From: Burkholderia ubonensis subsp. mesacidophila
Lineage (GTDB): Bacteria; Pseudomonadota; Gammaproteobacteria; Burkholderiales; Burkholderiaceae
Reading direction: 5' to 3'
Assembly: GCF_002097715.1 (NCBI RefSeq)
Contig: NZ_CP020737.1
Coordinates: 744,001-808,000, forward strand
DNA: 64,000 nt
This document shows, piece after piece, positions 1 through 64,000 of this stretch; within the stretch, counting starts at the first letter, position 1, and the number at the start of each line of letters is the position of its first letter. The notes beneath the pieces are model-generated. The model searched no databases. It saw only the letters and a program-made list of their open reading frames with translations, and was not told where the DNA came from. Both the position numbers and the translations under genes were made by a program.

Positions 1-622
1 ACTGCTCGTGCACGGTGATGTCGCCCATCCGCGCGATGTCGAAGGTGCGAAAGTCGTCGCGCAGCTCGCACCACGCGCCGATCGTCCAGCGCCCGCCCCA
101 GTACACGAGCCCGAGCGGCCACACGCGGCGCTGTGTGTTCGCGCCGAGGCGGTCGCGATACGCGAAGCTGACGACGTGCCGCGTGTCCACCGCCTGATGG
201 ATCGCATCGACCTTCGCGCAGAACGCCGCGTCGATGTGGAACGACGGCGCGAACACCGGCAGGCGGTCGAGCGCGGTGCGCTTGTCGGCCGGCATCGCCG
301 ACGCGATCTTCGCGAGCGCCGAACGGGCGCCGCCCGCGAAGCGCGCGCCGCCCCACGTCTCGAGCATCCGCGCGCCGGCGGCGAGCGCCGCGAGCTCCTC
401 CGCGGTGAAGGTGAGCGGCGGCAGGCTCGCGTTGCGGTTCAGCCGGTAGCCGATGCCGGCCTCGCCTTCGATCGGCACCCCTGACAGCTGCAGGTCGCGC
501 ACGTCGCGGTATACGGTGCGCGGCGACACCGACAGCCAGTCGGCCAGCTGCTGCGCGGTCGTCAGGCGACGCCCGCGCAGCAGCTCGGCGATCTGGAACA
601 GGCGATCGGCACGACGCGTCAT
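1..622 (-). CDS. WYL-domain (YafY-type) transcriptional regulator, C-terminus cut by window edge
   Basis: The reading frame starts at the ATG at 622 (MTRRADRLFQIAELL) and runs off the left end, so about 207 residues are visible. Residues 4-60 form a DeoR/HTH_11 winged helix (TTAQQLADWLSVSPRTVYRD), followed by a linker and the start of a WYL sensor domain (VVSFAYRD and RRVWPLGLVYWGGRWT). Proteins of this layout are DNA-binding regulators whose WYL domain senses a ligand or nucleic acid. The target cannot be told from sequence. It is convergent-free and lies head-to-tail downstream of the VOC gene on the same strand, with a 73-bp gap, so the two could be co-transcribed. Family assignment is firm, function is unknown. 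Confidence 0.9.
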   Translation of the reverse strand, partial: MTRRADRLFQIAELLRGRRLTTAQQLADWLSVSPRTVYRDVRDLQLSGVPIEGEAGIGYRLNRNASLPPLTFTAEELAALAAGARMLETWGGARFAGGARSALAKIASAMPADKRTALDRLPVFAPSFHIDAAFCAKVDAIHQAVDTRHVVSFAYRDRLGANTQRRVWPLGLVYWGGRWTIGAWCELRDDFRTFDIARMGDITVHEQ

Positions 623-695
623 GGCTGCACCTCTATTCCGTCAAAAGCGGCGACACCGCGATGATAGCGCCGCGCCCGCCGCCCGGTGGACGCCG

Positions 696-1094
696 TCAGT
701 GGCATTTCGGCGCGTGCAGGCCGACGCGGTTGCCTTCGGTATCGATCAGGTACCCGATGTAACCGTAGTTGTTCGGCAGCTCGACGACGGAGCCCTGCAC
801 GATGCCGCCCGCGCGCTTCGCGCGGTCGAGCGCCGCGACGACCGAATCGCCCGCGTTCAGGTAGACGAGCACGCCGGTCGCGCTCGGCTTCATCTGCTGC
901 GGGTCGTAGACGATGCTGCCGCCGGTGGCCGACGCTTCATGGCCGAACACGGCCATCGGCACGCCGCCGATCACGTCGCGATGCAGCGTCGTCTGCAGCA
1001 CGGTTTCGTAAAAGCGGATCGCGCGGTCGAAATCGATGGACGGAATGTCGAACCAGGCGATTGCGCGTTCCAGGGTTGCGGTTGCTGACGTCAT
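696..1094 (-). CDS. VOC (glyoxalase/bleomycin resistance) family protein
   Basis: A 132-residue single-unit VOC protein starting at the ATG at 1094, preceded by AAGGAG at good spacing. An upstream in-frame start at 1142 lacks this site. The opening (IAWFDIPSIDFDRAIRFYETVL) and the ending (YIGYLIDTEGNRVGLHA, with the terminal Glu/His of the metal-binding fold) are typical of the paired beta-alpha-beta-beta-beta modules. Members bind a metal or small hydrophobic ligand and include dioxygenases, isomerases and resistance proteins. Substrate is unknown. It is divergent from the ArsR/SRPBCC pair and shares its 162-bp control region. Confidence 0.88.
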   Translation of the reverse strand: MTSATATLERAIAWFDIPSIDFDRAIRFYETVLQTTLHRDVIGGVPMAVFGHEASATGGSIVYDPQQMKPSATGVLVYLNAGDSVVAALDRAKRAGGIVQGSVVELPNNYGYIGYLIDTEGNRVGLHAPKCH

Positions 1095-1205
1095 GACGAG
1101 CTCCTTGTTCGTTCGGGTTCTGTGTGGAAACCAGCCTTGCATTGCGCCGGGATTGCAGTGTGAGCGGGGGCTGCTGACACCGTATTGTCAGTAGTGTTGT
1201 CACCC

Positions 1206-1233
1206 TTTACATGCAACCATTTGGTTGCATAAT
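1206..1233 (+). promoter_or_regulatory. Promoter with embedded palindromic operator upstream of the ArsR-type regulator
   Basis: A perfect palindrome ATGCAACCATTTGGTTGCAT (1211-1230, 9-bp arms, 2-bp centre) fills the space between a -35-like TTTACA (1206-1211) and a -10-like CATAAT (1228-1233), spacer 16 bp. The ArsR start codon follows at 1257 with AGGAG just upstream. A dimeric winged-helix repressor bound there would block RNA polymerase, so autorepression is the natural reading. That ArsR is the binder is inference. A second, weaker dyad CTGACA-N6-TGTCAG lies at 1174-1191 nearer the VOC gene. Confidence 0.7.
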
Positions 1234-1256
1234 AAACGCAACGACCCAGGAGCGGA

Positions 1257-1589
1257 ATGGATCTTGTTTTCAAGGCGCTGGCCGACACCACGCGCCGTCA
1301 ACTGCTCGACCTGCTGCATGCGACGAACGGCCAGACGCTGTCCGAGCTGTGTGACGGCCTAGCGATGAGCCGCCAGGCAGTGAGCAAGCATCTCGCGCTG
1401 CTCGAGGCCGCGAATCTGGTCGCGACGGTGTGGCGTGGCCGGGAGAAGCTGCACTACCTGAATCCGGTGCCGATCCACGACATCGCGGAACGCTGGATCG
1501 GCAAGTTCGAGCGTCAGCGTCTGCGGGCGCTGGCGGATCTCAAGCGCGGGCTCGAAGCGGCCCGCGAAACGGGAACAGATGATGAGTAA
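1257..1589 (+). CDS. ArsR/SmtB-family helix-turn-helix regulator
   Basis: A 110-residue protein with one winged helix-turn-helix: ALADTTRRQLLDLL, then recognition helix MSRQAVSKHLALLEAANLV and the wing (TVWRGREKLHYLNP). It lacks the metal-binding CxCxC of classical ArsR. It belongs to the subgroup that is paired with an SRPBCC (AHSA1) partner. The next gene begins inside its last codons (overlap 1579-1589), so the two are translationally coupled. Likely a repressor of its own two-gene operon through the palindrome at 1211-1230. The signal sensed is unknown. Confidence 0.92.
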   Translation: MDLVFKALADTTRRQLLDLLHATNGQTLSELCDGLAMSRQAVSKHLALLEAANLVATVWRGREKLHYLNPVPIHDIAERWIGKFERQRLRALADLKRGLEAARETGTDDE

Positions 1590-2055
1590 CCCCGCTTTTG
1601 TGTACGTGAGGTTCATTGCATCGACGCCCGAGCGCGTGTTCGATGCGCTGACCAATGCCGAGCTGACGAACGACTACTGGGTGCGGCATCGCAACGCGTC
1701 GCCCGACTGGCGACCGGGTTCGCGCTGGGAGCATCAGGACTACGACGATCCGTCGCGCGTCGACCTCGTCGACGATGTCGACGAGGTCGTCGAGCACGAT
1801 CCGCCGCGCCGGCTCGTCGTCACGTGGCGCGCGCCGTCGGGGGAGGGCGAGGAATCGCGCGTGACCTACGTCGTCGAGCCGCACGAAGGCGTCGTGAAGC
1901 TGACCGTCACACACGACGGGCTCGTGCCGGGCTCGGAGATGGATCGCGGGATTCGCGGCGGATGGCCGGTCGTGCTGTCGAGCATCAAGACGCTGCTCGA
2001 GACGGGGCAGGCGCTGCCGTTCACGATGGCGCGCTGGTCGAAGTCGAAGCACTGA
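1579..2055 (+). CDS. SRPBCC / AHSA1 (activator of Hsp90 ATPase homologue 1-like) protein
   Basis: A 158-residue START/Bet v1-like protein (VYVRFIASTPERVFDALTNAELTNDYW at the front; GSRWEH and VVTWRAP in the middle; GGWPVVLSSIKTLLETG at the end). Two adjacent ATG codons, 1579 and 1582, are possible starts. These proteins form a deep hydrophobic pocket for small ligands. When fused or coupled to an ArsR regulator they are thought to help with ligand sensing or handling. There is no direct evidence here for the ligand. It overlaps the ArsR gene by 11 bp. Confidence 0.88.
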   Translation: MMSNPAFVYVRFIASTPERVFDALTNAELTNDYWVRHRNASPDWRPGSRWEHQDYDDPSRVDLVDDVDEVVEHDPPRRLVVTWRAPSGEGEESRVTYVVEPHEGVVKLTVTHDGLVPGSEMDRGIRGGWPVVLSSIKTLLETGQALPFTMARWSKSKH

Positions 2056-2108
2056 AACGCATCGCCGCCCGGTTCGCGAGCGCGGTTCGGGCGGCGATGT
2101 GTGCGGCG

Positions 2109-2516
2109 CTAGCGCGCTTTTGCCAGCCGATCGGCAAGCGTGTCGAGTTCCTGGCTGTGGAAGAGGTCGATGCACTTCATCGTATTGAACGACGCCGGAA
2201 TCGAGCCGCTGTATTTCCGGTTTACGTATCGTTGCGCGAGCGTACGGAGCGCGTCGTAGGCCTCGATTGGCTGATGGCCGAACTCCAGATATGCGCTTGC
2301 TGCGGCATTGGCGTCATCACGGTCGCGGGCGCCATGCGCGACTTGCGCGAGACAGACGCTGAGTGCCCAGTTCTTCAGCAACGTCTTTTGCGAATACCGT
2401 TCGACAGGGTTGCGAGCATCGGGGCCCGCGACCGTGATTTGGGATGCCGCCGTGGCCGAGCCGTTCGCGAGGACCATGAAGAGGGCCAGCAGCAGGCTTT
2501 TCAGCGTAATACCCAT
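2109..2516 (-). CDS. tai4: Type VI secretion amidase immunity protein Tai4
   Basis: A 135-residue protein with a clear signal peptide (MGITLKSLLLALFMVLANGSATA, residues 1-23), so it acts in the periplasm. The mature part is helical (SQKTLLKNWALSVCLAQVA, then AASAYLEFGHQPIEAYDAL) with a closing CIDLFHSQELDTLADRL segment. This matches the Tai4 family, which neutralises the peptidoglycan amidase Tae4. It lies directly downstream of tae4 and overlaps its 3' end by 16 bp, the usual effector-immunity arrangement. No other type VI secretion gene is nearby. Family call rests on overall pattern and on the neighbour. Confidence 0.85.
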   Translation of the reverse strand: MGITLKSLLLALFMVLANGSATAASQITVAGPDARNPVERYSQKTLLKNWALSVCLAQVAHGARDRDDANAAASAYLEFGHQPIEAYDALRTLAQRYVNRKYSGSIPASFNTMKCIDLFHSQELDTLADRLAKAR

Positions 2517-2992
2517 ATCGATGCGGTTTCCGGGATGAAGGTGCCGTTGTCGGGGTCGTCGGAGAGATGGCAGCTATCCGCGCATCGTGCCCCGTCCCAG
2601 AGTGTGACATGCCCGATTGCATTGCTCCATCCATGTCCTTTTACCGCAATGATTCCTTTCATGTTGGCAAAATCAGACGGCTTTGGGTTCCGAACTGTCT
2701 TGTCCGGCTTGCCAAATGCACTTTCAAGATAAGCGACCATGTCAGCCACGCGATAGATGTACTGATGCTTTTCTCCTCCGCTCACCATCGCGTATCGCGT
2801 GTTTTTGCGAATTGCAAAGCCGGTTGCATTCAGAACGTAGCTAATCCGAATTGGGCATGCGTTCTTGAATCCGCCGTCTGACAATTCAATATTTTTCTGG
2901 ACGTTTCCGCCGATTCGTTTCCCGACCTCCTTGACCGAAACTCTGACTTTCATGAAGGCGTGCCATGCACCCGAGAATGATGGTCTGGACAT
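2501..2992 (-). CDS. tae4: Type VI secretion effector, peptidoglycan amidase Tae4
   Basis: A 163-residue NlpC/P60-like amidase of the Tae4 family, which cleaves the D-Glu to meso-diaminopimelate bond of peptidoglycan in rival cells. The catalytic Cys46 lies in NACPIRISYVLN, His128 in GHVTLW, and Asp139 fits the third triad position. Cys137 and Cys141 flank it and could form a disulphide. No signal peptide is present, as expected for a cargo delivered by the type VI apparatus. The ATG at 2992 has no good Shine-Dalgarno sequence. The region is visibly less GC-rich than its surroundings, suggesting transfer. An insertion sequence ends 177 bp upstream. Confidence 0.92.
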   Translation of the reverse strand: MSRPSFSGAWHAFMKVRVSVKEVGKRIGGNVQKNIELSDGGFKNACPIRISYVLNATGFAIRKNTRYAMVSGGEKHQYIYRVADMVAYLESAFGKPDKTVRNPKPSDFANMKGIIAVKGHGWSNAIGHVTLWDGARCADSCHLSDDPDNGTFIPETASIWVLR

Positions 2993-3161
2993 GATTTTGA
3001 TCCAATCTGGATTGACTAAAGCGTGAACCGAATCCGAATCCTCGAACCATCAGGATCACGGATTGATCTTGCCTCTGAAAATAGATATGCAAACGAGCTT
3101 TATTGTGGACAGCGCTGACAGCTGAGGAAATAGGATCAGTATGAAAAATTGCGGCAGCGCG

Positions 3162-3169
3162 ATTTCATG
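3162..3169. repeat. Left copy of 8-bp target site duplication
   Basis: ATTTCATG directly abuts the left inverted repeat of the insertion sequence and is repeated exactly at 4435-4442. ISAs1-family elements make duplications of 8 to 10 bp, so this fits and shows that the element inserted here as a unit and has not been rearranged since. Confidence 0.9.
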
Positions 3170-4434
3170 CCAGGGCAATCGCACGAAATGTGTAAATCGT
3201 TAAAGAAGGCTTCCGTTTGCTTGAAAGCCTGTCCGAAGCAGGATGTAGTGACGGTTTTTCCCCCGGAGAGAAGCCCGTGCGACAGTCCGTTTTGCAGCAG
3301 GATGTGTTGAGTATCGAAGAAGCATTCGGAGGTTTGACGGATCCACGTAGCCGGCCGTCTCCCCATGATTTGCGGGAGATCCTGTTTGTCTCGCTGTGCG
3401 CGATTCTGTCGGGGGCAGACAGCTGGGTCGCGATTCAGATCTGGGGCGAATCGAAGCTCGACTGGTTGCGCCGGTACGTGCCGCTGGAGCGCGGGATTCC
3501 ATCGCACGATACGTTCGGTCGGGTATTCGCGGCACTTGATCCGCTGGAATTCGAAGCCTGTTTCGTTCGCTGGATGCGCGGACTCTGCCCGGCGCTGGCC
3601 GATGAAGTGGTCGCCATCGACGGCAAAACCGTGCGAGGCTCACGCAGCGCGAACCAGCATGGCATCCACCTCGTCTCGGCATGGGCAAGCCAAATGGGCA
3701 TGTCGCTGGGGCAAGTGCGGATCGCCGACAAGAGCAACGAAATCACGGCCATCCCGGCATTGCTCGACGTACTGCTGCTCAAGGGCGCAATCGTCACGCT
3801 CGATGCGATGGGGTGCCAGCGCCAGATTGCCGAGCGTATCGTCAAAGCAGGCGGGGACTACGTGCTGGCGGTCAAGGACAATCAATCGACGCTGCTGGAG
3901 CGGATCCGCTATGCACTTGAGGCCATCGAGCGTGTGCCGCACGCCTATCAGGACCACACCACCGAACATCAGGAAATCGACAAGGATCACGGCCGTATCG
4001 AAACGCGCCGGTGTATCGCCAGTGATGTCCTAGCGTGCTGGGAGCCTGATCCGGACTTATGGCCCGGCCTGCGTTCGATCGTGATGGTCGAGGCCACTCG
4101 GGAAATCGGCGATACCAAGACGACCGAGCGGCGTTACTACGTGTCGAGCCTGCCTCCCGACGCAGCGCGAATTGCGCAGGCCGTGCGGGCGCATTGGCGT
4201 ATCGAGAACAGCATGCACTGGGTGCTGGACATGGCCTTCGGTGAAGACCAATGCAGGGTTCGCGTCAACAACGCCGCCCAGAACTTTGCGATCCTGCGGC
4301 GCATCTGCCTGAACCTGCTCAAAGCGGATACGACGACGAAGGCCGGCATCAAGAATCGACGGCTCAAAGCGGGAGTCAATGACGCCTACCGCGTCGCCGT
4401 TCTCCGTTTGTGACAGTTCATGCGATTGCCCTGG
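3170..4434 (+). mobile_element. Intact ISAs1-family insertion sequence, 1265 bp
   Basis: The ends are 18-bp imperfect inverted repeats: CCAGGGCAATCGCACGAA at 3170-3187 and its near complement at 4417-4434 (17 of 18 match). They are flanked by 8-bp direct repeats ATTTCATG. The single gene inside encodes a full-length transposase with all three acidic catalytic residues. Everything needed for transposition appears present. It sits between the tae4 promoter region and the 3' end of the THUMP methyltransferase and breaks no recognisable gene. Confidence 0.95.
3277..4413 (+). CDS. ISAs1-family DDE transposase
   Basis: A 378-residue transposase when started at the GTG at 3277, which follows GGAGAG. 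A TTG at 3217 gives 20 more residues but has no ribosome site. Catalytic residues are D115 (VAIDGKTVRGS), D176 (VTLDAMGCQ) and E310 (HWRIENSMHWVLDMAFGED). The N-terminal part (PHDLREILFVSLCAILSGADSW) is the DDE_Tnp_1-associated domain, and the family is known from E. coli H-repeat proteins. No frameshift or internal stop is seen, so it is probably functional. The stop codon is 21 bp before the right end of the element. Confidence 0.95.
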   Translation: MRQSVLQQDVLSIEEAFGGLTDPRSRPSPHDLREILFVSLCAILSGADSWVAIQIWGESKLDWLRRYVPLERGIPSHDTFGRVFAALDPLEFEACFVRWMRGLCPALADEVVAIDGKTVRGSRSANQHGIHLVSAWASQMGMSLGQVRIADKSNEITAIPALLDVLLLKGAIVTLDAMGCQRQIAERIVKAGGDYVLAVKDNQSTLLERIRYALEAIERVPHAYQDHTTEHQEIDKDHGRIETRRCIASDVLACWEPDPDLWPGLRSIVMVEATREIGDTKTTERRYYVSSLPPDAARIAQAVRAHWRIENSMHWVLDMAFGEDQCRVRVNNAAQNFAILRRICLNLLKADTTTKAGIKNRRLKAGVNDAYRVAVLRL

Positions 4435-4442
4435 ATTTCATG
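4435..4442. repeat. Right copy of 8-bp target site duplication
   Basis: ATTTCATG immediately follows the right inverted repeat and is identical to 3162-3169. Confidence 0.9.
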
Positions 4443-4570
4443 CCGTCAGTAGTCGTGGCGGGGCCGACTCATGACGGTTGCGAGGGTGTCGTTCGACGGG
4501 CGCGCTGGCCGGCGCGCCCGTCGGCATCACCGGAACACGGCGACGCAAACAGTAGGGAAGGGAGAACCGG

Positions 4571-4598
4571 GGGAGAATAACCCGGCGTGTTCGCCGGG
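4571..4598 (-). terminator. Possible terminator for the THUMP methyltransferase gene
   Basis: A perfect 7-bp stem CCCGGCG/CGCCGGG with a 4-base loop lies at 4581-4598. Read on the minus strand it is followed by TTATTCTCC, a weak T-rich tail. It stands 58 bp beyond the methyltransferase stop codon. A second stem, GGCCGC/GCGGCC, lies at about 4619-4643 and has no T tail. Confidence 0.4.
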
Positions 4599-4655
4599 CA
4601 GGCAGGGGACGGCGACAGCCGGCCGCGCAGAGGCGGCCGGCACATGATGCGTTGC

Positions 4656-5954
4656 TTACGCGTCCCCTTCTGGCGCGGCGGGGCGCGCCTTCACGCTGCC
4701 CGCGATCAGGTCGAAGCGGAACAGCCGGCATTCGAGCGCGCCGTTGAAGAGCGGCGTCTTTGCCGATTCGCGCAGCCGGAGCTGGCCGGGCAGCGCGCGG
4801 TCGGACGTCAGCAGGAACGCCTGCCAGCCCGCGAAGCGCTGCTTCAGCGCATCGCCGAGCGCGTTGAAGAACTCGCTGTCGGGCGCGTCGGCGTGGGTGC
4901 GGCGGAACGCGTCGTCGTTGCCGCGATTGCGGCCCGTCTCGCGCGCGTCGCCGCGCGGGCCGCGGCCGCGCACTTCGATCCGCTCGCCGTACGGCGGGTT
5001 CGCGACGATGATCCCCGGCGCGTCGCACGGCGGCGTCATCGCGCGCGCGTCGACCTGCTTGAGCCACAGCGACGGCACGCCCGCGCGTTCGAGGTTGGCG
5101 CGCGCCTTCTCCAGCATGTCGCCGGAAATGTCGCTGCCGTAGACCAGCAGATCGTCGCGCTTGCCGCGCGCCGCGCGCTTCGCGTCCAGCGCCGCAACCT
5201 TCAGGCCCTGCCACGCGGTGATGTCGTACTGCTTGAGCTTTTCGAAGCCGAACCGGCGCTCGACGCCCGGCGCCACGCCGAGCGCGATCTGCGCCGCTTC
5301 CGCGAGGAACGTGCCGCTGCCGCACATCGGGTCGTACAGCGGCGTGGCGGGCGTCCAGCCGGTCAGGCGCAGGATGCCGGCCGCGAGGTTCTCGCGCAGC
5401 GGCGCCGCACCCTTGTCGAGGCGCCAGCCGCGCTTGAACAGCGGCTCGCCGGACGTGTCGAGGTACAGCGTGCAGTCGGTGGCGGTCAGGAACGCGAACA
5501 CGCGCACGTCGGGCGCGCCGGTGTCGATGCTCGGGCGCGCGCCGGTCTTGTCGCGCATCCGGTCGCAGATCGCGTCCTTCACGCGCAGCGTCGCGAACTC
5601 GAGGCTCTTGAGCGGCGACTTGATCGCGGTGATGTCGACGCGCAGCGTCTGCGTCGCCGCGAACCAGCGCTCCCACGGCTGCTCGAGCGCGAGCGCGTAG
5701 ACGTCCTGCTCGTTGCGGTACGGGCGGTGCGCGATCTTCAGCAGCACGCGGCTCGCGATCCGCGAATGCAGGTTCGCGGCCATCCCGGCGGCCCAGCCGC
5801 CCTGGAAATGGACGCCGCCCGGCACCTGCGCGCCCGCGGCGAACGGCGCGCCGTTCAGATGGCTGCCGGCGATCTCGGCCAGCTCGGCGGCAAGCGCCGC
5901 TTCGAGGCCGCGCGGGCAGGGGGCGAAGAATTCGTACTGGGTGGGCGAGGACAT
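4656..5954 (-). CDS. THUMP-domain class I SAM-dependent RNA methyltransferase
   Basis: A 432-residue protein starting at the ATG at 5954 (MSSPTQYEFFAPCPRGLEAAL). A TTG seven codons upstream is unlikely. An N-terminal THUMP RNA-binding domain (about residues 45-155) is followed by an UPF0020-type methyltransferase domain with motif I DPMCGSGTFLAEAA and the catalytic motif IV NPPYGER, which marks N2-guanine or similar exocyclic amine methylation. It resembles the N-terminal RlmL half of E. coli RlmKL, which modifies 23S rRNA G2445, so that is the best guess. A glycine/arginine-rich insert (RGPRGDARETGRNRG) after the NPPY motif is unusual. Confidence 0.88.
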   Translation of the reverse strand: MSSPTQYEFFAPCPRGLEAALAAELAEIAGSHLNGAPFAAGAQVPGGVHFQGGWAAGMAANLHSRIASRVLLKIAHRPYRNEQDVYALALEQPWERWFAATQTLRVDITAIKSPLKSLEFATLRVKDAICDRMRDKTGARPSIDTGAPDVRVFAFLTATDCTLYLDTSGEPLFKRGWRLDKGAAPLRENLAAGILRLTGWTPATPLYDPMCGSGTFLAEAAQIALGVAPGVERRFGFEKLKQYDITAWQGLKVAALDAKRAARGKRDDLLVYGSDISGDMLEKARANLERAGVPSLWLKQVDARAMTPPCDAPGIIVANPPYGERIEVRGRGPRGDARETGRNRGNDDAFRRTHADAPDSEFFNALGDALKQRFAGWQAFLLTSDRALPGQLRLRESAKTPLFNGALECRLFRFDLIAGSVKARPAAPEGDA

Positions 5955-6233
5955 AAGGCGGGGGAAGACGGACAAAAGAGCACTATTGTACGCGGCGCGG
6001 GCGATGGGGCCGGCGCGTCGTGCCGGCGGGGCCGCCGCCGGCCGGCAGCGGCCGGTCTGCCGACCGGCGCGCGGGGCCGCGAGCTGAAGGCCCGCCAGCG
6101 ATGGAGGCGCGCCGGCGCGACGGATGGACGGTCCGTCACGGCCGGCTGGTCGGGGATGGCCGGCCGCCGGTGGAATCCGCTCGGCGTGCGGCGGCGCGCG
6201 CCCCGGCCTGCCGGGCCGCGCTGCCCGCCGCCG

Positions 6234-8357
6234 TCAGTGCGACCCCGACTGGCCCGTGCGGGCCGTCGCGCCGCCTGCCGGCCAGACCAGCACGAGCGGA
6301 TTCGCGAGCACCGCGCGGCCGATCGCGGCGACGAGCGCGCGCACCTTGGTCGGACGCAGGCTGCGCGAGCGCACGGCCATCGTGAACGCGAGCGCGAAGC
6401 TCACCGCGACGTTGAGGATCGCCATGCTGAGCACGCCCGCCGCGGCCCACCACAGTTCGGGCGAGCCGAGCGTGCCCTTGCCGAGCACGCCGAGCGCGAT
6501 GCCGATCGAGCCCGCGGACAGCGTCACGTGACGCACCTCGAACGAAAACGCGACCGCGCTGACGATCGCCGGCACGAGGCCGAGCATCAGGCCGAGGCCG
6601 ACGTTGCCGACCACGCCGGCGACGTTCGAGCGGCAGAAATGCGCGAGCTTCGCCGCGCCGGCCGCGCCGAGCGTGAGGCGCAGCCGGCGGTTGTACGCGA
6701 GCGCGTCGCCGACCCGATGCAGCACGAACCAGTTGTCCGCCCAGCCGGCGAGCAGGCTCGACGACCACAGCAGCACGCCCGTGAGCGCCGCATAGAGCGG
6801 CGTCGGGCCGAGCAGCGAGAACGACTGCAGCGTCGCGTGCGCCTTCTGCGGCGAGATCAGGTTCGCGTGCAGCACGTTGCTCGAGAACAGCTGCACGAGC
6901 AGGCACACCGGCAGCACGACGAGCACGTTGCCGCTGATCGCCGCCGCCTGCGTGCGGATCAGCGCGATCACCGACGACACGAACTGCTTCACGCCGTCGT
7001 CGTGGTTCGTGCCGTCGAGCTCGCGCGCGAGCGTCGGCGCGGTCATCGCCGGCTGCTTGGTCGCGAGCGTGAAGTGCAGGAAGTGCATCACCATGAAGCT
7101 CGCCGCGTAGTTGACGCCGGCCAGCAGCCCTTCGAGCATCGACTGCAGGTGTGCGCCGGTGATCGCGAACTTCAGGCAGACCGTCGCGACGGTGACGAGC
7201 CCGCCGCCCGCCGCCATCCGCAGCATCTTCAGGTACTCGGCGCGGCCGCGCGTGATGTAGTGCTCGCCGGTGTCCGCGTTGGTCTCGACGAGCTTGCGCG
7301 CGAACAGCGAGAAATTGCTGCGCACGAGGTGCGACACGCTCTGGCTGTTCTGGTTGGCATCGACGAGCTCGGCCGTGAGGCGCGCCATCCCGTGCAGGTC
7401 GTCGCGCGCCATCCACGCGTTCAGCAGCATTTCCGCGCGCTGGATGCGCATCCGCATCCGCTCGACCTGGAACACGATGTCGACGGACACGCCGTTGCGG
7501 TACAGGTGCGCGAACACGTCGTCGACCGCGGTCCGGCATTCGTCGAGCAGCATGCGCAGGTAGTTGACCTCGTGCAGCAGCTTGCTCGGGTCGCCGCCTT
7601 CCTCGACCGCGGCGTGCGCGGTTTCGACCGCAAGCATCGCGCCCGTCAGCCGGTAGAACGGCTGCGTTTCGAGCGGCTTGGGCGCGTCGTCGTCGGACAG
7701 GCGGCTGCGCACGGTCTGCGACAGGCCGGTCGAGCTGATCTGGCAGGTCAGGTTGTGCAGCGCCGCGAGCAGGTCGCGCGAAAGCGAGCCGGGTTCGTGA
7801 CGTTCGTCGTCGGTCACGTCGAACGACAGCAGGTCGGCGAGGCGAGTGAGCAGGTCGTCGGGCAGCGCGCCGATCCACTGGGCGTCTTCCTGCGCCGGGA
7901 ACATCAGCGTGAACAGCGCGGACAGTTCGCGGCGGTTCGGCGCGGGCGGGATCATCGACGAGTCGAGCCGCTCGAACAGCGCGCCGAAGAAGCCCGAGTG
8001 CACGGGCATGCCCGCGTCGCACAGCAGCGAGATGCCGTCGCATTCGCGCAGGATGCCGCGCAGGGTCCGCGCGGCATGCGATTTCCACGCCGGGTTGCGG
8101 TCGAGCACGTGGAACAGGTAGCGCAGCCGCGCATGCGCGGGGAACGTGCGCGCGTCGTCGTCGCGTTCGGCGGCGTCCTGCGCCGCGGCCTGCATCGCGC
8201 CGCTGCGGCGCAGCCAGTGCGCGAGCTCGATCAGCCATTCGCTGCGCTCGGCGTAGGGCGCGTCGGCGTCGGCGTGCGCGAGCAGCGCGTCGAGCTGGTG
8301 GCTCGCACTGCGCGACGCGCGCCACTTCTTGATCAGGGTCGTCAGGGAACGAAACAT
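6234..8357 (-). CDS. SpecificRecomb-family (Gcr-like) multi-pass membrane protein, annotated site-specific recombinase
   Basis: A 707-residue protein when started at the ATG at 8357 (MFRSLTTLIKKW). The longer frame upstream has no support. The N-terminal half is soluble and helical. The C-terminal third has several hydrophobic segments (VVLPVCLLVQLFSS, YAALTGVLLWSSSLLAGW, GLGLMLGLVPAIVSAVAF, AMAILNVAVSFALAF-like). It matches the family named after gonococcal Gcr, often labelled site-specific recombinase. I see neither a serine- nor a tyrosine-recombinase active site, and the membrane segments argue for another role. It is on the same strand as, but 279 bp upstream of, the methyltransferase gene. 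Confidence 0.8.
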   Translation of the reverse strand: MFRSLTTLIKKWRASRSASHQLDALLAHADADAPYAERSEWLIELAHWLRRSGAMQAAAQDAAERDDDARTFPAHARLRYLFHVLDRNPAWKSHAARTLRGILRECDGISLLCDAGMPVHSGFFGALFERLDSSMIPPAPNRRELSALFTLMFPAQEDAQWIGALPDDLLTRLADLLSFDVTDDERHEPGSLSRDLLAALHNLTCQISSTGLSQTVRSRLSDDDAPKPLETQPFYRLTGAMLAVETAHAAVEEGGDPSKLLHEVNYLRMLLDECRTAVDDVFAHLYRNGVSVDIVFQVERMRMRIQRAEMLLNAWMARDDLHGMARLTAELVDANQNSQSVSHLVRSNFSLFARKLVETNADTGEHYITRGRAEYLKMLRMAAGGGLVTVATVCLKFAITGAHLQSMLEGLLAGVNYAASFMVMHFLHFTLATKQPAMTAPTLARELDGTNHDDGVKQFVSSVIALIRTQAAAISGNVLVVLPVCLLVQLFSSNVLHANLISPQKAHATLQSFSLLGPTPLYAALTGVLLWSSSLLAGWADNWFVLHRVGDALAYNRRLRLTLGAAGAAKLAHFCRSNVAGVVGNVGLGLMLGLVPAIVSAVAFSFEVRHVTLSAGSIGIALGVLGKGTLGSPELWWAAAGVLSMAILNVAVSFALAFTMAVRSRSLRPTKVRALVAAIGRAVLANPLVLVWPAGGATARTGQSGSH

Positions 8358-8814
8358 AAACAGGATAGCGAAAGCCCTGGACGGGCGGGTTTCGGATACG
8401 GCGCCGGCGCCGGCTGCGAAGCGGGCGCGGCGCCTTGGAATACCGGTGTGACGGCTGGCTGGGTGACCGGGTCGCCCGGCAGGGTGCGGTGGCCCTTGGG
8501 CGACCCGCAAGCGGCCCGTTCGATGCGGCTCGCGCGGCGTCACGGGCGCGGGCGAAGGGCGCTGCGGCTTGCCGGCGGCACGGCCCGGCTCCGGCGAAGG
8601 GCGGATCGACGGCCGGCGCAAGCAGGGAACCTGCGTAGGATCGTCAATCAGTCTCAAAAATGCAAGCCGACCGGATTGCCTGTCGCCGGTTCCGGCGGAT
8701 TATGACAAAGAATGCAAGAACGGTCGGGCGCCGGCGGTCCGCGCGTCAGGTGGGGCTCGATGGACGGCGATGCGCGCGCGGTGAAGGGTACGCACGCCGT
8801 GGCCGGTCAGTTGG
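8358..8814. other. 457-bp intergenic stretch without a recognisable gene
   Basis: This lies between the start of the SpecificRecomb gene and the stop of pqiC. It is very GC-rich for most of its length and less so at about 8640-8720 (near TCGTCAATCAGTCTCAAAAATGC). Open frames here are extensions or shadows of neighbours and have no ribosome sites. It probably holds the promoter of the minus-strand gene at 8357. I see no convincing terminator for pqiC. Confidence 0.5.
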
Positions 8815-9531
8815 TTATGTCCCCGCTTTGCCGGTGGCGCCGGCGGCGTCGCCGGACGTCGGGTTCGCCGGGCAGGGGACGAGCGGCGCGGTGGTCTTGC
8901 CACCGGAGGCCGTCGCGGCTGCCCCGCCCCGCCGCGCGGCCAGCGCGCGCACGCCGGCGGCGGCTTGCGTTGCGATTGCGTCGAGCGCGCGCCGATGACC
9001 GGCGACGAGCGCGTCGTAGCCGTCGCCGACCGGCTCGGCGACGCTCGTGCGGCAGGTCATCACAACCTGCGTGCCGACCGCGCGCACGCTCCACACCGCG
9101 TCGATCGCCGCACGCTTGGCCGGCCACGACTCGAAGCGCTGCACGTTGACGCTCACCCGATACACCGGCACGCCTGCCGGAGACGCGGAGTTCGCGACGT
9201 CGATCGTGCCGAGCTGCGCGGCGAGGTCGTCGGACAGCGCGCGGCGGATCTCGTCGGCGGGCGGCGACGCCCAGCGCTCCTGCTCGAGCACGTCGACCTG
9301 CGCGGCGTTCTTCTGCACGACGAGCTGGCTCTTCGCGACCTGCTCGGGCACGCCGACGGACGGCACCTCGATCAGGAACGCCGGGTTGGCGGGCGCCGTG
9401 CGCACCGCGAGCGCCGCGTCGGCGGGGGTGAGCGTATAGAACCGCGCGGGCGGCGAGCTGCACGCGGCGAGCGCCAGCGTGGCGAGCACCATCGCCGCGC
9501 CGCTCGCGAAACCGTTCACGCGTGTCGTCAT
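8815..9531 (-). CDS. pqiC: PqiC-type outer-membrane lipoprotein of an MCE transport system
   Basis: A 238-residue protein with a lipoprotein signal: hydrophobic stretch VLATLALAACSS with lipobox LAAC at the end of residues 1-24. The rest is the ABC-type transport auxiliary lipoprotein (DUF330) domain (RFYTLTPADAA, then FLIEVPSVGVPEQVAKSQLVV and SWPAKRAAIDAVWSV). In E. coli PqiC sits in the outer membrane and contacts the PqiB needle. Its start overlaps the pqiB stop by 4 bp (9528-9531), so it is the last gene of the pqi operon. The tail is rich in Gly, Ala and Thr. Confidence 0.92.
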   Translation of the reverse strand: MTTRVNGFASGAAMVLATLALAACSSPPARFYTLTPADAALAVRTAPANPAFLIEVPSVGVPEQVAKSQLVVQKNAAQVDVLEQERWASPPADEIRRALSDDLAAQLGTIDVANSASPAGVPVYRVSVNVQRFESWPAKRAAIDAVWSVRAVGTQVVMTCRTSVAEPVGDGYDALVAGHRRALDAIATQAAAGVRALAARRGGAAATASGGKTTAPLVPCPANPTSGDAAGATGKAGT

Positions 9532-11147
9532 TGCTTGTCTCCTGGCTTGCCCTTGAGCAGAGATTCGGGGTGGCGCTCCAGATAGTCCGAGAGCGCGTTC
9601 AGCGATTGCAGCGTGCGCGTGAGTTCCTTCAGCGCGCCGCGCACGTCGGACTGCAGCGGCGAATCCTGCTGCAGCGTCGCCTCCGCGGCCGAGAAGGTCT
9701 GCTTCGCGGCGGACAGCGTGTCGCGCGCTTCGGGCGCGACCTGCGTGTCGAGCTGCTTGAACAGCTTGTCGGCGTTCGCGAGCGTGCTGTTCAGGTTCGC
9801 GCCGATCTGCTCGAACGGCACCTTGTCGAGCTTCTTCGCGATGTCGGCGACCACCACCTGCAGCTCCTCGAGCTCGTTCGGCACGGTCGGCAGCTCGAGC
9901 GGCTGGCGCGCCGGGTCGATCTTCACGGCCGACGCCTTCGGGAAGAAGTCGAGCGCGACGTAGAGCTGGCTCGTCAGCAGGTTGCCGGTGCGCAGCTGGC
10001 CACGCAGCCCGCGCTCGACGAGCCGCTCGACGATCCCGCGGCGGGCGGCCTCGCCCTTGCTCTCGATCGTCTCGCGGAAGCGCCGGCCGAGCCGTTCCGG
10101 ATAGAGGTTCATCGTCACCGGCATCGTGAAGTTCTTCGCCTTCGGATCGTAGTCGATGCCGATGTTCGTGACCTCGCCGAGCACGATGCCGCGGAAGTCG
10201 ACCGGCGCGCCGACCGCGAGCCCGCGCAGCGACTGGTTGAAGTCCATCACGACCTGCAGCGGCGGGCCGTCCGGCTCGCGCATCGCGTCGCTCTCGTCGG
10301 ACCCGAGGTGGAAGACCGTGTTGTTCGGCGCGCTCGTGCCGTTGCTCTGGTTGGGCGGCGCCTGGAACGCGATGCCGCCGAGGATCACGGTCGCGAGCGA
10401 TTGCGTGTTCAGCTTGAAGCCGCTCGAGTCGAGCCGCAGGTCGACGCCGCTCGCCTGCCACCAGCGCGAATTCATGCCGACGTACTGGTCGTACGGCGCG
10501 TTGACGAACACGTTGAAGGTCACGCCCGTGCCGTCCTTGTCGAGCGCGAAGCCGACCACCTGGCCGACCTGCACGCGCCGGTAGTAGACCGGCGAGCCGA
10601 TGTCGACGGAGCCGAGCGACGCGCCGCGCAGCACGTACTGCGTGCCCTTCTGGTCGGCCGTGACGGCCGGCGGCGTCTCGAGGCCCGTGAACGCGTTTTC
10701 CCCTTCCGGCGAGCGGCCGGCGTCGACGCCGATGTACGCGCCCGACAGCAGCGTGCCGAGCCCCGACACGCCGGTCGCGCCGATCCGAGGACGCACGACC
10801 CAGAAGCGCGAGCCCTTGACCGCGAAGTTCTCGGCTTCCTTCTTGAGCTGCACGTCGACCAGCACGCGCACCAGGTCCTTCGACAGCGAGATCGTCTTGA
10901 CCATGCCGATCTCGACGTCCTTGTACTTGACCTGGGTCTTGCCGGGCTCGAGGCCCTCGGCGCTGTGGAAGCTGATCGTGATTTCCGGGCCGCGCTCGCG
11001 CACGGACTTGATCACGAGGCCGATGCCGATCAGCGCGGCGATCAGCGGCACGAGCCAGACGAGCGACGGCAGCCAGCCGCTTTTCGACGAGATCGCCGGA
11101 TCGGGCGGCCGGGGCTGGTCGTGCTGCGGGCCTTGCGGACTATTCAT
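9528..11147 (-). CDS. pqiB: Intermembrane transport protein PqiB (three MCE domains)
   Basis: A 539-residue protein with one N-terminal membrane helix (SLVWLVPLIAALIGIGLVI, residues about 28-46) and three successive MCE domains beginning near residues 52 (GPEITISFHSAEGLEPGKTQVKYKDVEIG), 168 (QYVLRGASLGSVDIGSPVYYRRVQVGQVV) and 298 (LQVVMDFNQSLRGLAVGAPVDFRGIVLGEV). The C-terminal part is a long helix that forms the needle across the periplasm. It moves lipids between inner and outer membranes with PqiA and PqiC. Start overlaps the upstream pqiA stop by 8 bp. Confidence 0.95.
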   Translation of the reverse strand: MNSPQGPQHDQPRPPDPAISSKSGWLPSLVWLVPLIAALIGIGLVIKSVRERGPEITISFHSAEGLEPGKTQVKYKDVEIGMVKTISLSKDLVRVLVDVQLKKEAENFAVKGSRFWVVRPRIGATGVSGLGTLLSGAYIGVDAGRSPEGENAFTGLETPPAVTADQKGTQYVLRGASLGSVDIGSPVYYRRVQVGQVVGFALDKDGTGVTFNVFVNAPYDQYVGMNSRWWQASGVDLRLDSSGFKLNTQSLATVILGGIAFQAPPNQSNGTSAPNNTVFHLGSDESDAMREPDGPPLQVVMDFNQSLRGLAVGAPVDFRGIVLGEVTNIGIDYDPKAKNFTMPVTMNLYPERLGRRFRETIESKGEAARRGIVERLVERGLRGQLRTGNLLTSQLYVALDFFPKASAVKIDPARQPLELPTVPNELEELQVVVADIAKKLDKVPFEQIGANLNSTLANADKLFKQLDTQVAPEARDTLSAAKQTFSAAEATLQQDSPLQSDVRGALKELTRTLQSLNALSDYLERHPESLLKGKPGDKQ

Positions 11148-11769
11148 GGTGTTTCCCTGAGGTTTCGACAGGATCCCAGATCAGGCGGGGATCGAACTGC
11201 ATCGACGCGAGCATCGTGAGGATCACGACCGAGCCGAACGCAAGCGCGCCGGGGCCGGCCGTGATGGTGGCGAGCGATCGGAAGTGGACGAGCGCGACGG
11301 TGAGCGTCACGACGAAGATGTCGAGCATCGACCAGCGGCCGATGCGCTCGACGATCCGGAACAGGCGCGTGCGCTGCATCGGCCGCCACGACGAGCGGCG
11401 CTGCGCGCTGATCACGAGGATCAGCAGCACGCCGAGCTTGAGCATCGGCACGAGGATGCTGGCGACGAACACGACGACGGCGAGCGGCCAGTCGCCCGAT
11501 ACCCAGAACAGGACCACGCCGCTCATGATCGTGTCCTCCTGCGAGCCGACGAGCGACGCGGTGCGCATGATCGGCAGCAGGTTTGCCGGTATGTAGAGGA
11601 TCGCGGCGGCGATCAGCAGCGCCCAGGTGCGCGCGATGCTGTTCGGCGTGCGGAAGTGGAGCGCGCCGCCGCAGCGTGCGCAATGCGCATGCGCGTGGCC
11701 GAGCGGCTGCACGAGCCCGCACGTGTGGCAGCTGGCGAGGCCCTCGCGGGCGGCGGTCGGCGTGGTCAT
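11140..11769 (-). CDS. pqiA: PqiA-like membrane protein, second copy in operon
   Basis: A 209-residue single PqiA domain. It opens with a rubredoxin-like zinc ribbon (Cys14, Cys17, Cys30, Cys33: CHTCG and CARCG) followed by about four membrane helices (TWALLIAAAILYIPANLLPIM, LAVVVFVASILVPMLKLGVLLILVI, MLDIFVVTLTVALVHF, ALAFGSVVILTMLASM). In E. coli one PqiA chain carries two such domains. Here each is its own gene. It feeds substrate to PqiB in the inner membrane. Its start overlaps the upstream gene by 4 bp and its end overlaps pqiB by 8 bp. Confidence 0.93.
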   Translation of the reverse strand: MTTPTAAREGLASCHTCGLVQPLGHAHAHCARCGGALHFRTPNSIARTWALLIAAAILYIPANLLPIMRTASLVGSQEDTIMSGVVLFWVSGDWPLAVVVFVASILVPMLKLGVLLILVISAQRRSSWRPMQRTRLFRIVERIGRWSMLDIFVVTLTVALVHFRSLATITAGPGALAFGSVVILTMLASMQFDPRLIWDPVETSGKHHE

Positions 11770-12428
11770 CGGCGCGCCTCCGACGATGCTGCGTCGCTGC
11801 GGTCGCGCGACGGCGCGCGCCCGGCGCGCAGGTCGTCGGCGATGTCCCACAGCATCTGCGGATCGAACATCAGCACGACGGCGATCATCAGCGTCAGCGC
11901 GGCGAACGCGAACAGCGCGGCTTCCGGCACGACGCGCGCGAGCGTGACCATCTTGACGATGGTCACGACGATGCCGAGCATGAACACCTCGATCATCCCC
12001 CACGGGCGCACCAGCTGGATCGCGCGCAGCACGACGTTGAACCCGGGCGGCACGTGCCCGCGCTGCATCGGGAACAGCAGGTACAGCAACGCGGCCATCT
12101 CGACGAGCGGAAACAGCACGGTCGAGCAGAACACCATCACGGCGACGAGCGCCATGTCCTGGCGCCACAGCGATTCGATCGCGCCGAGCAGCGTCGTCTG
12201 CACGCGGTTGCCGTTCACGTCCATCTCGAGGATCGGGAATGCCTGCGCGATCACGAACGTGATCAGCCCTGCGAGCGCGAGCGCGCAGATCCGCTCGAGC
12301 TGGGCCGAGCTGCTGCGGTAGAGCACCGCGTTGCAGCGCGGGCAATGCGCGACGTCGCGGCCGCCAAGACGCGGTTTGTGCAACAGTGCGTCGCACTCGT
12401 GACAGGCAATCAGGTCGTTTCGTTGCAT
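11766..12428 (-). CDS. pqiA: PqiA-like membrane protein, first gene of the pqi operon
   Basis: A 220-residue protein with zinc-ribbon cysteines 9, 12, 29 and 32 (CHECD and CPRCN) and about four membrane helices (ICALALAGLITFVIAQAFPIL, MALVAVMVFCSTVLFPLVEMAALLYLLF, GMIEVFMLGIVVTIVKMVTLA, AALFAFAALTLMIAVVLMF). It corresponds to the N-terminal half of E. coli PqiA. The ATG at 12428 was chosen because the residues upstream in the same frame are low-complexity and lack homology features. It leads the operon pqiA-pqiA-pqiB-pqiC, whose promoter must lie in 12429-12681, shared with the divergent cytochrome b561 gene. Confidence 0.93.
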   Translation of the reverse strand: MQRNDLIACHECDALLHKPRLGGRDVAHCPRCNAVLYRSSSAQLERICALALAGLITFVIAQAFPILEMDVNGNRVQTTLLGAIESLWRQDMALVAVMVFCSTVLFPLVEMAALLYLLFPMQRGHVPPGFNVVLRAIQLVRPWGMIEVFMLGIVVTIVKMVTLARVVPEAALFAFAALTLMIAVVLMFDPQMLWDIADDLRAGRAPSRDRSDAASSEARR

Positions 12429-12681
12429 GGGGAAAGCGATTGAGCGACGGCAGGGACACGCGTCGACAGGGCCGGAACCCGCGCCAATCTTACCAAAAGG
12501 CGATTTTTGCGGTGTCAACACCGGGATCGGATGTGACCGGTCGGTCACGCCGGGGGCGGGGCCGCGCGGGCGGCCGGGTGCGTGGTGAGAGCCCGCGCGC
12601 GACAAAAGGTTGCGGTAGCATGGCGCCCTTGGCATGCGTCGGACGATTGACGGCGCGGCTGTTCGCTGAATTGAGGAATCC

Positions 12682-13242
12682 ATGGCATCGAATTCGCTGC
12701 CGGCCGCGCCGGCCCGCTATACGAGTACTGCGATCGCGCTGCACTGGCTGATCGCACTGCTGATCGTCTGCGGCTTCGCGCTCGGCTGGGTGATGACCGA
12801 CATCCCCGGCTTCACGCCGACGAAGCTCAAGTATTTCTCGTGGCACAAGTGGATCGGCGTGACCGTGTTCGCACTCGCCGCCGTGCGCGTGCTGTGGCGC
12901 GCGACCCACATGCCGCCGCCGTCGCCCGCGGGCATGCCCGCGCTCCAGCGCATCGCCGCGCACGGCGTGCACATGCTGCTGTACGTGCTGATGATCGTGA
13001 TCCCGGTGACGGGCTACCTGTACAGCTCCGCGTCGAACATCCCGGTCGTGTATCTCGGCATCGTGCCGCTGCCGCGCCTGATCGATCCCGATCCGGCGCT
13101 GAAGGAAACCTTCAAGACGCTCCACGTGTCTTTGAATTACATTTTGCTTGCGCTCGTCGCGTTGCACGTGCTCGCGGTGGTCAAGCATCAGTTGTTGGAC
13201 CGTGACGGCGTGCTGTCGCGGATGCTCCCCTTTGCCAAATGA
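12682..13242 (+). CDS. Cytochrome b561 family protein
   Basis: A 186-residue four-helix membrane cytochrome. Haem-ligand histidines are in the helices ALHWLIALLIVCGFALGW, YFSWHKWIGVTVFALAAV, AHGVHMLLYVLMIVIPVTGYL and LNYILLALVALHVLAVVKH. It passes electrons from quinol to a partner. It is followed, with a 4-bp overlap into a poor upstream ATG and 8 bp to the better start, by two YceI-family genes. This cytochrome b561/YceI pairing is also seen in E. coli (yceJ-yceI). GAGGA precedes the ATG. Confidence 0.93.
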   Translation: MASNSLPAAPARYTSTAIALHWLIALLIVCGFALGWVMTDIPGFTPTKLKYFSWHKWIGVTVFALAAVRVLWRATHMPPPSPAGMPALQRIAAHGVHMLLYVLMIVIPVTGYLYSSASNIPVVYLGIVPLPRLIDPDPALKETFKTLHVSLNYILLALVALHVLAVVKHQLLDRDGVLSRMLPFAK

Positions 13243-13250
13243 AGGATCCC

Positions 13251-13811
13251 ATGAAAGTATCGTTCTCCCGCTCCGTGCTGGCCGCGATCGCCGCGGCGTC
13301 GTTCGCCGCATCGGGCGCCGCGCATGCCGACGTCGACCTGGCGAAAAGCAAGGTGTCCGCCGTGTCGAAGCAGATGAACGTGCCGACCGAAGGCGTGTTC
13401 AAGAAATTCAGCGCGCAGATCAAGTTCGATCCCGCGAAGGCCGCGCAGGGCAGCGCGCAAGTGGCGATCGACATCGCGAGCTACGATCTCGGCGACAAGA
13501 TGTACAACGACCAGGTCGCCGGCAAGGACTGGTTCGACGCGAAGGCGTACCCGCAGGCGACCTTCCAGTCGACCGCGATCGCGCCCGCCGGCGGCAACAA
13601 GTACAACGTGACCGGCAAGCTGACGATCAAGGGCAAGACCGAGACGCTGACCGTGCCGGTCACCGTCACGCAGAGCGGTGCGACGCAGGCCTTCGACGGC
13701 GTGCTGCCGATCAAGCGCTCGGCGTTCAACGTCGGCACCGGCGAATGGAAGGACACGTCGATCGTCGCCGACGAAGTGCAGATCAAGTTTCACATCGTTT
13801 CCGCGAAGTAA
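13251..13811 (+). CDS. YceI-family periplasmic lipid-binding protein, first of two
   Basis: A 186-residue protein starting at ATG 13251, where AAGGA stands at good spacing and a proper signal peptide follows (MKVSFSRSVLAAIAAASFAASGAAHA). An ATG at 13239 would add four residues and has no ribosome site. The YceI beta-barrel (lipocalin-like) binds polyisoprenoid lipids. Signature segments are STAIAPAGGNKYNVTGKLTIKGKTETLTVPV and AFDGVLPIKRSAFNVGTGEW. The physiological role is not settled. It is co-transcribed with the cytochrome b561 gene. Confidence 0.92.
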   Translation: MKVSFSRSVLAAIAAASFAASGAAHADVDLAKSKVSAVSKQMNVPTEGVFKKFSAQIKFDPAKAAQGSAQVAIDIASYDLGDKMYNDQVAGKDWFDAKAYPQATFQSTAIAPAGGNKYNVTGKLTIKGKTETLTVPVTVTQSGATQAFDGVLPIKRSAFNVGTGEWKDTSIVADEVQIKFHIVSAK

Positions 13812-13877
13812 GCGCGGCGGCGTGGTATCGCAACCCGAAGCCGCACTGGCGTGCGGCGACGTTCCAAGGAGATTGAA

Positions 13878-14471
13878 TTGAGCAAGCATCTGATGATCGC
13901 GGCGGGCGCGCTCGCCGCCGCCCTGTCGTTCCCGGCATTCGCCGACGTGTCGACGTACCAGTTCGACCCGACCCACACGTACCCGAGCTTCGAGGCCGAC
14001 CACTTCGGCGGCCTGTCGGTGTGGCGCGGCAAGTTCGACAAGTCGAGCGGCACGGTGACGCTCGATCGCGCCGCGAAGACGGGCACGGTCGACGTGACGA
14101 CCCAGCTCGCGTCGATCAGCACCGGCAACGCGAAGCTCGACGAGCACCTGCAGACGAACGAGTTCTTCGACGTCGCGAAGTACCCGGACGCGGTCTACAA
14201 GGGCACCATGAAGTTCAAGGGCGACAAGCCGGTCGAGGTGGTCGGCAACCTGACGATGCACGGCGTGACCAAGCCGCTGACGCTGAAGATCGATTCGTTC
14301 AAGTGCATGCCGCACCCGATGCTCAAGCGCGAAGTGTGCGGCATCGACGCGGTCGGCGAGTTCAGCCGCGACGATTTCGGCCTCGACTACGGCAAGCAGT
14401 ACGGCTTCAAGATGCAGACCAAGCTGCTGATCACGGCAGAAGCGGTCAAGCAGGACGCCGCCAAGCAGTAA
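13878..14471 (+). CDS. YceI-family periplasmic lipid-binding protein, second of two
   Basis: A 197-residue protein. I place the start at the TTG at 13878 because AAGGAG lies 6 bp before it and the signal peptide ([21 protein letters not shown]) then begins at once. The first in-frame ATG is 13893. The barrel begins [31 protein letters not shown], typical of YceI, and ends with [26 protein letters not shown]. Residues 147-157 carry two cysteines (KCMPHP and REVCG) absent from the first copy, which may form a disulphide. The two copies are clearly related but well diverged. Confidence 0.92.
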
Positions 14472-14512
14472 GCCGGGCCGCGCCGGTGCCGGTCGCGCCG
14501 GCCGCCTGCGAG

Positions 14513-14551
14513 AAACCGCCGCGCTCCCTTGTGGGGCGCGGCGGTTTTTTA
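14513..14551 (+). terminator. Rho-independent terminator after the yceI genes
   Basis: A perfect stem AACCGCCGCGC/GCGCGGCGGTT with a loop CTCCCTTGTGGG-like centre is followed by TTTTTT. It ends the cytochrome b561/YceI operon. Confidence 0.9.
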
Positions 14552-14675
14552 TTGCGCGCCGCCGGCGTGCCGGCAGCGCCGGCGGGCCGTCTATAATCGC
14601 CCGAACGTCGATGCCGGCGCGCGGGCCGCGCCGCCGCGCGAACGCGAACGAACAACAAGGACAAGGAGATTGCCC

Positions 14676-15956
14676 ATGCATGCCGCTGTCACGCCGTCTC
14701 GTTCCATCGCCTCGTCGCCGCGCGTGTGGCGCGCGGTCGTCGCCGCGTCGATCGGCAATGCGCTCGAGTGGTTCGACCTCGTCGTCTACGGCTTCTTCGC
14801 GGTGACGATCTCGAAGCTGTTCTTCCCGGCCGGCAACGACACCGTGTCGCTGCTGTTCACGCTCGGCACGTTCGGCGTGTCGTTCTTCATGCGGCCGCTC
14901 GGCGCGATCGTGCTCGGCGCGTATGCCGACCGCGCGGGCCGCAAGGCGGCGCTGACGCTGTCGATCCTGCTGATGATGGCCGGCACGCTGATCATCGCGG
15001 TGCTGCCGACCTACGGCACGATCGGCGTCGCCGCGCCGCTGATCCTCGTCGCCGCGCGGCTGCTGCAGGGTTTTTCGGCGGGCGGCGAGTTCGGCAGCGC
15101 GACCGCGTTCCTCGCGGAGCATGTGCAGGAGCGGCGCGGCTTCTTCGCCAGCTGGCAGGTCGCGAGCCAGGGCCTCACGACGCTGCTCGCGGCCGGGTTC
15201 GGCACCGTGCTGAACGCGCAGCTCACGGCCGCGCAGATGGCCGCATGGGGCTGGCGGATTCCGTTCTTCTTCGGGCTGCTGATCGGACCCGTCGCGTACT
15301 ACATCCGCGCCAAGGTCGACGAGACGCCCGAATTCCTCGCGGCCGGGAGCGCCGCGAGTCCGCTGCGCGACACGTTCGCGTCGCACAAGGCGCGCCTGGT
15401 CGCATCGATCGGCACGATCGTGGTCGGCACCGTCGCGACCTATCTCGTGCTGTTCATGCCGACCTACGGCGTGAAGGAACTGGGCCTCTCGCCGTCGGCC
15501 GCGTTCGCGGCGATCCTCGTCGTCGGCGTGATCCAGATGGCGTTCGCGCCGCTCGTCGGCCACTGGTCGGACCGTTACGGCCGCGTGCGCGTGATGATCG
15601 TGCCGGCCATCGGCATCCTCGTGCTGATCTATCCGGCGTTCGCGTACCTGGTCGCGCATCCGGACTTCGGCACGCTGATCGCGGTGCAGATCGTGCTGGC
15701 GTTCCTGATGACGGGCTATTTCGCAGGGCTGCCGGCGCTGCTGTCCGAGGTGTTCCCCGTGCAGACACGCACGACGGGGATGTCGCTCGCGTATAACGTC
15801 GGCGTGACGATCTTCGGCGGCTTCGGGCCGTTCATCATCGCGTGGCTGATCCGCGCGACCGGGATGAAGACCGCGCCGAGCTTCTACCTGATGTTCGCGG
15901 CGGTGCTGAGTCTCGCGGCGCTGGTCGTGCTGCGCAGGCGGTTCGGGTTCCGGTGA
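14676..15956 (+). CDS. MHS-family major facilitator transporter (organic acid:proton symporter type)
   Basis: A 426-residue, 12-helix permease starting at ATG 14676 after ACAAGGAG. The signature NALEWFDLVVYGFFA in helix 1, FMRPLGAIVLGAYADRAGRKAAL after helix 2 and FSAGGEFGSATAFLAE in helix 4 place it in the metabolite:H+ symporter group with citrate, shikimate and alpha-ketoglutarate carriers. The substrate cannot be read from sequence, citrate or a related di/tricarboxylate is plausible. It stands alone. TATAAT at 14592-14597 is a candidate -10 box. Confidence 0.88.
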   Translation: MHAAVTPSRSIASSPRVWRAVVAASIGNALEWFDLVVYGFFAVTISKLFFPAGNDTVSLLFTLGTFGVSFFMRPLGAIVLGAYADRAGRKAALTLSILLMMAGTLIIAVLPTYGTIGVAAPLILVAARLLQGFSAGGEFGSATAFLAEHVQERRGFFASWQVASQGLTTLLAAGFGTVLNAQLTAAQMAAWGWRIPFFFGLLIGPVAYYIRAKVDETPEFLAAGSAASPLRDTFASHKARLVASIGTIVVGTVATYLVLFMPTYGVKELGLSPSAAFAAILVVGVIQMAFAPLVGHWSDRYGRVRVMIVPAIGILVLIYPAFAYLVAHPDFGTLIAVQIVLAFLMTGYFAGLPALLSEVFPVQTRTTGMSLAYNVGVTIFGGFGPFIIAWLIRATGMKTAPSFYLMFAAVLSLAALVVLRRRFGFR

Positions 15957-16011
15957 AGCGGGGAGGGCGGGGCGGTTCGGGCGGCAGGCGATGCGCGGCG
16001 CCCGATAAACG

Positions 16012-16041
16012 AAAAGGCCGGTTCGAGAGAACCGGCCTTTT
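16012..16041. terminator. Bidirectional terminator between the MHS transporter and secF
   Basis: AAAAGGCCGGTTC, loop GAGA, then GAACCGGCCTTTT forms a perfect 13-bp stem with A and T flanks, so it can end both convergent transcripts. Confidence 0.92.
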
Positions 16042-16065
16042 CCGTTTGCCGAAGCAGCGACGCGC

Positions 16066-17016
16066 TTACACCTGTGCGCCCGCGTTCGGATCGTCCGGAT
16101 CGTGCGCGAGCTTCTTGTCCTTGATCAGGTCTTCGCGCTTGATGCCGAGCCACATCGCGAGCGAGCCCGCGACGAACACCGACGAGTAGATGCCGAACAA
16201 GATGCCGACCGTCAGCGCGAGCGCGAAGTAGTGCAGCGTCGGGCCGCCGAAGAAGAACATCGACAGCACCATCATTTCGGTCGACGTGTGCGTGATGATC
16301 GTGCGCGACATCGTGGTCGTGATCGCGTGGTTGATCACTTCCTGCACGGTCATCTTGCGTTCGCGGCGGAACGTCTCGCGGATCCGGTCGAAGATGACGA
16401 CCGACTCGTTCACCGAGTAGCCGAGCACCGCGAGGATCGCCGCGAGCACCGCGAGCGAGAACTCCCACTGGAAGAACGCGAAGAAGCCGAGAATGATCAC
16501 GACGTCGTGCAGGTTCGCGATGATGCCGGCGACCGCGTACTTCCATTCGAAGCGGAACGACAGGTAGATCACGATGCCGATCACGACGCACAGGAGCGCG
16601 AGCAGGCCGTCGGTCGCGAGCTCCCGGCCGACCTGCGGGCCGACGAACTCGACGCGCTGCAGCGTCACGTCCGGGCTTTGCGCCTTCAGCGCGGTCATCA
16701 CCTGGTCGCTCTGCTGCGCGGACGTGAGGCCCTGCTTGAGCTGCAGGCGGATCAGCACGTTGCGCGACGTGCCGAAGTTCTGCACCTGCGCATCGGCGTA
16801 GCCGAGCTTGCCGAGCGTCGCGCGCACGGGCTCGAGCTGCGCGGCCTGCTGGTACTGGACCTCGATCACCGTGCCGCCGGTGAACTCGACGGACAGGTGC
16901 AGCCCGCGGTGGAACAGGAAGAACACGGCGGCGAGGAACGTGACCAGCGAGACCACGTTGAACACCAGCGCGTGCCGCATGAACGGGATGTCTTTACGGA
17001 TGCGGAAAAATTCCAT
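16066..17016 (-). CDS. secF: Protein translocase subunit SecF
   Basis: A 316-residue inner-membrane protein with six helices. The first is HALVFNVVSLVTFLAAVFFLF, followed by the periplasmic P1 head with the SecF signature VEFTGGTVIEVQY. Helices 4-6 hold SLAVLAAILAVLGYSVNESVVIFDRIRE, the conserved proton-path region, and GPTLHYFALALTVGILFGIYSSVFVAG. With SecD it uses the proton gradient to pull exported proteins through SecYEG. It is the last gene of queA-tgt-yajC-secD-secF, 16 bp after secD, with GGAG before the ATG. Confidence 0.97.
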   Translation of the reverse strand: MEFFRIRKDIPFMRHALVFNVVSLVTFLAAVFFLFHRGLHLSVEFTGGTVIEVQYQQAAQLEPVRATLGKLGYADAQVQNFGTSRNVLIRLQLKQGLTSAQQSDQVMTALKAQSPDVTLQRVEFVGPQVGRELATDGLLALLCVVIGIVIYLSFRFEWKYAVAGIIANLHDVVIILGFFAFFQWEFSLAVLAAILAVLGYSVNESVVIFDRIRETFRRERKMTVQEVINHAITTTMSRTIITHTSTEMMVLSMFFFGGPTLHYFALALTVGILFGIYSSVFVAGSLAMWLGIKREDLIKDKKLAHDPDDPNAGAQV

Positions 17017-17032
17017 GATCGTCTCCGGGGCC

Positions 17033-19057
17033 TTATTGGGTCGAGCCCGGTTTCTTCGGCGGCAGGCCGGCCTGTGCGCGGTTGCGCAGCTGCGGCTTGC
17101 CGGCGCGCGGCGCGTCGCCCTTCGCGGGCGCGGCGAGCTTCGCGGCGCGCGCGGTGTCGGTCGATTCGTCCGCGGCGTCGAACGATGCGGCGCCGGCGGT
17201 CGCGCCTTCCGGCTTCCACACCTGGCCGATCGCGAGCGACTTCAGCTTCTTGCGGCCGCCGTACCAGAGGTTGACGAGTCCGCGCGAGAAGAACACCGCG
17301 GAGAACATCGACGTCAGGATGCCGAGGCAGTGCACGATCGCGAACGCGCGCACCGGGCCCGAGCCGAACGCGAGCAGCGCGAGGCCGGCGATCAGCGTCG
17401 TGACGTTCGAGTCGAGGATCGTCGCCCACGCGTGCGAGTAGCCGGCCTGGATCGCGAGCTGCGGCGGATGGCCGGCGCGCAGTTCCTCGCGCACGCGCTC
17501 GTTGATCAGCACGTTCGAGTCGATCGCCATGCCGAGCGCAAGTGCGATAGCGGCGATGCCGGGCAGCGTCAGCGTCGCCTGCATCAGCGACAGCACCGCG
17601 ACGAGCAGCAGCAGGTTCACCGACAGGCCGATCACCGAGATCATGCCGAACAGCATGTAGTACGCGGCCATGAACACGGCGATCGCGGCAAAGCCCCAGA
17701 TCACCGAGTGCACGCCCATCTTGATGTTGTCGGCGCCGAGGCTCGGGCCGATCGTGCGTTCCTCGATGATGTCCATCGGCGCCGCGAGCGAGCCGGCGCG
17801 CAGCAGCAGCGCGAGGTCGGCTGCGGCCTGCGGGGTCGGCTGGCCGGTGATCTGGAAGCGGTCGCCGAGTTCCGACTGGATCGTCGCGACCGTCAGCACC
17901 TCGCCCTTGCCCTTCTCGAACAGCACCATCGCCATCGGCTTGCCGATGTTCTCGCGCGACACCGCGCGCACTGCTCGGCCGCCTGCCGAGTCGAGGCGGA
18001 TGTTGACCGACGGGCGCTGGTGCTCGTCGAAGCCGGCCGACGCGTCGATGATGCGGTCGCCGGTGAAGATCACGTCCTTCTTCAGCAGCACCGGCGCCTG
18101 GTTGCCCTGCGTGAACAGCTCCTCGCCCGGCGGCACGGGGTCGTTCGGGTTCGGGTGCGTGTTGATCGGATCGGCGAGGCGCGCTTCGAGCGTCGCGGTG
18201 CGGCCGATGATGTCCTTCGCCTTCGCGGTGTCCTGCACGCCCGGCAGCTCGACGACGATGCGGTCGCTGCCCTGCTGCTGCAGGATCGGCTCCGACACGC
18301 CGAGCTCGTTGACCCGGTTGTGGAGCGTCGTGAGGTTCTGCTTGAGCGCCGCGTCTTCGACGGCTTTCTGCACGGCCGGCGTGAACGTGCCGACCACCTG
18401 GACGCCGCCGCCGCCGGGCTGGGTCGCCCATTGCAGCTCGGTGACCGACGACGCGAGCACCTTGCGGGCGTCTTCGGCCGTTTGCGGGTCGCTGAAGTTC
18501 ACGACGACGGATTGATCGACGCGGCTCACGCCACCGTCGCGGATGTTCTTGTCACGCAGCAGCGTGCGGGCGTCGGACGCGTCGGAATCGAGCTTCTTCG
18601 TCAGCGCGCCCGTCATGTCGACCTGCAGCAGGAAGTGGACGCCGCCGCGCAGGTCGAGGCCGAGATACATCGGCAGCGCGTGCAGTGCGGTCAGCCAGCG
18701 CGGCGACGCGCTCTGCAGGTTCAGCGCAACGACGTACTGCGGATCGTTCGGGTCGGCGTTCAGCGATTTCTGCAGCAGGTCCTTCACGCGCAGCTGCGTA
18801 TCGGTGTCCTTCAGGCGCACGCGGATGTTCGCGTTGGCGGCCGTGTTCTCGAAGGTGACGTCGTCCGGCTTGATCTGCGCGGTCGTCAGCGCGGCTTCGA
18901 CCTGGCTCAGCGTCGCCGAGTCGAGCTTGACCGTGGCCTTGCCGCTCGACACCTGCACCGCCGGCGATTCGCCGAAGAAATTGGGCAATGTGTACAGAAA
19001 GCCGATGGCGAGCGCCACGACCATCACGACATATTTCCAGATTGGGTAACGATTCAT
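17033..19057 (-). CDS. secD: Protein translocase subunit SecD
   Basis: A 674-residue membrane protein. The N-terminal helix (WKYVVMVVALAIGFLYTLPNFF) is followed by the large periplasmic P1 domain (LDLRGGVHFLLQVD at about 195) and then by five helices with the SecD signatures DIIEERTIGPSLGADNIKMG, GMAIDSNVLINERVREELR and SHAWATILDSNVTTLIAGLALLAFGSGPVRAFA. The C-terminal tail of about 60 residues is Ala, Lys and Pro rich (AKLAAPAKGDAPRAGKPQLRN) and is probably unstructured cytoplasm. Length suits betaproteobacterial SecD. Confidence 0.97.
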   Translation of the reverse strand: MNRYPIWKYVVMVVALAIGFLYTLPNFFGESPAVQVSSGKATVKLDSATLSQVEAALTTAQIKPDDVTFENTAANANIRVRLKDTDTQLRVKDLLQKSLNADPNDPQYVVALNLQSASPRWLTALHALPMYLGLDLRGGVHFLLQVDMTGALTKKLDSDASDARTLLRDKNIRDGGVSRVDQSVVVNFSDPQTAEDARKVLASSVTELQWATQPGGGGVQVVGTFTPAVQKAVEDAALKQNLTTLHNRVNELGVSEPILQQQGSDRIVVELPGVQDTAKAKDIIGRTATLEARLADPINTHPNPNDPVPPGEELFTQGNQAPVLLKKDVIFTGDRIIDASAGFDEHQRPSVNIRLDSAGGRAVRAVSRENIGKPMAMVLFEKGKGEVLTVATIQSELGDRFQITGQPTPQAAADLALLLRAGSLAAPMDIIEERTIGPSLGADNIKMGVHSVIWGFAAIAVFMAAYYMLFGMISVIGLSVNLLLLVAVLSLMQATLTLPGIAAIALALGMAIDSNVLINERVREELRAGHPPQLAIQAGYSHAWATILDSNVTTLIAGLALLAFGSGPVRAFAIVHCLGILTSMFSAVFFSRGLVNLWYGGRKKLKSLAIGQVWKPEGATAGAASFDAADESTDTARAAKLAAPAKGDAPRAGKPQLRNRAQAGLPPKKPGSTQ

Positions 19058-19163
19058 GAGGGGGCCGAACGGGGTAGTTGGCTTGAAAGCGTCGCGTCCG
19101 GCGCCGCGGCGGCCCGCTTCTCGGGCGGGCGCGGCGCGGGGAGCCGGACGCTCGGACCAGGGC

Positions 19164-19490
19164 TTACAGCGACTTGATCGTGCCCTTCGGCAGAATGGTC
19201 GTGACAGCGGCCTTCTGCACGGTGATTTCGGTGCCTTCGGCGATCTCGACGCCGATGTAGGCTTCCGAGACCTTCGTCACCTTGCCGACGACCCCGCCGC
19301 TCGTGACGACCTCGTCGCCCTTGGCCATGGCCGAGAGCATGTTGCGGTGCTCCTTCTGGCGCTTCATCTGCGGGCGGATCATGATGAAATAGAGCACGGC
19401 AAACATCAGGATGAGCGGCAGGAAGCTCATCAGGCTCGATTCGGCGCCACCCGCGGCACCTTGCGCGAAGGCATTGGAAATAAACGGCAC
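19164..19490 (-). CDS. yajC: Preprotein translocase subunit YajC
   Basis: A 108-residue protein with one membrane helix (LMSFLPLILMFAVLYFIMIRPQMKRQKEH) and a small cytoplasmic domain (MAKGDEVVTSGGVVGKVTKVSEAYIGVEIAEGTEITVQKAAVTTILPKG). It accompanies SecDF. The start is a GTG at 19490 with GGAGAG upstream. It lies 106 bp before secD. Confidence 0.96.
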   Translation of the reverse strand: MPFISNAFAQGAAGGAESSLMSFLPLILMFAVLYFIMIRPQMKRQKEHRNMLSAMAKGDEVVTSGGVVGKVTKVSEAYIGVEIAEGTEITVQKAAVTTILPKGTIKSL

Positions 19491-19691
19491 GTTGGTCTCT
19501 CCGTAAGGGAAGATCGAAAATTAAGCCGGTTATTCTACCACCGGCCCCAAGCCGCAACGGCGTGGCAAATGCGCTTTGGGATCAAGCTGTTAAAGCGGTA
19601 ATCGGCGCCATTGTGGCTTGTTAAGAAAGGCAATTGTAATATTTGCCGGTCCGGGTCGATAGTTTTCCGGACTCTTTTAGTACTTGTCTCA

Positions 19692-19730
19692 GTCGGCGGA
19701 CCGCGCCGGCGTGTCGCGCGGCCCGCCGAC
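19692..19730 (-). terminator. Strong hairpin just after tgt
   Basis: GTCGGCGGACCGCGC at 19692-19706 pairs with 19716-19730 at 14 of 15 positions. It starts 4 bp after the tgt stop codon on the minus strand and has no U tract, so it may stabilise the 3' end or slow polymerase within the operon rather than terminate fully. Confidence 0.4.
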
Positions 19731-19733
19731 CCG

Positions 19734-21068
<1,335 letters not shown>

Positions 21069-21127
21069 CTACTGTAGCGCGCTGCGCGGGTGTCCGACAG
21101 CGTTGCGCTTGCGGCCGCGCGCGAGGC

Positions 21128-22192
21128 TTACGCGCCTGCCTGCGGCGTGTCGCGGCGCGTGAGCAGCATCGCGTCGCCGTAGCTGAAGAAGCGGTAGCGC
21201 TCGTCGATCGCGTGCTGGTAGGCGGCGCGGATCGTGTCGACGCCCGCGAACGCCGAAACGAGCATCAGCAGCGTCGATTTCGGCAGGTGGAAGTTCGTCA
21301 CGAGCCGGTCGACCACGCGAAACGCGTAGCCGGGCGTGATGAAGATGTCGGTCTCGGCCTGCGTCGCGGCGAGCGGGCGGCCCGCTGCGGCGGCGTCGCG
21401 CGCCGCGGCTTCGAGCGCGCGCATCGACGTCGTGCCGACCGCGATCACGTTGCCGCCGCGCGCGCGGGTCGCGGCGATCCGGTCGACCAGCGACTGCGGC
21501 AATTCGTACCACTCGCTGTGCATCTTGTGCTCGGCGATGTTCTCGACCCGCACCGGCTGGAACGTGCCCGCGCCGACGTGCAGCGTCAGCGTCGCGCGCT
21601 CGACGCCCATCGCGTCGAGCTTCGCGAGCAGCGGCTCGTCGAAGTGCAGGCCGGCCGTCGGCGCGGCGACCGCGCCCGGGTTGCTCGCGTAGACGGTCTG
21701 GTAGCGCGTCTCGTCGGTCGCGTCGGGGTCGTGCTCGATGTACGGCGGCAGCGGCAGGCGGCCGTACTGCTCGATCAGCGTCAGGCACGGCGCCGGGAAG
21801 TGCAGCGTGAAGAACGGCTCGACGCGCTCGCCGACCGTCACGTCGAACGCGTCGGCCAGCGTCAGCGTCGTGCCGGGCCCGGGCGACTTGCTCGCGCGGA
21901 TCTGCGCGAGCGCGGTGTGGGTGCCCGTCACGCGCTCGATCAGCACCTCGACCTTGCCGCCGCTGGCCTTGTGGCCGAAGAAGCGCGCCTTCAGCACCTT
22001 GGTGTCGTTGAACACGAGCAGGTCGCCGGGCGCGATGCACGACGGCAGCTCGGCGAAACGGCGATCGACGAGGCGGGCCGGCGCGGCCGTGTTGTCGACC
22101 TCGAGCAGGCGGCTCGCGGTGCGGTCGGGCAGCGCGGTTTGCGCGATCAGCTCGGGCGGCAGATTGAAATCGAAATCGGAAAGCGTGAACAT
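21128..22192 (-). CDS. queA: S-adenosylmethionine:tRNA ribosyltransferase-isomerase QueA
   Basis: A 354-residue enzyme that makes epoxyqueuosine on tRNA, the step after Tgt. Start is the ATG at 22192 ([21 protein letters not shown]). The long upstream extension in the same frame is a shadow. Family motifs: [78 protein letters not shown] and [19 protein letters not shown]. It opens the queA-tgt-yajC-secD-secF cluster and is divergent from recG. Confidence 0.96.
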
Positions 22193-22352
22193 GCGGGCTG
22201 GTTCGAAGCGGCCGGCGCGCGCTGCCGAAAGGCTAAAACGCGTAAATGGGGCGCGCGAGCCGCTATGATGGCGGGGTCGCGGCTTGGCCGGCGTCGCTCG
22301 TTCGGACGACGTGAAAGCCGCTATTGTACTTGCGAAGCCCTCTGCCGATCCG

Positions 22353-24683
22353 ATGCCTGTGTCACCACGCCGTTCCACCGCCGCCGCCGTTGACGATTCC
22401 GCCGACCCGTTCGACGCGGGCGAGGCCGCGCCGCCCGCGCCCCGCACGGGGTCGCGCCGCGCGGCGCCGCGTCGTGGCGCGGACGGCCGGCTCGCGCAGC
22501 CGGCGGCCGCCGCGCCCGACGTGACGGCCGTCGAGGGCGAGATGGTTGAGCCGGCCGCGCCTATGCCGGCCGCACCTATGCCGGCCGCACCCAAGCGCAA
22601 GAAGGCCGCGGCCGACAAGCCGGTGAAGACCGCCGACAAGCTCGCGAAGCTCGGCCTCACGCGCTCGATCGACCTCGTGCTGCACCTGCCGATGCGCTAC
22701 GAGGACGAGACCACGCTCACGCCGATCGACGAGCTGCTGCCCGGCGGCATCGCGCAGACGGAAGGCATCGTGTTCGACAACGAGGTCGCGTACCGGCCGC
22801 GCCGCCAGCTCGTCGTGAAGATCCAGGACGACGACGGCGCGCAGCTCGTGCTGCGCTTCCTGAATTTCTACGGCTCGCAGGTCAAGCAGATGGCCATCGG
22901 CCAGCGGCTGCGGGTGCGCGGCGACGTGCGCGGCGGCTTCTTCGGGATGGAGATGGTGCATCCGGCGGTGCGCGTCGTCGACGAGCACGCGCCGCTGCCG
23001 CAGGTGCTCACGCCGGTCTATCCGAGCACGGCGGGCGTATCGCAGGCGTACCTGCGCAAGGCGATCGAGAACGCGGTCGAGCGCACGCCGCTGCCCGAAC
23101 TGCTGCCGCCCGAGATCGACCGCGCGTACCTGCAGCCGCTCGGCGTGCCGTCGCTCACGGAAGCCGTGCGGATCCTGCATCACCCGGGCGTCGACTCGGA
23201 CGAAGCCGCGCTGATGGACGGCTCGCATCCCGCGTGGACGCGCATCAAGTTCGACGAGCTGCTCGCGCAGCAGCTGTCGCTCAAGCGCGCGCACGAGGAG
23301 CGCCGCACGCGTGCCGCGCCCGCGATGCCGCGCCGCGCGGCGGGCGACGCCGGCGCGTTGACGACGCGGTTCTACGCGGCGCTGCCGTTCACGCTGACGG
23401 GTGCGCAGTCGCGCGTCGTCGACGAGATCGCGCACGACCTGACGCTGCCGCACCCGATGCAGCGCCTGTTGCAGGGCGACGTCGGCAGCGGCAAGACCGT
23501 GGTCGCGGCGCTCGCGGCCACGCAGGCGATCGACGCCGGCTACCAGGCCGCGCTGATGGCGCCGACCGAAATCCTCGCGGAGCAGCACGCGCGCAAGCTG
23601 CGCGGCTGGCTCGAGCCGCTCGGCGTATCGGTCGCGTGGCTCGCGGGCAGCCTGAAGGCGAAGGACAAGCGCGCGGCGATCGAAGCCGCCGCGCTCGGCA
23701 CCGCGCAGCTCGTGATCGGCACGCACGCGATCATCCAGGACGCGGTCGAGTTCGCGCGGCTCGGCCTCGTGATCGTCGACGAGCAGCATCGCTTCGGCGT
23801 CGAGCAGCGCCTTGCGCTGCGCGCGAAGGCCGCCAACGCCGCGGACGGCGCGCAGGGCTTCCAGCCGCACCAGCTGATGATGTCGGCGACGCCGATCCCG
23901 CGCACGCTCGCGATGACCTACTACGCGGATCTCGAGGTGTCGACGATCGACGAATTGCCGCCGGGCCGCACGCCGATCCTGACGCGCCTCGTCGGCGACG
24001 CGCGGCGCGAAGAGGTGATCGCGCGGGTGCGCGAGGCCGCGCTGACGGGCCGCCAGGTCTACTGGGTCTGCCCGCTGATCGAGGAAAGCGAGACGCTGCA
24101 GCTGCAGACGGCCGTCGAAACCTACGAGACGCTCGTCGCCGCGCTGCCCGAGCTGAAGGTCGGGCTCGTGCACGGACGCCTGTCGCCGGCCGACAAGGCG
24201 GCGGTGATGGACGCATTTACGCGCAACGAGGTGCAGCTGCTCGTCGCGACGACGGTGATCGAGGTCGGCGTCGACGTGCCGAACGCATCGCTGATGGTGA
24301 TCGAGCACGCGGAGCGCTTCGGCCTCGCGCAGCTGCACCAGCTGCGCGGCCGGGTGGGGCGCGGCACCGCGGCGTCGGTGTGCGTGCTGCTGTACAGCGG
24401 GCCGCTGTCGATCGCGGGCCGCGCGCGGCTGAAGACGATGCGCGAGACCACCGACGGCTTCGAGATCGCGCGGCGCGACCTCGAGATCCGCGGGCCGGGG
24501 GAATTCCTCGGCGCGCGCCAGTCGGGCGCCGCAATGCTGCGCTTCGCGAACCTCGAGACCGACGGCTGGCTGATCGAGCCGGCCCGCGAGGCGGCGGCGC
24601 GGCTGATCGCCGCGTACCCGGACGTCGTCACGCAGCATCTCGCGCGCTGGCTCGGCGCGCGCGAGCAGTATCTGAAAGCGTGA
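22353..24683 (+). CDS. recG: ATP-dependent DNA helicase RecG
   Basis: A 776-residue helicase that remodels stalled replication forks and Holliday junctions. The wedge/OB domain lies near residues 130-240. Helicase motifs: Walker A GDVGSGKT, motif [13 protein letters not shown], motif [14 protein letters not shown], and motif [14 protein letters not shown]. The TRG motif region ([15 protein letters not shown]) is present. E. coli RecG has 693 residues. Here an Ala/Pro-rich N-terminal extension of about 85 residues carries a tandem MPAAP repeat. Start set at ATG 22353. A TTG at 22284 is in frame but unsupported. Confidence 0.95.
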
Positions 24684-24808
24684 TTGCAGATTGAGGGCCG
24701 GATTTAAAAGCGCCGTTTTGCGCGTCAGATTGCGGAGAAACTTGGCGAACCGGTGCCACAGGGTGTATAAAATAAACCTATCGCCTGTATATATTTGATT
24801 GACCCGCA

Positions 24809-25768
24809 ATGACACTGACTGAACTGAAATACATCGTCGCAGTCGCGCGCGAGCGGCATTTCGGCCGCGCGGCCGAAGCGTGCTTCGTGAGCCAGCCGAC
24901 GCTGTCGGTGGCGATCAAGAAGCTGGAAGACGAGCTCAACGTACAGATTTTCGAGCGCGGCGCGAGCGAAGTGAGCGTCACGCCGATTGGCGACCAGATC
25001 GTCACGCAGGCCCAGCGCGTGCTGGAACAGACTTTCGCGATCAAGGAGATCGCGAAGCAGGGCAAGGACCCGCTCATCGGGCCGTTCCGTCTTGGCGTGA
25101 TCTACACGATCGGACCGTACCTGCTGCCGACGCTCGTCAAGCAGATGATCCAGCGCGTGCCGCAGATGCCGCTGATGCTGCAGGAGAACTACACGCTCAA
25201 GCTGCTCGAACTGCTGAAGCAGGGCGAGATCGACGCCGCGATCATGGCGCTGCCGTTCCCGGAAACGGGCCTGATGGTGCGACCGCTGTACGACGAGCCG
25301 TTCGTCGTCGCGCTGCCGGCCGGCCATCCATGGGAGAAGCGCCACCAGATCGACGCGGAGGACCTGAAGCAGGAAACGATGCTGCTGCTCGGCAATGGCC
25401 ATTGCTTCCGCGATCACGTGCTCGGCGTGTGCCCGGAACTGATGCGCTTCTCGCAGACGGCCGACGGCATCCAGAAGACCTTCGAGGGCTCGTCGCTCGA
25501 AACGATCCGCCACATGGTCGCGAGCGGCGTCGGCATCACCGTGCTGCCGCGGATGTCGGTCGCCGAGATCGGCCCGCGCGCGAACGGCCCGGACGCCGAA
25601 CTGCTGTCGTATGTGCCGTTCAACGAGCCGGTGCCGGACCGCCGCGTCGTGCTCGTGTGGCGCAAGAGCTTCACGCGGATGCCCGCGATCGATGCGATCA
25701 GCGAGGCGATCGCCGCGTGCGACCTGCCGGGCGTCGCGAAGCTCGACATGCCGGCGACGATGAACTGA
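24809..25768 (+). CDS. oxyR: Hydrogen peroxide-sensing LysR-type regulator OxyR
   Basis: A 319-residue LysR-family protein. The N-terminal winged helix is TLTELKYIVAVARERHFGRAAEACFVSQPTLSVAIKKLE. The effector domain has Cys199 and Cys208 in GHCFRDHVLGVC at exactly the E. coli OxyR positions that form the peroxide-induced disulphide. katG lies 461 bp downstream, its expected target. Upstream AT-rich DNA (24766-24800, TATAAA and TATATATTTGATT) likely holds its promoter and an autoregulatory site. Confidence 0.97.
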   Translation: MTLTELKYIVAVARERHFGRAAEACFVSQPTLSVAIKKLEDELNVQIFERGASEVSVTPIGDQIVTQAQRVLEQTFAIKEIAKQGKDPLIGPFRLGVIYTIGPYLLPTLVKQMIQRVPQMPLMLQENYTLKLLELLKQGEIDAAIMALPFPETGLMVRPLYDEPFVVALPAGHPWEKRHQIDAEDLKQETMLLLGNGHCFRDHVLGVCPELMRFSQTADGIQKTFEGSSLETIRHMVASGVGITVLPRMSVAEIGPRANGPDAELLSYVPFNEPVPDRRVVLVWRKSFTRMPAIDAISEAIAACDLPGVAKLDMPATMN

Positions 25769-25799
25769 GCGGGCGCGGCCTGTGGTCGCGGTTCAGGGG

Positions 25800-25826
25800 C
25801 GGGGCCTTGCGGCCCCGTTTATTTTT
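25800..25826 (+). terminator. Rho-independent terminator of oxyR
   Basis: Stem CGGGGCC/GGCCCCG with loop TTGC is followed by TTTATTTTT, 31 bp after the oxyR stop. Confidence 0.92.
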
Positions 25827-25830
25827 GACT

Positions 25831-25882
25831 ATCGTATAGATGAAATTTATTGATTTCAAAAAATCAATAGCGATGTATAAAA
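25831..25882 (+). promoter_or_regulatory. katG control region with long AT-rich palindrome, probable OxyR site
   Basis: A perfect inverted repeat TATTGATTT-N4-AAATCAATA occupies 25848-25869. Outside it lie ATCG (25831-25834) and CGAT (25871-25874) in mirrored positions, so the dyad extends over about 44 bp, the size of an OxyR tetramer footprint. TATAAA (25876-25881) is a candidate -10 box. The region is far more AT-rich than its surroundings. OxyR as the binder is inferred from the adjacent oxyR and katG genes. Confidence 0.6.
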
Positions 25883-25952
25883 TTCTCTGTATGGATCGAG
25901 CGGCGCCGCGCACTGGCCCGCATGTTCAATGCAAGCGTCAACGGAGGGTGTC

Positions 25953-26090
25953 ATGATGCATTCGGTGATGCAGCACGCGCAGCGGAACAGCCCGTCGCGC
26001 GGAAAGGTCGTCATTCGCGCCAGGGCCGCGATCCGGAGCTTGCGCCCGATTGCGTTCGCCTACCTGGCGGAGCGCACGTACGGCGGCTGA
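25953..26090 (+). CDS. Possible small basic protein in the katG leader
   Basis: A 45-codon frame begins at ATG 25953 after a strong CGGAGGG ribosome site (25942-25948). The product begins MMHSVMQHAQRN and continues with an Arg/Lys-rich stretch (RGKVVIRARAAIRSLRP). It ends 139 bp before katG and would lie in the same transcript. No family is recognised. It could be a peroxide-induced small protein, a leader ORF, or chance. It has no membrane segment or signal peptide. Confidence 0.45.
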   Translation: MMHSVMQHAQRNSPSRGKVVIRARAAIRSLRPIAFAYLAERTYGG

Positions 26091-26163
26091 ACACGCCGGC
26101 CGGGCATCGATCCCGGCACCACGCAGTACACGGGAGAGGGTCTCCTGTTTTTCCCCGCAGTGA

Positions 26164-28416
<2,253 letters not shown>

Positions 28417-28457
28417 TCGCGACGCATCGCTGTTGACGCACTGACAGCGGGTAACGG

Positions 28458-28489
28458 GGAAACGGCCGGTCGCGAGACCGGCCGTTTCC
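28458..28489 (+). terminator. Hairpin terminator after katG
   Basis: GGAAACGGCCGGTC, loop GCGA, then GACCGGCCGTTTCC forms a perfect 14-bp stem 42 bp past katG. The following sequence GTCTG has little T, but the palindromic A/T ends are like the other terminators in this window. Confidence 0.7.
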
Positions 28490-28526
28490 GTCTGAGGGAT
28501 CTGTTTTATCTGAAGGAGTCACGATC

Positions 28527-28691
28527 ATGACGCAGCTGATGCTGGATATGCGCGTCGCGCTCGCCGCGCCGGTGACGCGCGCGCCTGCCGCCGTACTGCG
28601 GCGCTTCGTCGGTTTCGCGATCGCCGGCAGCGGCGCGGCCGTGCTGGTCGCGCAGGCGTTGCAACATCTTGCCGCCGTCGCGGGCAACTGA
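28527..28691 (+). CDS. Small hypothetical protein with one probable membrane helix
   Basis: A 54-residue ORF starting at ATG 28527 with GAAGGAG 8 bp upstream. It opens MTQLMLDMRVALAAPVTR, then a basic pair before a hydrophobic stretch (FVGFAIAGSGAAVLVAQAL) that could span the membrane. It lies after the katG terminator and before ubiA, so it has its own promoter or comes from read-through. No family recognised. The clear ribosome site and single helix support a real gene. Confidence 0.55.
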   Translation: MTQLMLDMRVALAAPVTRAPAAVLRRFVGFAIAGSGAAVLVAQALQHLAAVAGN

Positions 28692-28833
28692 GCGCGAGTC
28701 CGTTTCGCGCAAGGGGGCGGATCGCGACCCGGGCTACGCTCGGGCAGCCCGCGTGCGCCGTATGGCCGCCTCAACATGACGCGAAGCGCCGCCCGGCTCT
28801 AAAATGCCGGGGTTATCTTCCCGGTGCTCCGCC

Positions 28834-29697
28834 ATGCTCGCCCGCTTTCCCCTGTATCTGCGGCTCGTCCGGATGGACAAGCCGATCGGTAGCCTGCTGC
28901 TGCTCTGGCCGACGCTCAACGCGCTGTGGATCGCGTCGAACGGCCAGCCGCGCTGGTCGCTGCTCGTGATCTTCGCGCTCGGCACGCTGCTGATGCGCTC
29001 GGCCGGCTGCGCGATCAACGACTACGCCGACCGCGACTTCGACCGCCACGTGAAGCGCACGGCCGACCGTCCGCTGACGTCCGGCAAGATCCGGGCGTGG
29101 GAAGCGATCGCGATCGCGGTCGGGCTGGCGCTCGTCGCGTTCCTGCTGATCCTGCCGCTCAATACGCTGACGAAAGAGCTGTCGGTCGTCGCGGTGATCG
29201 TCGCGGGCACCTATCCGTTCATGAAGCGCTTCTTCGCGATTCCGCAGGCGTACCTGGGCATCGCGTTCGGCTTCGGCATCCCGATGGCGTTCGCGGCCGT
29301 GCAGGACACGGTGCCGATGCTCGCGTGGGTCATGCTGATCGCGAACGTGTTCTGGTCGGTCGCCTACGACACCGAATACGCGATGGTCGATCGCGACGAC
29401 GACATCAGGATCGGCATCCGCACGTCGGCGCTCACGTTCGGCCGCTTCGACGTCGCGGCGGTGATGGCATGTTATGCGGTCACGCTCGGCATCTACGTGT
29501 GGGTCGGGCTGACGCTCGGCTTCGGCCTCGTCTACTGGGCGGGGTGGGCGGCGGCGGCCGGCTGCGCGGTGTATCACTACACGCTGATCAAGGATCGCGA
29601 GCGGATGCCGTGCTTCGCCGCGTTCCGGCACAACAACTGGCTCGGCGGCGTGCTGTTCGCCGGGATCGCCGCGCACTACGCGGTGGGCGGGCTCTGA
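28834..29697 (+). CDS. ubiA: 4-hydroxybenzoate octaprenyltransferase UbiA
   Basis: A 287-residue membrane enzyme that adds the polyprenyl tail to 4-hydroxybenzoate in ubiquinone synthesis. Start chosen at ATG 28834 ([27 protein letters not shown]). The two aspartate-rich substrate motifs are [19 protein letters not shown] (about residues 62-80) and [13 protein letters not shown] (about 179-191). About eight membrane helices are visible. A -10-like TAAAAT lies at 28800-28805. Convergent with proC across a bidirectional terminator. Confidence 0.96.
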
Positions 29698-29735
29698 GCG
29701 CCGGCGACGGCGGCGCGTCCTGCGCCGGAAAAGAG

Positions 29736-29760
29736 AAAGCGGCCCACGGGCCGCTTTTCT
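29736..29760. terminator. Bidirectional terminator between ubiA and proC
   Basis: AAAGCGGCCC, AC, GGGCCGCTTT forms a perfect 10-bp stem with A and T tails on either side. Confidence 0.88.
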
Positions 29761-29828
29761 GTTTGCGCGAAGGGTCGAGCGGGTGCGGTCGCCGGCCGTA
29801 GCCGTCCCGCACGTTCCGCCTATGCCGC

Positions 29829-30641
29829 TTAAGCGCGCCCGAGCTCGTCGCCCATTTCCTTCGCGCGCGCCTCGGCCGCGAGCGCGCCGCGCACGATCGC
29901 TTCCTTGACGCCTTGCGCGTCGAACGACGCGAGCGCGGCCGCCGTCGTGCCGCCCTTCGACGTCACGCGCTCGCGCAGCACGCCGGCCGGCTCGCCGGAT
30001 TGCGCGGCGAGCTGCGCGGCGCCCGTGAACGTCGCGACCGCGAGCGCGCGGCCCTGTTCGTCGTTCATCCCGAGGCGGCGCGCCGCTTCCTGCAGCGCTT
30101 CGATGAAATAAAACACGTACGCGGGGCCGCTGCCCGCGATCGCGGTGACCGCGTCGAGCTGCGACTCGTCGTCGAACCAGACGATCTCGCCGACCGCGCC
30201 GAGCACGTTCGACGCCAGCTCGCGGCCCGCCGCATCGACGCCCGGCAGCGCGGCGAGCCCCGTCACGCCCATCCCGACGAGCGCCGGCGTGTTCGGCATC
30301 GTGCGTACGACGCGTGCGTAATCGCCGAGCCAGCGCGACAGGTCCGTCGCGCGGATGCCGGCCGCGATGCTGACCACGAGTTGCGATTTCAGATGCGGCG
30401 CGAGCGCCTGCGCGACGTCCTTCAGCACTTGCGGTTTCACCGCGAGCACGATCGCGTCGTAGTCCGCGAGCGTCGCGTCGATCGCCGCGCCGGTGCGGAT
30501 GCCGAATTGCTGCGCGATGCGCGCGCGGACGTCTTCGTTGACGTCGATCGCGTACAGGCCGTCCGTGCCGACGCCGCGCTTGGCGAGGCCGCCGATCAAT
30601 GCCGCGGCCATGTTGCCGCCGCCGATGAATGCAATCTTCAT
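29829..30641 (-). CDS. proC: Pyrroline-5-carboxylate reductase
   Basis: A 270-residue NAD(P)H enzyme for the last step of proline synthesis. The N-terminal Rossmann motif is FIGGGNMAAALIGGLAKRG. The C-terminal dimer domain has AVTAIAGSGPAYVFYFIEAL, followed by the PROSITE-like segment PAGVLRERVTSKGGTTAAALASF. It lies 22 bp after the YggS-like gene on the same strand, a common pairing. Confidence 0.97.
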   Translation of the reverse strand: MKIAFIGGGNMAAALIGGLAKRGVGTDGLYAIDVNEDVRARIAQQFGIRTGAAIDATLADYDAIVLAVKPQVLKDVAQALAPHLKSQLVVSIAAGIRATDLSRWLGDYARVVRTMPNTPALVGMGVTGLAALPGVDAAGRELASNVLGAVGEIVWFDDESQLDAVTAIAGSGPAYVFYFIEALQEAARRLGMNDEQGRALAVATFTGAAQLAAQSGEPAGVLRERVTSKGGTTAAALASFDAQGVKEAIVRGALAAEARAKEMGDELGRA

Positions 30642-30663
30642 GATGTCGGGAATAAGGAGTGGA

Positions 30664-31362
30664 TCAATGGGAATAGTCGCGCGCGCCGAAGATCGCGGTG
30701 CCGACCCGCACGATCGTCGCGCCTTCGAGCACGGCCGCCTCGAGATCGGCGGACATGCCCATCGACAGCGTGTCGAGCGGCAGCCCGTCCGCGCGCAGCG
30801 CGTCGAACAACGCCCGCAGCGCGCGATGCGGCGCGCGCAGCGCGTCGGCGTCGCCCGCGGGTTCGGGAATCGCCATCAGGCCGCGCAGCCGCAGCGACGG
30901 CAGCGCGGCCACCGCGTGCGCGACCTCGGCAACGTCGGCCGGCGCGACGCCGCTCTTCGACGCCTCGCCGCTGATGTTCACCTGCACGCATACGTTGAGC
31001 GGCGGCAGGTGCGCGGGTCGCTGCTCGGCGAGCCGCTGCGCGATCTTCAGCCGGTCGATCGAATGCACCCAGTCGAAGCGCTCGGCGACGGGGCGCGTCT
31101 TGTTCGATTGCAGCGGCCCGATGAAATGCCATTCGAGTGCCGCGCGCAGATCGGCGAGCGCGTCGATCTTGTCGATGGATTCCTGCACGTAGTTCTCGCC
31201 GAATGCGCGCTGGCCGGCTGCGTGCGCGGCGCGCACCGCGTCGGCGGGAAATGTCTTCGAGACGGCGAGCAGCGTGACGGCGGCGGGGTCGCGCCCGGCC
31301 GCGCGGGCGGCGTCGGCGATGCGGCGGTGGACGGATTCGAGTTGGACGGCGAGATCGGACAT
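30664..31362 (-). CDS. YggS-family pyridoxal phosphate homeostasis protein
   Basis: A 232-residue single-domain alanine-racemase-like barrel that binds PLP and buffers it in the cell. The PLP lysine is in VTLLAVSKTFPADAV. Other motifs: FGENYVQESIDK, EWHFIGPLQSNKTR, VCVQVNISGEASKSG and LSMGMSADLEAAV. Start set at ATG 31362 (MSDLAVQLESVHRRI). The 22 extra residues upstream are low complexity. It precedes proC, as in many proteobacteria. Confidence 0.94.
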   Translation of the reverse strand: MSDLAVQLESVHRRIADAARAAGRDPAAVTLLAVSKTFPADAVRAAHAAGQRAFGENYVQESIDKIDALADLRAALEWHFIGPLQSNKTRPVAERFDWVHSIDRLKIAQRLAEQRPAHLPPLNVCVQVNISGEASKSGVAPADVAEVAHAVAALPSLRLRGLMAIPEPAGDADALRAPHRALRALFDALRADGLPLDTLSMGMSADLEAAVLEGATIVRVGTAIFGARDYSH

Positions 31363-31447
31363 GACGGGCGCGAGAGCAGGCACTGGAGCGGTCGCGCCGC
31401 CGGCGCGCGGCGCTTCGTTGCGCATCATTATACGGACGCAGTGCCCG

Positions 31448-32674
31448 TTAGCCGTACAGCAGGTGCTCGACCAGCTGGACCCAGTGCGCGACCGGAATCG
31501 GCGTGCCGCTTTGCAGGTGCGCGATGCAGCCGACGTTCGCCGAGACGATCATCTGCGGCTCGAGCGCCTGCAGCTTCGCGAGCTTCTGCTTGCGCAGCTT
31601 GTACGACAGCGACGGCTGCGTCAGCGAATAGGTGCCGGCCGAGCCGCAGCACAGGTGGCTGTCGGCGGGCAGGCGCACGTCGATGCCGAGCGTCTCGAGC
31701 AGCCGCTCGACCTTGCCGCGCGACTGCTGGCCGTGCTGCAGCGTGCACGGCGGGTGGTAGGCGACGGTGTGGATCGAACGGCGCCGCGCGAGCGTCGCGA
31801 GCTCGGCCTCGAATGCGAGCAGCACGTCGGACACGTCGCGCGTCAGCGCGACGATGCGCTGCGCCTTCTCCGCGTACGCCGGGTCGTCGCGCAGCAGGTG
31901 CGCATATTCGAGCACCGTCGCGCCGCAGCCGGACGCGTTCATCACGATCGCCTCGACGCCCTGTTCGACATAGGGCCACCACGCGTCGATGTTGCGGCGC
32001 GCGTCGTCGAGCGCCTCGTCGTGATAGTTCAGGTGCAGCCGGATCGCGCCGCAGCAGCCGGCTTCCGGCGCGACGATGGTCTCGACGCCGAGCGCGTCGA
32101 GCACGCGCGCGGTCGCGATGTTGATGTTCGGCAGCATCGACGGCTGCACGCAGCCGGCCAGCATCAGCATCTTGCGGGGATGGGTGCGGTTCGGCCATTC
32201 GAGCAGTTTCGTGCGCGGCGGCACCTTGTCGCGCAGGCGCTTCGGCAGCAGCGGCCGCACATGCTGGCCGAGCCGCATCACCGGCGAGAACAGCGCGCTG
32301 TTCGGCACGAAGCTCGCGAGCGCGCGGCGCACGAGCCGCTGCGACAGCGGGCGCCGCACCTGCGCCTCGACGTGCTTGCGGCCGATCTCGACGAGGCGGC
32401 CGTACTGGACGCCGGACGGGCAGGTCGTCTCGCAGCTGCGGCACGTGAGGCAGCGGTCGAGGTGCTGCTGCGTGCTGCGCGTTACGGGCGCGCCTTCGAC
32501 CATCTGCTTGATCAGGTAGATGCGCCCGCGCGGGCCGTCGAGCTCGTCGCCGAGCAGCTGGTAGGTCGGGCAGGTCGCGGTGCAAAACCCGCAATGCACG
32601 CACTTGCGCAGGATCGCGTCGGCTTCGTCGCCGTCGGGCGTATTGCGGATGAAATCGGCGAGGTTCGTCTGCAT
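31448..32674 (-). CDS. glcF: Glycolate oxidase iron-sulfur subunit GlcF
   Basis: A 408-residue protein with two 4Fe-4S ferredoxin-type clusters: Cys25, 28, 31, 35 (CVHCGFCTATCP) and Cys75, 78, 81, 85 (CLTCRSCETTCPSG). Two CCG domains follow (AGCCGAIRLH, SGCGATVLEYAH, LCCGSAGTYSL). It passes electrons from the GlcD/GlcE flavins to the quinone pool during glycolate oxidation. The ATG at 32674 has no Shine-Dalgarno site. The DNA just upstream is the end of a 320-bp palindromic element that separates it from glcE. Confidence 0.96.
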   Translation of the reverse strand: MQTNLADFIRNTPDGDEADAILRKCVHCGFCTATCPTYQLLGDELDGPRGRIYLIKQMVEGAPVTRSTQQHLDRCLTCRSCETTCPSGVQYGRLVEIGRKHVEAQVRRPLSQRLVRRALASFVPNSALFSPVMRLGQHVRPLLPKRLRDKVPPRTKLLEWPNRTHPRKMLMLAGCVQPSMLPNINIATARVLDALGVETIVAPEAGCCGAIRLHLNYHDEALDDARRNIDAWWPYVEQGVEAIVMNASGCGATVLEYAHLLRDDPAYAEKAQRIVALTRDVSDVLLAFEAELATLARRRSIHTVAYHPPCTLQHGQQSRGKVERLLETLGIDVRLPADSHLCCGSAGTYSLTQPSLSYKLRKQKLAKLQALEPQMIVSANVGCIAHLQSGTPIPVAHWVQLVEHLLYG

Positions 32675-32680
32675 CGAGCT

Positions 32681-33000
32681 TTTAGGGTCTGTTTACATAT
32701 GGAACGCACATGCGTTGCCACGAGAACGGCCGCTCGCGAGGCGCGCGACGCCGCGAATACCGACGTATCGCCAAGGAGCGCAACGCGGCGAGCGGCCGTT
32801 CTCGTGGCAACCCCAAATTAAAAAATTCATGTCATGGGAATGCCCGAAATCGCCCGTATGGCGGCGTCGCTCGTCGCTTGTCTGGCGCGGCCAAACGGGG
32901 CGCTCCTCACTTCTTGCCATACGCCCCGAAGGAAGTCCCCTTGGGGGACGAGCGATTTCGGGCATTCGCATGTGCGTTCCATATGTAAACAGACCCTAAA
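32681..33000. mobile_element. 320-bp MITE-like palindromic element inside the glc operon
   Basis: The ends are perfect 34-bp inverted repeats, 32681-32714 (starting TTTAGGGTCTGTTTACATAT) and 32967-33000. Within are two further hairpins: a perfect 24-bp stem 32714-32737/32788-32811 (GTTGCCACGAGAACGG start) and a perfect 16-bp stem 32838-32853/32952-32967 (GAATGCCCGAAATCGC). The single strand would fold as a three-way junction. The inner loop also has GTCCCC-TTG-GGGGAC (32935-32949). No transposase is encoded, and the frames inside look like by-products of the palindromes. TA flanks on both sides would suit a TA target duplication. Family unknown to me. Confidence 0.85.
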
Positions 33001-34084
33001 GATCGGGGTAGAGCCGGCCGCGGTTGAAGATGCGCGCCGGATCGAACGCCGCCTTCAGCCCGCGGTGGATTTTCATCAGCGGCGCGGCCAGCGGCGTGAA
33101 CACGCCGGCGCTGCGGTCGTACGCTTCGCCCGCGCGGAACAGCGTTGCATGGCCGCCCGCCTGTTTCGCGCTCATGCGGACGGTCTGCGCATCGGCGTCG
33201 GTGATCCACCAGCGCTGCGCGCCGCCCCATTCCATCAGTTGCGTGCCCGGCAGATGCATCGGCTCGGTGATGCTCGGCAGCGACAGGCGCCACAGCGCGA
33301 AGCCCGGCGGAATGCCGTGGAAGAACGAATCGGTGTGTTCGCGCAGGCCGGCCCAGAAGCGCTCGGCCTCGACCGCGTCGACGACTTCGCCGCCGAGCAG
33401 CGTCTTCGCGGCCTTCACCGCGGCCTCGGCGCCGGACAGGCGCAGCACGAGGGTGCCGTTGCGCCATGCGCTCGCGCTGACGGGCAGCGGGTGGCCGCCC
33501 CATTCGTTGAGCTTGCGCACCGCATCGGTCGCGCTCATCTCGAACTTCAGGGTGATTTCGGCGACCGGCACCGGCAGCACCTTGATCGACAGCTCGAGCA
33601 TCAGCCCGAGCGTGCCGAGCGAGCCGGCCATCAGCCGCGCCACGTCGTAGCCGGCGACGTTCTTCACGACCTGGCCGCCGAAGCGCAGCACTTCGCCGCG
33701 GCCGTTCATCAGTTCGACGCCCAGCACGAAGTCGCGCGGCGCGCCGCAGGTCGCGCGCCGCGGGCCGGCGAGCCCCGCCGCGACGCAGCCGCCGACCGTG
33801 GCCGCGCGGCCGAAATGCGGCGGCTCGAACGGCAGCATCTGGCCACGCTCGCCGAGGACGGCTTCGAGCTGCGCGAGCGGGGTGCCCGCGCGGACCGTGA
33901 CGACGAGTTCGGCCGGGTCGTACGACACGATGCCTTGAAACGCGCGCGTGTCGAGTATCTCGCCCTCGAGCGCCTGGCCGTACCAGTCCTTGGTGCCGCC
34001 GCCGCGCAGGCGCAGCGGCCGGCCGTCGGCGCTGGCCGCGCGAACGCGCTCGGCCCATCCGGCGACGATGTCGTCCTCTTCCAT
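32996..34084 (-). CDS. glcE: Glycolate oxidase FAD-binding subunit GlcE
   Basis: A 362-residue FAD_binding_4 protein starting at ATG 34084 (MEEDDIVAGWAERVRAA). The FAD fold includes RPLRLRGGGTKDWYG, GRAATVGGCVAAGLAGPRRATCGAPRDFVLG and FGGQVVKNVAGYDVARLMAGSLGTLG. The C-terminus IFNRGRLYPDL is that expected for the family. The TAG stop codon (32996-32998) lies within the terminal repeat of the palindromic element, so the insertion falls exactly at the gene end. If the element used a TA target, the original stop was TAA at the same place. Confidence 0.95.
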   Translation of the reverse strand: MEEDDIVAGWAERVRAASADGRPLRLRGGGTKDWYGQALEGEILDTRAFQGIVSYDPAELVVTVRAGTPLAQLEAVLGERGQMLPFEPPHFGRAATVGGCVAAGLAGPRRATCGAPRDFVLGVELMNGRGEVLRFGGQVVKNVAGYDVARLMAGSLGTLGLMLELSIKVLPVPVAEITLKFEMSATDAVRKLNEWGGHPLPVSASAWRNGTLVLRLSGAEAAVKAAKTLLGGEVVDAVEAERFWAGLREHTDSFFHGIPPGFALWRLSLPSITEPMHLPGTQLMEWGGAQRWWITDADAQTVRMSAKQAGGHATLFRAGEAYDRSAGVFTPLAAPLMKIHRGLKAAFDPARIFNRGRLYPDL

Positions 34085-34248
34085 GATCGGTTGTCGTCTC
34101 GTCTCGTGTCGTTGTCCGGTCGATTGTACCGGGGTCGCGCGAATGCACATCGCGACTATCCCTAAGCCGGGTTCCGGCGGCGCGCGGCCGCGCCGCCGGA
34201 ACCGGACCGGTCCGGCTCAGGCGGCAGCGCGTGTGCCGCGTCGGCGGC

Positions 34249-35739
34249 TCAGAAGCGCGGCAGGTCGGGGTGCGGCAGCAGTCCGCCGCGGATGTGCTGG
34301 CGGCCGTATTCGGCACAGCGCGCGCGGGTCGGAATGCCCTTGTCGGGATTGAGCAGCCCCGGCGGATCGAACGCGCGCTTCACCGCGAAGAACGCATCGC
34401 GCTCCTGCGGCGAAAACTGCACGCACATCGAATTGAGCTTCTCGACACCGACACCGTGCTCGCCCGTCACGGTGCCGCCGAATTCGACGCAGCACTCGAG
34501 GATGTCCGCGCCGAACAGCTCGGCGCGGTGCAGCTCGTCCGGGTCGTTCGCGTTGTACAGGATCAGCGGATGCATGTTGCCGTCGCCCGCATGGAACACG
34601 TTGATGCAGCGCAGCCCGTAGCGCGCCTCCAGCTGCTCGATGCGGGCGAGCAGCGGCCCGATCGCGCGGCGCGGCACGGTGCCGTCCATGCAGTAATAGT
34701 CGGGGGAAATCCGCCCGGCGGCCGGAAACGCGTTCTTGCGGCCGGACCAGTAGCGCAGCCGCTCGCTTTCATTGCGCGACACCTGGATGCGCGTCGCGCC
34801 GTGCTCGCGCAGCACCGCCGTCATCCGGACGATCTCCTCGGCGACTTCCTCGGGCGTGCCGTCCGATTCGCACAGCAGGATCGCCTTCGCGTCGAGGTCG
34901 TAGCCCGCATGCGTGAACGTCTCGACCGCCTGCGTCGCCGGCCTGTCCATCATTTCGAGGCCGGCCGGGATGATCCCCGACGCGATGATCGCCGCGACCG
35001 CCTCGCCGCCCTTGATCACGTTGTCGAAGCTCGCCATCACGAGCTGCGCGGTCTGCGGCTTCGGGATCAGCCTCACCGTGACTTCGGTGATGATCGCGAA
35101 CATGCCCTCGCTGCCGATCGTCACCGCGAGCAGGTCGAGGCCCGGCGTGTCGAGCGCGAGCGAGCCGAATTCGACGATCTCGCCGTCGATCGTCACCGCG
35201 CGCACGCGCATCACGTTGTGCACGGTCAGGCCGTACTTCAGGCAGTGCACGCCGCCGGAATTCTCCGCGACGTTGCCGCCGATCGTGCAGGCGATCTGCG
35301 ACGACGGGTCGGGCGCGTAATAGAGGCCGTATGGCGCGGCCGCCTCGGAGATCGCGAGATTGCGCACGCCGGGCTGGACGGTCGCGGTGCGCGCGTACGG
35401 GTCGACCTCGACGATGCGCGTGAAGCGCGCGAGCGACAGCACGACGCCGAGCGCGATCGGCAGCGCGCCGCCCGACAGGCTCGTGCCCGCGCCGCGCGGC
35501 ACGATCGGCACTTCCATGCGCCGGCAGATCTGCACGATGCGCTGCACCTGCGATTCCGTCTCGGGCAGCGCGACCGCGAGCGGCAGGCGCCGGTACGCGG
35601 ACAGGCCGTCGCATTCGTATGGCGCGGTGTCTTCTTCGCGATACAGCAGGCAATGCGTCGGCAGCACGGCCATCAGCGCCTGCACGACTTCGCGCTGGCG
35701 CTGCGCGCGCATTTCGGCCGACAGTTCGGGTGCGTTCAT
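34249..35739 (-). CDS. glcD: Glycolate oxidase catalytic subunit GlcD
   Basis: A 496-residue FAD-linked oxidase. FAD_binding_4 domain: VPIVPRGAGTSLSGGALP, PDPSSQIACTIGGNVAENSGGVHCLKYGLT and TIGSEGMFAIITEVTVRL. The FAD-oxidase C domain has NVFHAGDGNMHPLILYN and the active-site GTVTGEHGVGVEKL. It oxidises glycolate to glyoxylate together with GlcE and GlcF. It lies 164 bp upstream of glcE and 22 bp downstream of another FAD oxidase of the same family. Confidence 0.96.
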   Translation of the reverse strand: MNAPELSAEMRAQRQREVVQALMAVLPTHCLLYREEDTAPYECDGLSAYRRLPLAVALPETESQVQRIVQICRRMEVPIVPRGAGTSLSGGALPIALGVVLSLARFTRIVEVDPYARTATVQPGVRNLAISEAAAPYGLYYAPDPSSQIACTIGGNVAENSGGVHCLKYGLTVHNVMRVRAVTIDGEIVEFGSLALDTPGLDLLAVTIGSEGMFAIITEVTVRLIPKPQTAQLVMASFDNVIKGGEAVAAIIASGIIPAGLEMMDRPATQAVETFTHAGYDLDAKAILLCESDGTPEEVAEEIVRMTAVLREHGATRIQVSRNESERLRYWSGRKNAFPAAGRISPDYYCMDGTVPRRAIGPLLARIEQLEARYGLRCINVFHAGDGNMHPLILYNANDPDELHRAELFGADILECCVEFGGTVTGEHGVGVEKLNSMCVQFSPQERDAFFAVKRAFDPPGLLNPDKGIPTRARCAEYGRQHIRGGLLPHPDLPRF

Positions 35740-35761
35740 GGGGGCTCCTGCGTGGTCGGAC

Positions 35762-37180
35762 CTAGCACGTGAAGATTTTGCCGGGGTTCATCAGGTTGCG
35801 CGGGTCGAGCGCGAGCTTGATCGCGCGCATCGCGTCGATCGCGTCGTCGCCGTGCTCCTTCGGCAGGAAGCGCATCTTGTGCAGGCCGACGCCGTGCTCG
35901 CCCGTGCAGGTGCCGCCCATGCGCAGCGCCCGCTCGACGATCCGGTCATTGATGCGCTCCGCTTCGTCCAGCTCCTCGGGGCGGTCGGGATCGATCAGGA
36001 TAGCGACGTGGAAATTGCCGTCGCCGACATGGCCGACGATCGGGCACGGCAGCGACGACGCGCGCAGGTCGGTCTCGGTTTCCTCGACGCACGCGGCGAG
36101 CTGCGAGATCGGCACGCAGACGTCGGTCGTCACCGCGCGGCAGCCGGGCTTCAGCTGCAGCATCGCGAAGAACGCGTTGTGCCGCGCGGCCCAGAGCCGG
36201 CTGCGGTCTTCGGGCCGGGTCGCCCATTCGAAGCCCTGGCCGTGGTTCTGGCCGGCGAGCGCTTCGACCAGTTCGGCCTGTTCCTTGACGCCGGCCTCGG
36301 TGCCGTGGAATTCGAAGAACAGCGTCGGCGCCTCGGCGAGCGTCAGGTTCGAATGGCGGTTGATCGAGCGGATGGCGAGCGCATCGACGAATTCGACGCG
36401 GGCGATCGGCACGCCGATCTGGATCGTCTCGATCACGGTGCGCACCGCGTCGCCCATCGACGGGAACGTGCAGGTCGCGGCCGATACGGCTTCCGGCAGC
36501 GGATGCAGGCGCAGCGTGATTTCGGTGATCACGCCGAGCGTGCCTTCGGAGCCGACGAACAGGCGCGTGAGGTCGTAGCCGGCCGACGACTTGCGCGCGC
36601 GCGAGCCGGTCTTCACGACGCGGCCGTCGGCGAGCACCGCGGTCAGGCCGAGCACGTTCTCGCGCATCGTGCCGTAGCGCACGGCGTTGGTGCCGGACGC
36701 GCGGGTCGCGGTCATGCCGCCGATGCTGGCGTCGGCGCCGGGATCGATCGGGAAGAACAGGCCCGTGTCGCGCAGCGCCTCATTGAGCGCCTTGCGCGTG
36801 ATGCCGGGCTCGACGGTCACGGTCAGGTCTTCCGCGTTGATCGACAGCACGCGGTTCATTTCGGACAGGTCGAGCGACACGCCGCCGCGCACCGCGAGCA
36901 GGTGGCCTTCGAGCGACGAGCCCGCGCCGTACGGGATCAGCGGCACGCCGTAGAGCGCGCAGAGCGCGACGACCTGCCGGACGTCGTCGGCGCTGTGCGC
37001 GAACACGACCGCGTCGGGCAACTGCGGGTCGAACGGCGATTCGTCGCGGCCGTGATGCGCGCGCACCGCGTCGGCCGTCGACACGCGTTCGCCGAACGCG
37101 GCGCGCAGCGTATCGAGCAAGGCGGGGGGCAGGGGGCGGCGCGTTCCGGTCGGTGGGGCCGGCGGGGCGGGGTGATTCAC
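35762..37180 (-). CDS. FAD-linked oxidase, D-lactate dehydrogenase (cytochrome)-like
   Basis: A 472-residue paralogue of GlcD. Start set at the GTG at 37180 after AGGAGA (VNHPAPPAPPTGTRRP). FAD site: VPLIPYGAGSSLEGHLLAVRGG and DPGADASIGGMTATRASGTNAVRYGTMRENVLG. C-terminal site: CPIVGHVGDGNFHVAI and GTCTGEHGVGLHKM. The first site (AGSSLEGH) and the DPGADASIGGM motif are those of D-lactate dehydrogenases of the Dld1/LDHD type. A 2-hydroxyacid substrate is likely, D-lactate the best guess. It heads the operon with glcD, glcE and glcF. Confidence 0.88.
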   Translation of the reverse strand: MNHPAPPAPPTGTRRPLPPALLDTLRAAFGERVSTADAVRAHHGRDESPFDPQLPDAVVFAHSADDVRQVVALCALYGVPLIPYGAGSSLEGHLLAVRGGVSLDLSEMNRVLSINAEDLTVTVEPGITRKALNEALRDTGLFFPIDPGADASIGGMTATRASGTNAVRYGTMRENVLGLTAVLADGRVVKTGSRARKSSAGYDLTRLFVGSEGTLGVITEITLRLHPLPEAVSAATCTFPSMGDAVRTVIETIQIGVPIARVEFVDALAIRSINRHSNLTLAEAPTLFFEFHGTEAGVKEQAELVEALAGQNHGQGFEWATRPEDRSRLWAARHNAFFAMLQLKPGCRAVTTDVCVPISQLAACVEETETDLRASSLPCPIVGHVGDGNFHVAILIDPDRPEELDEAERINDRIVERALRMGGTCTGEHGVGLHKMRFLPKEHGDDAIDAMRAIKLALDPRNLMNPGKIFTC

Positions 37181-37443
37181 GCAAGTCTCCTCTCGATCAG
37201 CATGGGCGCTGCGGCACCGGGTGCGGTCCCATGCAACGCGGCGAGCGCCTCGGCACCGACTCCGATCCCGCGTTTTGCGCCTGGTCCCGTGCAAGGTCCG
37301 ACAGCTTGCCGGGCGGTACCGCGGCGGGGCGGTTTGCTTTCATTCTACGCTGGAACACTTGCTGCGAGCCGAGCGGCGGGCTGCGATAATCGGCTTGCAA
37401 TGCAACCCGGGCCGCGCCGCGGCCGAGCACGAAAGGACTTCGC

Positions 37444-37995
37444 ATGGGCAACCGCTTGAGCAAGATCGCCACGCGCACCGGCGACGACGGCACCACCGGC
37501 CTGGGAGACGGACGGCGCGTTGGCAAGGACGACGTGCGGATCGCCGCGATCGGCGACGTCGACGAACTGAATTCGACCATCGGTGTGCTGCTCGCCGAAA
37601 CGCTGCCCGACGACGTGCGCGCGGCGCTCGTCACGATCCAGCATGACCTGTTCGACCTGGGCGGCGAGCTGTGCATCCCGGGCCACACGGTGCTCGGCGA
37701 AGCGCATCTCGCGCGCCTCGACCAGTGGCTCGCCGACTACAACGCGACGCTGCCGCCGCTTAAGGAGTTCATCCTGCCCGGCGGTTCGCGCGGGGCAGCG
37801 CTCGCGCACGTGTGCCGGACCGTGTGCCGGCGTGCGGAGCGCGCGATCGTCGCGCTCGGCCGCGTCGAAACGCTGCAGGAGACGCCGCGCCGGTACGTGA
37901 ACCGGCTGTCTGACCTGCTGTTCGTGCTGGCGCGCGTGCTGAACCGCGCGGACGGCGGCGCGGACGTGCTGTGGGAGCGCGGCCGGGCGACGTGA
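37444..37995 (+). CDS. ATP:cob(I)alamin adenosyltransferase, PduO type
   Basis: A 183-residue enzyme that makes adenosylcobalamin. Motifs: IATRTGDDGTTGLGDGRRVGKDD (ATP site), GDVDELNSTIGVLLAE, FILPGGSRGAALAHVCRTVCRRAERA and YVNRLSDLLFVLAR. GAAAGGA precedes the ATG. GATAAT at 37385-37390 is a possible -10 box. It stands alone, divergent from the FAD oxidase/glc operon. No cobalamin riboswitch is visible upstream. Confidence 0.94.
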   Translation: MGNRLSKIATRTGDDGTTGLGDGRRVGKDDVRIAAIGDVDELNSTIGVLLAETLPDDVRAALVTIQHDLFDLGGELCIPGHTVLGEAHLARLDQWLADYNATLPPLKEFILPGGSRGAALAHVCRTVCRRAERAIVALGRVETLQETPRRYVNRLSDLLFVLARVLNRADGGADVLWERGRAT

Positions 37996-38066
37996 AGGGC
38001 GCGGGGCCCGGACATCCGGACCCCAATTAATGCGCTGCGACAATTTGTCCAAGCCGGCGCGAGATT

Positions 38067-38095
38067 TTAAAGATGTATCGTATAGGCATGTTTAA
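38067..38095 (+). promoter_or_regulatory. Dyad upstream of hmp, possible NsrR operator
   Basis: TTAAAGATG (38067-38075) and CATGTTTAA (38087-38095) form an inverted repeat with one mismatch and an 11-bp spacer, ending 12 bp before the hmp start. The AAGATG/CAT half-sites resemble NsrR sites upstream of hmp in other proteobacteria. The region is AT-rich against its surroundings and TATCGTATAG inside could contain the -10 box. Binder identity is inference. Confidence 0.5.
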
Positions 38096-38107
38096 CGGAG
38101 AACGAAC

Positions 38108-39316
38108 ATGACCCACATCACCGCCGACCAGATGGCCCGAGTGAAAGCCACTGCCCCCGTCCTTGCCGTGCACGGCGCGACGATCACGAAGCATTTCTAC
38201 GGGCGCATGTTCGCGCGTCACCCCGAGCTGAAGAACCTGTTCAACCAGACGCACCAGAAGACCGGCAGCCAGCCCGAGACGCTCGCGAAGGCGGTCTACG
38301 CGTATGCGGCGAACATCGACAATCTGGGGGCGCTGGGTGGTGCGGTGTCGCACATCGCGCACAAGCATGCGAGCCTGAACATCCGTCCCGAGCATTACCC
38401 GATCGTCGGCGAGAACCTGCTCGCGTCGATCGTCGAAGTGCTCGGCGACGCGGTCGATGCGGACACGCTCGAAGCGTGGCGCGTCGCGTACGGCCAGCTC
38501 GCGCAGATCCTGATCGGCGCCGAGGCGGACCTGTATGCGGGCGCGGCGTGGAGCGGCTTCCGTCCGTTCAAGGTCGCGCGCAAGGTGCGCGAGAGCGACG
38601 AGATCACGTCGTTCTACCTGACGCCGGCCGACGGCGGTCAGGCGCCGAAGTTCGAGCCCGGCCAGTACGTGACGGTGAAGCGCTTCGTCGGCGACCTGGG
38701 CGTCGATCAGCCGCGTCAGTACAGCCTGTCCGACGCGCCGCACGGCAAGTGGCTGCGCATTTCGGTGAAGCGCGAAGCGGGCCAGGCCGAGGCGATCCCG
38801 GCGGGCAAGGTGTCGACGCTGATGCACGACGGCGTCGAGGAGGGCGCGATCGTCGAGGTGACCGCGCCGATGGGCGAGTTCTCGCTGAAGCGCGACGTGC
38901 AGACGCCGGTCGTGCTGATCTCCGGCGGCGTCGGCCTGACGCCGATGGTGTCGATGGCGTCGACGCTGGTCGCGGAAGGCAGCCCGCGCGAAGTGCGCTT
39001 CATCCATGCATGCCGTTCGGGCGCGGTGCACGCGTTCCGCGACTGGCTCAACGACACGGTGCGCGAGCACGCGAACGTCAAGCGGACCGTGCTGTACGAA
39101 CTGGTCGGGCCGAACGACCGCGCGGGCGTCGATCACGATCTCGAAGGGCGGCTGACGCCGGAGCGCGTGAAGCAATATGCGCTGGTGCCGGACGCCGACT
39201 ATTACATCTGCGGCCCGATCGCGTTCATGAAGGCGCAACGCGATGCGCTCGTCGCGCTGGGCATCGCGCCGGAACGCGTGAATACCGAGATTTTCGGCTC
39301 GGGCGCGCTCGAGTGA
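38108..39316 (+). CDS. hmp: Flavohaemoglobin (nitric oxide dioxygenase) Hmp
   Basis: A 402-residue protein turning NO into nitrate. The globin domain (residues 1-140) has proximal His87 (HIAHKHASL, aligned with E. coli His85) and distal Tyr31 (KHFYGRMF). The FAD domain has QPRQYSLSDAP. The NAD domain has VVLISGGVGLTPMVSM and YYICGPIAFMKAQRDAL. A dyad resembling an NsrR site lies just upstream, which would make it NO-inducible. It has its own terminator. Confidence 0.97.
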   Translation: MTHITADQMARVKATAPVLAVHGATITKHFYGRMFARHPELKNLFNQTHQKTGSQPETLAKAVYAYAANIDNLGALGGAVSHIAHKHASLNIRPEHYPIVGENLLASIVEVLGDAVDADTLEAWRVAYGQLAQILIGAEADLYAGAAWSGFRPFKVARKVRESDEITSFYLTPADGGQAPKFEPGQYVTVKRFVGDLGVDQPRQYSLSDAPHGKWLRISVKREAGQAEAIPAGKVSTLMHDGVEEGAIVEVTAPMGEFSLKRDVQTPVVLISGGVGLTPMVSMASTLVAEGSPREVRFIHACRSGAVHAFRDWLNDTVREHANVKRTVLYELVGPNDRAGVDHDLEGRLTPERVKQYALVPDADYYICGPIAFMKAQRDALVALGIAPERVNTEIFGSGALE

Positions 39317-39345
39317 TGCATTGAAGTTTCTCCCCCAAAGAACGG

Positions 39346-39375
39346 AAAAAGCCCGGCCTGTGCCGGGCTTTTTTT
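39346..39375 (+). terminator. Rho-independent terminator of hmp
   Basis: AAAAAGCCCGGC, loop CTGT, then GCCGGGCTTTTTTT. It may also serve aroG from the other side, because an A tract lies on its left. Confidence 0.95.
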
Positions 39376-39411
39376 CGCAGCGAGCGAGCGGGCGGCGGGC
39401 GCCGCCCGGGA

Positions 39412-40485
39412 TCAGTTCCCGCTGCCGCGCGCGACGCGCCGCGCCTTGACGGATTCCGCGAGGCCTTCGAGCACCTTGACGCTGTCCTCCCAGGCGATGC
39501 ACGCATCGGTGATGCTCTGGCCGTAGGTCAGCGGGCAGCCTTCCTTCAGGTCCTGGCGGCCTTCGACGAGGTGCGACTCGACCATCACGCCGACGATGCG
39601 CTCGTCGCCCGCCGCGATCTGGTGGCCGATGTCCGCGCACACCGGAATCTGGTTCTCGTGCTTCTTCGAGCTGTTCGCGTGGCTCGCGTCGATCATCAGG
39701 CGCGCGGCGAGGCCGGCCTTGCCGATGTCCGCGCACGCGGCGTTCACGCTTTCCGCGTCGTAGTTCGGCGTCTTGCCGCCGCGCAGGATCACGTGGCAAT
39801 CCTCATTGCCGGCCGTCGACACGATCGCCGAGTGGCCGCCCTTCGTCACCGACAGGAAATGGTGCGGCTGCGACGCGGCCTTGATCGCGTCGACCGCGAT
39901 TTTCACGTTGCCGTCGGTGCCGTTCTTGAAGCCGACCGGGCAAGACAGCCCCGACGCCAGTTCGCGGTGCACCTGCGATTCGGTCGTGCGCGCGCCGATC
40001 GCGCCCCACGAGATCAGGTCCGCAATGTACTGCGGGCTGATCATGTCGAGGTATTCGGTCGCGGCCGGCAGCCCCATCTCGTTGATGTGCAGCAGCAGCT
40101 CGCGCGCGGTGCGCAGTCCTTCGTTGATCTTGAAGCTGTTGTCGAGGTGCGGATCGTTGATGAGCCCCTTCCAGCCGACCGTCGTGCGCGGCTTCTCGAA
40201 GTACACGCGCATCACGATTTCCAGCTCGTTCCTGAAGCGCTCGCGCTCCTTCACCAGCCGCCCCGCGTACTCCAGCGCCGCCTTCGTGTCGTGGATCGAG
40301 CACGGCCCGATCACGACGATCAGCCGGTCGTCCATCCCGTGCAGGATCCGGTGCATCGACTGCCGCGAGTTGTAGATCAGCTCGGACGCGGTTTCGGAGC
40401 ACGCGAACTCGCGGATCAGGTGGGCGGGCGGCGTCAGCTCCTTGAGTTCACGAATGCGGACATCGTCGGTATTGTGCGGGGGCAT
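39412..40485 (-). CDS. aroG: 3-deoxy-7-phosphoheptulonate (DAHP) synthase, class I AroG type
   Basis: A 357-residue enzyme that joins phosphoenolpyruvate and erythrose 4-phosphate at the entry to the shikimate pathway. Motifs: VVIGPCSIHDTKAALEYA, RVYFEKPRTTVGWKGLINDP, GARTTESQVHRELASGLSCPVGFKNGTDG and MIDASHANSSKKHENQ. Which aromatic amino acid inhibits the enzyme cannot be decided by eye. AAGGAG precedes the ATG. The 5' leader of about 250 nt carries an aromatic-residue leader peptide and an attenuator. Confidence 0.96.
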   Translation of the reverse strand: MPPHNTDDVRIRELKELTPPAHLIREFACSETASELIYNSRQSMHRILHGMDDRLIVVIGPCSIHDTKAALEYAGRLVKERERFRNELEIVMRVYFEKPRTTVGWKGLINDPHLDNSFKINEGLRTARELLLHINEMGLPAATEYLDMISPQYIADLISWGAIGARTTESQVHRELASGLSCPVGFKNGTDGNVKIAVDAIKAASQPHHFLSVTKGGHSAIVSTAGNEDCHVILRGGKTPNYDAESVNAACADIGKAGLAARLMIDASHANSSKKHENQIPVCADIGHQIAAGDERIVGVMVESHLVEGRQDLKEGCPLTYGQSITDACIAWEDSVKVLEGLAESVKARRVARGSGN

Positions 40486-40580
40486 GCTGTTTCTCCTTGA
40501 TAGGGCTAGCCGTTCGGTCAGTGCGCGTGCGGCAAATTCATCAGTTCGGGCAATTCAGTCGTTTCGGCAGGCGAAGGGCG

Positions 40581-40610
40581 AAAAAAAACCGCCGGGTTCG
40601 CCGGCGGTTT
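40581..40610 (-). terminator. Intrinsic terminator in the aroG leader (attenuator stem 3:4)
   Basis: On the minus strand AAACCGCCGG (40610-40601), loop CGAAC, CCGGCGGTTT (40595-40586) and a run of eight T ending at 40581. The stem is perfect over 10 bp. It lies 96 bp before the aroG start and 31 bp after the leader peptide stop, so its function must be to stop aroG transcription early when it forms. Confidence 0.93.
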
Positions 40611-40641
40611 TTCGGGAATTTTGGTTGCGCTTTACGCGCCA

Positions 40642-40707
40642 TCAACCCTCTCGATCCGCCAGCGGTCTGAGATGCCAAAAAAAGTAAAAGTAAAACTTGG
40701 CGGACAT
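40642..40707 (-). CDS. Aromatic-rich leader peptide of aroG
   Basis: A 21-codon frame from ATG 40707 to TGA 40642-40644. After MSAK come seven aromatic residues in a row, FYFYFFW (codons 5-11: four Phe, two Tyr, one Trp), then HLRPLADREG. Such a run is not expected by chance in GC-rich DNA, because TTT and TAC codons here contrast with the genome's usage. The Shine-Dalgarno site is weak. A promoter stands about 38 bp upstream and an alternative-structure terminator follows. Role: ribosome stalling sensor for Phe, Tyr and Trp tRNA charging. Confidence 0.85.
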   Translation of the reverse strand: MSAKFYFYFFWHLRPLADREG

Positions 40708-40744
40708 GGCGGAAAGTCGTTGCGTCAAAAAAGTTGATTCGGAA

Positions 40745-40773
40745 TTTATACCCGGTCGCCGGGCGGCTGGCAA
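40745..40773 (-). promoter_or_regulatory. Sigma-70-type promoter of the aroG leader transcript
   Basis: On the minus strand -35 TTGCCA (40773-40768), a 17-bp spacer, and -10 TATAAA (40750-40745) followed by T. Predicted start is near 40738, about 30 nt before the leader peptide ATG. Confidence 0.8.
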
Positions 40774-40795
40774 CCGGGGTCCGACGAAAATGCGG

Positions 40796-40831
40796 ACATT
40801 CCGCGCGTTTTTCACAAAATGCGCGGAATGT
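40796..40831 (-). terminator. Hairpin after tldD, possible terminator
   Basis: ACATTCCGCGC (40796-40806) pairs perfectly with GCGCGGAATGT (40821-40831) across a 14-nt loop, starting 17 bp after the tldD stop on the minus strand. The following CCGCATTTTCG has only four T. It would separate tldD from the aroG promoter. Confidence 0.45.
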
Positions 40832-40847
40832 CTGCGCGGCGATGCGG

Positions 40848-42314
40848 TTATGCCGTGCCGCCGACCGTCATCTTGTCGATCCGGAGGGTCGGCTGGCCGA
40901 CGCCGACCGGCACGCTCTGGCCTTCCTTGCCGCACACGCCGACGCCGGTGTCGAGCGACATGTCGTTGCCGATCATGCTCACGTACTTAAGCGACTCCGG
41001 GCCGCTGCCGATCAGCGTCGCGCCCTTGACCGGGTACGTGACCTTGCCGTTCTCGATCATGTAAGCCTCGGACGCCGAGAACACGAACTTGCCGTTCGTG
41101 ATGTCGACCTGGCCGCCGCCGAAGTTCACCGCGTACAGGCCGTTCTTCACCGACGCGATGATTTCCTGCGGGTCCTTGTCGCCGTTCAGCATGTAGGTGT
41201 TGGTCATGCGCGGCATCGGCAGCGCCGCATACGACTCGCGCCGCGCGTTGCCAGTGACGGGCATCTTCATCAGGCGCGCGTTCAGCGTGTCCTGGATATA
41301 GCCCTTCAGGATGCCGTCCTCGATCAGCGTCGTGCACTGCGTCGGGTTGCCTTCGTCGTCGATGTTGAGCGATCCGCGGCGGTTCGGCAGCGTGCCGTCG
41401 TCGACGACGGTCACGCCCTTTGCGGCGACCTGCTCGCCGATCCGGCCAGCGAACGCCGACGAACCCTTGCGGTTGAAGTCGCCCTCGAGACCGTGGCCGA
41501 TCGCCTCGTGCAGCAGCACGCCCGGCCAGCCCGGCCCGAGCACGACCGTCATCGCGCCGGCCGGCGCCGGGCGCGCATCGAGGTTCACGAGCGCCGCGTG
41601 CACCGCGTCGTCGACGTAGCGCGACAGCACGTCGTCGGTGAAGTAGCCGTAGTCGAAGCGGCCGCCGCCGCCGCCGGTGCCGATCTCGCGGCGGCCGTTC
41701 TGCTCGGCGATCACCGTCACCGACACGCGCACCAGCGGGCGGATGTCCGCCGCGAGCGCGCCGTCGCTGCGCGCGACGAGCACGACGTCGTATTCGCCCG
41801 CGAGGCCCGCCATCACCTGCGTGATGCGCGGGTCGCGGCCGCGCGCCATCTGCTCGATGCGCTCGAGCAGCTTGACCTTGGCCGTGGCGTCGAGCGACGT
41901 GAGCGGGTCGGACGGCAGGTACAGGTCGCGGCCCGAGATGCCCTTCAGCGACGTGGCCGCCTTGACCTTCTGCCGGCCGCCGCCCGCGGCCGCAATCGCC
42001 TTGGTGGCCGCGGCCGCCTGGGCGATCGCCTCGGGCGACAGGTCGTCGGAATACGCGAACGCGGTGCGGTCGCCCGCGACCGCGCGCACGCCGACGCCTT
42101 GGTCGATGCTGAAGCTGCCCGATTTGACGATGCCTTCCTCGAGGCTCCACGCTTCGCTGCGGGTCGCCTGGAAGTACAGGTCCGCGTAGTCGACGCGATG
42201 CGTGAAGATGTCGGCGATCGTGCGCGTCAGGAGGCTCTCGTCGAGGCCGTAGGGCGTGAGCAGGATGTCCTTCGCCAGCGCCAGGTTGCGGATGCCGGGT
42301 TCGATGATGTTCAT
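40848..42314 (-). CDS. tldD: TldD metalloprotease subunit
   Basis: A 488-residue protein of the TldD/PmbA family. Start at ATG 42314 (MNIIEPGIRNLALAKDILL). The zinc motif is HEAIGHGLEGD (HExxxH). Other marks: YADLYFQATRSEAWSLEEGIVKSGSFS near the front and VGVCGKEGQSVPVGVGQPTLRID at the end. TldD with TldE (PmbA) degrades unfolded peptides and matures some RiPPs such as microcin B17. TldE is not in this window. It is downstream of the nitrilase-like and yhdP genes. Confidence 0.95.
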   Translation of the reverse strand: MNIIEPGIRNLALAKDILLTPYGLDESLLTRTIADIFTHRVDYADLYFQATRSEAWSLEEGIVKSGSFSIDQGVGVRAVAGDRTAFAYSDDLSPEAIAQAAAATKAIAAAGGGRQKVKAATSLKGISGRDLYLPSDPLTSLDATAKVKLLERIEQMARGRDPRITQVMAGLAGEYDVVLVARSDGALAADIRPLVRVSVTVIAEQNGRREIGTGGGGGRFDYGYFTDDVLSRYVDDAVHAALVNLDARPAPAGAMTVVLGPGWPGVLLHEAIGHGLEGDFNRKGSSAFAGRIGEQVAAKGVTVVDDGTLPNRRGSLNIDDEGNPTQCTTLIEDGILKGYIQDTLNARLMKMPVTGNARRESYAALPMPRMTNTYMLNGDKDPQEIIASVKNGLYAVNFGGGQVDITNGKFVFSASEAYMIENGKVTYPVKGATLIGSGPESLKYVSMIGNDMSLDTGVGVCGKEGQSVPVGVGQPTLRIDKMTVGGTA

Positions 42315-42424
42315 GCGGGTATCGGGGTTTCTCAAAAAAGTGTCGGGTGCTTATCGGGTGCGGATAGGGGGCAGATGGTTCGCGCGGGCCGGGGTTTCAA
42401 GGGGGCAGGCCGGTGAGGGCGGCG

Positions 42425-43252
42425 TCAGCCGAGCACGCGGTGCCGCCACGCGGGCAGGCTTTGGCGCACGTCCGCGATGCGTTGCGGGTCGAGCGTGCCG
42501 ATCACGACGCTCGCGCCTTCGTCGCGCACCCGGACGATTTCGCCCCATGGGTCGACCAGCATGCTGTGGCCCCAGGTGCGCCGGCCGCTCTCGTGCCTGC
42601 CGCCCTGCGCGGCCGCGAGCACGTAGCACTGGTTCTCGACCGCCCGCGCGCGCAGCAGCGTTTCCCAGTGCGCGCGGCCGGTGGTGTAGGTGAACGCCGA
42701 CGGCACGACGACCAGCGCGCAGTCGCCCATCTTGCGGTACAGCTCCGGAAAGCGCAGATCGTAACAGACCGACAGCCCGACGCGGCCGAACGGCGCGTCG
42801 AACGTGACGACCGTGTCGCCCGGGCGGATCGTGCGCGCCTCGTCGAACGACTCGGCGCCCTTCTCGAAGTTGAACAGGTGGATCTTGTCGTAGCGGGCCG
42901 CCTCGGTTCCGGACGGATCGAACACGAGCGTCGTGTTCAGCACGCGGCTCGCCTCCGGCGCCTTCAGCGGCAGCGTGCCGCCGATCACCCAGATGCCGTG
43001 GCGGCGCGCGGCGTCGGCGAGGAACTGCTGGATCGGGCCATCGCGGTAGGTCTCGGCGAGCGCGAGCTTGTCGGTGTCCTGATGCCCCATGAAGCAGAAA
43101 TACTCGGGCAGCAGCACGAGCTGCGCGCCTTCGCCGGCCGCCTCCGCGATCAGGCGGCGCGCCTCGGCGAGATTGCGCGCGACGTCCGGCGTGCTCACCA
43201 TCTGCAGCGCGGCAACCCGGACGGGTGTGGCGGAAAGGGCGGGGTCGGTCAT
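42425..43252 (-). CDS. Carbon-nitrogen hydrolase of the nitrilase superfamily (Nit1-like)
   Basis: A 275-residue hydrolase with the Glu50 (LVLLPEYF), Lys123 (RYDKIHLFNFE) and Cys163 (SVCYDLRFPELY) triad. The pattern matches the Nit1/NitFhit branch, whose members act as deaminated glutathione amidases, so metabolite repair is the likely role. It lies between yhdP (42 bp upstream) and tldD (110 bp downstream), the same order as in many beta- and gammaproteobacteria. Confidence 0.9.
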   Translation of the reverse strand: MTDPALSATPVRVAALQMVSTPDVARNLAEARRLIAEAAGEGAQLVLLPEYFCFMGHQDTDKLALAETYRDGPIQQFLADAARRHGIWVIGGTLPLKAPEASRVLNTTLVFDPSGTEAARYDKIHLFNFEKGAESFDEARTIRPGDTVVTFDAPFGRVGLSVCYDLRFPELYRKMGDCALVVVPSAFTYTTGRAHWETLLRARAVENQCYVLAAAQGGRHESGRRTWGHSMLVDPWGEIVRVRDEGASVVIGTLDPQRIADVRQSLPAWRHRVLG

Positions 43253-43294
43253 CGCGGGATGGGTTGCGTCATAAATGGGGTGCGGCCCGTGGGC

Positions 43295-46200
43295 TCAGGG
43301 GGGCGACGTGCCGGCCGCGTCGTGATTCATCTTACCCTGATCGCCCCGCACCCGCTCGATGTGCGGATGCGCCCACGAGCCGTTGATCGCGTAGTCGATC
43401 GCGAACGCGCGCGACAGCGTCTCCGACAGCGCGTAGTTCGCGGCCAGCACGCCGACGCCGAGCAGCGGGTTGATGATCGCGGCCGCGATCGCCGCCGTGC
43501 CGGCGCCGATCTTCGGCGCGACGTGCGCGCGCAGGTCCTGCGTTTCCGCGCCGAGGTCGACCGAGCCCTTCAGCGTGACCTTCGCGGGCGACGTCGTCAT
43601 CTCGAAATCGTCGGTGCGCGCGATGCCGTTGGTGATCTGCCCGGTGCCGGTGATCTTCTCGAACGGCAGCCCCTTGCCGACGACCTCGCGGAAATTGAGC
43701 GTCAGGAAGCGCGCGAGGCTCTGCAGGCTCAGCACGCCGAGCAGCTTCGCCGCGCCCGGATCGACCTTCAGGATCTCGCCGTGCTCGAGGTCGAGCGCGA
43801 GATGGCCGTTGAGCGACGGGTAGTCGAGCGCCGTCGGCCCGCCGCGCCAGCCGACCTTGCCGGTCAGCGTGCCGTGGCCGTCCCCGACGGTGCGGGGCAG
43901 GCCGACGCGGTCGAGCAGCGCGCCGGCATTGCCGATGTCGAGCTTGAAGTCGAACACCGTGCGGCGCGGCGCGTCGGCTTCGTCGACGCCGCGCGCGAGC
44001 GCCCGGCGCGACGTGCGCCAGTTGCCGGTCGCGGTGAGCTTCGCCGCCGGGTTCGACAGCTCCAGCTTGTCGAGCTGCCAGACCGGCACGCCGTCTTCCT
44101 CGACGTTGCGCGCATTGACGACCAGCCGGCCGATGTCGTGGCCGCGCTCGACGACCTGGTCGACGACCAGGTCGATCGACGGGATCGCGCGGTCGGCCGG
44201 CGTCGGCAGGTTCATTGCGCGGCCGACGAGGTCCTGCTCGGCGCTTTGCGGAATCACGAGCTTCGCGAGCCGCGCGTTCAGCACGCCCGCGCCGTTGTTG
44301 CCGCCGCCCGGCGCCCACGACAGGTAGCCGGAAACCTGGTTCGACGCGATGTTCGCCTGCCACAGCTCGTCGACGTGCGACGCGCCGACGATCACGTTTT
44401 CCCAGTTGCGCTTGAGCAGCTTCAGCGTGCCGAAATGGAACGCGAAGCGCTTCGGCGCGAAGCTCGCGAGATCGATGCGCTCGGCCGCCTGCGGCTCCGC
44501 TGCGCGCTGCGGGCCGCGCAGCGTGTGCGCGAGCGCGAGCCACGCGTCGGCGTCCAGCTCGCCGACGTCGACGGCCGCGCTCACGCCTTCCTGCGGCACG
44601 TCGGGCATCCGGTGGATCCCCATCGCGCCGCGCACCGCGCGCAGCGGCTGGCCGGGCGTCGCGTCGAGCACGTAGGTCGCGGCGATCGGGCCGAGCGTCA
44701 GGTCGGCGCGCTCGAGGCGCCGCGCGTCAGTCGGCGGCGCCGCCTGCTGCAGCGTGAAGCTGAACGGCATCGGCGTGCCCGCGGGTTTCGCGAACGGTGC
44801 CGGGAAGTTCAGCGCGACGCCCGTCAGGTCCGAGCGGGCCGTGACGTCGGGCAGGCGGCCCGGCGCGCCGCGCACGGCGATCCGGTACGGCGCGTCGCCG
44901 ACCACGTGCTCGAGCAGTGCGGCCGCGGGGCCGTGCAGGTTCAGGCCGCGCGCGGCGTCGAGCGCGAGCCGGCCGTCGACGTCGACCGTGTACGGGCCGT
45001 GCGACGTCAGGCTGCCGTTCGCGCGCACCGGGCCGCCGAGGAAGCGGGCGGAGAGGTTGTCGAGCGTTGCGCCGGACTGCGTGAAACGCACGCTGCCGCG
45101 CAGCGCGGACAGCGGCGGCACGCCGTCGGTCGACAGCGTGTTGCCGCCGAACGCGAGCGAGCCTTCGACGTTCGTGTGCTGGTGCGCGATCCGCTGCGGG
45201 ATCGTCAGCTTGAGCGCGAGCGTCGCGGGCCCTTGCGCGTCGATCCGTTCGCCGACGTGGCCGCTCAGGCTCCCGAGCGTGCTGTTGTTCGCATAGTCGA
45301 TCAGGTCGGCAAGCGGGCCGTGCGCGTCGCCTTCGATCACGAGCGGCGACGTGAGCGGGTGGCCGAGGTCGTCGATCCGGCCGCGGACCTTCGTCAGCGC
45401 GACCTGCTTGTAGGACGCGCGCGCGATGTCGAAGCGCAGCTTGTTCTGCTCGAGCGCGAACACGCCGTCGATGCCGGTGAGCGCGGGCCATACGCTCTGC
45501 GTGCCGTTCGCGAGCTTGTGCGGCGGGAACGGCGTCGGCTCGAACTGGCCGCCGGTGAACGGCGCGACGATGCGGAACACGCCGCCGCTCGGGTCGTGCT
45601 CGTACGGGAAGGTCTCGAGCGGGCCGCGCGCGACGATTGACGCGCCCTTGGTGACCTGTCCCGCCTGCAGCGCGTGGCCGAGATACTGGCGCAGGTGCTC
45701 GGCCATGCCGGTCGGCAGGTAGCGCGGGATGCGGGCGACCGCGGCGCGTGCGAACTCGGCGCGCAGGTCGAGCGCGCCGCGGCCGTGGCCCGGGTTCGTG
45801 TAGCTGCCCGACACCGCGATCTCGGCGTCCGGGTTCGACACGAGCAGGTCGGGCACCGTCACGTCGACGCGCGCGTGCTTCTCGCCCGGCGCCGGCGTGA
45901 CGACCCATTTCGCGTTGCCGCGCAGCCGGTCGAACGTGAGGCGCGGCTCGTCGAACTCGCCGGGCACCGTGACCGCGGCGTTGACCGTGTCGAAATGCGC
46001 GACGCCGCCCGCCTCGGTCGCGTCGACGCGGCCCCACAGATTTTCGATCCCGGGCCAGCCGGCGCGCGGATGGCCGTGCGCGGACAGGCCGGGCGGCGGC
46101 TCCTGCGCGGCGAAGCTGATGCCTTGCAGGTCGCCGAGGAAGCGATAGCGGACGACCGGCGCGGCGCCGGTGCGCTTCTCTTCTTCGGCGAGCTCGGCCT

Positions 46201-47494
46201 TTGCCGGCTTCGCGCGCTCGACCTCGATGTGATAGTTCGACACCATCCCGCGCGGGTCGATCCGCACGAGTTCGTTGCGCAGGTGGGCCGGCAGCGGCAG
46301 CCCGCGGATGAATTCGCTGAGGATGCCGAGATCGACGCGGTCGCCGGCCACGCTGATCAGCTGCCCCTGGCTCGCGGACGGCACCCGGTAGCGCGCGGTG
46401 AGCGTCGCCATGCCGAGCGAGCGGGCGAGCGGCGTGCCGTCCGGCAGCGGCGGCTGGCCCAGCTCCGCGTGAAAGCGCGACAGGTGCAGCGTGTAGTCGT
46501 GGCCGGGGTCCATCGTCATGTCCCAGCCGAAGCGGGCGATCGGCACGTCGAGCCGCGGCTGCGTCGGCCGCACGCGCAGCGCGACGTCCGCGCCCCGCAG
46601 GTTGCCGCCCGCCGAGCGCAGGCGGCCGTCGCGGAAGGTCGCCCAGATCGCGTTGTCGATCTGGCCCGCGTGCATCGTGAACGGCATGTTCAGGTAGCGG
46701 GCGAGGGTCGGCAGGTCGACGGGGCCGGTCGACAGGTACGCGTCGCCGGTCCAGTTCGCCGGCTTGCCGATCGGCCCGAGCGCCTTGTGCGTGAAGCGCG
46801 CGCGGAAATCCAGCGGGCCGCGCAGCAGCGTGCCGTTCGCGGGCGCCTGCAGCGCCGCCTTGTGGACGCGGCCGTCGTTGAGCACCGCGAGCCGGATTCC
46901 GGACAGCGCGAGCTCCGGCGCGTCGTGCCGCGCGTCGCGCCAGCGCAGCGTGCCGCCGCGCAGCACGATCGCCTCCTGCTTGAGGAGCCAGGTGCTGAAC
47001 GTATCGTTGCCGCCGTGGGTGGTCGGCACGCCGACCCCCGCGATGAACAGCGCGCCGTCCGCGGTGCGCTCGACGACCAGGTCCGGCTGGTCGACGATCA
47101 GGCTCGACAGCGCGGGCTTCAGTCGCAACATCGACATCCACGACAGCGCGGCGGTGGCGTGCGGCACCGACAGCGCGACCCGGCCGTCATGGCCGCGGAT
47201 CGTCAGCCCGGCGACCTCGACGCCCGGCTGCATGCCGGACCAATGGGGGGAAAGCTTGCCGATCGAAAGCTGCGCGTGGAGCTTGGCGGAGACGAAACGC
47301 TCGATGTCCGGGCGGTAGTTGTCGATGCGGGGCAGCAGCACATAGCGCAGCCCGAGGAATGCGCCCGACGCGACGAAGTAGGTGCCGAGCCCGACTGCCA
47401 GCGTCACCTTGAACACACGACGCAATACCGGATGATCGTGCTTCGGAGGTCCCGCTTCGGGCACTGCTACGGCGGATTCCTGACTGTCGGACAT
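43295..47494 (-). CDS. yhdP: YhdP-family AsmA-like envelope protein
   Basis: A 1399-residue protein starting at ATG 47494 (MSDSQESAVAVPE). An ATG at 47548 would add 18 residues. One N-terminal membrane anchor (VFKVTLAVGLGTYFVASGAFLGLRYVLLP) is followed by a long periplasmic AsmA/TIGR02099 region rich in beta strands, with a DUF3971 region near the front third and the AsmA-like C-terminal part (ILKVDPGAAKLLGVLSLQSLARFLTLNF). YhdP is thought to form a bridge carrying phospholipid to the outer membrane. First gene of yhdP-nitrilase-tldD. Divergent from glnE. Confidence 0.93.
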   Translation of the reverse strand: MSDSQESAVAVPEAGPPKHDHPVLRRVFKVTLAVGLGTYFVASGAFLGLRYVLLPRIDNYRPDIERFVSAKLHAQLSIGKLSPHWSGMQPGVEVAGLTIRGHDGRVALSVPHATAALSWMSMLRLKPALSSLIVDQPDLVVERTADGALFIAGVGVPTTHGGNDTFSTWLLKQEAIVLRGGTLRWRDARHDAPELALSGIRLAVLNDGRVHKAALQAPANGTLLRGPLDFRARFTHKALGPIGKPANWTGDAYLSTGPVDLPTLARYLNMPFTMHAGQIDNAIWATFRDGRLRSAGGNLRGADVALRVRPTQPRLDVPIARFGWDMTMDPGHDYTLHLSRFHAELGQPPLPDGTPLARSLGMATLTARYRVPSASQGQLISVAGDRVDLGILSEFIRGLPLPAHLRNELVRIDPRGMVSNYHIEVERAKPAKAELAEEEKRTGAAPVVRYRFLGDLQGISFAAQEPPPGLSAHGHPRAGWPGIENLWGRVDATEAGGVAHFDTVNAAVTVPGEFDEPRLTFDRLRGNAKWVVTPAPGEKHARVDVTVPDLLVSNPDAEIAVSGSYTNPGHGRGALDLRAEFARAAVARIPRYLPTGMAEHLRQYLGHALQAGQVTKGASIVARGPLETFPYEHDPSGGVFRIVAPFTGGQFEPTPFPPHKLANGTQSVWPALTGIDGVFALEQNKLRFDIARASYKQVALTKVRGRIDDLGHPLTSPLVIEGDAHGPLADLIDYANNSTLGSLSGHVGERIDAQGPATLALKLTIPQRIAHQHTNVEGSLAFGGNTLSTDGVPPLSALRGSVRFTQSGATLDNLSARFLGGPVRANGSLTSHGPYTVDVDGRLALDAARGLNLHGPAAALLEHVVGDAPYRIAVRGAPGRLPDVTARSDLTGVALNFPAPFAKPAGTPMPFSFTLQQAAPPTDARRLERADLTLGPIAATYVLDATPGQPLRAVRGAMGIHRMPDVPQEGVSAAVDVGELDADAWLALAHTLRGPQRAAEPQAAERIDLASFAPKRFAFHFGTLKLLKRNWENVIVGASHVDELWQANIASNQVSGYLSWAPGGGNNGAGVLNARLAKLVIPQSAEQDLVGRAMNLPTPADRAIPSIDLVVDQVVERGHDIGRLVVNARNVEEDGVPVWQLDKLELSNPAAKLTATGNWRTSRRALARGVDEADAPRRTVFDFKLDIGNAGALLDRVGLPRTVGDGHGTLTGKVGWRGGPTALDYPSLNGHLALDLEHGEILKVDPGAAKLLGVLSLQSLARFLTLNFREVVGKGLPFEKITGTGQITNGIARTDDFEMTTSPAKVTLKGSVDLGAETQDLRAHVAPKIGAGTAAIAAAIINPLLGVGVLAANYALSETLSRAFAIDYAINGSWAHPHIERVRGDQGKMNHDAAGTSPP

Positions 47495-47682
47495 GCGGCG
47501 GACGGGCGGCGGTGTGGTAGTTTGCGAACTGACGTTGAAATGTATCACACGGGTCCGTGCCGGCGGCCGTTGCGGCGGCGCGGCACGGGCTTCCCGGCGC
47601 GCGATCGTGCGCCTGCCGCGCGCGCGGCAGCGCGTGCACGTTCCTTTTTATCGCCCGATCCTTGCGCAAGGCCCGCATCTCG

Positions 47683-50472
47683 ATGACCGACGCTTCAGCC
47701 CTGATCAGCACGTCCTATTCCCACTATCTGGCGCGCGCGGTCGCGGCGCGCCCCGCGCTCGCCGGCCGGATCGCCGCGTGGGCGGCCGCGCCCGTGTCCC
47801 GCGCGCAGCTCGAAACGCGGCTCGACGAGCTGCTCGCGGCGCCCGCCGGGGCGGCCGCGCCCACCGAGGACCAGTTCAAGAAGGCGCTCCGCCAGCTGCG
47901 CGCCGAGGTGTTCGGCGCGGTCGCCGAGCGCGACCTGCGCGGGCTGGCCGACGTGGCCGAGGTCACGGGCGCGATGACCGATCTCGCCGAGGTGGCCGTG
48001 CAGCGCGCGCTCGCGCTGCTGTCGGCCGAGCTCGACGCGCTGTACGGCGAGCCGCGCGGCGCGGACGGCCAGCGCGTCGTGCTCGGCGTGGTCGGGATGG
48101 GCAAGCTGGGCGGGCGCGAACTGAACGTGTCGTCCGACATCGACCTGATCTTCGTCTACGAGGACGACGGCGAGACGGCGGGCGGCGCTCGCGCGGCGCT
48201 GTCGACGCAGGAATATTTCACGCGGCTCGGCCGCCGCCTGATCGGCGTGCTGTCCGAAGTAACGGCCGACGGCTACGTGTTCCGCGTCGACATGCGGCTG
48301 CGCCCGAACGGCGATTCCGGGCCGCTCGTCTGCAGCCTCGGGATGCTCGAGGAGTACTTCTACGTGCAGGGGCGCGAGTGGGAGCGCTACGCATGGATCA
48401 AGGGCCGGCTCGTGTCGGAAGGGGAGAGCGATGCGGCCCGGCGGCTCGCCACGCAGCTCGACGCGATCGTCAAGCCGTTCGTCTACCGGCGCTACCTCGA
48501 TTTCGGCGTGATCGGCGCGATCCGCTCGCTGCACCAGCAGATCCGCCAGGAGGCAGCGCGCCGCGCGTCGATGCGGCCGGACAAGGCCGACGACATCAAG
48601 CTCGGGCGCGGCGGGATCCGCGAGATCGAATTCAGCGCGCAGGTGTTCCAGCTGATCCGCGGGGGCCAGGACGCGGGGTTCCGCGTGCGGCCGACGCTCG
48701 CCGTGCTGCGCCATGCGCAGGCGCGCGGGCTGATCGGCGACGACGTCGAGGCGCGGCTCGCCGACGCTTACCAGTTCCTGCGTACGCTCGAGCACCGGCT
48801 GCAATACCGCAACGACGCGCAGACCCACGCGATGCCGGTCGACGCCGACGAGCGCGCGGCGCTGGCGGCGTCGCTCGGCCTGGCCGACTATGCGGCGCTG
48901 ATGACGGTGCTGGACGGCCACCGGACGTTCGTCGAGGCGCAGTTCGACCAGATCTTCGCGGACAAGGTCAACGGCGGGCCGTGCGGGGCCGCCGACGACA
49001 GCGCGGCGGCCTGGATCTGGAGCGGCGCGCTCGCCGACGACGGCGCGGACGATACGCTGGCGGCCCGTCTGGAAAGCCTCGGCTTCGGTGATCCGCAGGC
49101 GGTGCTGACGCGCCTGCGCGCGGTCTGGCAGTCGTCGCGCTACACGGGCCTGGGGGAAAAGAGCCGCCAGCGCTTCGACAGCGTCGCGCAGCGCGCGCTC
49201 GAGGCGGCGCCGCGGATCGACGCCGCGCACCGCGACGACACGATCGTGCGGCTGTTCGACCTGCTCGAGACGGTCAGCCGGCGCGGCGTCTACCTCGCGC
49301 TGCTGACCGAGTACCCGGCGGCGCTCGATCGCGTGCTGTCGGTGCTTGGCGCGACGCGCTGGGGCGGCGGCTACCTGATCCGGCACCCGCAACTGCTCGA
49401 CGAGCTGCTCGACGACGAGGCGATCGCGAGCCCGTTCGACTGGCCCGCGTTCAAGAACGCGCTGCGCGCGCGGCTCGCGGCGGCCGACGGCCCCGAGCAG
49501 CAGATGGACCTGCTGCGCCACGCGCAGCACGCGGAGGTGTTCCGCATCCTGCTGATCGATCTCGCGGGGCAACTGTCGGTCGAGCACATCAGCGACCGCC
49601 TGTCCGAGCTGGCCGACGCGGTGCTCGACGTGACGATCGAGATCGTCTGGTCGCAGCTCGCGAAGCGCCACCGCGACGTGCCGCAGTTTGCGGTGATCGC
49701 GTACGGCAAGCTGGGCGGCAAGGAGCTCGGCTACGCGTCGGATCTCGACCTGATTTTCCTGTACGACGACCCGGACGAGCGCGCGGCGGACGTCTACACG
49801 ACCTTCACGCGTCGGCTGATCACATGGCTGACGACGGCGACCGGCGCGGGCGCGCTGTTCGACATCGACCTGCGGCTGCGGCCGAACGGCGAGGCCGGGC
49901 TGCTCGTCACCGATCTCGACGCGTTCCGCCGCTACCAGCTGCGCGAGGGCGATGCGGCGAACACCGCGTGGGTCTGGGAGCACCAGGCGCTGACGCGGGC
50001 GCGCTACAGCGCGGGCGATGCGCAGATCGGCGCGGCGTTCGAGGCGATCCGCCAGCAGGTGCTGACGATGCCGCGCGACGCGACCGTGCTCGCGAAGGAA
50101 ATCGTCGACATGCGCGACAAGGTGTTCGCCGGCCATCCGAACCACGGCGAGCTGTTCGACCTGAAGCACGACCGCGGCGGGATGGTGGACATCGAGTTCA
50201 TCGTCCAGTACTGGGTGCTGCTGCATGCGTCGCGCGATCCGGAGCTGATTCGCAATACCGGCAACATCGCGCTGCTGCGCGAGGTCGCGCGCTTCGGGCT
50301 GATGAGCGAGGCGGAAGCCGAGCGCGTCGGCGCGGCCTATCGGACATACCGGAAGCTGCAGCACAAGCTGCGGCTCGACGGGATGGAGAAGGCGCGGGTC
50401 GATCCGGCGATGGTCGCCGACGAGCGGGCGGCGGTGACGGCGCTGTGGGAGCGGGTGTTCGGCGGCGCGTGA
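47683..50472 (+). CDS. glnE: Bifunctional glutamine synthetase adenylyltransferase/deadenylase
   Basis: A 929-residue enzyme that adds AMP to, and removes it from, glutamine synthetase as nitrogen status changes. Start at ATG 47683 (MTDASALISTSYSHYL). Two nucleotidyltransferase domains show GxG and DxD motifs: VVGMGKLGGRELNVSSDIDLIFVYEDD near residue 140, and IAYGKLGGKELGYASDLDLIFLYDD near 675. Each is followed by a GlnD-type helical domain (RGGIREIEFSAQVFQLIRGG, RGGMVDIEFIVQYWVLLHA). Length matches the family. Confidence 0.97.
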   Translation: MTDASALISTSYSHYLARAVAARPALAGRIAAWAAAPVSRAQLETRLDELLAAPAGAAAPTEDQFKKALRQLRAEVFGAVAERDLRGLADVAEVTGAMTDLAEVAVQRALALLSAELDALYGEPRGADGQRVVLGVVGMGKLGGRELNVSSDIDLIFVYEDDGETAGGARAALSTQEYFTRLGRRLIGVLSEVTADGYVFRVDMRLRPNGDSGPLVCSLGMLEEYFYVQGREWERYAWIKGRLVSEGESDAARRLATQLDAIVKPFVYRRYLDFGVIGAIRSLHQQIRQEAARRASMRPDKADDIKLGRGGIREIEFSAQVFQLIRGGQDAGFRVRPTLAVLRHAQARGLIGDDVEARLADAYQFLRTLEHRLQYRNDAQTHAMPVDADERAALAASLGLADYAALMTVLDGHRTFVEAQFDQIFADKVNGGPCGAADDSAAAWIWSGALADDGADDTLAARLESLGFGDPQAVLTRLRAVWQSSRYTGLGEKSRQRFDSVAQRALEAAPRIDAAHRDDTIVRLFDLLETVSRRGVYLALLTEYPAALDRVLSVLGATRWGGGYLIRHPQLLDELLDDEAIASPFDWPAFKNALRARLAAADGPEQQMDLLRHAQHAEVFRILLIDLAGQLSVEHISDRLSELADAVLDVTIEIVWSQLAKRHRDVPQFAVIAYGKLGGKELGYASDLDLIFLYDDPDERAADVYTTFTRRLITWLTTATGAGALFDIDLRLRPNGEAGLLVTDLDAFRRYQLREGDAANTAWVWEHQALTRARYSAGDAQIGAAFEAIRQQVLTMPRDATVLAKEIVDMRDKVFAGHPNHGELFDLKHDRGGMVDIEFIVQYWVLLHASRDPELIRNTGNIALLREVARFGLMSEAEAERVGAAYRTYRKLQHKLRLDGMEKARVDPAMVADERAAVTALWERVFGGA

Positions 50473-50569
50473 CGGGCGGCGCGTGCGGGGGCGACTGCCG
50501 GGGGCGGCCGGTCCCGCTGTGTTGAGAATCGTTTGAGATTGTTTGAGCGGAATCGCCGGCATCGAAAGA

Positions 50570-52864
50570 ATGCGGGCTTTCCGTTCAACCGGCGCCGTGC
50601 GCCCTCAACGAGCCCGTACCATCTTGAATCCGATTCGTCTTGCCTTTGCCACGACGGCGCTGTCTGCGGCCGCCGCTGGATTGTTTTCCGCTTCCGCCGG
50701 CGCTGCCGAGCCGGCTTCCACGTCACTCAAGAACCTGTCGCGGGGCGATGGCCAGTGCCTGGCCTGGCAGCCGGCCGACAACGCGGCGGTGTTTGCCGCG
50801 TGCGACGGCAGTGCCGCGCAGGACTGGACCTTCGAGCCGCGCGACGGCTTCCAGCGCATCGTCAACACCGGCGCGAGCGCCGTGCACGGCACGAAGATGT
50901 GCCTGCACGCGGCCGCGGGCGATACCGGCATGGGGCGCGTGGCGGTCGGCGTGTGCAGCGAAGGCGACCAGACGATGCGCGACTGGCGGGCGGACCGCGG
51001 CCTCGACGGCCAGGTGGTGTTCGGCAACCGGTACCGGACCAACACTGGCCGGCCCGCCGAGGTGCTGGCCCCGCGCGACGGCGGAGCCGGCGTCGCGACG
51101 CAGAACGTGCGCGGCCAGCCGTCGTCGGTCTGGAACTCGGCCGCGTCGATTGCGCCGTCGCAGCGCCCGCTGCTCGGCGACAAGTCCGTGCTGGTGATGG
51201 TGACGCACTTCAACGACTCGAAGCCGGCCGACAGCGAGGTCGTGCGCAAGGCGGTGTTCGGCGACGGCGACGACTATTCGTCGCTGCGGCGCTATCTCGA
51301 GGTTGCGTCGCGCGGCAAGCTGACACTGCACGGACAGACGCTCGACAGCGTCAATCTCGGGGACCGGCCCGCCACCTGCGATTCGGGCACGATCCGCGCG
51401 GCCGCGCGCAACGCGGCGCTCGCCCGTGGCGTGAACCCGGACAAGTTCAACTACCTGTTCGTCGACCTGCCGAAAATGAGCAACTGCAACTGGGGCGGTC
51501 TCGCCGCGACGCCAGGCAACTGGATCCTGTCGAACGCGAGCGGCCACGGCTACTGGATGTGGTCGCACGAGTTCGGTCACAACCTCGGTGCGAAGCATCC
51601 GGGCTCGCTCGTCGACTGCCCGACGCCGGGCGGCACGGTCGAGGTCGGCGGCGCGTGCCGCGCCGGCAAGATCGATGATCCGTCCGACACGATGGGCGGC
51701 GGCGGCCGGCGCCTGTATCCGGCGAGCTATCAGTTGTTCGCCGGCTGGCTGGGCGAGGCCGACGTGCCCGAGATCAAGGGCGACGGCCCCTACCGGCTCG
51801 CGCCGCTATGGGGCGATGCGCCGGGCGCGAAGGCTTACCGCATCGCGCGCGCCGACGGTTCGACGCTGTGGCTCGAGTTCCGTCAGCCGCAGCGCGGCTT
51901 CGACGACTGGAAGTCGGACGATCCGTTCGTCAACGGCGTGATCGTGCGAACCGTCGCATACGGTGGCAATGTGCTGACGAACACGCTGGTCGATTCGACA
52001 CCCGGCAGCGCGACGGGCATGAAGGACGCGCCGCTGATGCCCGGCAACGCGCTGCACGACACGCTGGCGGGCAAGATCGTCACCGTCAAGTCGGTCGGGC
52101 CGGACGGTGCCGTGGTCGAGGTGAAGAACGACGGCCTGCTGCTGCCGCAGGCCGTGGTCACCGGGCCGCAGCAGGCGGCCGCGGGCGCGGCGGTCGTGCT
52201 GTCGGGCGCATCGTCGGCCGGCGAGCAATTGCGCTACGCGTGGGCGCCGCCGGCCGGCATCGACGCGAAGCCGAACGGCGCGGAATTGCGCTTTGTCGCG
52301 CCGTCGCTCGAGCAGGACCGCGATTACGCGTTCGCGCTGACCGTGATCAACGACAAGGGCTATACGTCGCAGGCGACCCACGTCGTCAAGGTGAAGGCGC
52401 AGGAGATCGTCGCCCCGCCGCGCGCCGCGATCAGCGGGCCGGCGTCGGTCGACGGCGGCGCGGCCGTCACGCTGTCCGGCGCATCGTCGACGGGCAAGGG
52501 GCTGACGTATGCGTGGACCGGGCCGGCCGGCGTATCGATCGTCCAGAACGGCGCGGCCGCGAGGTTCGCCGCGCCGAAGGCGAGCGACGAGCGCCGCCTT
52601 GCGTTCAAGCTGGTGGTGACCGACGCACTGGGCCGCAAGGCTGAGGCGACCCACGGCGTGACCGTGCGCGCATCCGCGGGCGAGGGCGCGGTCGCATGGG
52701 ATCCGAAGAAGACGTACGCAACGCCGTGCCACGAGGTCAGCCATGCCGGCAAGACCTGGCTCAACGGTTGGTGGGTGCTCGGCGACGTGCCGGGTACGGG
52801 CGGCGAGTGGGCGGCATGGCGCGAGAAGGGTGTCGCGAACATGCATGCGGTGTGCAAGGGCTAA
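50570..52864 (+). CDS. Secreted zinc metalloprotease with lectin-like, PKD and chitin-binding domains
   Basis: A 764-residue exported protein. From ATG 50570 the signal region is long. A TTG at 50624 would start right at a normal signal peptide ending SASAGAAEPAS. Next comes a ricin B-like region (DGQCLAWQPADNAAVFAACDGSAAQDWTF), then a metzincin domain with HEFGHNLGAKH (H333, H337, H343) as zinc site, like peptidases M11 or M66. Two PKD-like repeats follow (VVTGPQQAAAGAAVVLSGASS and AISGPASVDGGAAVTLSGASS). The end is a CBM5/12-type chitin-binding unit (WDPKKTYATPCHEVSHAGKTW). Probably acts on glycoproteins or fungal and insect surfaces, which is inference. Confidence 0.85.
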   Translation: MRAFRSTGAVRPQRARTILNPIRLAFATTALSAAAAGLFSASAGAAEPASTSLKNLSRGDGQCLAWQPADNAAVFAACDGSAAQDWTFEPRDGFQRIVNTGASAVHGTKMCLHAAAGDTGMGRVAVGVCSEGDQTMRDWRADRGLDGQVVFGNRYRTNTGRPAEVLAPRDGGAGVATQNVRGQPSSVWNSAASIAPSQRPLLGDKSVLVMVTHFNDSKPADSEVVRKAVFGDGDDYSSLRRYLEVASRGKLTLHGQTLDSVNLGDRPATCDSGTIRAAARNAALARGVNPDKFNYLFVDLPKMSNCNWGGLAATPGNWILSNASGHGYWMWSHEFGHNLGAKHPGSLVDCPTPGGTVEVGGACRAGKIDDPSDTMGGGGRRLYPASYQLFAGWLGEADVPEIKGDGPYRLAPLWGDAPGAKAYRIARADGSTLWLEFRQPQRGFDDWKSDDPFVNGVIVRTVAYGGNVLTNTLVDSTPGSATGMKDAPLMPGNALHDTLAGKIVTVKSVGPDGAVVEVKNDGLLLPQAVVTGPQQAAAGAAVVLSGASSAGEQLRYAWAPPAGIDAKPNGAELRFVAPSLEQDRDYAFALTVINDKGYTSQATHVVKVKAQEIVAPPRAAISGPASVDGGAAVTLSGASSTGKGLTYAWTGPAGVSIVQNGAAARFAAPKASDERRLAFKLVVTDALGRKAEATHGVTVRASAGEGAVAWDPKKTYATPCHEVSHAGKTWLNGWWVLGDVPGTGGEWAAWREKGVANMHAVCKG

Positions 52865-53018
52865 CAGCCGCGGCCGTGATGCGATGCGTCTGCGCGGGCG
52901 GACCGCGCCGGCGCGTCGCGTCGCTTCGCTTCGCGGTGAAACGCGCGGCGTCCGGCGTCATTTCATGGCGCGTGGGCGCCGCGTTCCGGTTCGGCCCCGT
53001 GTGTGGGCCCTTTACCGT

Positions 53019-54668
53019 TCACGCCGCCAGCATTTCCTTCGCGTGCTTGCGCGTCGTTGCCGTGATCTCGAGCCCGCCGAGCATCCGCGCGACTTCCTCG
53101 ACGCGGCTCGCCTTGTCGAGCGGGACGACCGTCGACACGGTGCCGCCGTTGTCGTCGGCGCCCTTGGCGACCTGGAAGTGCTGGTCGCCGCGCGCCGCGA
53201 CCTGCGGCAGGTGGGTCACGCACAATACCTGCCGGTCGCGGCCCAACTGGTGCAGCAGCCGGCCGACCACTTCGGCGACGCCGCCGCCGATCCCCGTATC
53301 GACTTCGTCGAAGATCAGCGTCGGCGTCGGGCTCGCGGCGCTCGCAATGACTGCGAGCGCGAGGCTGACCCGCGCGAGCTCACCGCCCGACGCGACCTTC
53401 GCGAGCGGCCGCAGCGGCACGCCCGGGTGCCCGGCGACGCGGAACTCGACCTGCTCGAGGCCGTGCGGGCCGCCGTCGGCGAGCGGCACGAGCGCCACCT
53501 CGAAGCTGCCGCCTGCCATCGACAGCTCCTGCATGCCGGCGGTCACGGCCGTGCCGAGCGCCTTGGCCGCCTGCGCGCGCGCCTTCGACAGGCGCTTCGC
53601 GTCGGCGAGGTAAGCGTCCCACGCCTTGGCCTGCGCGGCGTGCAGCGCGCCGAGGTCGGCGGCGGCGTCGAGCGCGGCCAGCTGCGCGCGCCGCGCCGCG
53701 TGCTCCTCGTGCAGCGTGTCGGGCGGCAGGCGGAACTTGCGGGCGGCCGAATGCAAAGCGTCGAGACGCGTTTCGACCTGCGCGAGCCGGTTCGGGTCGA
53801 GGTCGAGGCGCTGCGCGTAGTGCGACAGCGAGTAGACGGCCTCCTGCAGCTGGATTTCGGCCGGCTCGAGCGACGCGAGCGCATCGCCGAGCGCCGGATC
53901 GTAGTCGGCGAGGCTGCGCAGCTTCGACACGATCGCGCCGAGCTGCGCGAGCATCGCGTCGTCGGCCTCGGACAGCGCATTGAGCGCGCCCTGCACGCCG
54001 TCGATCAGGTTCGCCGAATGCGACAGGCGCTTGTGTTCGTTGCTGACCTCGTCCCATTCGCCGGGCTGCGGCGCGAGCTTGTCGAGCTCGGCGAGCTGCC
54101 ACGCGAGCTTTTCGCGTTCGAGCTGCAGTTCGCGCTCGTGCGCCTTCGCCGCGTCGATCGCCTGGGTCGCATCGCGCCAGACGCGCCACGCGCGCGCGAC
54201 GGTCGCGGCGTCGGCGACGAGCCCGGCATGGGTGTCGAACAGCTCACGCTGCGCATCCGGCCGCATCAGCAGCTGGTGCGCGTGCTGGCCGTGGATGTCG
54301 ACGAGCATTTCGCCGACTTCGCGCAATTGCGCGAGCGTCGCGCTGGTGCCGTTGATGAACGCGCGCGAGCGACCGTTCGCGTCGATTACGCGGCGGAGCA
54401 TCACAGTGTCCTCGGCGTCGAACGCGTGCTCGTCGAGCCAGCGCGCGACGCGGTCGTGCTGGGTGAATTCGGCGGTTATGTCGGCGCGGCCGCAGCCGGT
54501 GCGCACGACGCTCGCGTCGGCGCGTTCGCCGAGCGCCAGTGCGAGCGCGTCGATCAGGATCGATTTGCCGGCGCCGGTTTCGCCGGAGAAAACGGTAAAG
54601 CCGCTGTCGAATTCGAGATCGAGCGCGGCGACGATGACGAAGTCGCGGATCGAGAGGTGGCGGAGCAT
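53019..54668 (-). CDS. recN: DNA repair protein RecN
   Basis: A 549-residue SMC-like ATPase for double-strand break repair. Walker A is FSGETGAGKSILIDAL near residue 30. The signature and Walker B are KVASGGELARVSLALAVIA and PTLIFDEVDTGIGGGVAEVVG. The middle is coiled coil. It lies 19 bp after nadK on the same strand, a widespread gene pair. I see no obvious SOS box in the nadK-hrcA interval. Confidence 0.97.
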   Translation of the reverse strand: MLRHLSIRDFVIVAALDLEFDSGFTVFSGETGAGKSILIDALALALGERADASVVRTGCGRADITAEFTQHDRVARWLDEHAFDAEDTVMLRRVIDANGRSRAFINGTSATLAQLREVGEMLVDIHGQHAHQLLMRPDAQRELFDTHAGLVADAATVARAWRVWRDATQAIDAAKAHERELQLEREKLAWQLAELDKLAPQPGEWDEVSNEHKRLSHSANLIDGVQGALNALSEADDAMLAQLGAIVSKLRSLADYDPALGDALASLEPAEIQLQEAVYSLSHYAQRLDLDPNRLAQVETRLDALHSAARKFRLPPDTLHEEHAARRAQLAALDAAADLGALHAAQAKAWDAYLADAKRLSKARAQAAKALGTAVTAGMQELSMAGGSFEVALVPLADGGPHGLEQVEFRVAGHPGVPLRPLAKVASGGELARVSLALAVIASAASPTPTLIFDEVDTGIGGGVAEVVGRLLHQLGRDRQVLCVTHLPQVAARGDQHFQVAKGADDNGGTVSTVVPLDKASRVEEVARMLGGLEITATTRKHAKEMLAA

Positions 54669-54687
54669 GGTGTCGGGCGGTTGGGCG

Positions 54688-55593
54688 TCAGGGCGCCGTG
54701 TCGTCGTCTTCGTTCGATGCGTGCTCGTTCCAGTGCAGCTTCTTGCGCAGCGTCGCGTAATAGCTGTAGCCGATCGGGTGCAGGAACGGCACGGTGTGCT
54801 TCGAGCGGCGCACCTCGATCGTGTCGTTCAGTTCGAGCGCGGTAAACGACTGCATGTCGAAATTCACGTTGACGTCGCGCCCGCCGACGATCTGGATCGC
54901 GATCTTGGTGTCGTCGGGCAGCACGATCGGCCGGTTCGACAGCGCATGCGGTGCGATCGGCACGAGCACGATGCCCTGCAGCTGCGGATGGAGGATCGGC
55001 CCGGCCGACGACAGCGCGTACGCGGTCGAGCCGGTCGGCGTCGCGACGATCAGGCCGTCCGAGCGCTGGTTGTACATGTACCGGCCGTCGACCGACGCGC
55101 GCAGCTCGACCATCCCGGAGAAGCCGCTGCGGTTCACGACGACGTCGTTGAACGCGAGCGCGTGGTAGATCGGTTCGCCGTTGCGCATGATCCGCGCCTC
55201 GAGCAGCGACCGTTCCTCGCGCTCGAACTTGCCGGACAGCATCACAGGGACGCGCGCCTGCATGTCGGCCGCCGCGATGTCCGTGACGAAGCCGAGCCGC
55301 CCGTGGTTGATCCCGATCAGCGGCGTCTTGTACGGCGCGAGCTGCCGGCCGATGCCGAGCATCGTGCCGTCGCCGCCGAGCACGACCGCCACGTCGGCGC
55401 GCGCCCCGATTTCGGCCGGCGTGAGCGCCGAGTAGCCGGCGATGCCGAACTCGCGCGCAGTGTCGGCTTCGAAGACGACCTCGAAACCCTGCTTCGCGAG
55501 GCAGTCGGCCAGCGTGGCAAGCGGCTCGGCGATGCTGGGCGTGTTGCTCCGGCCGACGAGCGCGACAGTATGGAACTGATTACCGGTTTTCAT
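54688..55593 (-). CDS. nadK: NAD kinase
   Basis: A 301-residue enzyme that makes NADP. The GGDGTML motif is at residues 73-79 ([16 protein letters not shown]), the NE/D motif in [19 protein letters not shown], and the helix [19 protein letters not shown] follows. An acidic C-terminal tail ([11 protein letters not shown]) is unusual but harmless. Divergent from hrcA and upstream of recN. Confidence 0.97.
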
Positions 55594-55705
55594 GGCGGCA
55601 TTACACCATAGCTCGTTGACGAAAAGAACCGTTTGCGGCCCCGGGCGCCGCGCCCGGCCTGTTTGGTGCAGGGCGCGGCCACTCGCCGCAGTCGCGCGGT
55701 TGCGC

Positions 55706-55711
55706 TAAAAT
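55706..55711 (+). promoter_or_regulatory. Candidate -10 box very close to the hrcA start
   Basis: TAAAAT ends 8 bp before the hrcA ATG at 55720. If used, transcription would begin at or within a base or two of the start codon, giving a leaderless message. There is no Shine-Dalgarno sequence before this ATG, which agrees. Confidence 0.45.
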
Positions 55712-55719
55712 TTTCTACC

Positions 55720-56742
55720 ATGCTAGATCCTCGCGCACGAACCCTCTTGAAAACCCTGATCGAACGGTATATCGCCGACGGTCAGCCGGTCGGATCGCGC
55801 ACGTTGTCTCGTTATTCCGGGCTGGAGCTGAGCCCGGCGACGATCCGCAACGTGATGTCCGACCTGGAGGAGCTCGGCCTCGTCTCGAGCCCGCACACGT
55901 CGGCCGGCCGGGTGCCGACCCCGCGCGGCTACCGCCTGTTCGTCGACACGATGCTGACGGTCGAGGCGCCGATCGACGCCGAGGCGGTCGCCCGCCAGGT
56001 CCAGACCACGCTGCAGGCCGGCGAGCCGCAGCAGAAGGTGGTCGCGGCCGCGGCGAGCGTGCTGTCGAACCTGTCGCAATTCGCGGGCGTCGTGCTGACG
56101 CCGCGCCGCAGCCACGTGTTCAAGCAGATCGAGTTCATGCGGCTGTCCGACAAGCGCATCCTGCTCATCATCGTCACCCCCGAAGGCGACGTGCAGAACC
56201 GGATGCTCGCGACGCCGCGCGACTACTCGCCGTCGCAGCTGACCGAGGCGTCCAACTACATCAACGCACATTTCGCCGGCCTGTCGTTCGACGAAGTGCG
56301 CCGCCGCCTGCGCGACGAGATCGACCAGCTGCGCGGCGACATGACCGCACTGATGCACGCGGCCGTGACCGCCAGCACCGAGGTGCCGGATACGGAAGAC
56401 ACCGTGCTCATTTCCGGCGAGCGCAACCTGCTCGAGGTTGCCGACCTGTCGTCCGACATGGCGCGGCTGCGCAAGCTGTTCGACGTGTTCGACCAGAAGA
56501 CCGGCCTGCTGCAGTTGCTCGACGTGTCGAGCCATGCGCAGGGCGTGCAGATCTTCATCGGCGGCGAATCGACGCTCGTGCCGATCGAGGAGATGAGCGT
56601 CGTCACCGCGCCCTACGAGGTGAACGGCCAGATCGTCGGCACGCTCGGCGTGATCGGCCCGACCCGCATGGCGTACAACCGGGTGATCCCGATTGTGGAC
56701 ATCACCGCGCGCCTGCTGTCGCTCACGCTCAGCCAGCAATAA
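55720..56742 (+). CDS. hrcA: Heat-inducible transcription repressor HrcA
   Basis: A 340-residue repressor of groE and related genes through CIRCE elements. Start at ATG 55720 ([32 protein letters not shown]). The N-terminal winged helix has [30 protein letters not shown]. The GAF-like middle includes [17 protein letters not shown]. The C-terminal dimer part has [38 protein letters not shown]. No CIRCE element is seen in this window, so its targets are elsewhere. Confidence 0.97.
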
Positions 56743-56821
56743 CCGGTCCCGCCATCGTGCCGTGGCGCGCTGCGCGCCGCAATCGGCCGAACGGCCAGTC
56801 ACCCCGTCCGGGACGGCCCGC

Positions 56822-56827
56822 TATAAT
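56822..56827 (+). promoter_or_regulatory. Candidate -10 box of hemH
   Basis: A consensus TATAAT lies 40 bp upstream of the hemH ATG in otherwise GC-rich DNA. The -35 region is poor. No ribosome site precedes the hemH ATG (ACTTTTTATG). Confidence 0.55.
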
Positions 56828-56867
56828 TGAATGCCGTCCGGTTTCGTGCCCTGAGCACGTACTTTTT

Positions 56868-57932
56868 ATGCGCTTCGATCTTGAGCCGCCATCGAGCGTC
56901 GCGGCCGCCCATCGCATCGCGGTGCTGCTGATCAACCTCGGCACACCCGACGCCCCGACGCCGCGCGCGGTTCGTCGCTACCTCGCCGAATTCCTGTCCG
57001 ATCCCCGCGTGGTCGAAATTCCGCAGGCGGTCTGGCAGGTCTTGCTGCGCACGCTGATCCTGCCGTTGCGCGGCCGCGCGTCCGCGAAGAAATACGCGGC
57101 CGTGTGGATGCCCGAAGGCTCGCCGCTGCGCGTGCATACCGAGCGCCAGGTCGACGGCGTGCGCCACCTGCTCGCGTCGAACGACTATCAGGTGCTGGTC
57201 GACTACGCGATGCGCTACGGCAGCCCGAGCATTCCGCAGGTGCTCGCGCAGCTCAAGCGCGCGGGCGTCGAGCGCGTGCTGCTGATGCCGATGTACCCGC
57301 AATACTCGGCGTCGACGACGGCGACCGCCTTCGACGCGGCGTTCAACGCGCTCGCGCGCATGCGCAACCAGCCGGAAGTCCGCACCGTGCGCCATTACGC
57401 CGATCATCCGGCATATATCCACGCGCTCGCCGAGCAGGTGCGGCAGTATTGGGCGCAGCACGGGCGGCCCGATTTCGCGGCGGGCGACAAGCTGGTGCTG
57501 AGCTTCCATGGCGTGCCGAAGCGCACGCTCGACCTCGGCGATCCCTATCACGACCAGTGCCAGCAGACGGCCGCGCTGCTGATGACGACGCTCGGGCTGT
57601 CGACGATCGAATGCCGCGTGACCTTCCAGTCGCGTTTCGGCAAGGCGGAATGGCTGCAGCCGTACACCGCGCCGACGCTGCGCGAGCTCGGCGAAGCAGG
57701 CGTGCGGCGCGCGGACGTGTTCTGTCCGGGCTTCACGGCCGACTGTCTCGAGACGATCGAGGAGATCGGGATGGAAGTGCGCGACGAATTCATCGCGGGC
57801 GGCGGCAAGGCGTTCCACCGCATTCCGTGCCTGAACGGCGCGCACGCGTGGATCGGCGCGCTCGGCGAGATCGTCGCCGAGAATCTGCAGGGCTGGCCGG
57901 TCAAGGCGGCGCAGCCGGAAACCATAGGCTGA
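56868..57932 (+). CDS. hemH: Ferrochelatase
   Basis: A 354-residue enzyme that inserts iron into protoporphyrin IX. Start at ATG 56868 ([32 protein letters not shown]). The catalytic His is in [23 protein letters not shown]. Other marks: [36 protein letters not shown] and [18 protein letters not shown]. It lies between hrcA and hslR, an order seen in related betaproteobacteria. Confidence 0.97.
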
Positions 57933-57943
57933 AATGAAACGAC

Positions 57944-58018
57944 CCCCACGCTTACTTCGTTCGCTTGGGGGGGCGCAGCCCCCCCATCCCCCGAAAGCCA
58001 GTCCATCTACGCGTGGGG
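57944..58018. repeat. Nested inverted repeat between hemH and hslR
   Basis: An inner stem GGGGGGGC/GCCCCCCC (57967-57974/57978-57985, loop GCA) sits inside an outer pair CCCCACGC (57944-57951) and GCGTGGGG (58011-58018). There is no T tract. It may be a dispersed Burkholderia intergenic repeat or an mRNA-stabilising hairpin in the hemH-hslR transcript. Confidence 0.6.
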
Positions 58019-58037
58019 TGGCCCGGCGGAGGCTGAC

Positions 58038-58445
58038 ATGAACTACAAGATCTCCACCGAGCCGGGCGCGCGGCTGCGCATCGACAAGTGGCTGTGGGCC
58101 GCCCGGTTCTTCAAGACGCGCTCGCTCGCGGCCGACGCGGTCGACAAGGGGCGGGTGCGGATCGGCGGCGCGCCGGTCAAGCCGGCCAAGGAGGTGCGCG
58201 TCGGCGACGAGGTCGAGATTGCGATCGACGGCATCGTCTGGCACATTGCCGTGCTGGGCGTGTGCGACCTGCGCGGGCCGGCGAGCGTCGCACAGACGCT
58301 TTACGCGGAGACGGAATCCGGGCGCGCCGCGCGGCTCGCCGAACAGGAGCGGCGCCGCACGTTCCACGAACCGGCGGCTGAACTGCACGGCCGGCCGACG
58401 AAGCGCGACCGTCGCATCATCGACAGATTTTCGGGTGGGCGCTGA
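58038..58445 (+). CDS. hslR: S4-domain RNA-binding heat-shock protein Hsp15
   Basis: A 135-residue protein with an S4 RNA-binding domain at residues 14-75 (LRIDKWLWAARFFKTRSLAADAVDKGRVRIGG, GDEVEIAIDG). Hsp15 recycles free 50S subunits carrying nascent chains after heat stress. CGGAGG precedes the ATG. Its 3' end overlaps a small antisense gene by 29 bp. Confidence 0.94.
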   Translation: MNYKISTEPGARLRIDKWLWAARFFKTRSLAADAVDKGRVRIGGAPVKPAKEVRVGDEVEIAIDGIVWHIAVLGVCDLRGPASVAQTLYAETESGRAARLAEQERRRTFHEPAAELHGRPTKRDRRIIDRFSGGR

Positions 58446-58578
58446 ACATCTGGTCCAGCGTCGCCTGTACGCTGCCGTATTCGGTCGTGCGGTCGGTGAC
58501 CGCCCCGGACAGACAGATGGTGGTGGTGCCAGCAATGAGTACCAGCGCGACCACCGATATGGCAAAGGTCAGTTTCAC
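58417..58578 (-). CDS. Small exported or membrane hypothetical protein
   Basis: A 53-residue ORF beginning at the GTG at 58578, which has GGGGAG 4 bp upstream. The product opens with a signal-like helix (KLTFAISVVALVLIAGTTTICL) and continues as GAVTDRTTEYGSVQATLDQMF. It could be a small membrane or secreted protein, with a Cys near the cleavage region that may fit a lipobox only loosely. No family recognised. Its last 29 bp overlap hslR on the other strand. Confidence 0.6.
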   Translation of the reverse strand: MKLTFAISVVALVLIAGTTTICLSGAVTDRTTEYGSVQATLDQMFSAHPKICR

Positions 58579-58810
58579 GGTACTCCCCTCGAGAAGACGG
58601 GTGAAAATGGCGCCTGGTGGAGTTCGGGCAACGGTCGGGCAGGGTAAACGCGCCTCTCCGAAGCCTGAAGTGCAGTGTAGTGCAGCGTCCGGAGGCGAGC
58701 TAGTACTTGCCGGGTAAGCGTTGTTACAGGTCGTTTCGACCGCTCGGGCGGCGGTTGCCGCGGACGGCGCGGTTGATTCGCGACGTTGGCGAATGCGCGC
58801 GAATAACCCT

Positions 58811-58838
58811 CTTGAAGTTGGTGTTTTCGCCCTTATCT
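58811..58838 (+). promoter_or_regulatory. RpoH (sigma-32)-type promoter of grpE
   Basis: CTTGAAG (58811-58817), a 12-bp spacer, then CCCTTATCT (58830-58838) resembles the heat-shock consensus CTTGAAA and CCCCATNT. It lies about 80 bp before grpE. The rest of the 340-bp gap 58579-58919 shows no gene. Confidence 0.75.
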
Positions 58839-58919
58839 GCACCAGTAATGTGCGGTGCCGTCGACGATTCGTCTGACGGTTGCCGATTTGGCTTCAACCT
58901 CTAATCGACTTTCAGCGAC

Positions 58920-59465
58920 ATGGAAAACACGCAAGAGAACCCGGCTACCCAATCGGCCGAAGACATCGGCAGCGAGGCGCAGGCGGCGCAAGGCGCCGCG
59001 CCGGCAGCCGACGCCGCCGAAGCGGCGCTCGCCGAGGCTCAAGCCAAGGTCGCCGAGCTGCAGGAGAGCTTCCTGCGGGCGAAGGCCGAGACCGAGAACG
59101 TGCGCCGCCGCGCACAGGACGACGTCGCGAAGGCGCACAAGTTCGCGATCGAGAGCTTTGCGGAGCACCTGCTGCCGGTGCTGGACAGCCTCGAGGCGGC
59201 GGTCGGCGACACGTCGGGCGACCTCGCGAAGGTGCGCGAGGGTGTCGAACTGACGCTGCGCCAGCTGACGAACGCGCTCGAGAAGGGCCGCGTCGTTGCG
59301 ATCAACCCGGTCGGCGAGAAGTTCGATCCGCACCAGCACCAGGCGATCTCGATGGTGCCGGCCGAGCAGGAGCCGAACACCGTCGTCGCCGTGCTGCAGA
59401 AGGGCTATACGATCGCCGACCGCGTGCTGCGCCCGGCGCTCGTCACGGTCGCGCAACCGAAGTAA
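58920..59465 (+). CDS. grpE: Nucleotide exchange factor GrpE
   Basis: A 181-residue co-chaperone that releases ADP from DnaK. A disordered acidic N-terminus (residues 1-35) leads to a long coiled coil ([31 protein letters not shown]), a four-helix part and the beta wing with the family signature near [44 protein letters not shown]. First of grpE, a thioredoxin-like gene, dnaK and dnaJ. Confidence 0.97.
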
Positions 59466-59475
59466 GGCTGCGGCG

Positions 59476-59898
59476 ATGGTGCCCGCCGGCGTCGATCCGG
59501 CCGCGTTCGCCGCGTTCGACATGCAGGCGTTGTCTGCCGACACGTTCGACGCCGGTCTCGCGGGCGCGGGCGACACGCTCGCCGTGGTGTTCTTCTGGGG
59601 CGTCGACTGCTTCAACTGCGAAATCGCGAAGAAGGCGATGCTCGCGCAGCCGGACGCCATCCGCGCGCTGGGCCTGAAGTGGTTCCACAGCAACGTCTAC
59701 GAACACCGCGACCTCGGTCGGCGCTTCGGGCTGCACGGCGTGCCGACGTGGTTTTTCTTTCACCGCGGCAGGCGGCTCGGCCGCGCGACCGGCTGGCACG
59801 GTCTCGCGCAGTTCCAGGCCGCGGTGGCGGCAGCGCGGGCGAAGATCGTGGCGGCGGGCGCTCCGGTAGCCGGCAACCCGGCACGGTCCGGCGATTGA
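59476..59898 (+). CDS. Thioredoxin-fold protein between grpE and dnaK
   Basis: A 140-residue protein with the redox motif Cys45-Phe-Asn-Cys48 (VVFFWGVDCFNCEIAKK) and the cis-proline loop GLHGVPTWFFF. The fold follows thioredoxin, but the motif CFNC differs from CGPC. There is no signal peptide, so it is cytoplasmic. It starts 11 bp after grpE and ahead of the dnaK promoter, so it is made with GrpE. The partner is unknown. A role in redox repair during heat stress is only a suggestion. Confidence 0.88.
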   Translation: MVPAGVDPAAFAAFDMQALSADTFDAGLAGAGDTLAVVFFWGVDCFNCEIAKKAMLAQPDAIRALGLKWFHSNVYEHRDLGRRFGLHGVPTWFFFHRGRRLGRATGWHGLAQFQAAVAAARAKIVAAGAPVAGNPARSGD

Positions 59899-59929
59899 AA
59901 AAATTTAATAGCCGCATCGCTTGTCGGGT

Positions 59930-59957
59930 CTTGAAAACGGCGCGAGCGGACTTATTT
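59930..59957 (+). promoter_or_regulatory. RpoH (sigma-32)-type promoter of dnaK
   Basis: CTTGAAA (59930-59936), a 14-bp spacer, then CTTATTT (59951-59957). The -35 is a perfect match to the heat-shock consensus, the -10 is partial. It lies 88 bp before the dnaK ATG. Confidence 0.72.
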
Positions 59958-60044
59958 CGGGAGCAGAGTTGAATTCGGCGCGCGAAACGGCCAGAAAGAG
60001 CAGGTTTTCGCGCAGCAATCAAGGATTTCTGGAGATTAGGAAAA

Positions 60045-61997
60045 ATGGGAAAGATCATCGGTATTGACCTCGGCACCACGAACTCGTGCGTCGCCATCAT
60101 GGAAGGCAACCAGGTCAAGGTCATCGAGAACTCGGAAGGCGCGCGCACCACGCCGTCGATCATCGCCTACATGGACGACAACGAAGTGCTCGTCGGCGCG
60201 CCGGCCAAGCGTCAGTCGGTGACGAACCCGAAGAACACGCTGTTCGCGGTCAAGCGCCTGATCGGCCGCCGCTTCGAAGAGAAGGAAGTCCAGAAGGACA
60301 TCGGCCTGATGCCGTACGCGATCGTCAAGGCGGACAACGGCGACGCATGGGTCGAAGCGCACGGCGAGAAGCTGGCGCCGCCGCAAGTGTCGGCTGAAGT
60401 GCTGCGCAAGATGAAGAAGACGGCTGAAGACTACCTCGGCGAGCCGGTCACGGAAGCCGTGATCACGGTGCCGGCGTACTTCAACGACAGCCAGCGCCAG
60501 GCGACCAAGGACGCGGGCCGCATCGCGGGCCTCGAAGTCAAGCGGATCATCAACGAGCCGACGGCAGCCGCGCTCGCATTCGGCCTCGACAAGGTCGAGA
60601 AGGGCGACCGCAAGATCGCCGTGTATGACCTCGGCGGCGGCACGTTCGACGTGTCGATCATCGAGATCGCGGACGTCGACGGTGAAATGCAGTTCGAAGT
60701 GCTGTCGACCAACGGCGACACGTTCCTCGGCGGCGAGGACTTCGACCAGCGCATCATCGACTACATCATCGGCGAGTTCAAGAAGGAGCAGGGCGTCGAC
60801 CTGTCGAAGGACGTGCTCGCGCTGCAACGCCTGAAGGAAGCCGCTGAAAAGGCGAAGATCGAGCTGTCGTCGAGCCAGCAGACCGAAATCAACCTGCCGT
60901 ACATCACGGCCGACGCCTCGGGTCCGAAGCACTTGAACCTGAAGATCACCCGCGCGAAGCTGGAAGCGCTGGTCGAGGATCTGGTCGAGCGCACGATCGA
61001 GCCGTGCCGCATCGCGATCAAGGACGCGGGCGTCAAGGTGTCGGACATCGACGACGTGATCCTGGTCGGCGGCCAGACCCGCATGCCGAAGGTGCTGGAG
61101 AAGGTGAAGGAGTTCTTCGGCAAGGATCCGCGCCGTGACGTGAACCCGGACGAAGCCGTCGCGGTCGGCGCGGCGATCCAGGGCCAGGTCCTGTCGGGCG
61201 ACCGCAAGGACGTGCTGCTGCTCGACGTGACCCCGCTGTCGCTCGGCATCGAGACGCTCGGCGGCGTGATGACGAAGATGATCAACAAGAACACGACGAT
61301 CCCGACGAAGCACGCGCAGGTGTATTCGACGGCGGACGACAACCAGGGCGCCGTGACGATCAAGGTGTTCCAGGGCGAGCGCGAAATGGCGGCCGGCAAC
61401 AAGCTGCTGGGCGAGTTCAACCTGGAAGGCATCCCGCCCGCACCGCGCGGCGTGCCGCAGATCGAAGTGACCTTCGACATCGACGCGAACGGCATCCTGC
61501 ACGTCGGCGCGAAGGACAAGGCGACCGGCAAGGAAAACAAGATCACGATCAAGGCGAACTCGGGCCTGTCCGAAGCCGAGATCGACCAGATGATCAAGGA
61601 CGCGGAAGCGAACGCGGCGGAAGATCACAAGCTGCGTGAGCTGGCCGATTCGCGCAACCAGGGCGACGCGCTCGTCCACAGCACGAAGAAGGCGCTGACC
61701 GAGTACGGCGACAAGCTGGACGCGGGCGAGAAGGAGAAGATCGAGGCCGCGCTGAAGGAACTCGAGGAAGTTCTGAAGAACACCGCGAGCGACAAGGCCG
61801 CGATCGATGCGAAGGTCGAAGTCGTGGCGACGGCCTCGCAGAAGCTCGGCGAGAAGATGTATGCCGACATGCAGGCCCAGCAGGCAGGCGCGGCCGGTGC
61901 GGCGGGCGCAGCGGAAGGTGCGGCCCACGCGGGCGGCGCGCAGCAGGCTGCGGACGACGTCGTCGACGCCGAGTTCAAGGAAGTGAAGAAGGACTGA
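60045..61997 (+). CDS. dnaK: Chaperone protein DnaK (Hsp70)
   Basis: A 650-residue Hsp70. ATPase domain: [12 protein letters not shown] (near residue 5), [16 protein letters not shown] (near 190) and [13 protein letters not shown]. Substrate domain: [20 protein letters not shown]. The lid ends with the EEVD-like tail [18 protein letters not shown] precedes the ATG. GC-rich hairpins follow it at 62021-62043 (GCCGCGCGCG/CGCGCGCGGC) and 62152-62169 before dnaJ, without T tracts, and may set the dnaK to dnaJ ratio. Confidence 0.99.
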
Positions 61998-62254
61998 GCC
62001 GGGTTGCAACAGCACCGCAAGCCGCGCGCGAATCGCGCGCGGCGCGGCTGACAAGCGGTCTGTCTTTCCTTCCGGATGGCCGGATCGACTCTACGCCTGG
62101 CGGGCTTCGCGGCCCTCCGGGCACATTTGTTTTTTGGCGGGCGCTGCGCGACGCCGTCCCCGGACGGCGCGCCGCAACGCCAGACGAGTCGCGAGACTTT
62201 ACTGCAGGCGAAAGGAGCCGTTGCGTGCATCAGGCGTAGCGGCAGTGAATCGAT

Positions 62255-63388
62255 ATGGCGAAACGGGATTACTACGAGGTTCTGGGCGTCGCGAAGAATG
62301 CGAGCGACGACGAAATCAAGAAGGCATATCGCAAGCTTGCGATGAAGTATCACCCTGACCGCAATCCGGACAGCAAGGATGCGGAAGAGCATTTCAAGGA
62401 GGCGAAGGAAGCCTACGAAATGCTGTCGGACAGCCAGAAGCGGGCCGCGTACGACCAGTACGGCCACGCGGGCGTCGATCCGAACATGGGCGGTGCGGGC
62501 GCACAGGGCTTCGGCGGCTTTGCCGACGCGTTCGGCGACATCTTCGGCGACATCTTCGGCCAGGCGGCGGCGGGTGGCCGCGGCGGTCGGGGCGGTCCGC
62601 AGGTGTATCGCGGCGCGGACCTGCGCTACAGCATGGAAATCACGCTCGAGCAGGCCGCGCACGGCTACGACACGCAGATCCGCGTGCCGAGCTGGGTGTC
62701 GTGCGAGATCTGCCATGGTTCGGGCGCGAAGCCGGGCACCAAGCCCGAAACCTGCCCGACCTGTCACGGCCAGGGCACGGTGCGGATGTCGCAGGGTTTC
62801 TTCAGCATCCAGCAGACCTGCCCGAAGTGCCACGGCAGCGGCACCTACATTCCCGAGCCGTGCGCGCATTGCCACGGGTCGGGCAAGGTGAAGGAAACCA
62901 AGACGCTCGAAGTGAAGATCCCGGCGGGGATCGACGACGGCATGCGGATCCGCTCGGCCGGCAACGGCGAGCCGGGCATCAACGGCGGGCCGCCGGGCGA
63001 CCTGTACGTCGAGATCCACATCAAGCCGCACTCGGTGTTCGAGCGCGACGGCGACGACCTGCATTGCCAGATGCCGATCCCGTTCACGACCGCTGCGCTC
63101 GGCGGCGAGATCGAGGTGCCGACGCTGGCCGGCCGCGCGACGTTCCCGGTGCCGGAAGGCACGCAGTCGGGGAAGACGTTCCGCCTGCGCGGCAAGGGCA
63201 TCAAGGGGCTGCGCGCGAGCATCGCGGGCGATCTGTACGTGCACGTGCAGGTCGAGACGCCGGTGAAGCTGACCGACCAGCAGCGCGATCTGCTCAAGCA
63301 GTTCGAGAAATCGCTGGCCGAAGGCGGCGCGCGTCACAGCCCGCAGAGCAAGAGCTGGTTCGACCGGGTGAAGAGCTTCTTCGAGTAA
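62255..63388 (+). CDS. dnaJ: Chaperone protein DnaJ (Hsp40)
   Basis: A 377-residue type I J-protein. J domain with HPD at residues 33-35 (KYHPDRNPD), a Gly/Phe region ([21 protein letters not shown]), and four CxxCxGxG zinc motifs ([32 protein letters not shown]), then the substrate-binding barrel. It lies 257 bp after dnaK. pabB follows after 4 bp. Confidence 0.98.
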
Positions 63389-63392
63389 CGGC

Positions 63393-64000
63393 ATGACTGA
63401 AGGCAGCGAGAGCGCGTCGTTCGCGCTCTTGGACGATTGCGACTCGACCGCGACCGCGCGGTCGAGTCGCTTGTATACGGGTTTCGTGCGCGAGCGGGTG
63501 TGCGCCGATCCCGCGCAGCTCGACGCGATCGATGCGGCGCTTGCGCAGGATCTGCGCGACGGGCTGCACGCGGTCGTGGTCGGCGATTACGAATTCGGAC
63601 GCAACCTGCAATGGGCGCAGCCGGGCGAGGCCCCGCTGCGCTTTTTGCTGTTTGCGCGCTGCGAGCGCCTGTCGCGCGACGAGGTCGATGCGTGGCTCGC
63701 GCAACGCGACGGCGGCGCGGCGTCGCCGTCGATCGCGGGCGTCGCGCACGTGACGAAGAGCGTGACGCGCGACGCGTTCGATGCGGCGATCGCCGCGGTG
63801 CATGACGCGCTGCTCGCGGGCGACTCGTATCAGGTCAATTACACGTACCGGCTGCATTTCGATGCGTTCGGCGCGCCGCTCGCTCTGTACCGGCGCCTGC
63901 GCGCGCGCCAGCCGGTGCGTTATGGCGCGCTGATCGCGCTGCCGGACGGCGCGTGGGTCGTGTCCTGCTCGCCGGAGCTGTTCGTCGAGCGGCACGGCGA
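63393..64000 (+). CDS. pabB: Aminodeoxychorismate synthase component I (PabB), partial at window end
   Basis: The frame opens at ATG 63393 (MTEGSESASFALLDDCDSTATARSSRLYTGF) and runs off the window after about 202 residues. The chorismate-binding domain begins near residue 115 (VTKSVTRDAFDAAIAAVHDALLAGDSYQVNYTYRL) and reaches SCSPELFVERHG, signatures of PabB/TrpE enzymes. The short N-terminal region and GDSYQVNYT favour PabB (folate synthesis) over TrpE. Many such Burkholderia proteins are fused to PabC, which cannot be seen here. Confidence 0.88.
   Translation, partial: MTEGSESASFALLDDCDSTATARSSRLYTGFVRERVCADPAQLDAIDAALAQDLRDGLHAVVVGDYEFGRNLQWAQPGEAPLRFLLFARCERLSRDEVDAWLAQRDGGAASPSIAGVAHVTKSVTRDAFDAAIAAVHDALLAGDSYQVNYTYRLHFDAFGAPLALYRRLRARQPVRYGALIALPDGAWVVSCSPELFVERHG

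Follow-up and report, generated by a model that had tools for sequence, protein, structure and literature searches.

A candidate aromatic-codon attenuator upstream of the DAHP synthase gene aroG in Burkholderia and other proteobacteria

How is the DAHP synthase gene aroG controlled in Burkholderia? The DAHP synthases of E. coli are under the control of TyrR and TrpR, and we know of no comparable picture for Burkholderia and its relatives, Xanthomonas, or Bradyrhizobium. A Pfam PF01371 search of the Burkholderia ubonensis subsp. mesacidophila genome (G000) detected no TrpR, and the E. coli control was positive. Here we analyzed a stretch of 64,000 nucleotides of this genome (the window), in which aroG (39412..40485, minus strand; NCBIfam NF006723 AroG, 608 bits against a cut-off of 568) is separated by 362 bp from tldD, which ends at 40848. 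An initial annotation had proposed that this gap holds an attenuator of aroG.

All the parts named in that proposal were found, in order, in the minus-strand sequence. A sigma-70-like promoter is predicted at 40773–40745, with a -35 hexamer TTGCCA (40768..40773) and, after a 17-bp spacer, a -10 hexamer TATAAA (40745..40750); the predicted transcript start lies at about 40738. The leader peptide ORF MSAKFYFYFFWHLRPLADREG (40642..40707; 21 codons, ATG at 40707 to TGA at 40642) is conserved in relatives and forms the terminal part of a longer entry, 40642–40935, in the ORF list. Its codons 5–11 (40675..40695), TTT TAC TTT TAC TTT TTT TGG, encode FYFYFFW and would be the regulatory codons. Segment 1, TCCGCCA (RNA UCCGCCA; 40698..40704), is complementary to 40661–40655, and a second copy, UCCGCCA at 40707..40713, reaches the A of the leader ATG, pairs with segment 2 in the predicted fold, and reads UCCGUCA in most same-genus relatives. 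Segment 2, CGCTGGCGG (also written CGCUGGCGG; 40656..40664), can pair with segment 3, CCGCCGGCG (40599..40607), with one U-G in the helix, and segment 3 also lies in the stem (3:4) of an intrinsic terminator at 40581..40610, with segment 4, CCGGCGG, at 40595–40589 and eight T (U8) at 40588–40581. The terminated RNA is predicted to be ca. 155 nt long. From the end of the eight-T tract to aroG there are 95 bases, which include the Shine-Dalgarno sequence AAGGAG of aroG (40493..40498). Additionally, a 5' UTR segment, AUCAACUUUUUUGA (40725..40738), can pair with UCGAGAGGGUUGAU (40641..40654), which lengthens the 1:2 stem in the minimum-energy fold; the same pairing is seen in relatives.

Two further structures lie in the same gap. 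A small hairpin, GGUUGAUGGCGCGUAAAGCGCAACC (GGUU..GCGC GUAAA GCGC..AACC; 40623..40647, minus strand), sits in the 2:3 loop between segments 2 and 3; it is near-invariant in the 30 same-genus loci, and none was seen in the other genera examined for aroG leaders. Between tldD and the aroG promoter, a 44-base near-palindrome (ACATTCCGCGC...GCGCGGAATGT; 40792–40835) is also present in relatives, where it gives opposite-strand matches; it could serve as an operator or mark the end of tldD transcription.

Both the codon run and the fold of the leader exceed chance. Across all six frames of the window, FYFYFFW is the sole stretch in which at least 5 aromatic codons follow one another; among 300 windows simulated with a first-order Markov model, a run of at least 6 occurred in none and a run of 5 in one. 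The folding energy of 40738–40573 is -58.3 kcal/mol (z -3.8), and 0 of 200 shuffles were as good.

The same arrangement was found at aroG well beyond this strain. All 37 of the 37 same-genus genomes matched the aroG-upstream DNA, and the 30 same-genus loci that were fetched (own genome included) all encode MSAKFYFYFFW(H/Y)LRPLADREG, L107 having L at F5. Lack of conservation in close relatives had been named in advance as one of the outcomes that would refute the proposal; both the aromatic codons and the paired segments were kept. An aromatic leader with a terminator was present in 46 of 80 aroG loci of relatives, and carriers include Burkholderia, Paraburkholderia, Caballeronia, Trinickia, Cupriavidus, Janthinobacterium, Rugamonas, Massilia, and Bordetella, as well as Xanthomonas, Dyella, Stenotrophomonas (a MAG), and Bradyrhizobium. 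The design is therefore not peculiar to Burkholderia; other beta-, gamma-, and alphaproteobacterial genera have it too. No leader was found within 450 bases at loci of Pantoea, Dickeya, Erwinia, Serratia, Enterovibrio, Methylotenera, and Chromobacterium. The master set of leaders comprised 137 of the 177 loci offered (46/80 from relatives, 30/30 same-genus, 28/29 from the order sample, 30/35 from the phylum sample, L144, L181, and the window); it includes the window twice (also as L085) and some genomes twice, a duplication that is avoided by counting distinct peptides (96, or 95 where an AroG match in the same locus was required). The terminator filter dropped L032, L052, and L209, the first two of which do have an aromatic ORF. 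Two loci, L291 and L292, carry the leaders MSITSVYASRFYWYRCSQRMRVRA and MSTTSIYASRFYWYRCSQRMRVYA before aroG with AGCGG as segment 2 and form a divergent subtype. In Candidatus Burkholderia humilis (L016, 1326–1458), the frame shifts inside the aromatic stretch and then runs for 48 codons through the terminator, as if this attenuator were decaying.

To follow the element across genomes, a covariance model extending from the ATG to the U-tract was built on an alignment (A1) of 37 leaders, namely the window and 36 of 45 loci; L005, L006, L009, L011, L012, L014, L016, L027, and L039 were omitted as near-duplicates or oddly framed. In a sample of 200 genomes of the order, the model gave 46 full-length matches at E<1e-5 under stricter filters that lose weak matches, and all 46 lay 27–149 nt upstream of AroG on the same strand; AroG itself was located independently of the leader model, in 130 of the 200 genomes. 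Ten full-length matches at E 1e-5 to 0.002 were not near aroG, and a partial match in G348 lay 94 nt upstream of it. Among 398 genomes of the phylum, 53 had a match at E<=1e-5 under the same kind of stricter filters, and the downstream gene in the 47 matches checked (G630, G645, G753, G766, G776, and G771 left out) was aroG in 42, pheA in 2, pheS in 2, and neither in 1.

This linkage bears on the view that the short ORF and the terminator form a free-standing gene, for a small RNA or a small protein, whose place before aroG is a coincidence, with incidental read-through. A terminated RNA of the predicted size would suit such a gene, and the Sinorhizobium trp attenuator yields an RNA and a peptide that act in trans (PMC7298713). 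However, every one of the 46 order matches at E<1e-5 precedes aroG, and the 2:3 covariation given below serves an antiterminator; a role in trans would be additional rather than alternative. We consider the free-standing view very unlikely.

AroG does not need the leader, since 84 of the 130 order genomes with AroG had no full-length model match and direct reading of 20 of these 84 found no aromatic ORF with a terminator; L245, from this match-free set, has an ORF that begins with GTG and carries four aromatic residues in a stretch of eight, but it lacks a terminator. In a class sample of about one genome per family, AroG was matched in 125 of 185 genomes; the 60 loci that were read (the 59 best-ranked apart from the own genome, and a second copy in G167) included an aromatic ORF in 4 and a full-length model match in 3 (L125, L144, and L181), and L133 has an aromatic ORF with a TTG start and without a terminator.

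The own genome has one strong model match, the aroG leader (E 2.4e-25), followed by full-length matches at E 0.003 and 0.25, so that no regulon of leader copies is seen. No aromatic leader was found at the second DAHP synthase (L002), at the other two PF00793 members (L003 and L004), or at pheA (L305), and trpE (L300, named by NCBIfam) has no clear Trp leader, the ORF seen there being a weak one, MFLNKKRSLSSIDRGAWPWRRWSR. Searching the own genome by pattern for the segment 2/3 spacing was uninformative, with 435 + 486 matches on the two strands vs 641 + 647 in the backward control. A scan of viral contigs added nothing to the analysis.

We examined the RNA pairings on A1. Segments 2, 3, and 4 form a triad, CTGGCGG/CCGCCAG/CTGGCGG, in which segment 3 can pair with either of two competitors, the nearly identical segments 2 and 4. 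The 2:3 pairing was kept in 80.2% of cells, and both partners had changed in 13 cells, compared with 4.0 in shuffles and no more than 10 in slid versions. The 3:4 pairing was kept in 94.9%, and both partners had changed in 16 cells, compared with 3.7 in shuffles and no more than 4 in slid versions. For both pairings, the covariation score was reached by 0 of 500 shuffles, which do not keep relatedness, and was lower in all slid versions; the count of pairs with double-sided changes was within the shuffle range, being attained by 77 and 89 of 500 shuffles. The core GGCGG is almost constant, and the covariation therefore rests on the flanking columns. Matched changes across all three segments occur in L023, L025, L033, and L046; in the window, segments 3 and 4 are altered together and 2:3 is retained through the U-G pair.

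Such conservation is pertinent to a metabolite riboswitch or a protein-binding RNA for aromatic amino acids, in which the ORF would be incidental. That explanation would account for the strong fold and the terminator. In contrast, the invariant columns of A1 lie almost solely in segments 2–4 (mean column identity 55%), relatives retain the aromatic codons as well as the distance between these and segment 2, and Rfam, whose families include Trp and Phe leaders, gave 0 matches in the window at the gathering score. This possibility appears exceedingly remote to us.

The reading frame of segment 2 bears on a further alternative, nascent-peptide arrest, as known for the TnaC and erm leaders, in which the aromatic peptide itself would stall the ribosome and free ligand rather than tRNA charging would be sensed. 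The C-terminal PLADREG is near-invariant in Burkholderia-type relatives, as such arrest might demand. However, this stretch coincides with segment 2, whose core lies in frame 2 in 79 of the 96 distinct leader peptides, frame 1 in 9, and frame 0 in 5 (absent in 3). The DNA was thus kept despite a changed frame in 14 of 96 distinct peptides (frames 0 and 1), a count that includes L016, which looks like a shifted copy. Retention in all three leader frames indicates that segment 2 is conserved as RNA, not as peptide. The aromatic stretch, on the other hand, differs among leaders in order and composition, as expected for charge sensing. Arrest by the peptide is accordingly a highly improbable explanation of the leader.

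The 1:2 pairing fared less well than the other two. It forms a protector hairpin in the fold of the window but is weak across the set: 12 of 112 distinct regions (seven Burkholderiaceae-type and five alpha leaders) had p<0.05 against shuffles, 51 were below 0.2, and the mean z was -0.59, so support for segment 1 varies by lineage. The 5' UTR lengthens this hairpin in the genus and in Paraburkholderia L007. In the same-genus regions tested, it can pair with the end of the leader ORF over 12–14 bp without gaps. A helix of 12 bp persists in L007, where one A-U pair has become C-G by substitution of both bases and one U-G has also become C-G. This helix was not beyond chance in L193, L194, L008, L011, and L013–L018 (p 0.09 or more), and p was 0.065 in L012.

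The codons of the leader and their placement were compared among the distinct leaders. The aromatic stretch contains Phe in all 95, Tyr in 91, Trp in 60, and all three in 57; the mixture of all three aromatics noted for the window is thus shared by most but not all leaders, Trp being absent from the others. The last aromatic codon starts 8–22 nt before segment 2 in 96 of 96 distinct leaders (10–14 nt in 65) in a scan that required at least 6 nt between the two. A distance of 8–22 nt is about the reach of the leading edge of the ribosome. In the window, TTT was used for 4 of 4 leader Phe codons vs 1 of 41 in four window genes including aroG. The same preference held across loci, TTT making up 237 of 317 Phe codons in leader stretches vs 93 of 608 in the aroG genes that follow them, and the TTT share was higher in the leader than in its own aroG at 89 of 95 loci and lower at 5. 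Rare regulatory codons in a dense run raise sensitivity according to a published model (PMC1183508). An alternative reason for TTT is possible, namely U-richness that keeps the aromatic stretch unpaired.

The position of the predicted promoter differs among lineages. With regions grouped by peptide ending, a rough assignment in which L073 and L201 may be misfiled, the distance from the end of the best -10 to the leader ATG was 35–39 nt in 41 of 42 distinct Burkholderia-type regions, 6–9 nt in 28 of 43 regions of other beta- and gammaproteobacteria, 6–7 nt in 20 of 23 alphaproteobacterial regions, and 19–40 nt in 15 of 18 regions of the Oxalobacteraceae type. Shuffled regions showed no peak at 6–9 nt. 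A Shine-Dalgarno match of at least 4 bases preceded 3 of 109 distinct leaders vs 80 of 108 aroG genes. Translation of the leader must therefore start without a Shine-Dalgarno sequence, including in Burkholderia. A -10 abutting the ATG together with the missing Shine-Dalgarno sequence suggests that the leader mRNA is probably leaderless in alphaproteobacteria and many beta- and gammaproteobacteria.

Conservation, the covariation of 2:3 and 3:4, and linkage to aroG support the reading given at the outset as attenuation by ribosome stalling. The parts, their order, conservation, covariation, gene linkage, codon bias, and spacing are observed; promoter use, leader translation, stalling, and the starvation response are predicted from them. 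We assign a probability of roughly 0.9 to a ribosome-mediated transcription attenuator that would make transcription of aroG depend on how much charged aromatic tRNA is available. When Phe, Tyr, and Trp are ample, the ribosome would pass codons 5–11, reach the end of the ORF, and there cover segment 2; with segment 2 covered, or left to segment 1, 3:4 would form and transcription would terminate near 40581. When charged aromatic tRNA is short, the ribosome would stall in the aromatic stretch and leave segment 2 free to capture segment 3 while segment 4 is still to be transcribed, and the polymerase would continue into aroG. If translation is absent, the 5' UTR and segment 1 of Burkholderia-type leaders would hold segment 2, and aroG would stay off.

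We modeled these states by constrained folding with an assumed ribosome footprint of 19 nt back and 11 nt forward from the first base of the A-site codon. In the window with segment 4 not yet made, 2:3 stood at 0.82–1.00 when the ribosome was stalled, 0.00 when it had reached the stop codon, and 0.21 when there was none. The finished RNA of the window preferred 3:4 in every ribosome state, and antitermination would thus have to be kinetic in this model. In four of the eight lineages modeled (L024, L078, L284, and L045), 2:3 stood at 0.99–1.00 before segment 4 was made even with the ribosome at the stop codon, and in L080 it stood at 0.45; the off state in these five would therefore need more than simple occlusion. 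Without a ribosome, 2:3 stood at 1.00 in L024 and 0.99 in L284. For L007, the value was 0.00 when the ribosome was stalled on the final aromatic codon.

If this attenuator works as proposed, it would account for how the committed step of aromatic amino acid synthesis is controlled in Burkholderia and its relatives, Xanthomonas, and Bradyrhizobium. A broader interpretation, to which we give slightly less than an even chance, is that one widespread, mostly leaderless element of alpha-, beta-, and gammaproteobacteria pools Phe, Tyr, and Trp tRNAs as an OR-type signal at the shikimate entry and takes the part that TyrR and TrpR play in E. coli, with Trp mostly dropped in lineages such as Oxalobacteraceae; the terminated RNA and the peptide may in addition act in trans. 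The aroG leader would also provide a small, naturally occurring sensor that responds to each of the three aromatic amino acids, and it is a candidate for Rfam. Its many natural variants in stop position, 5' UTR, and codon set would make rules of attenuation testable by comparison.

In a full-text literature search, whose scope left out most subscription papers, no titles or abstract openings described an aroG attenuator in these groups. A comparative attenuator study reportedly published by Vitreschak and colleagues in 2004 could hold an aroG prediction. The main text of a Burkholderia cenocepacia start-site paper contains neither 'attenuat' nor a word beginning with 'aro' (PMC4603805), and that of a premature-terminator survey names no aro gene (PMC2965389); the supplementary tables of both could list the aroG leader RNA. 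At a DAHP synthase gene of another group, uORFC-13-1 before Acholeplasma aroF is a predicted Phe-codon leader with a terminator, and the same source restricts it to Acholeplasma and unidentified environmental sequences and refers to a 1980 paper hypothesizing attenuation of E. coli aroF (PMC8632094). Attenuation of DAHP synthase is thus not new as an idea, and the aroG leader element and its range appear new.

Among known systems, trpL-trpE(G) of Sinorhizobium and relatives has a leaderless leader ORF at the 5' end of the RNA (PMC7298713, PMC10117765). It shares the leaderlessness predicted for the aroG leaders of alphaproteobacteria and many beta- and gammaproteobacteria, and differs from them in that its codons are for Trp only, its target is trpE(G), and trans-acting products have been shown for trpL, where for the aroG leader they are a possibility. 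The aroG leader model also matched leaders before pheS (L294 and L295) and pheA (L293 and L296), the genes being named by NCBIfam. Attenuation of pheA and pheS is known in E. coli, and these matches indicate that the attenuators of aroG, pheA, and pheS share a common look. The enterobacterial attenuators pheL-pheA and pheM-pheST, of which L293–L296 are relatives, resemble the aroG leader in the short Phe/Tyr-rich ORF, the competing hairpins, and the U-tract terminator, and they are weak matches of the model. In contrast, they have other targets and are dominated by Phe, whereas in the aroG leader Phe is combined with Tyr and often with Trp, and the CTGGCGG/CCGCCAG/CTGGCGG triad is present. Finally, the ilvGMEDA and thr leaders of E. 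coli each encode one peptide in which the codons for more than one end product of a branched pathway are brought together; the aroG leader follows the same multi-product logic, with aromatic codons in place of branched-chain or threonine codons.
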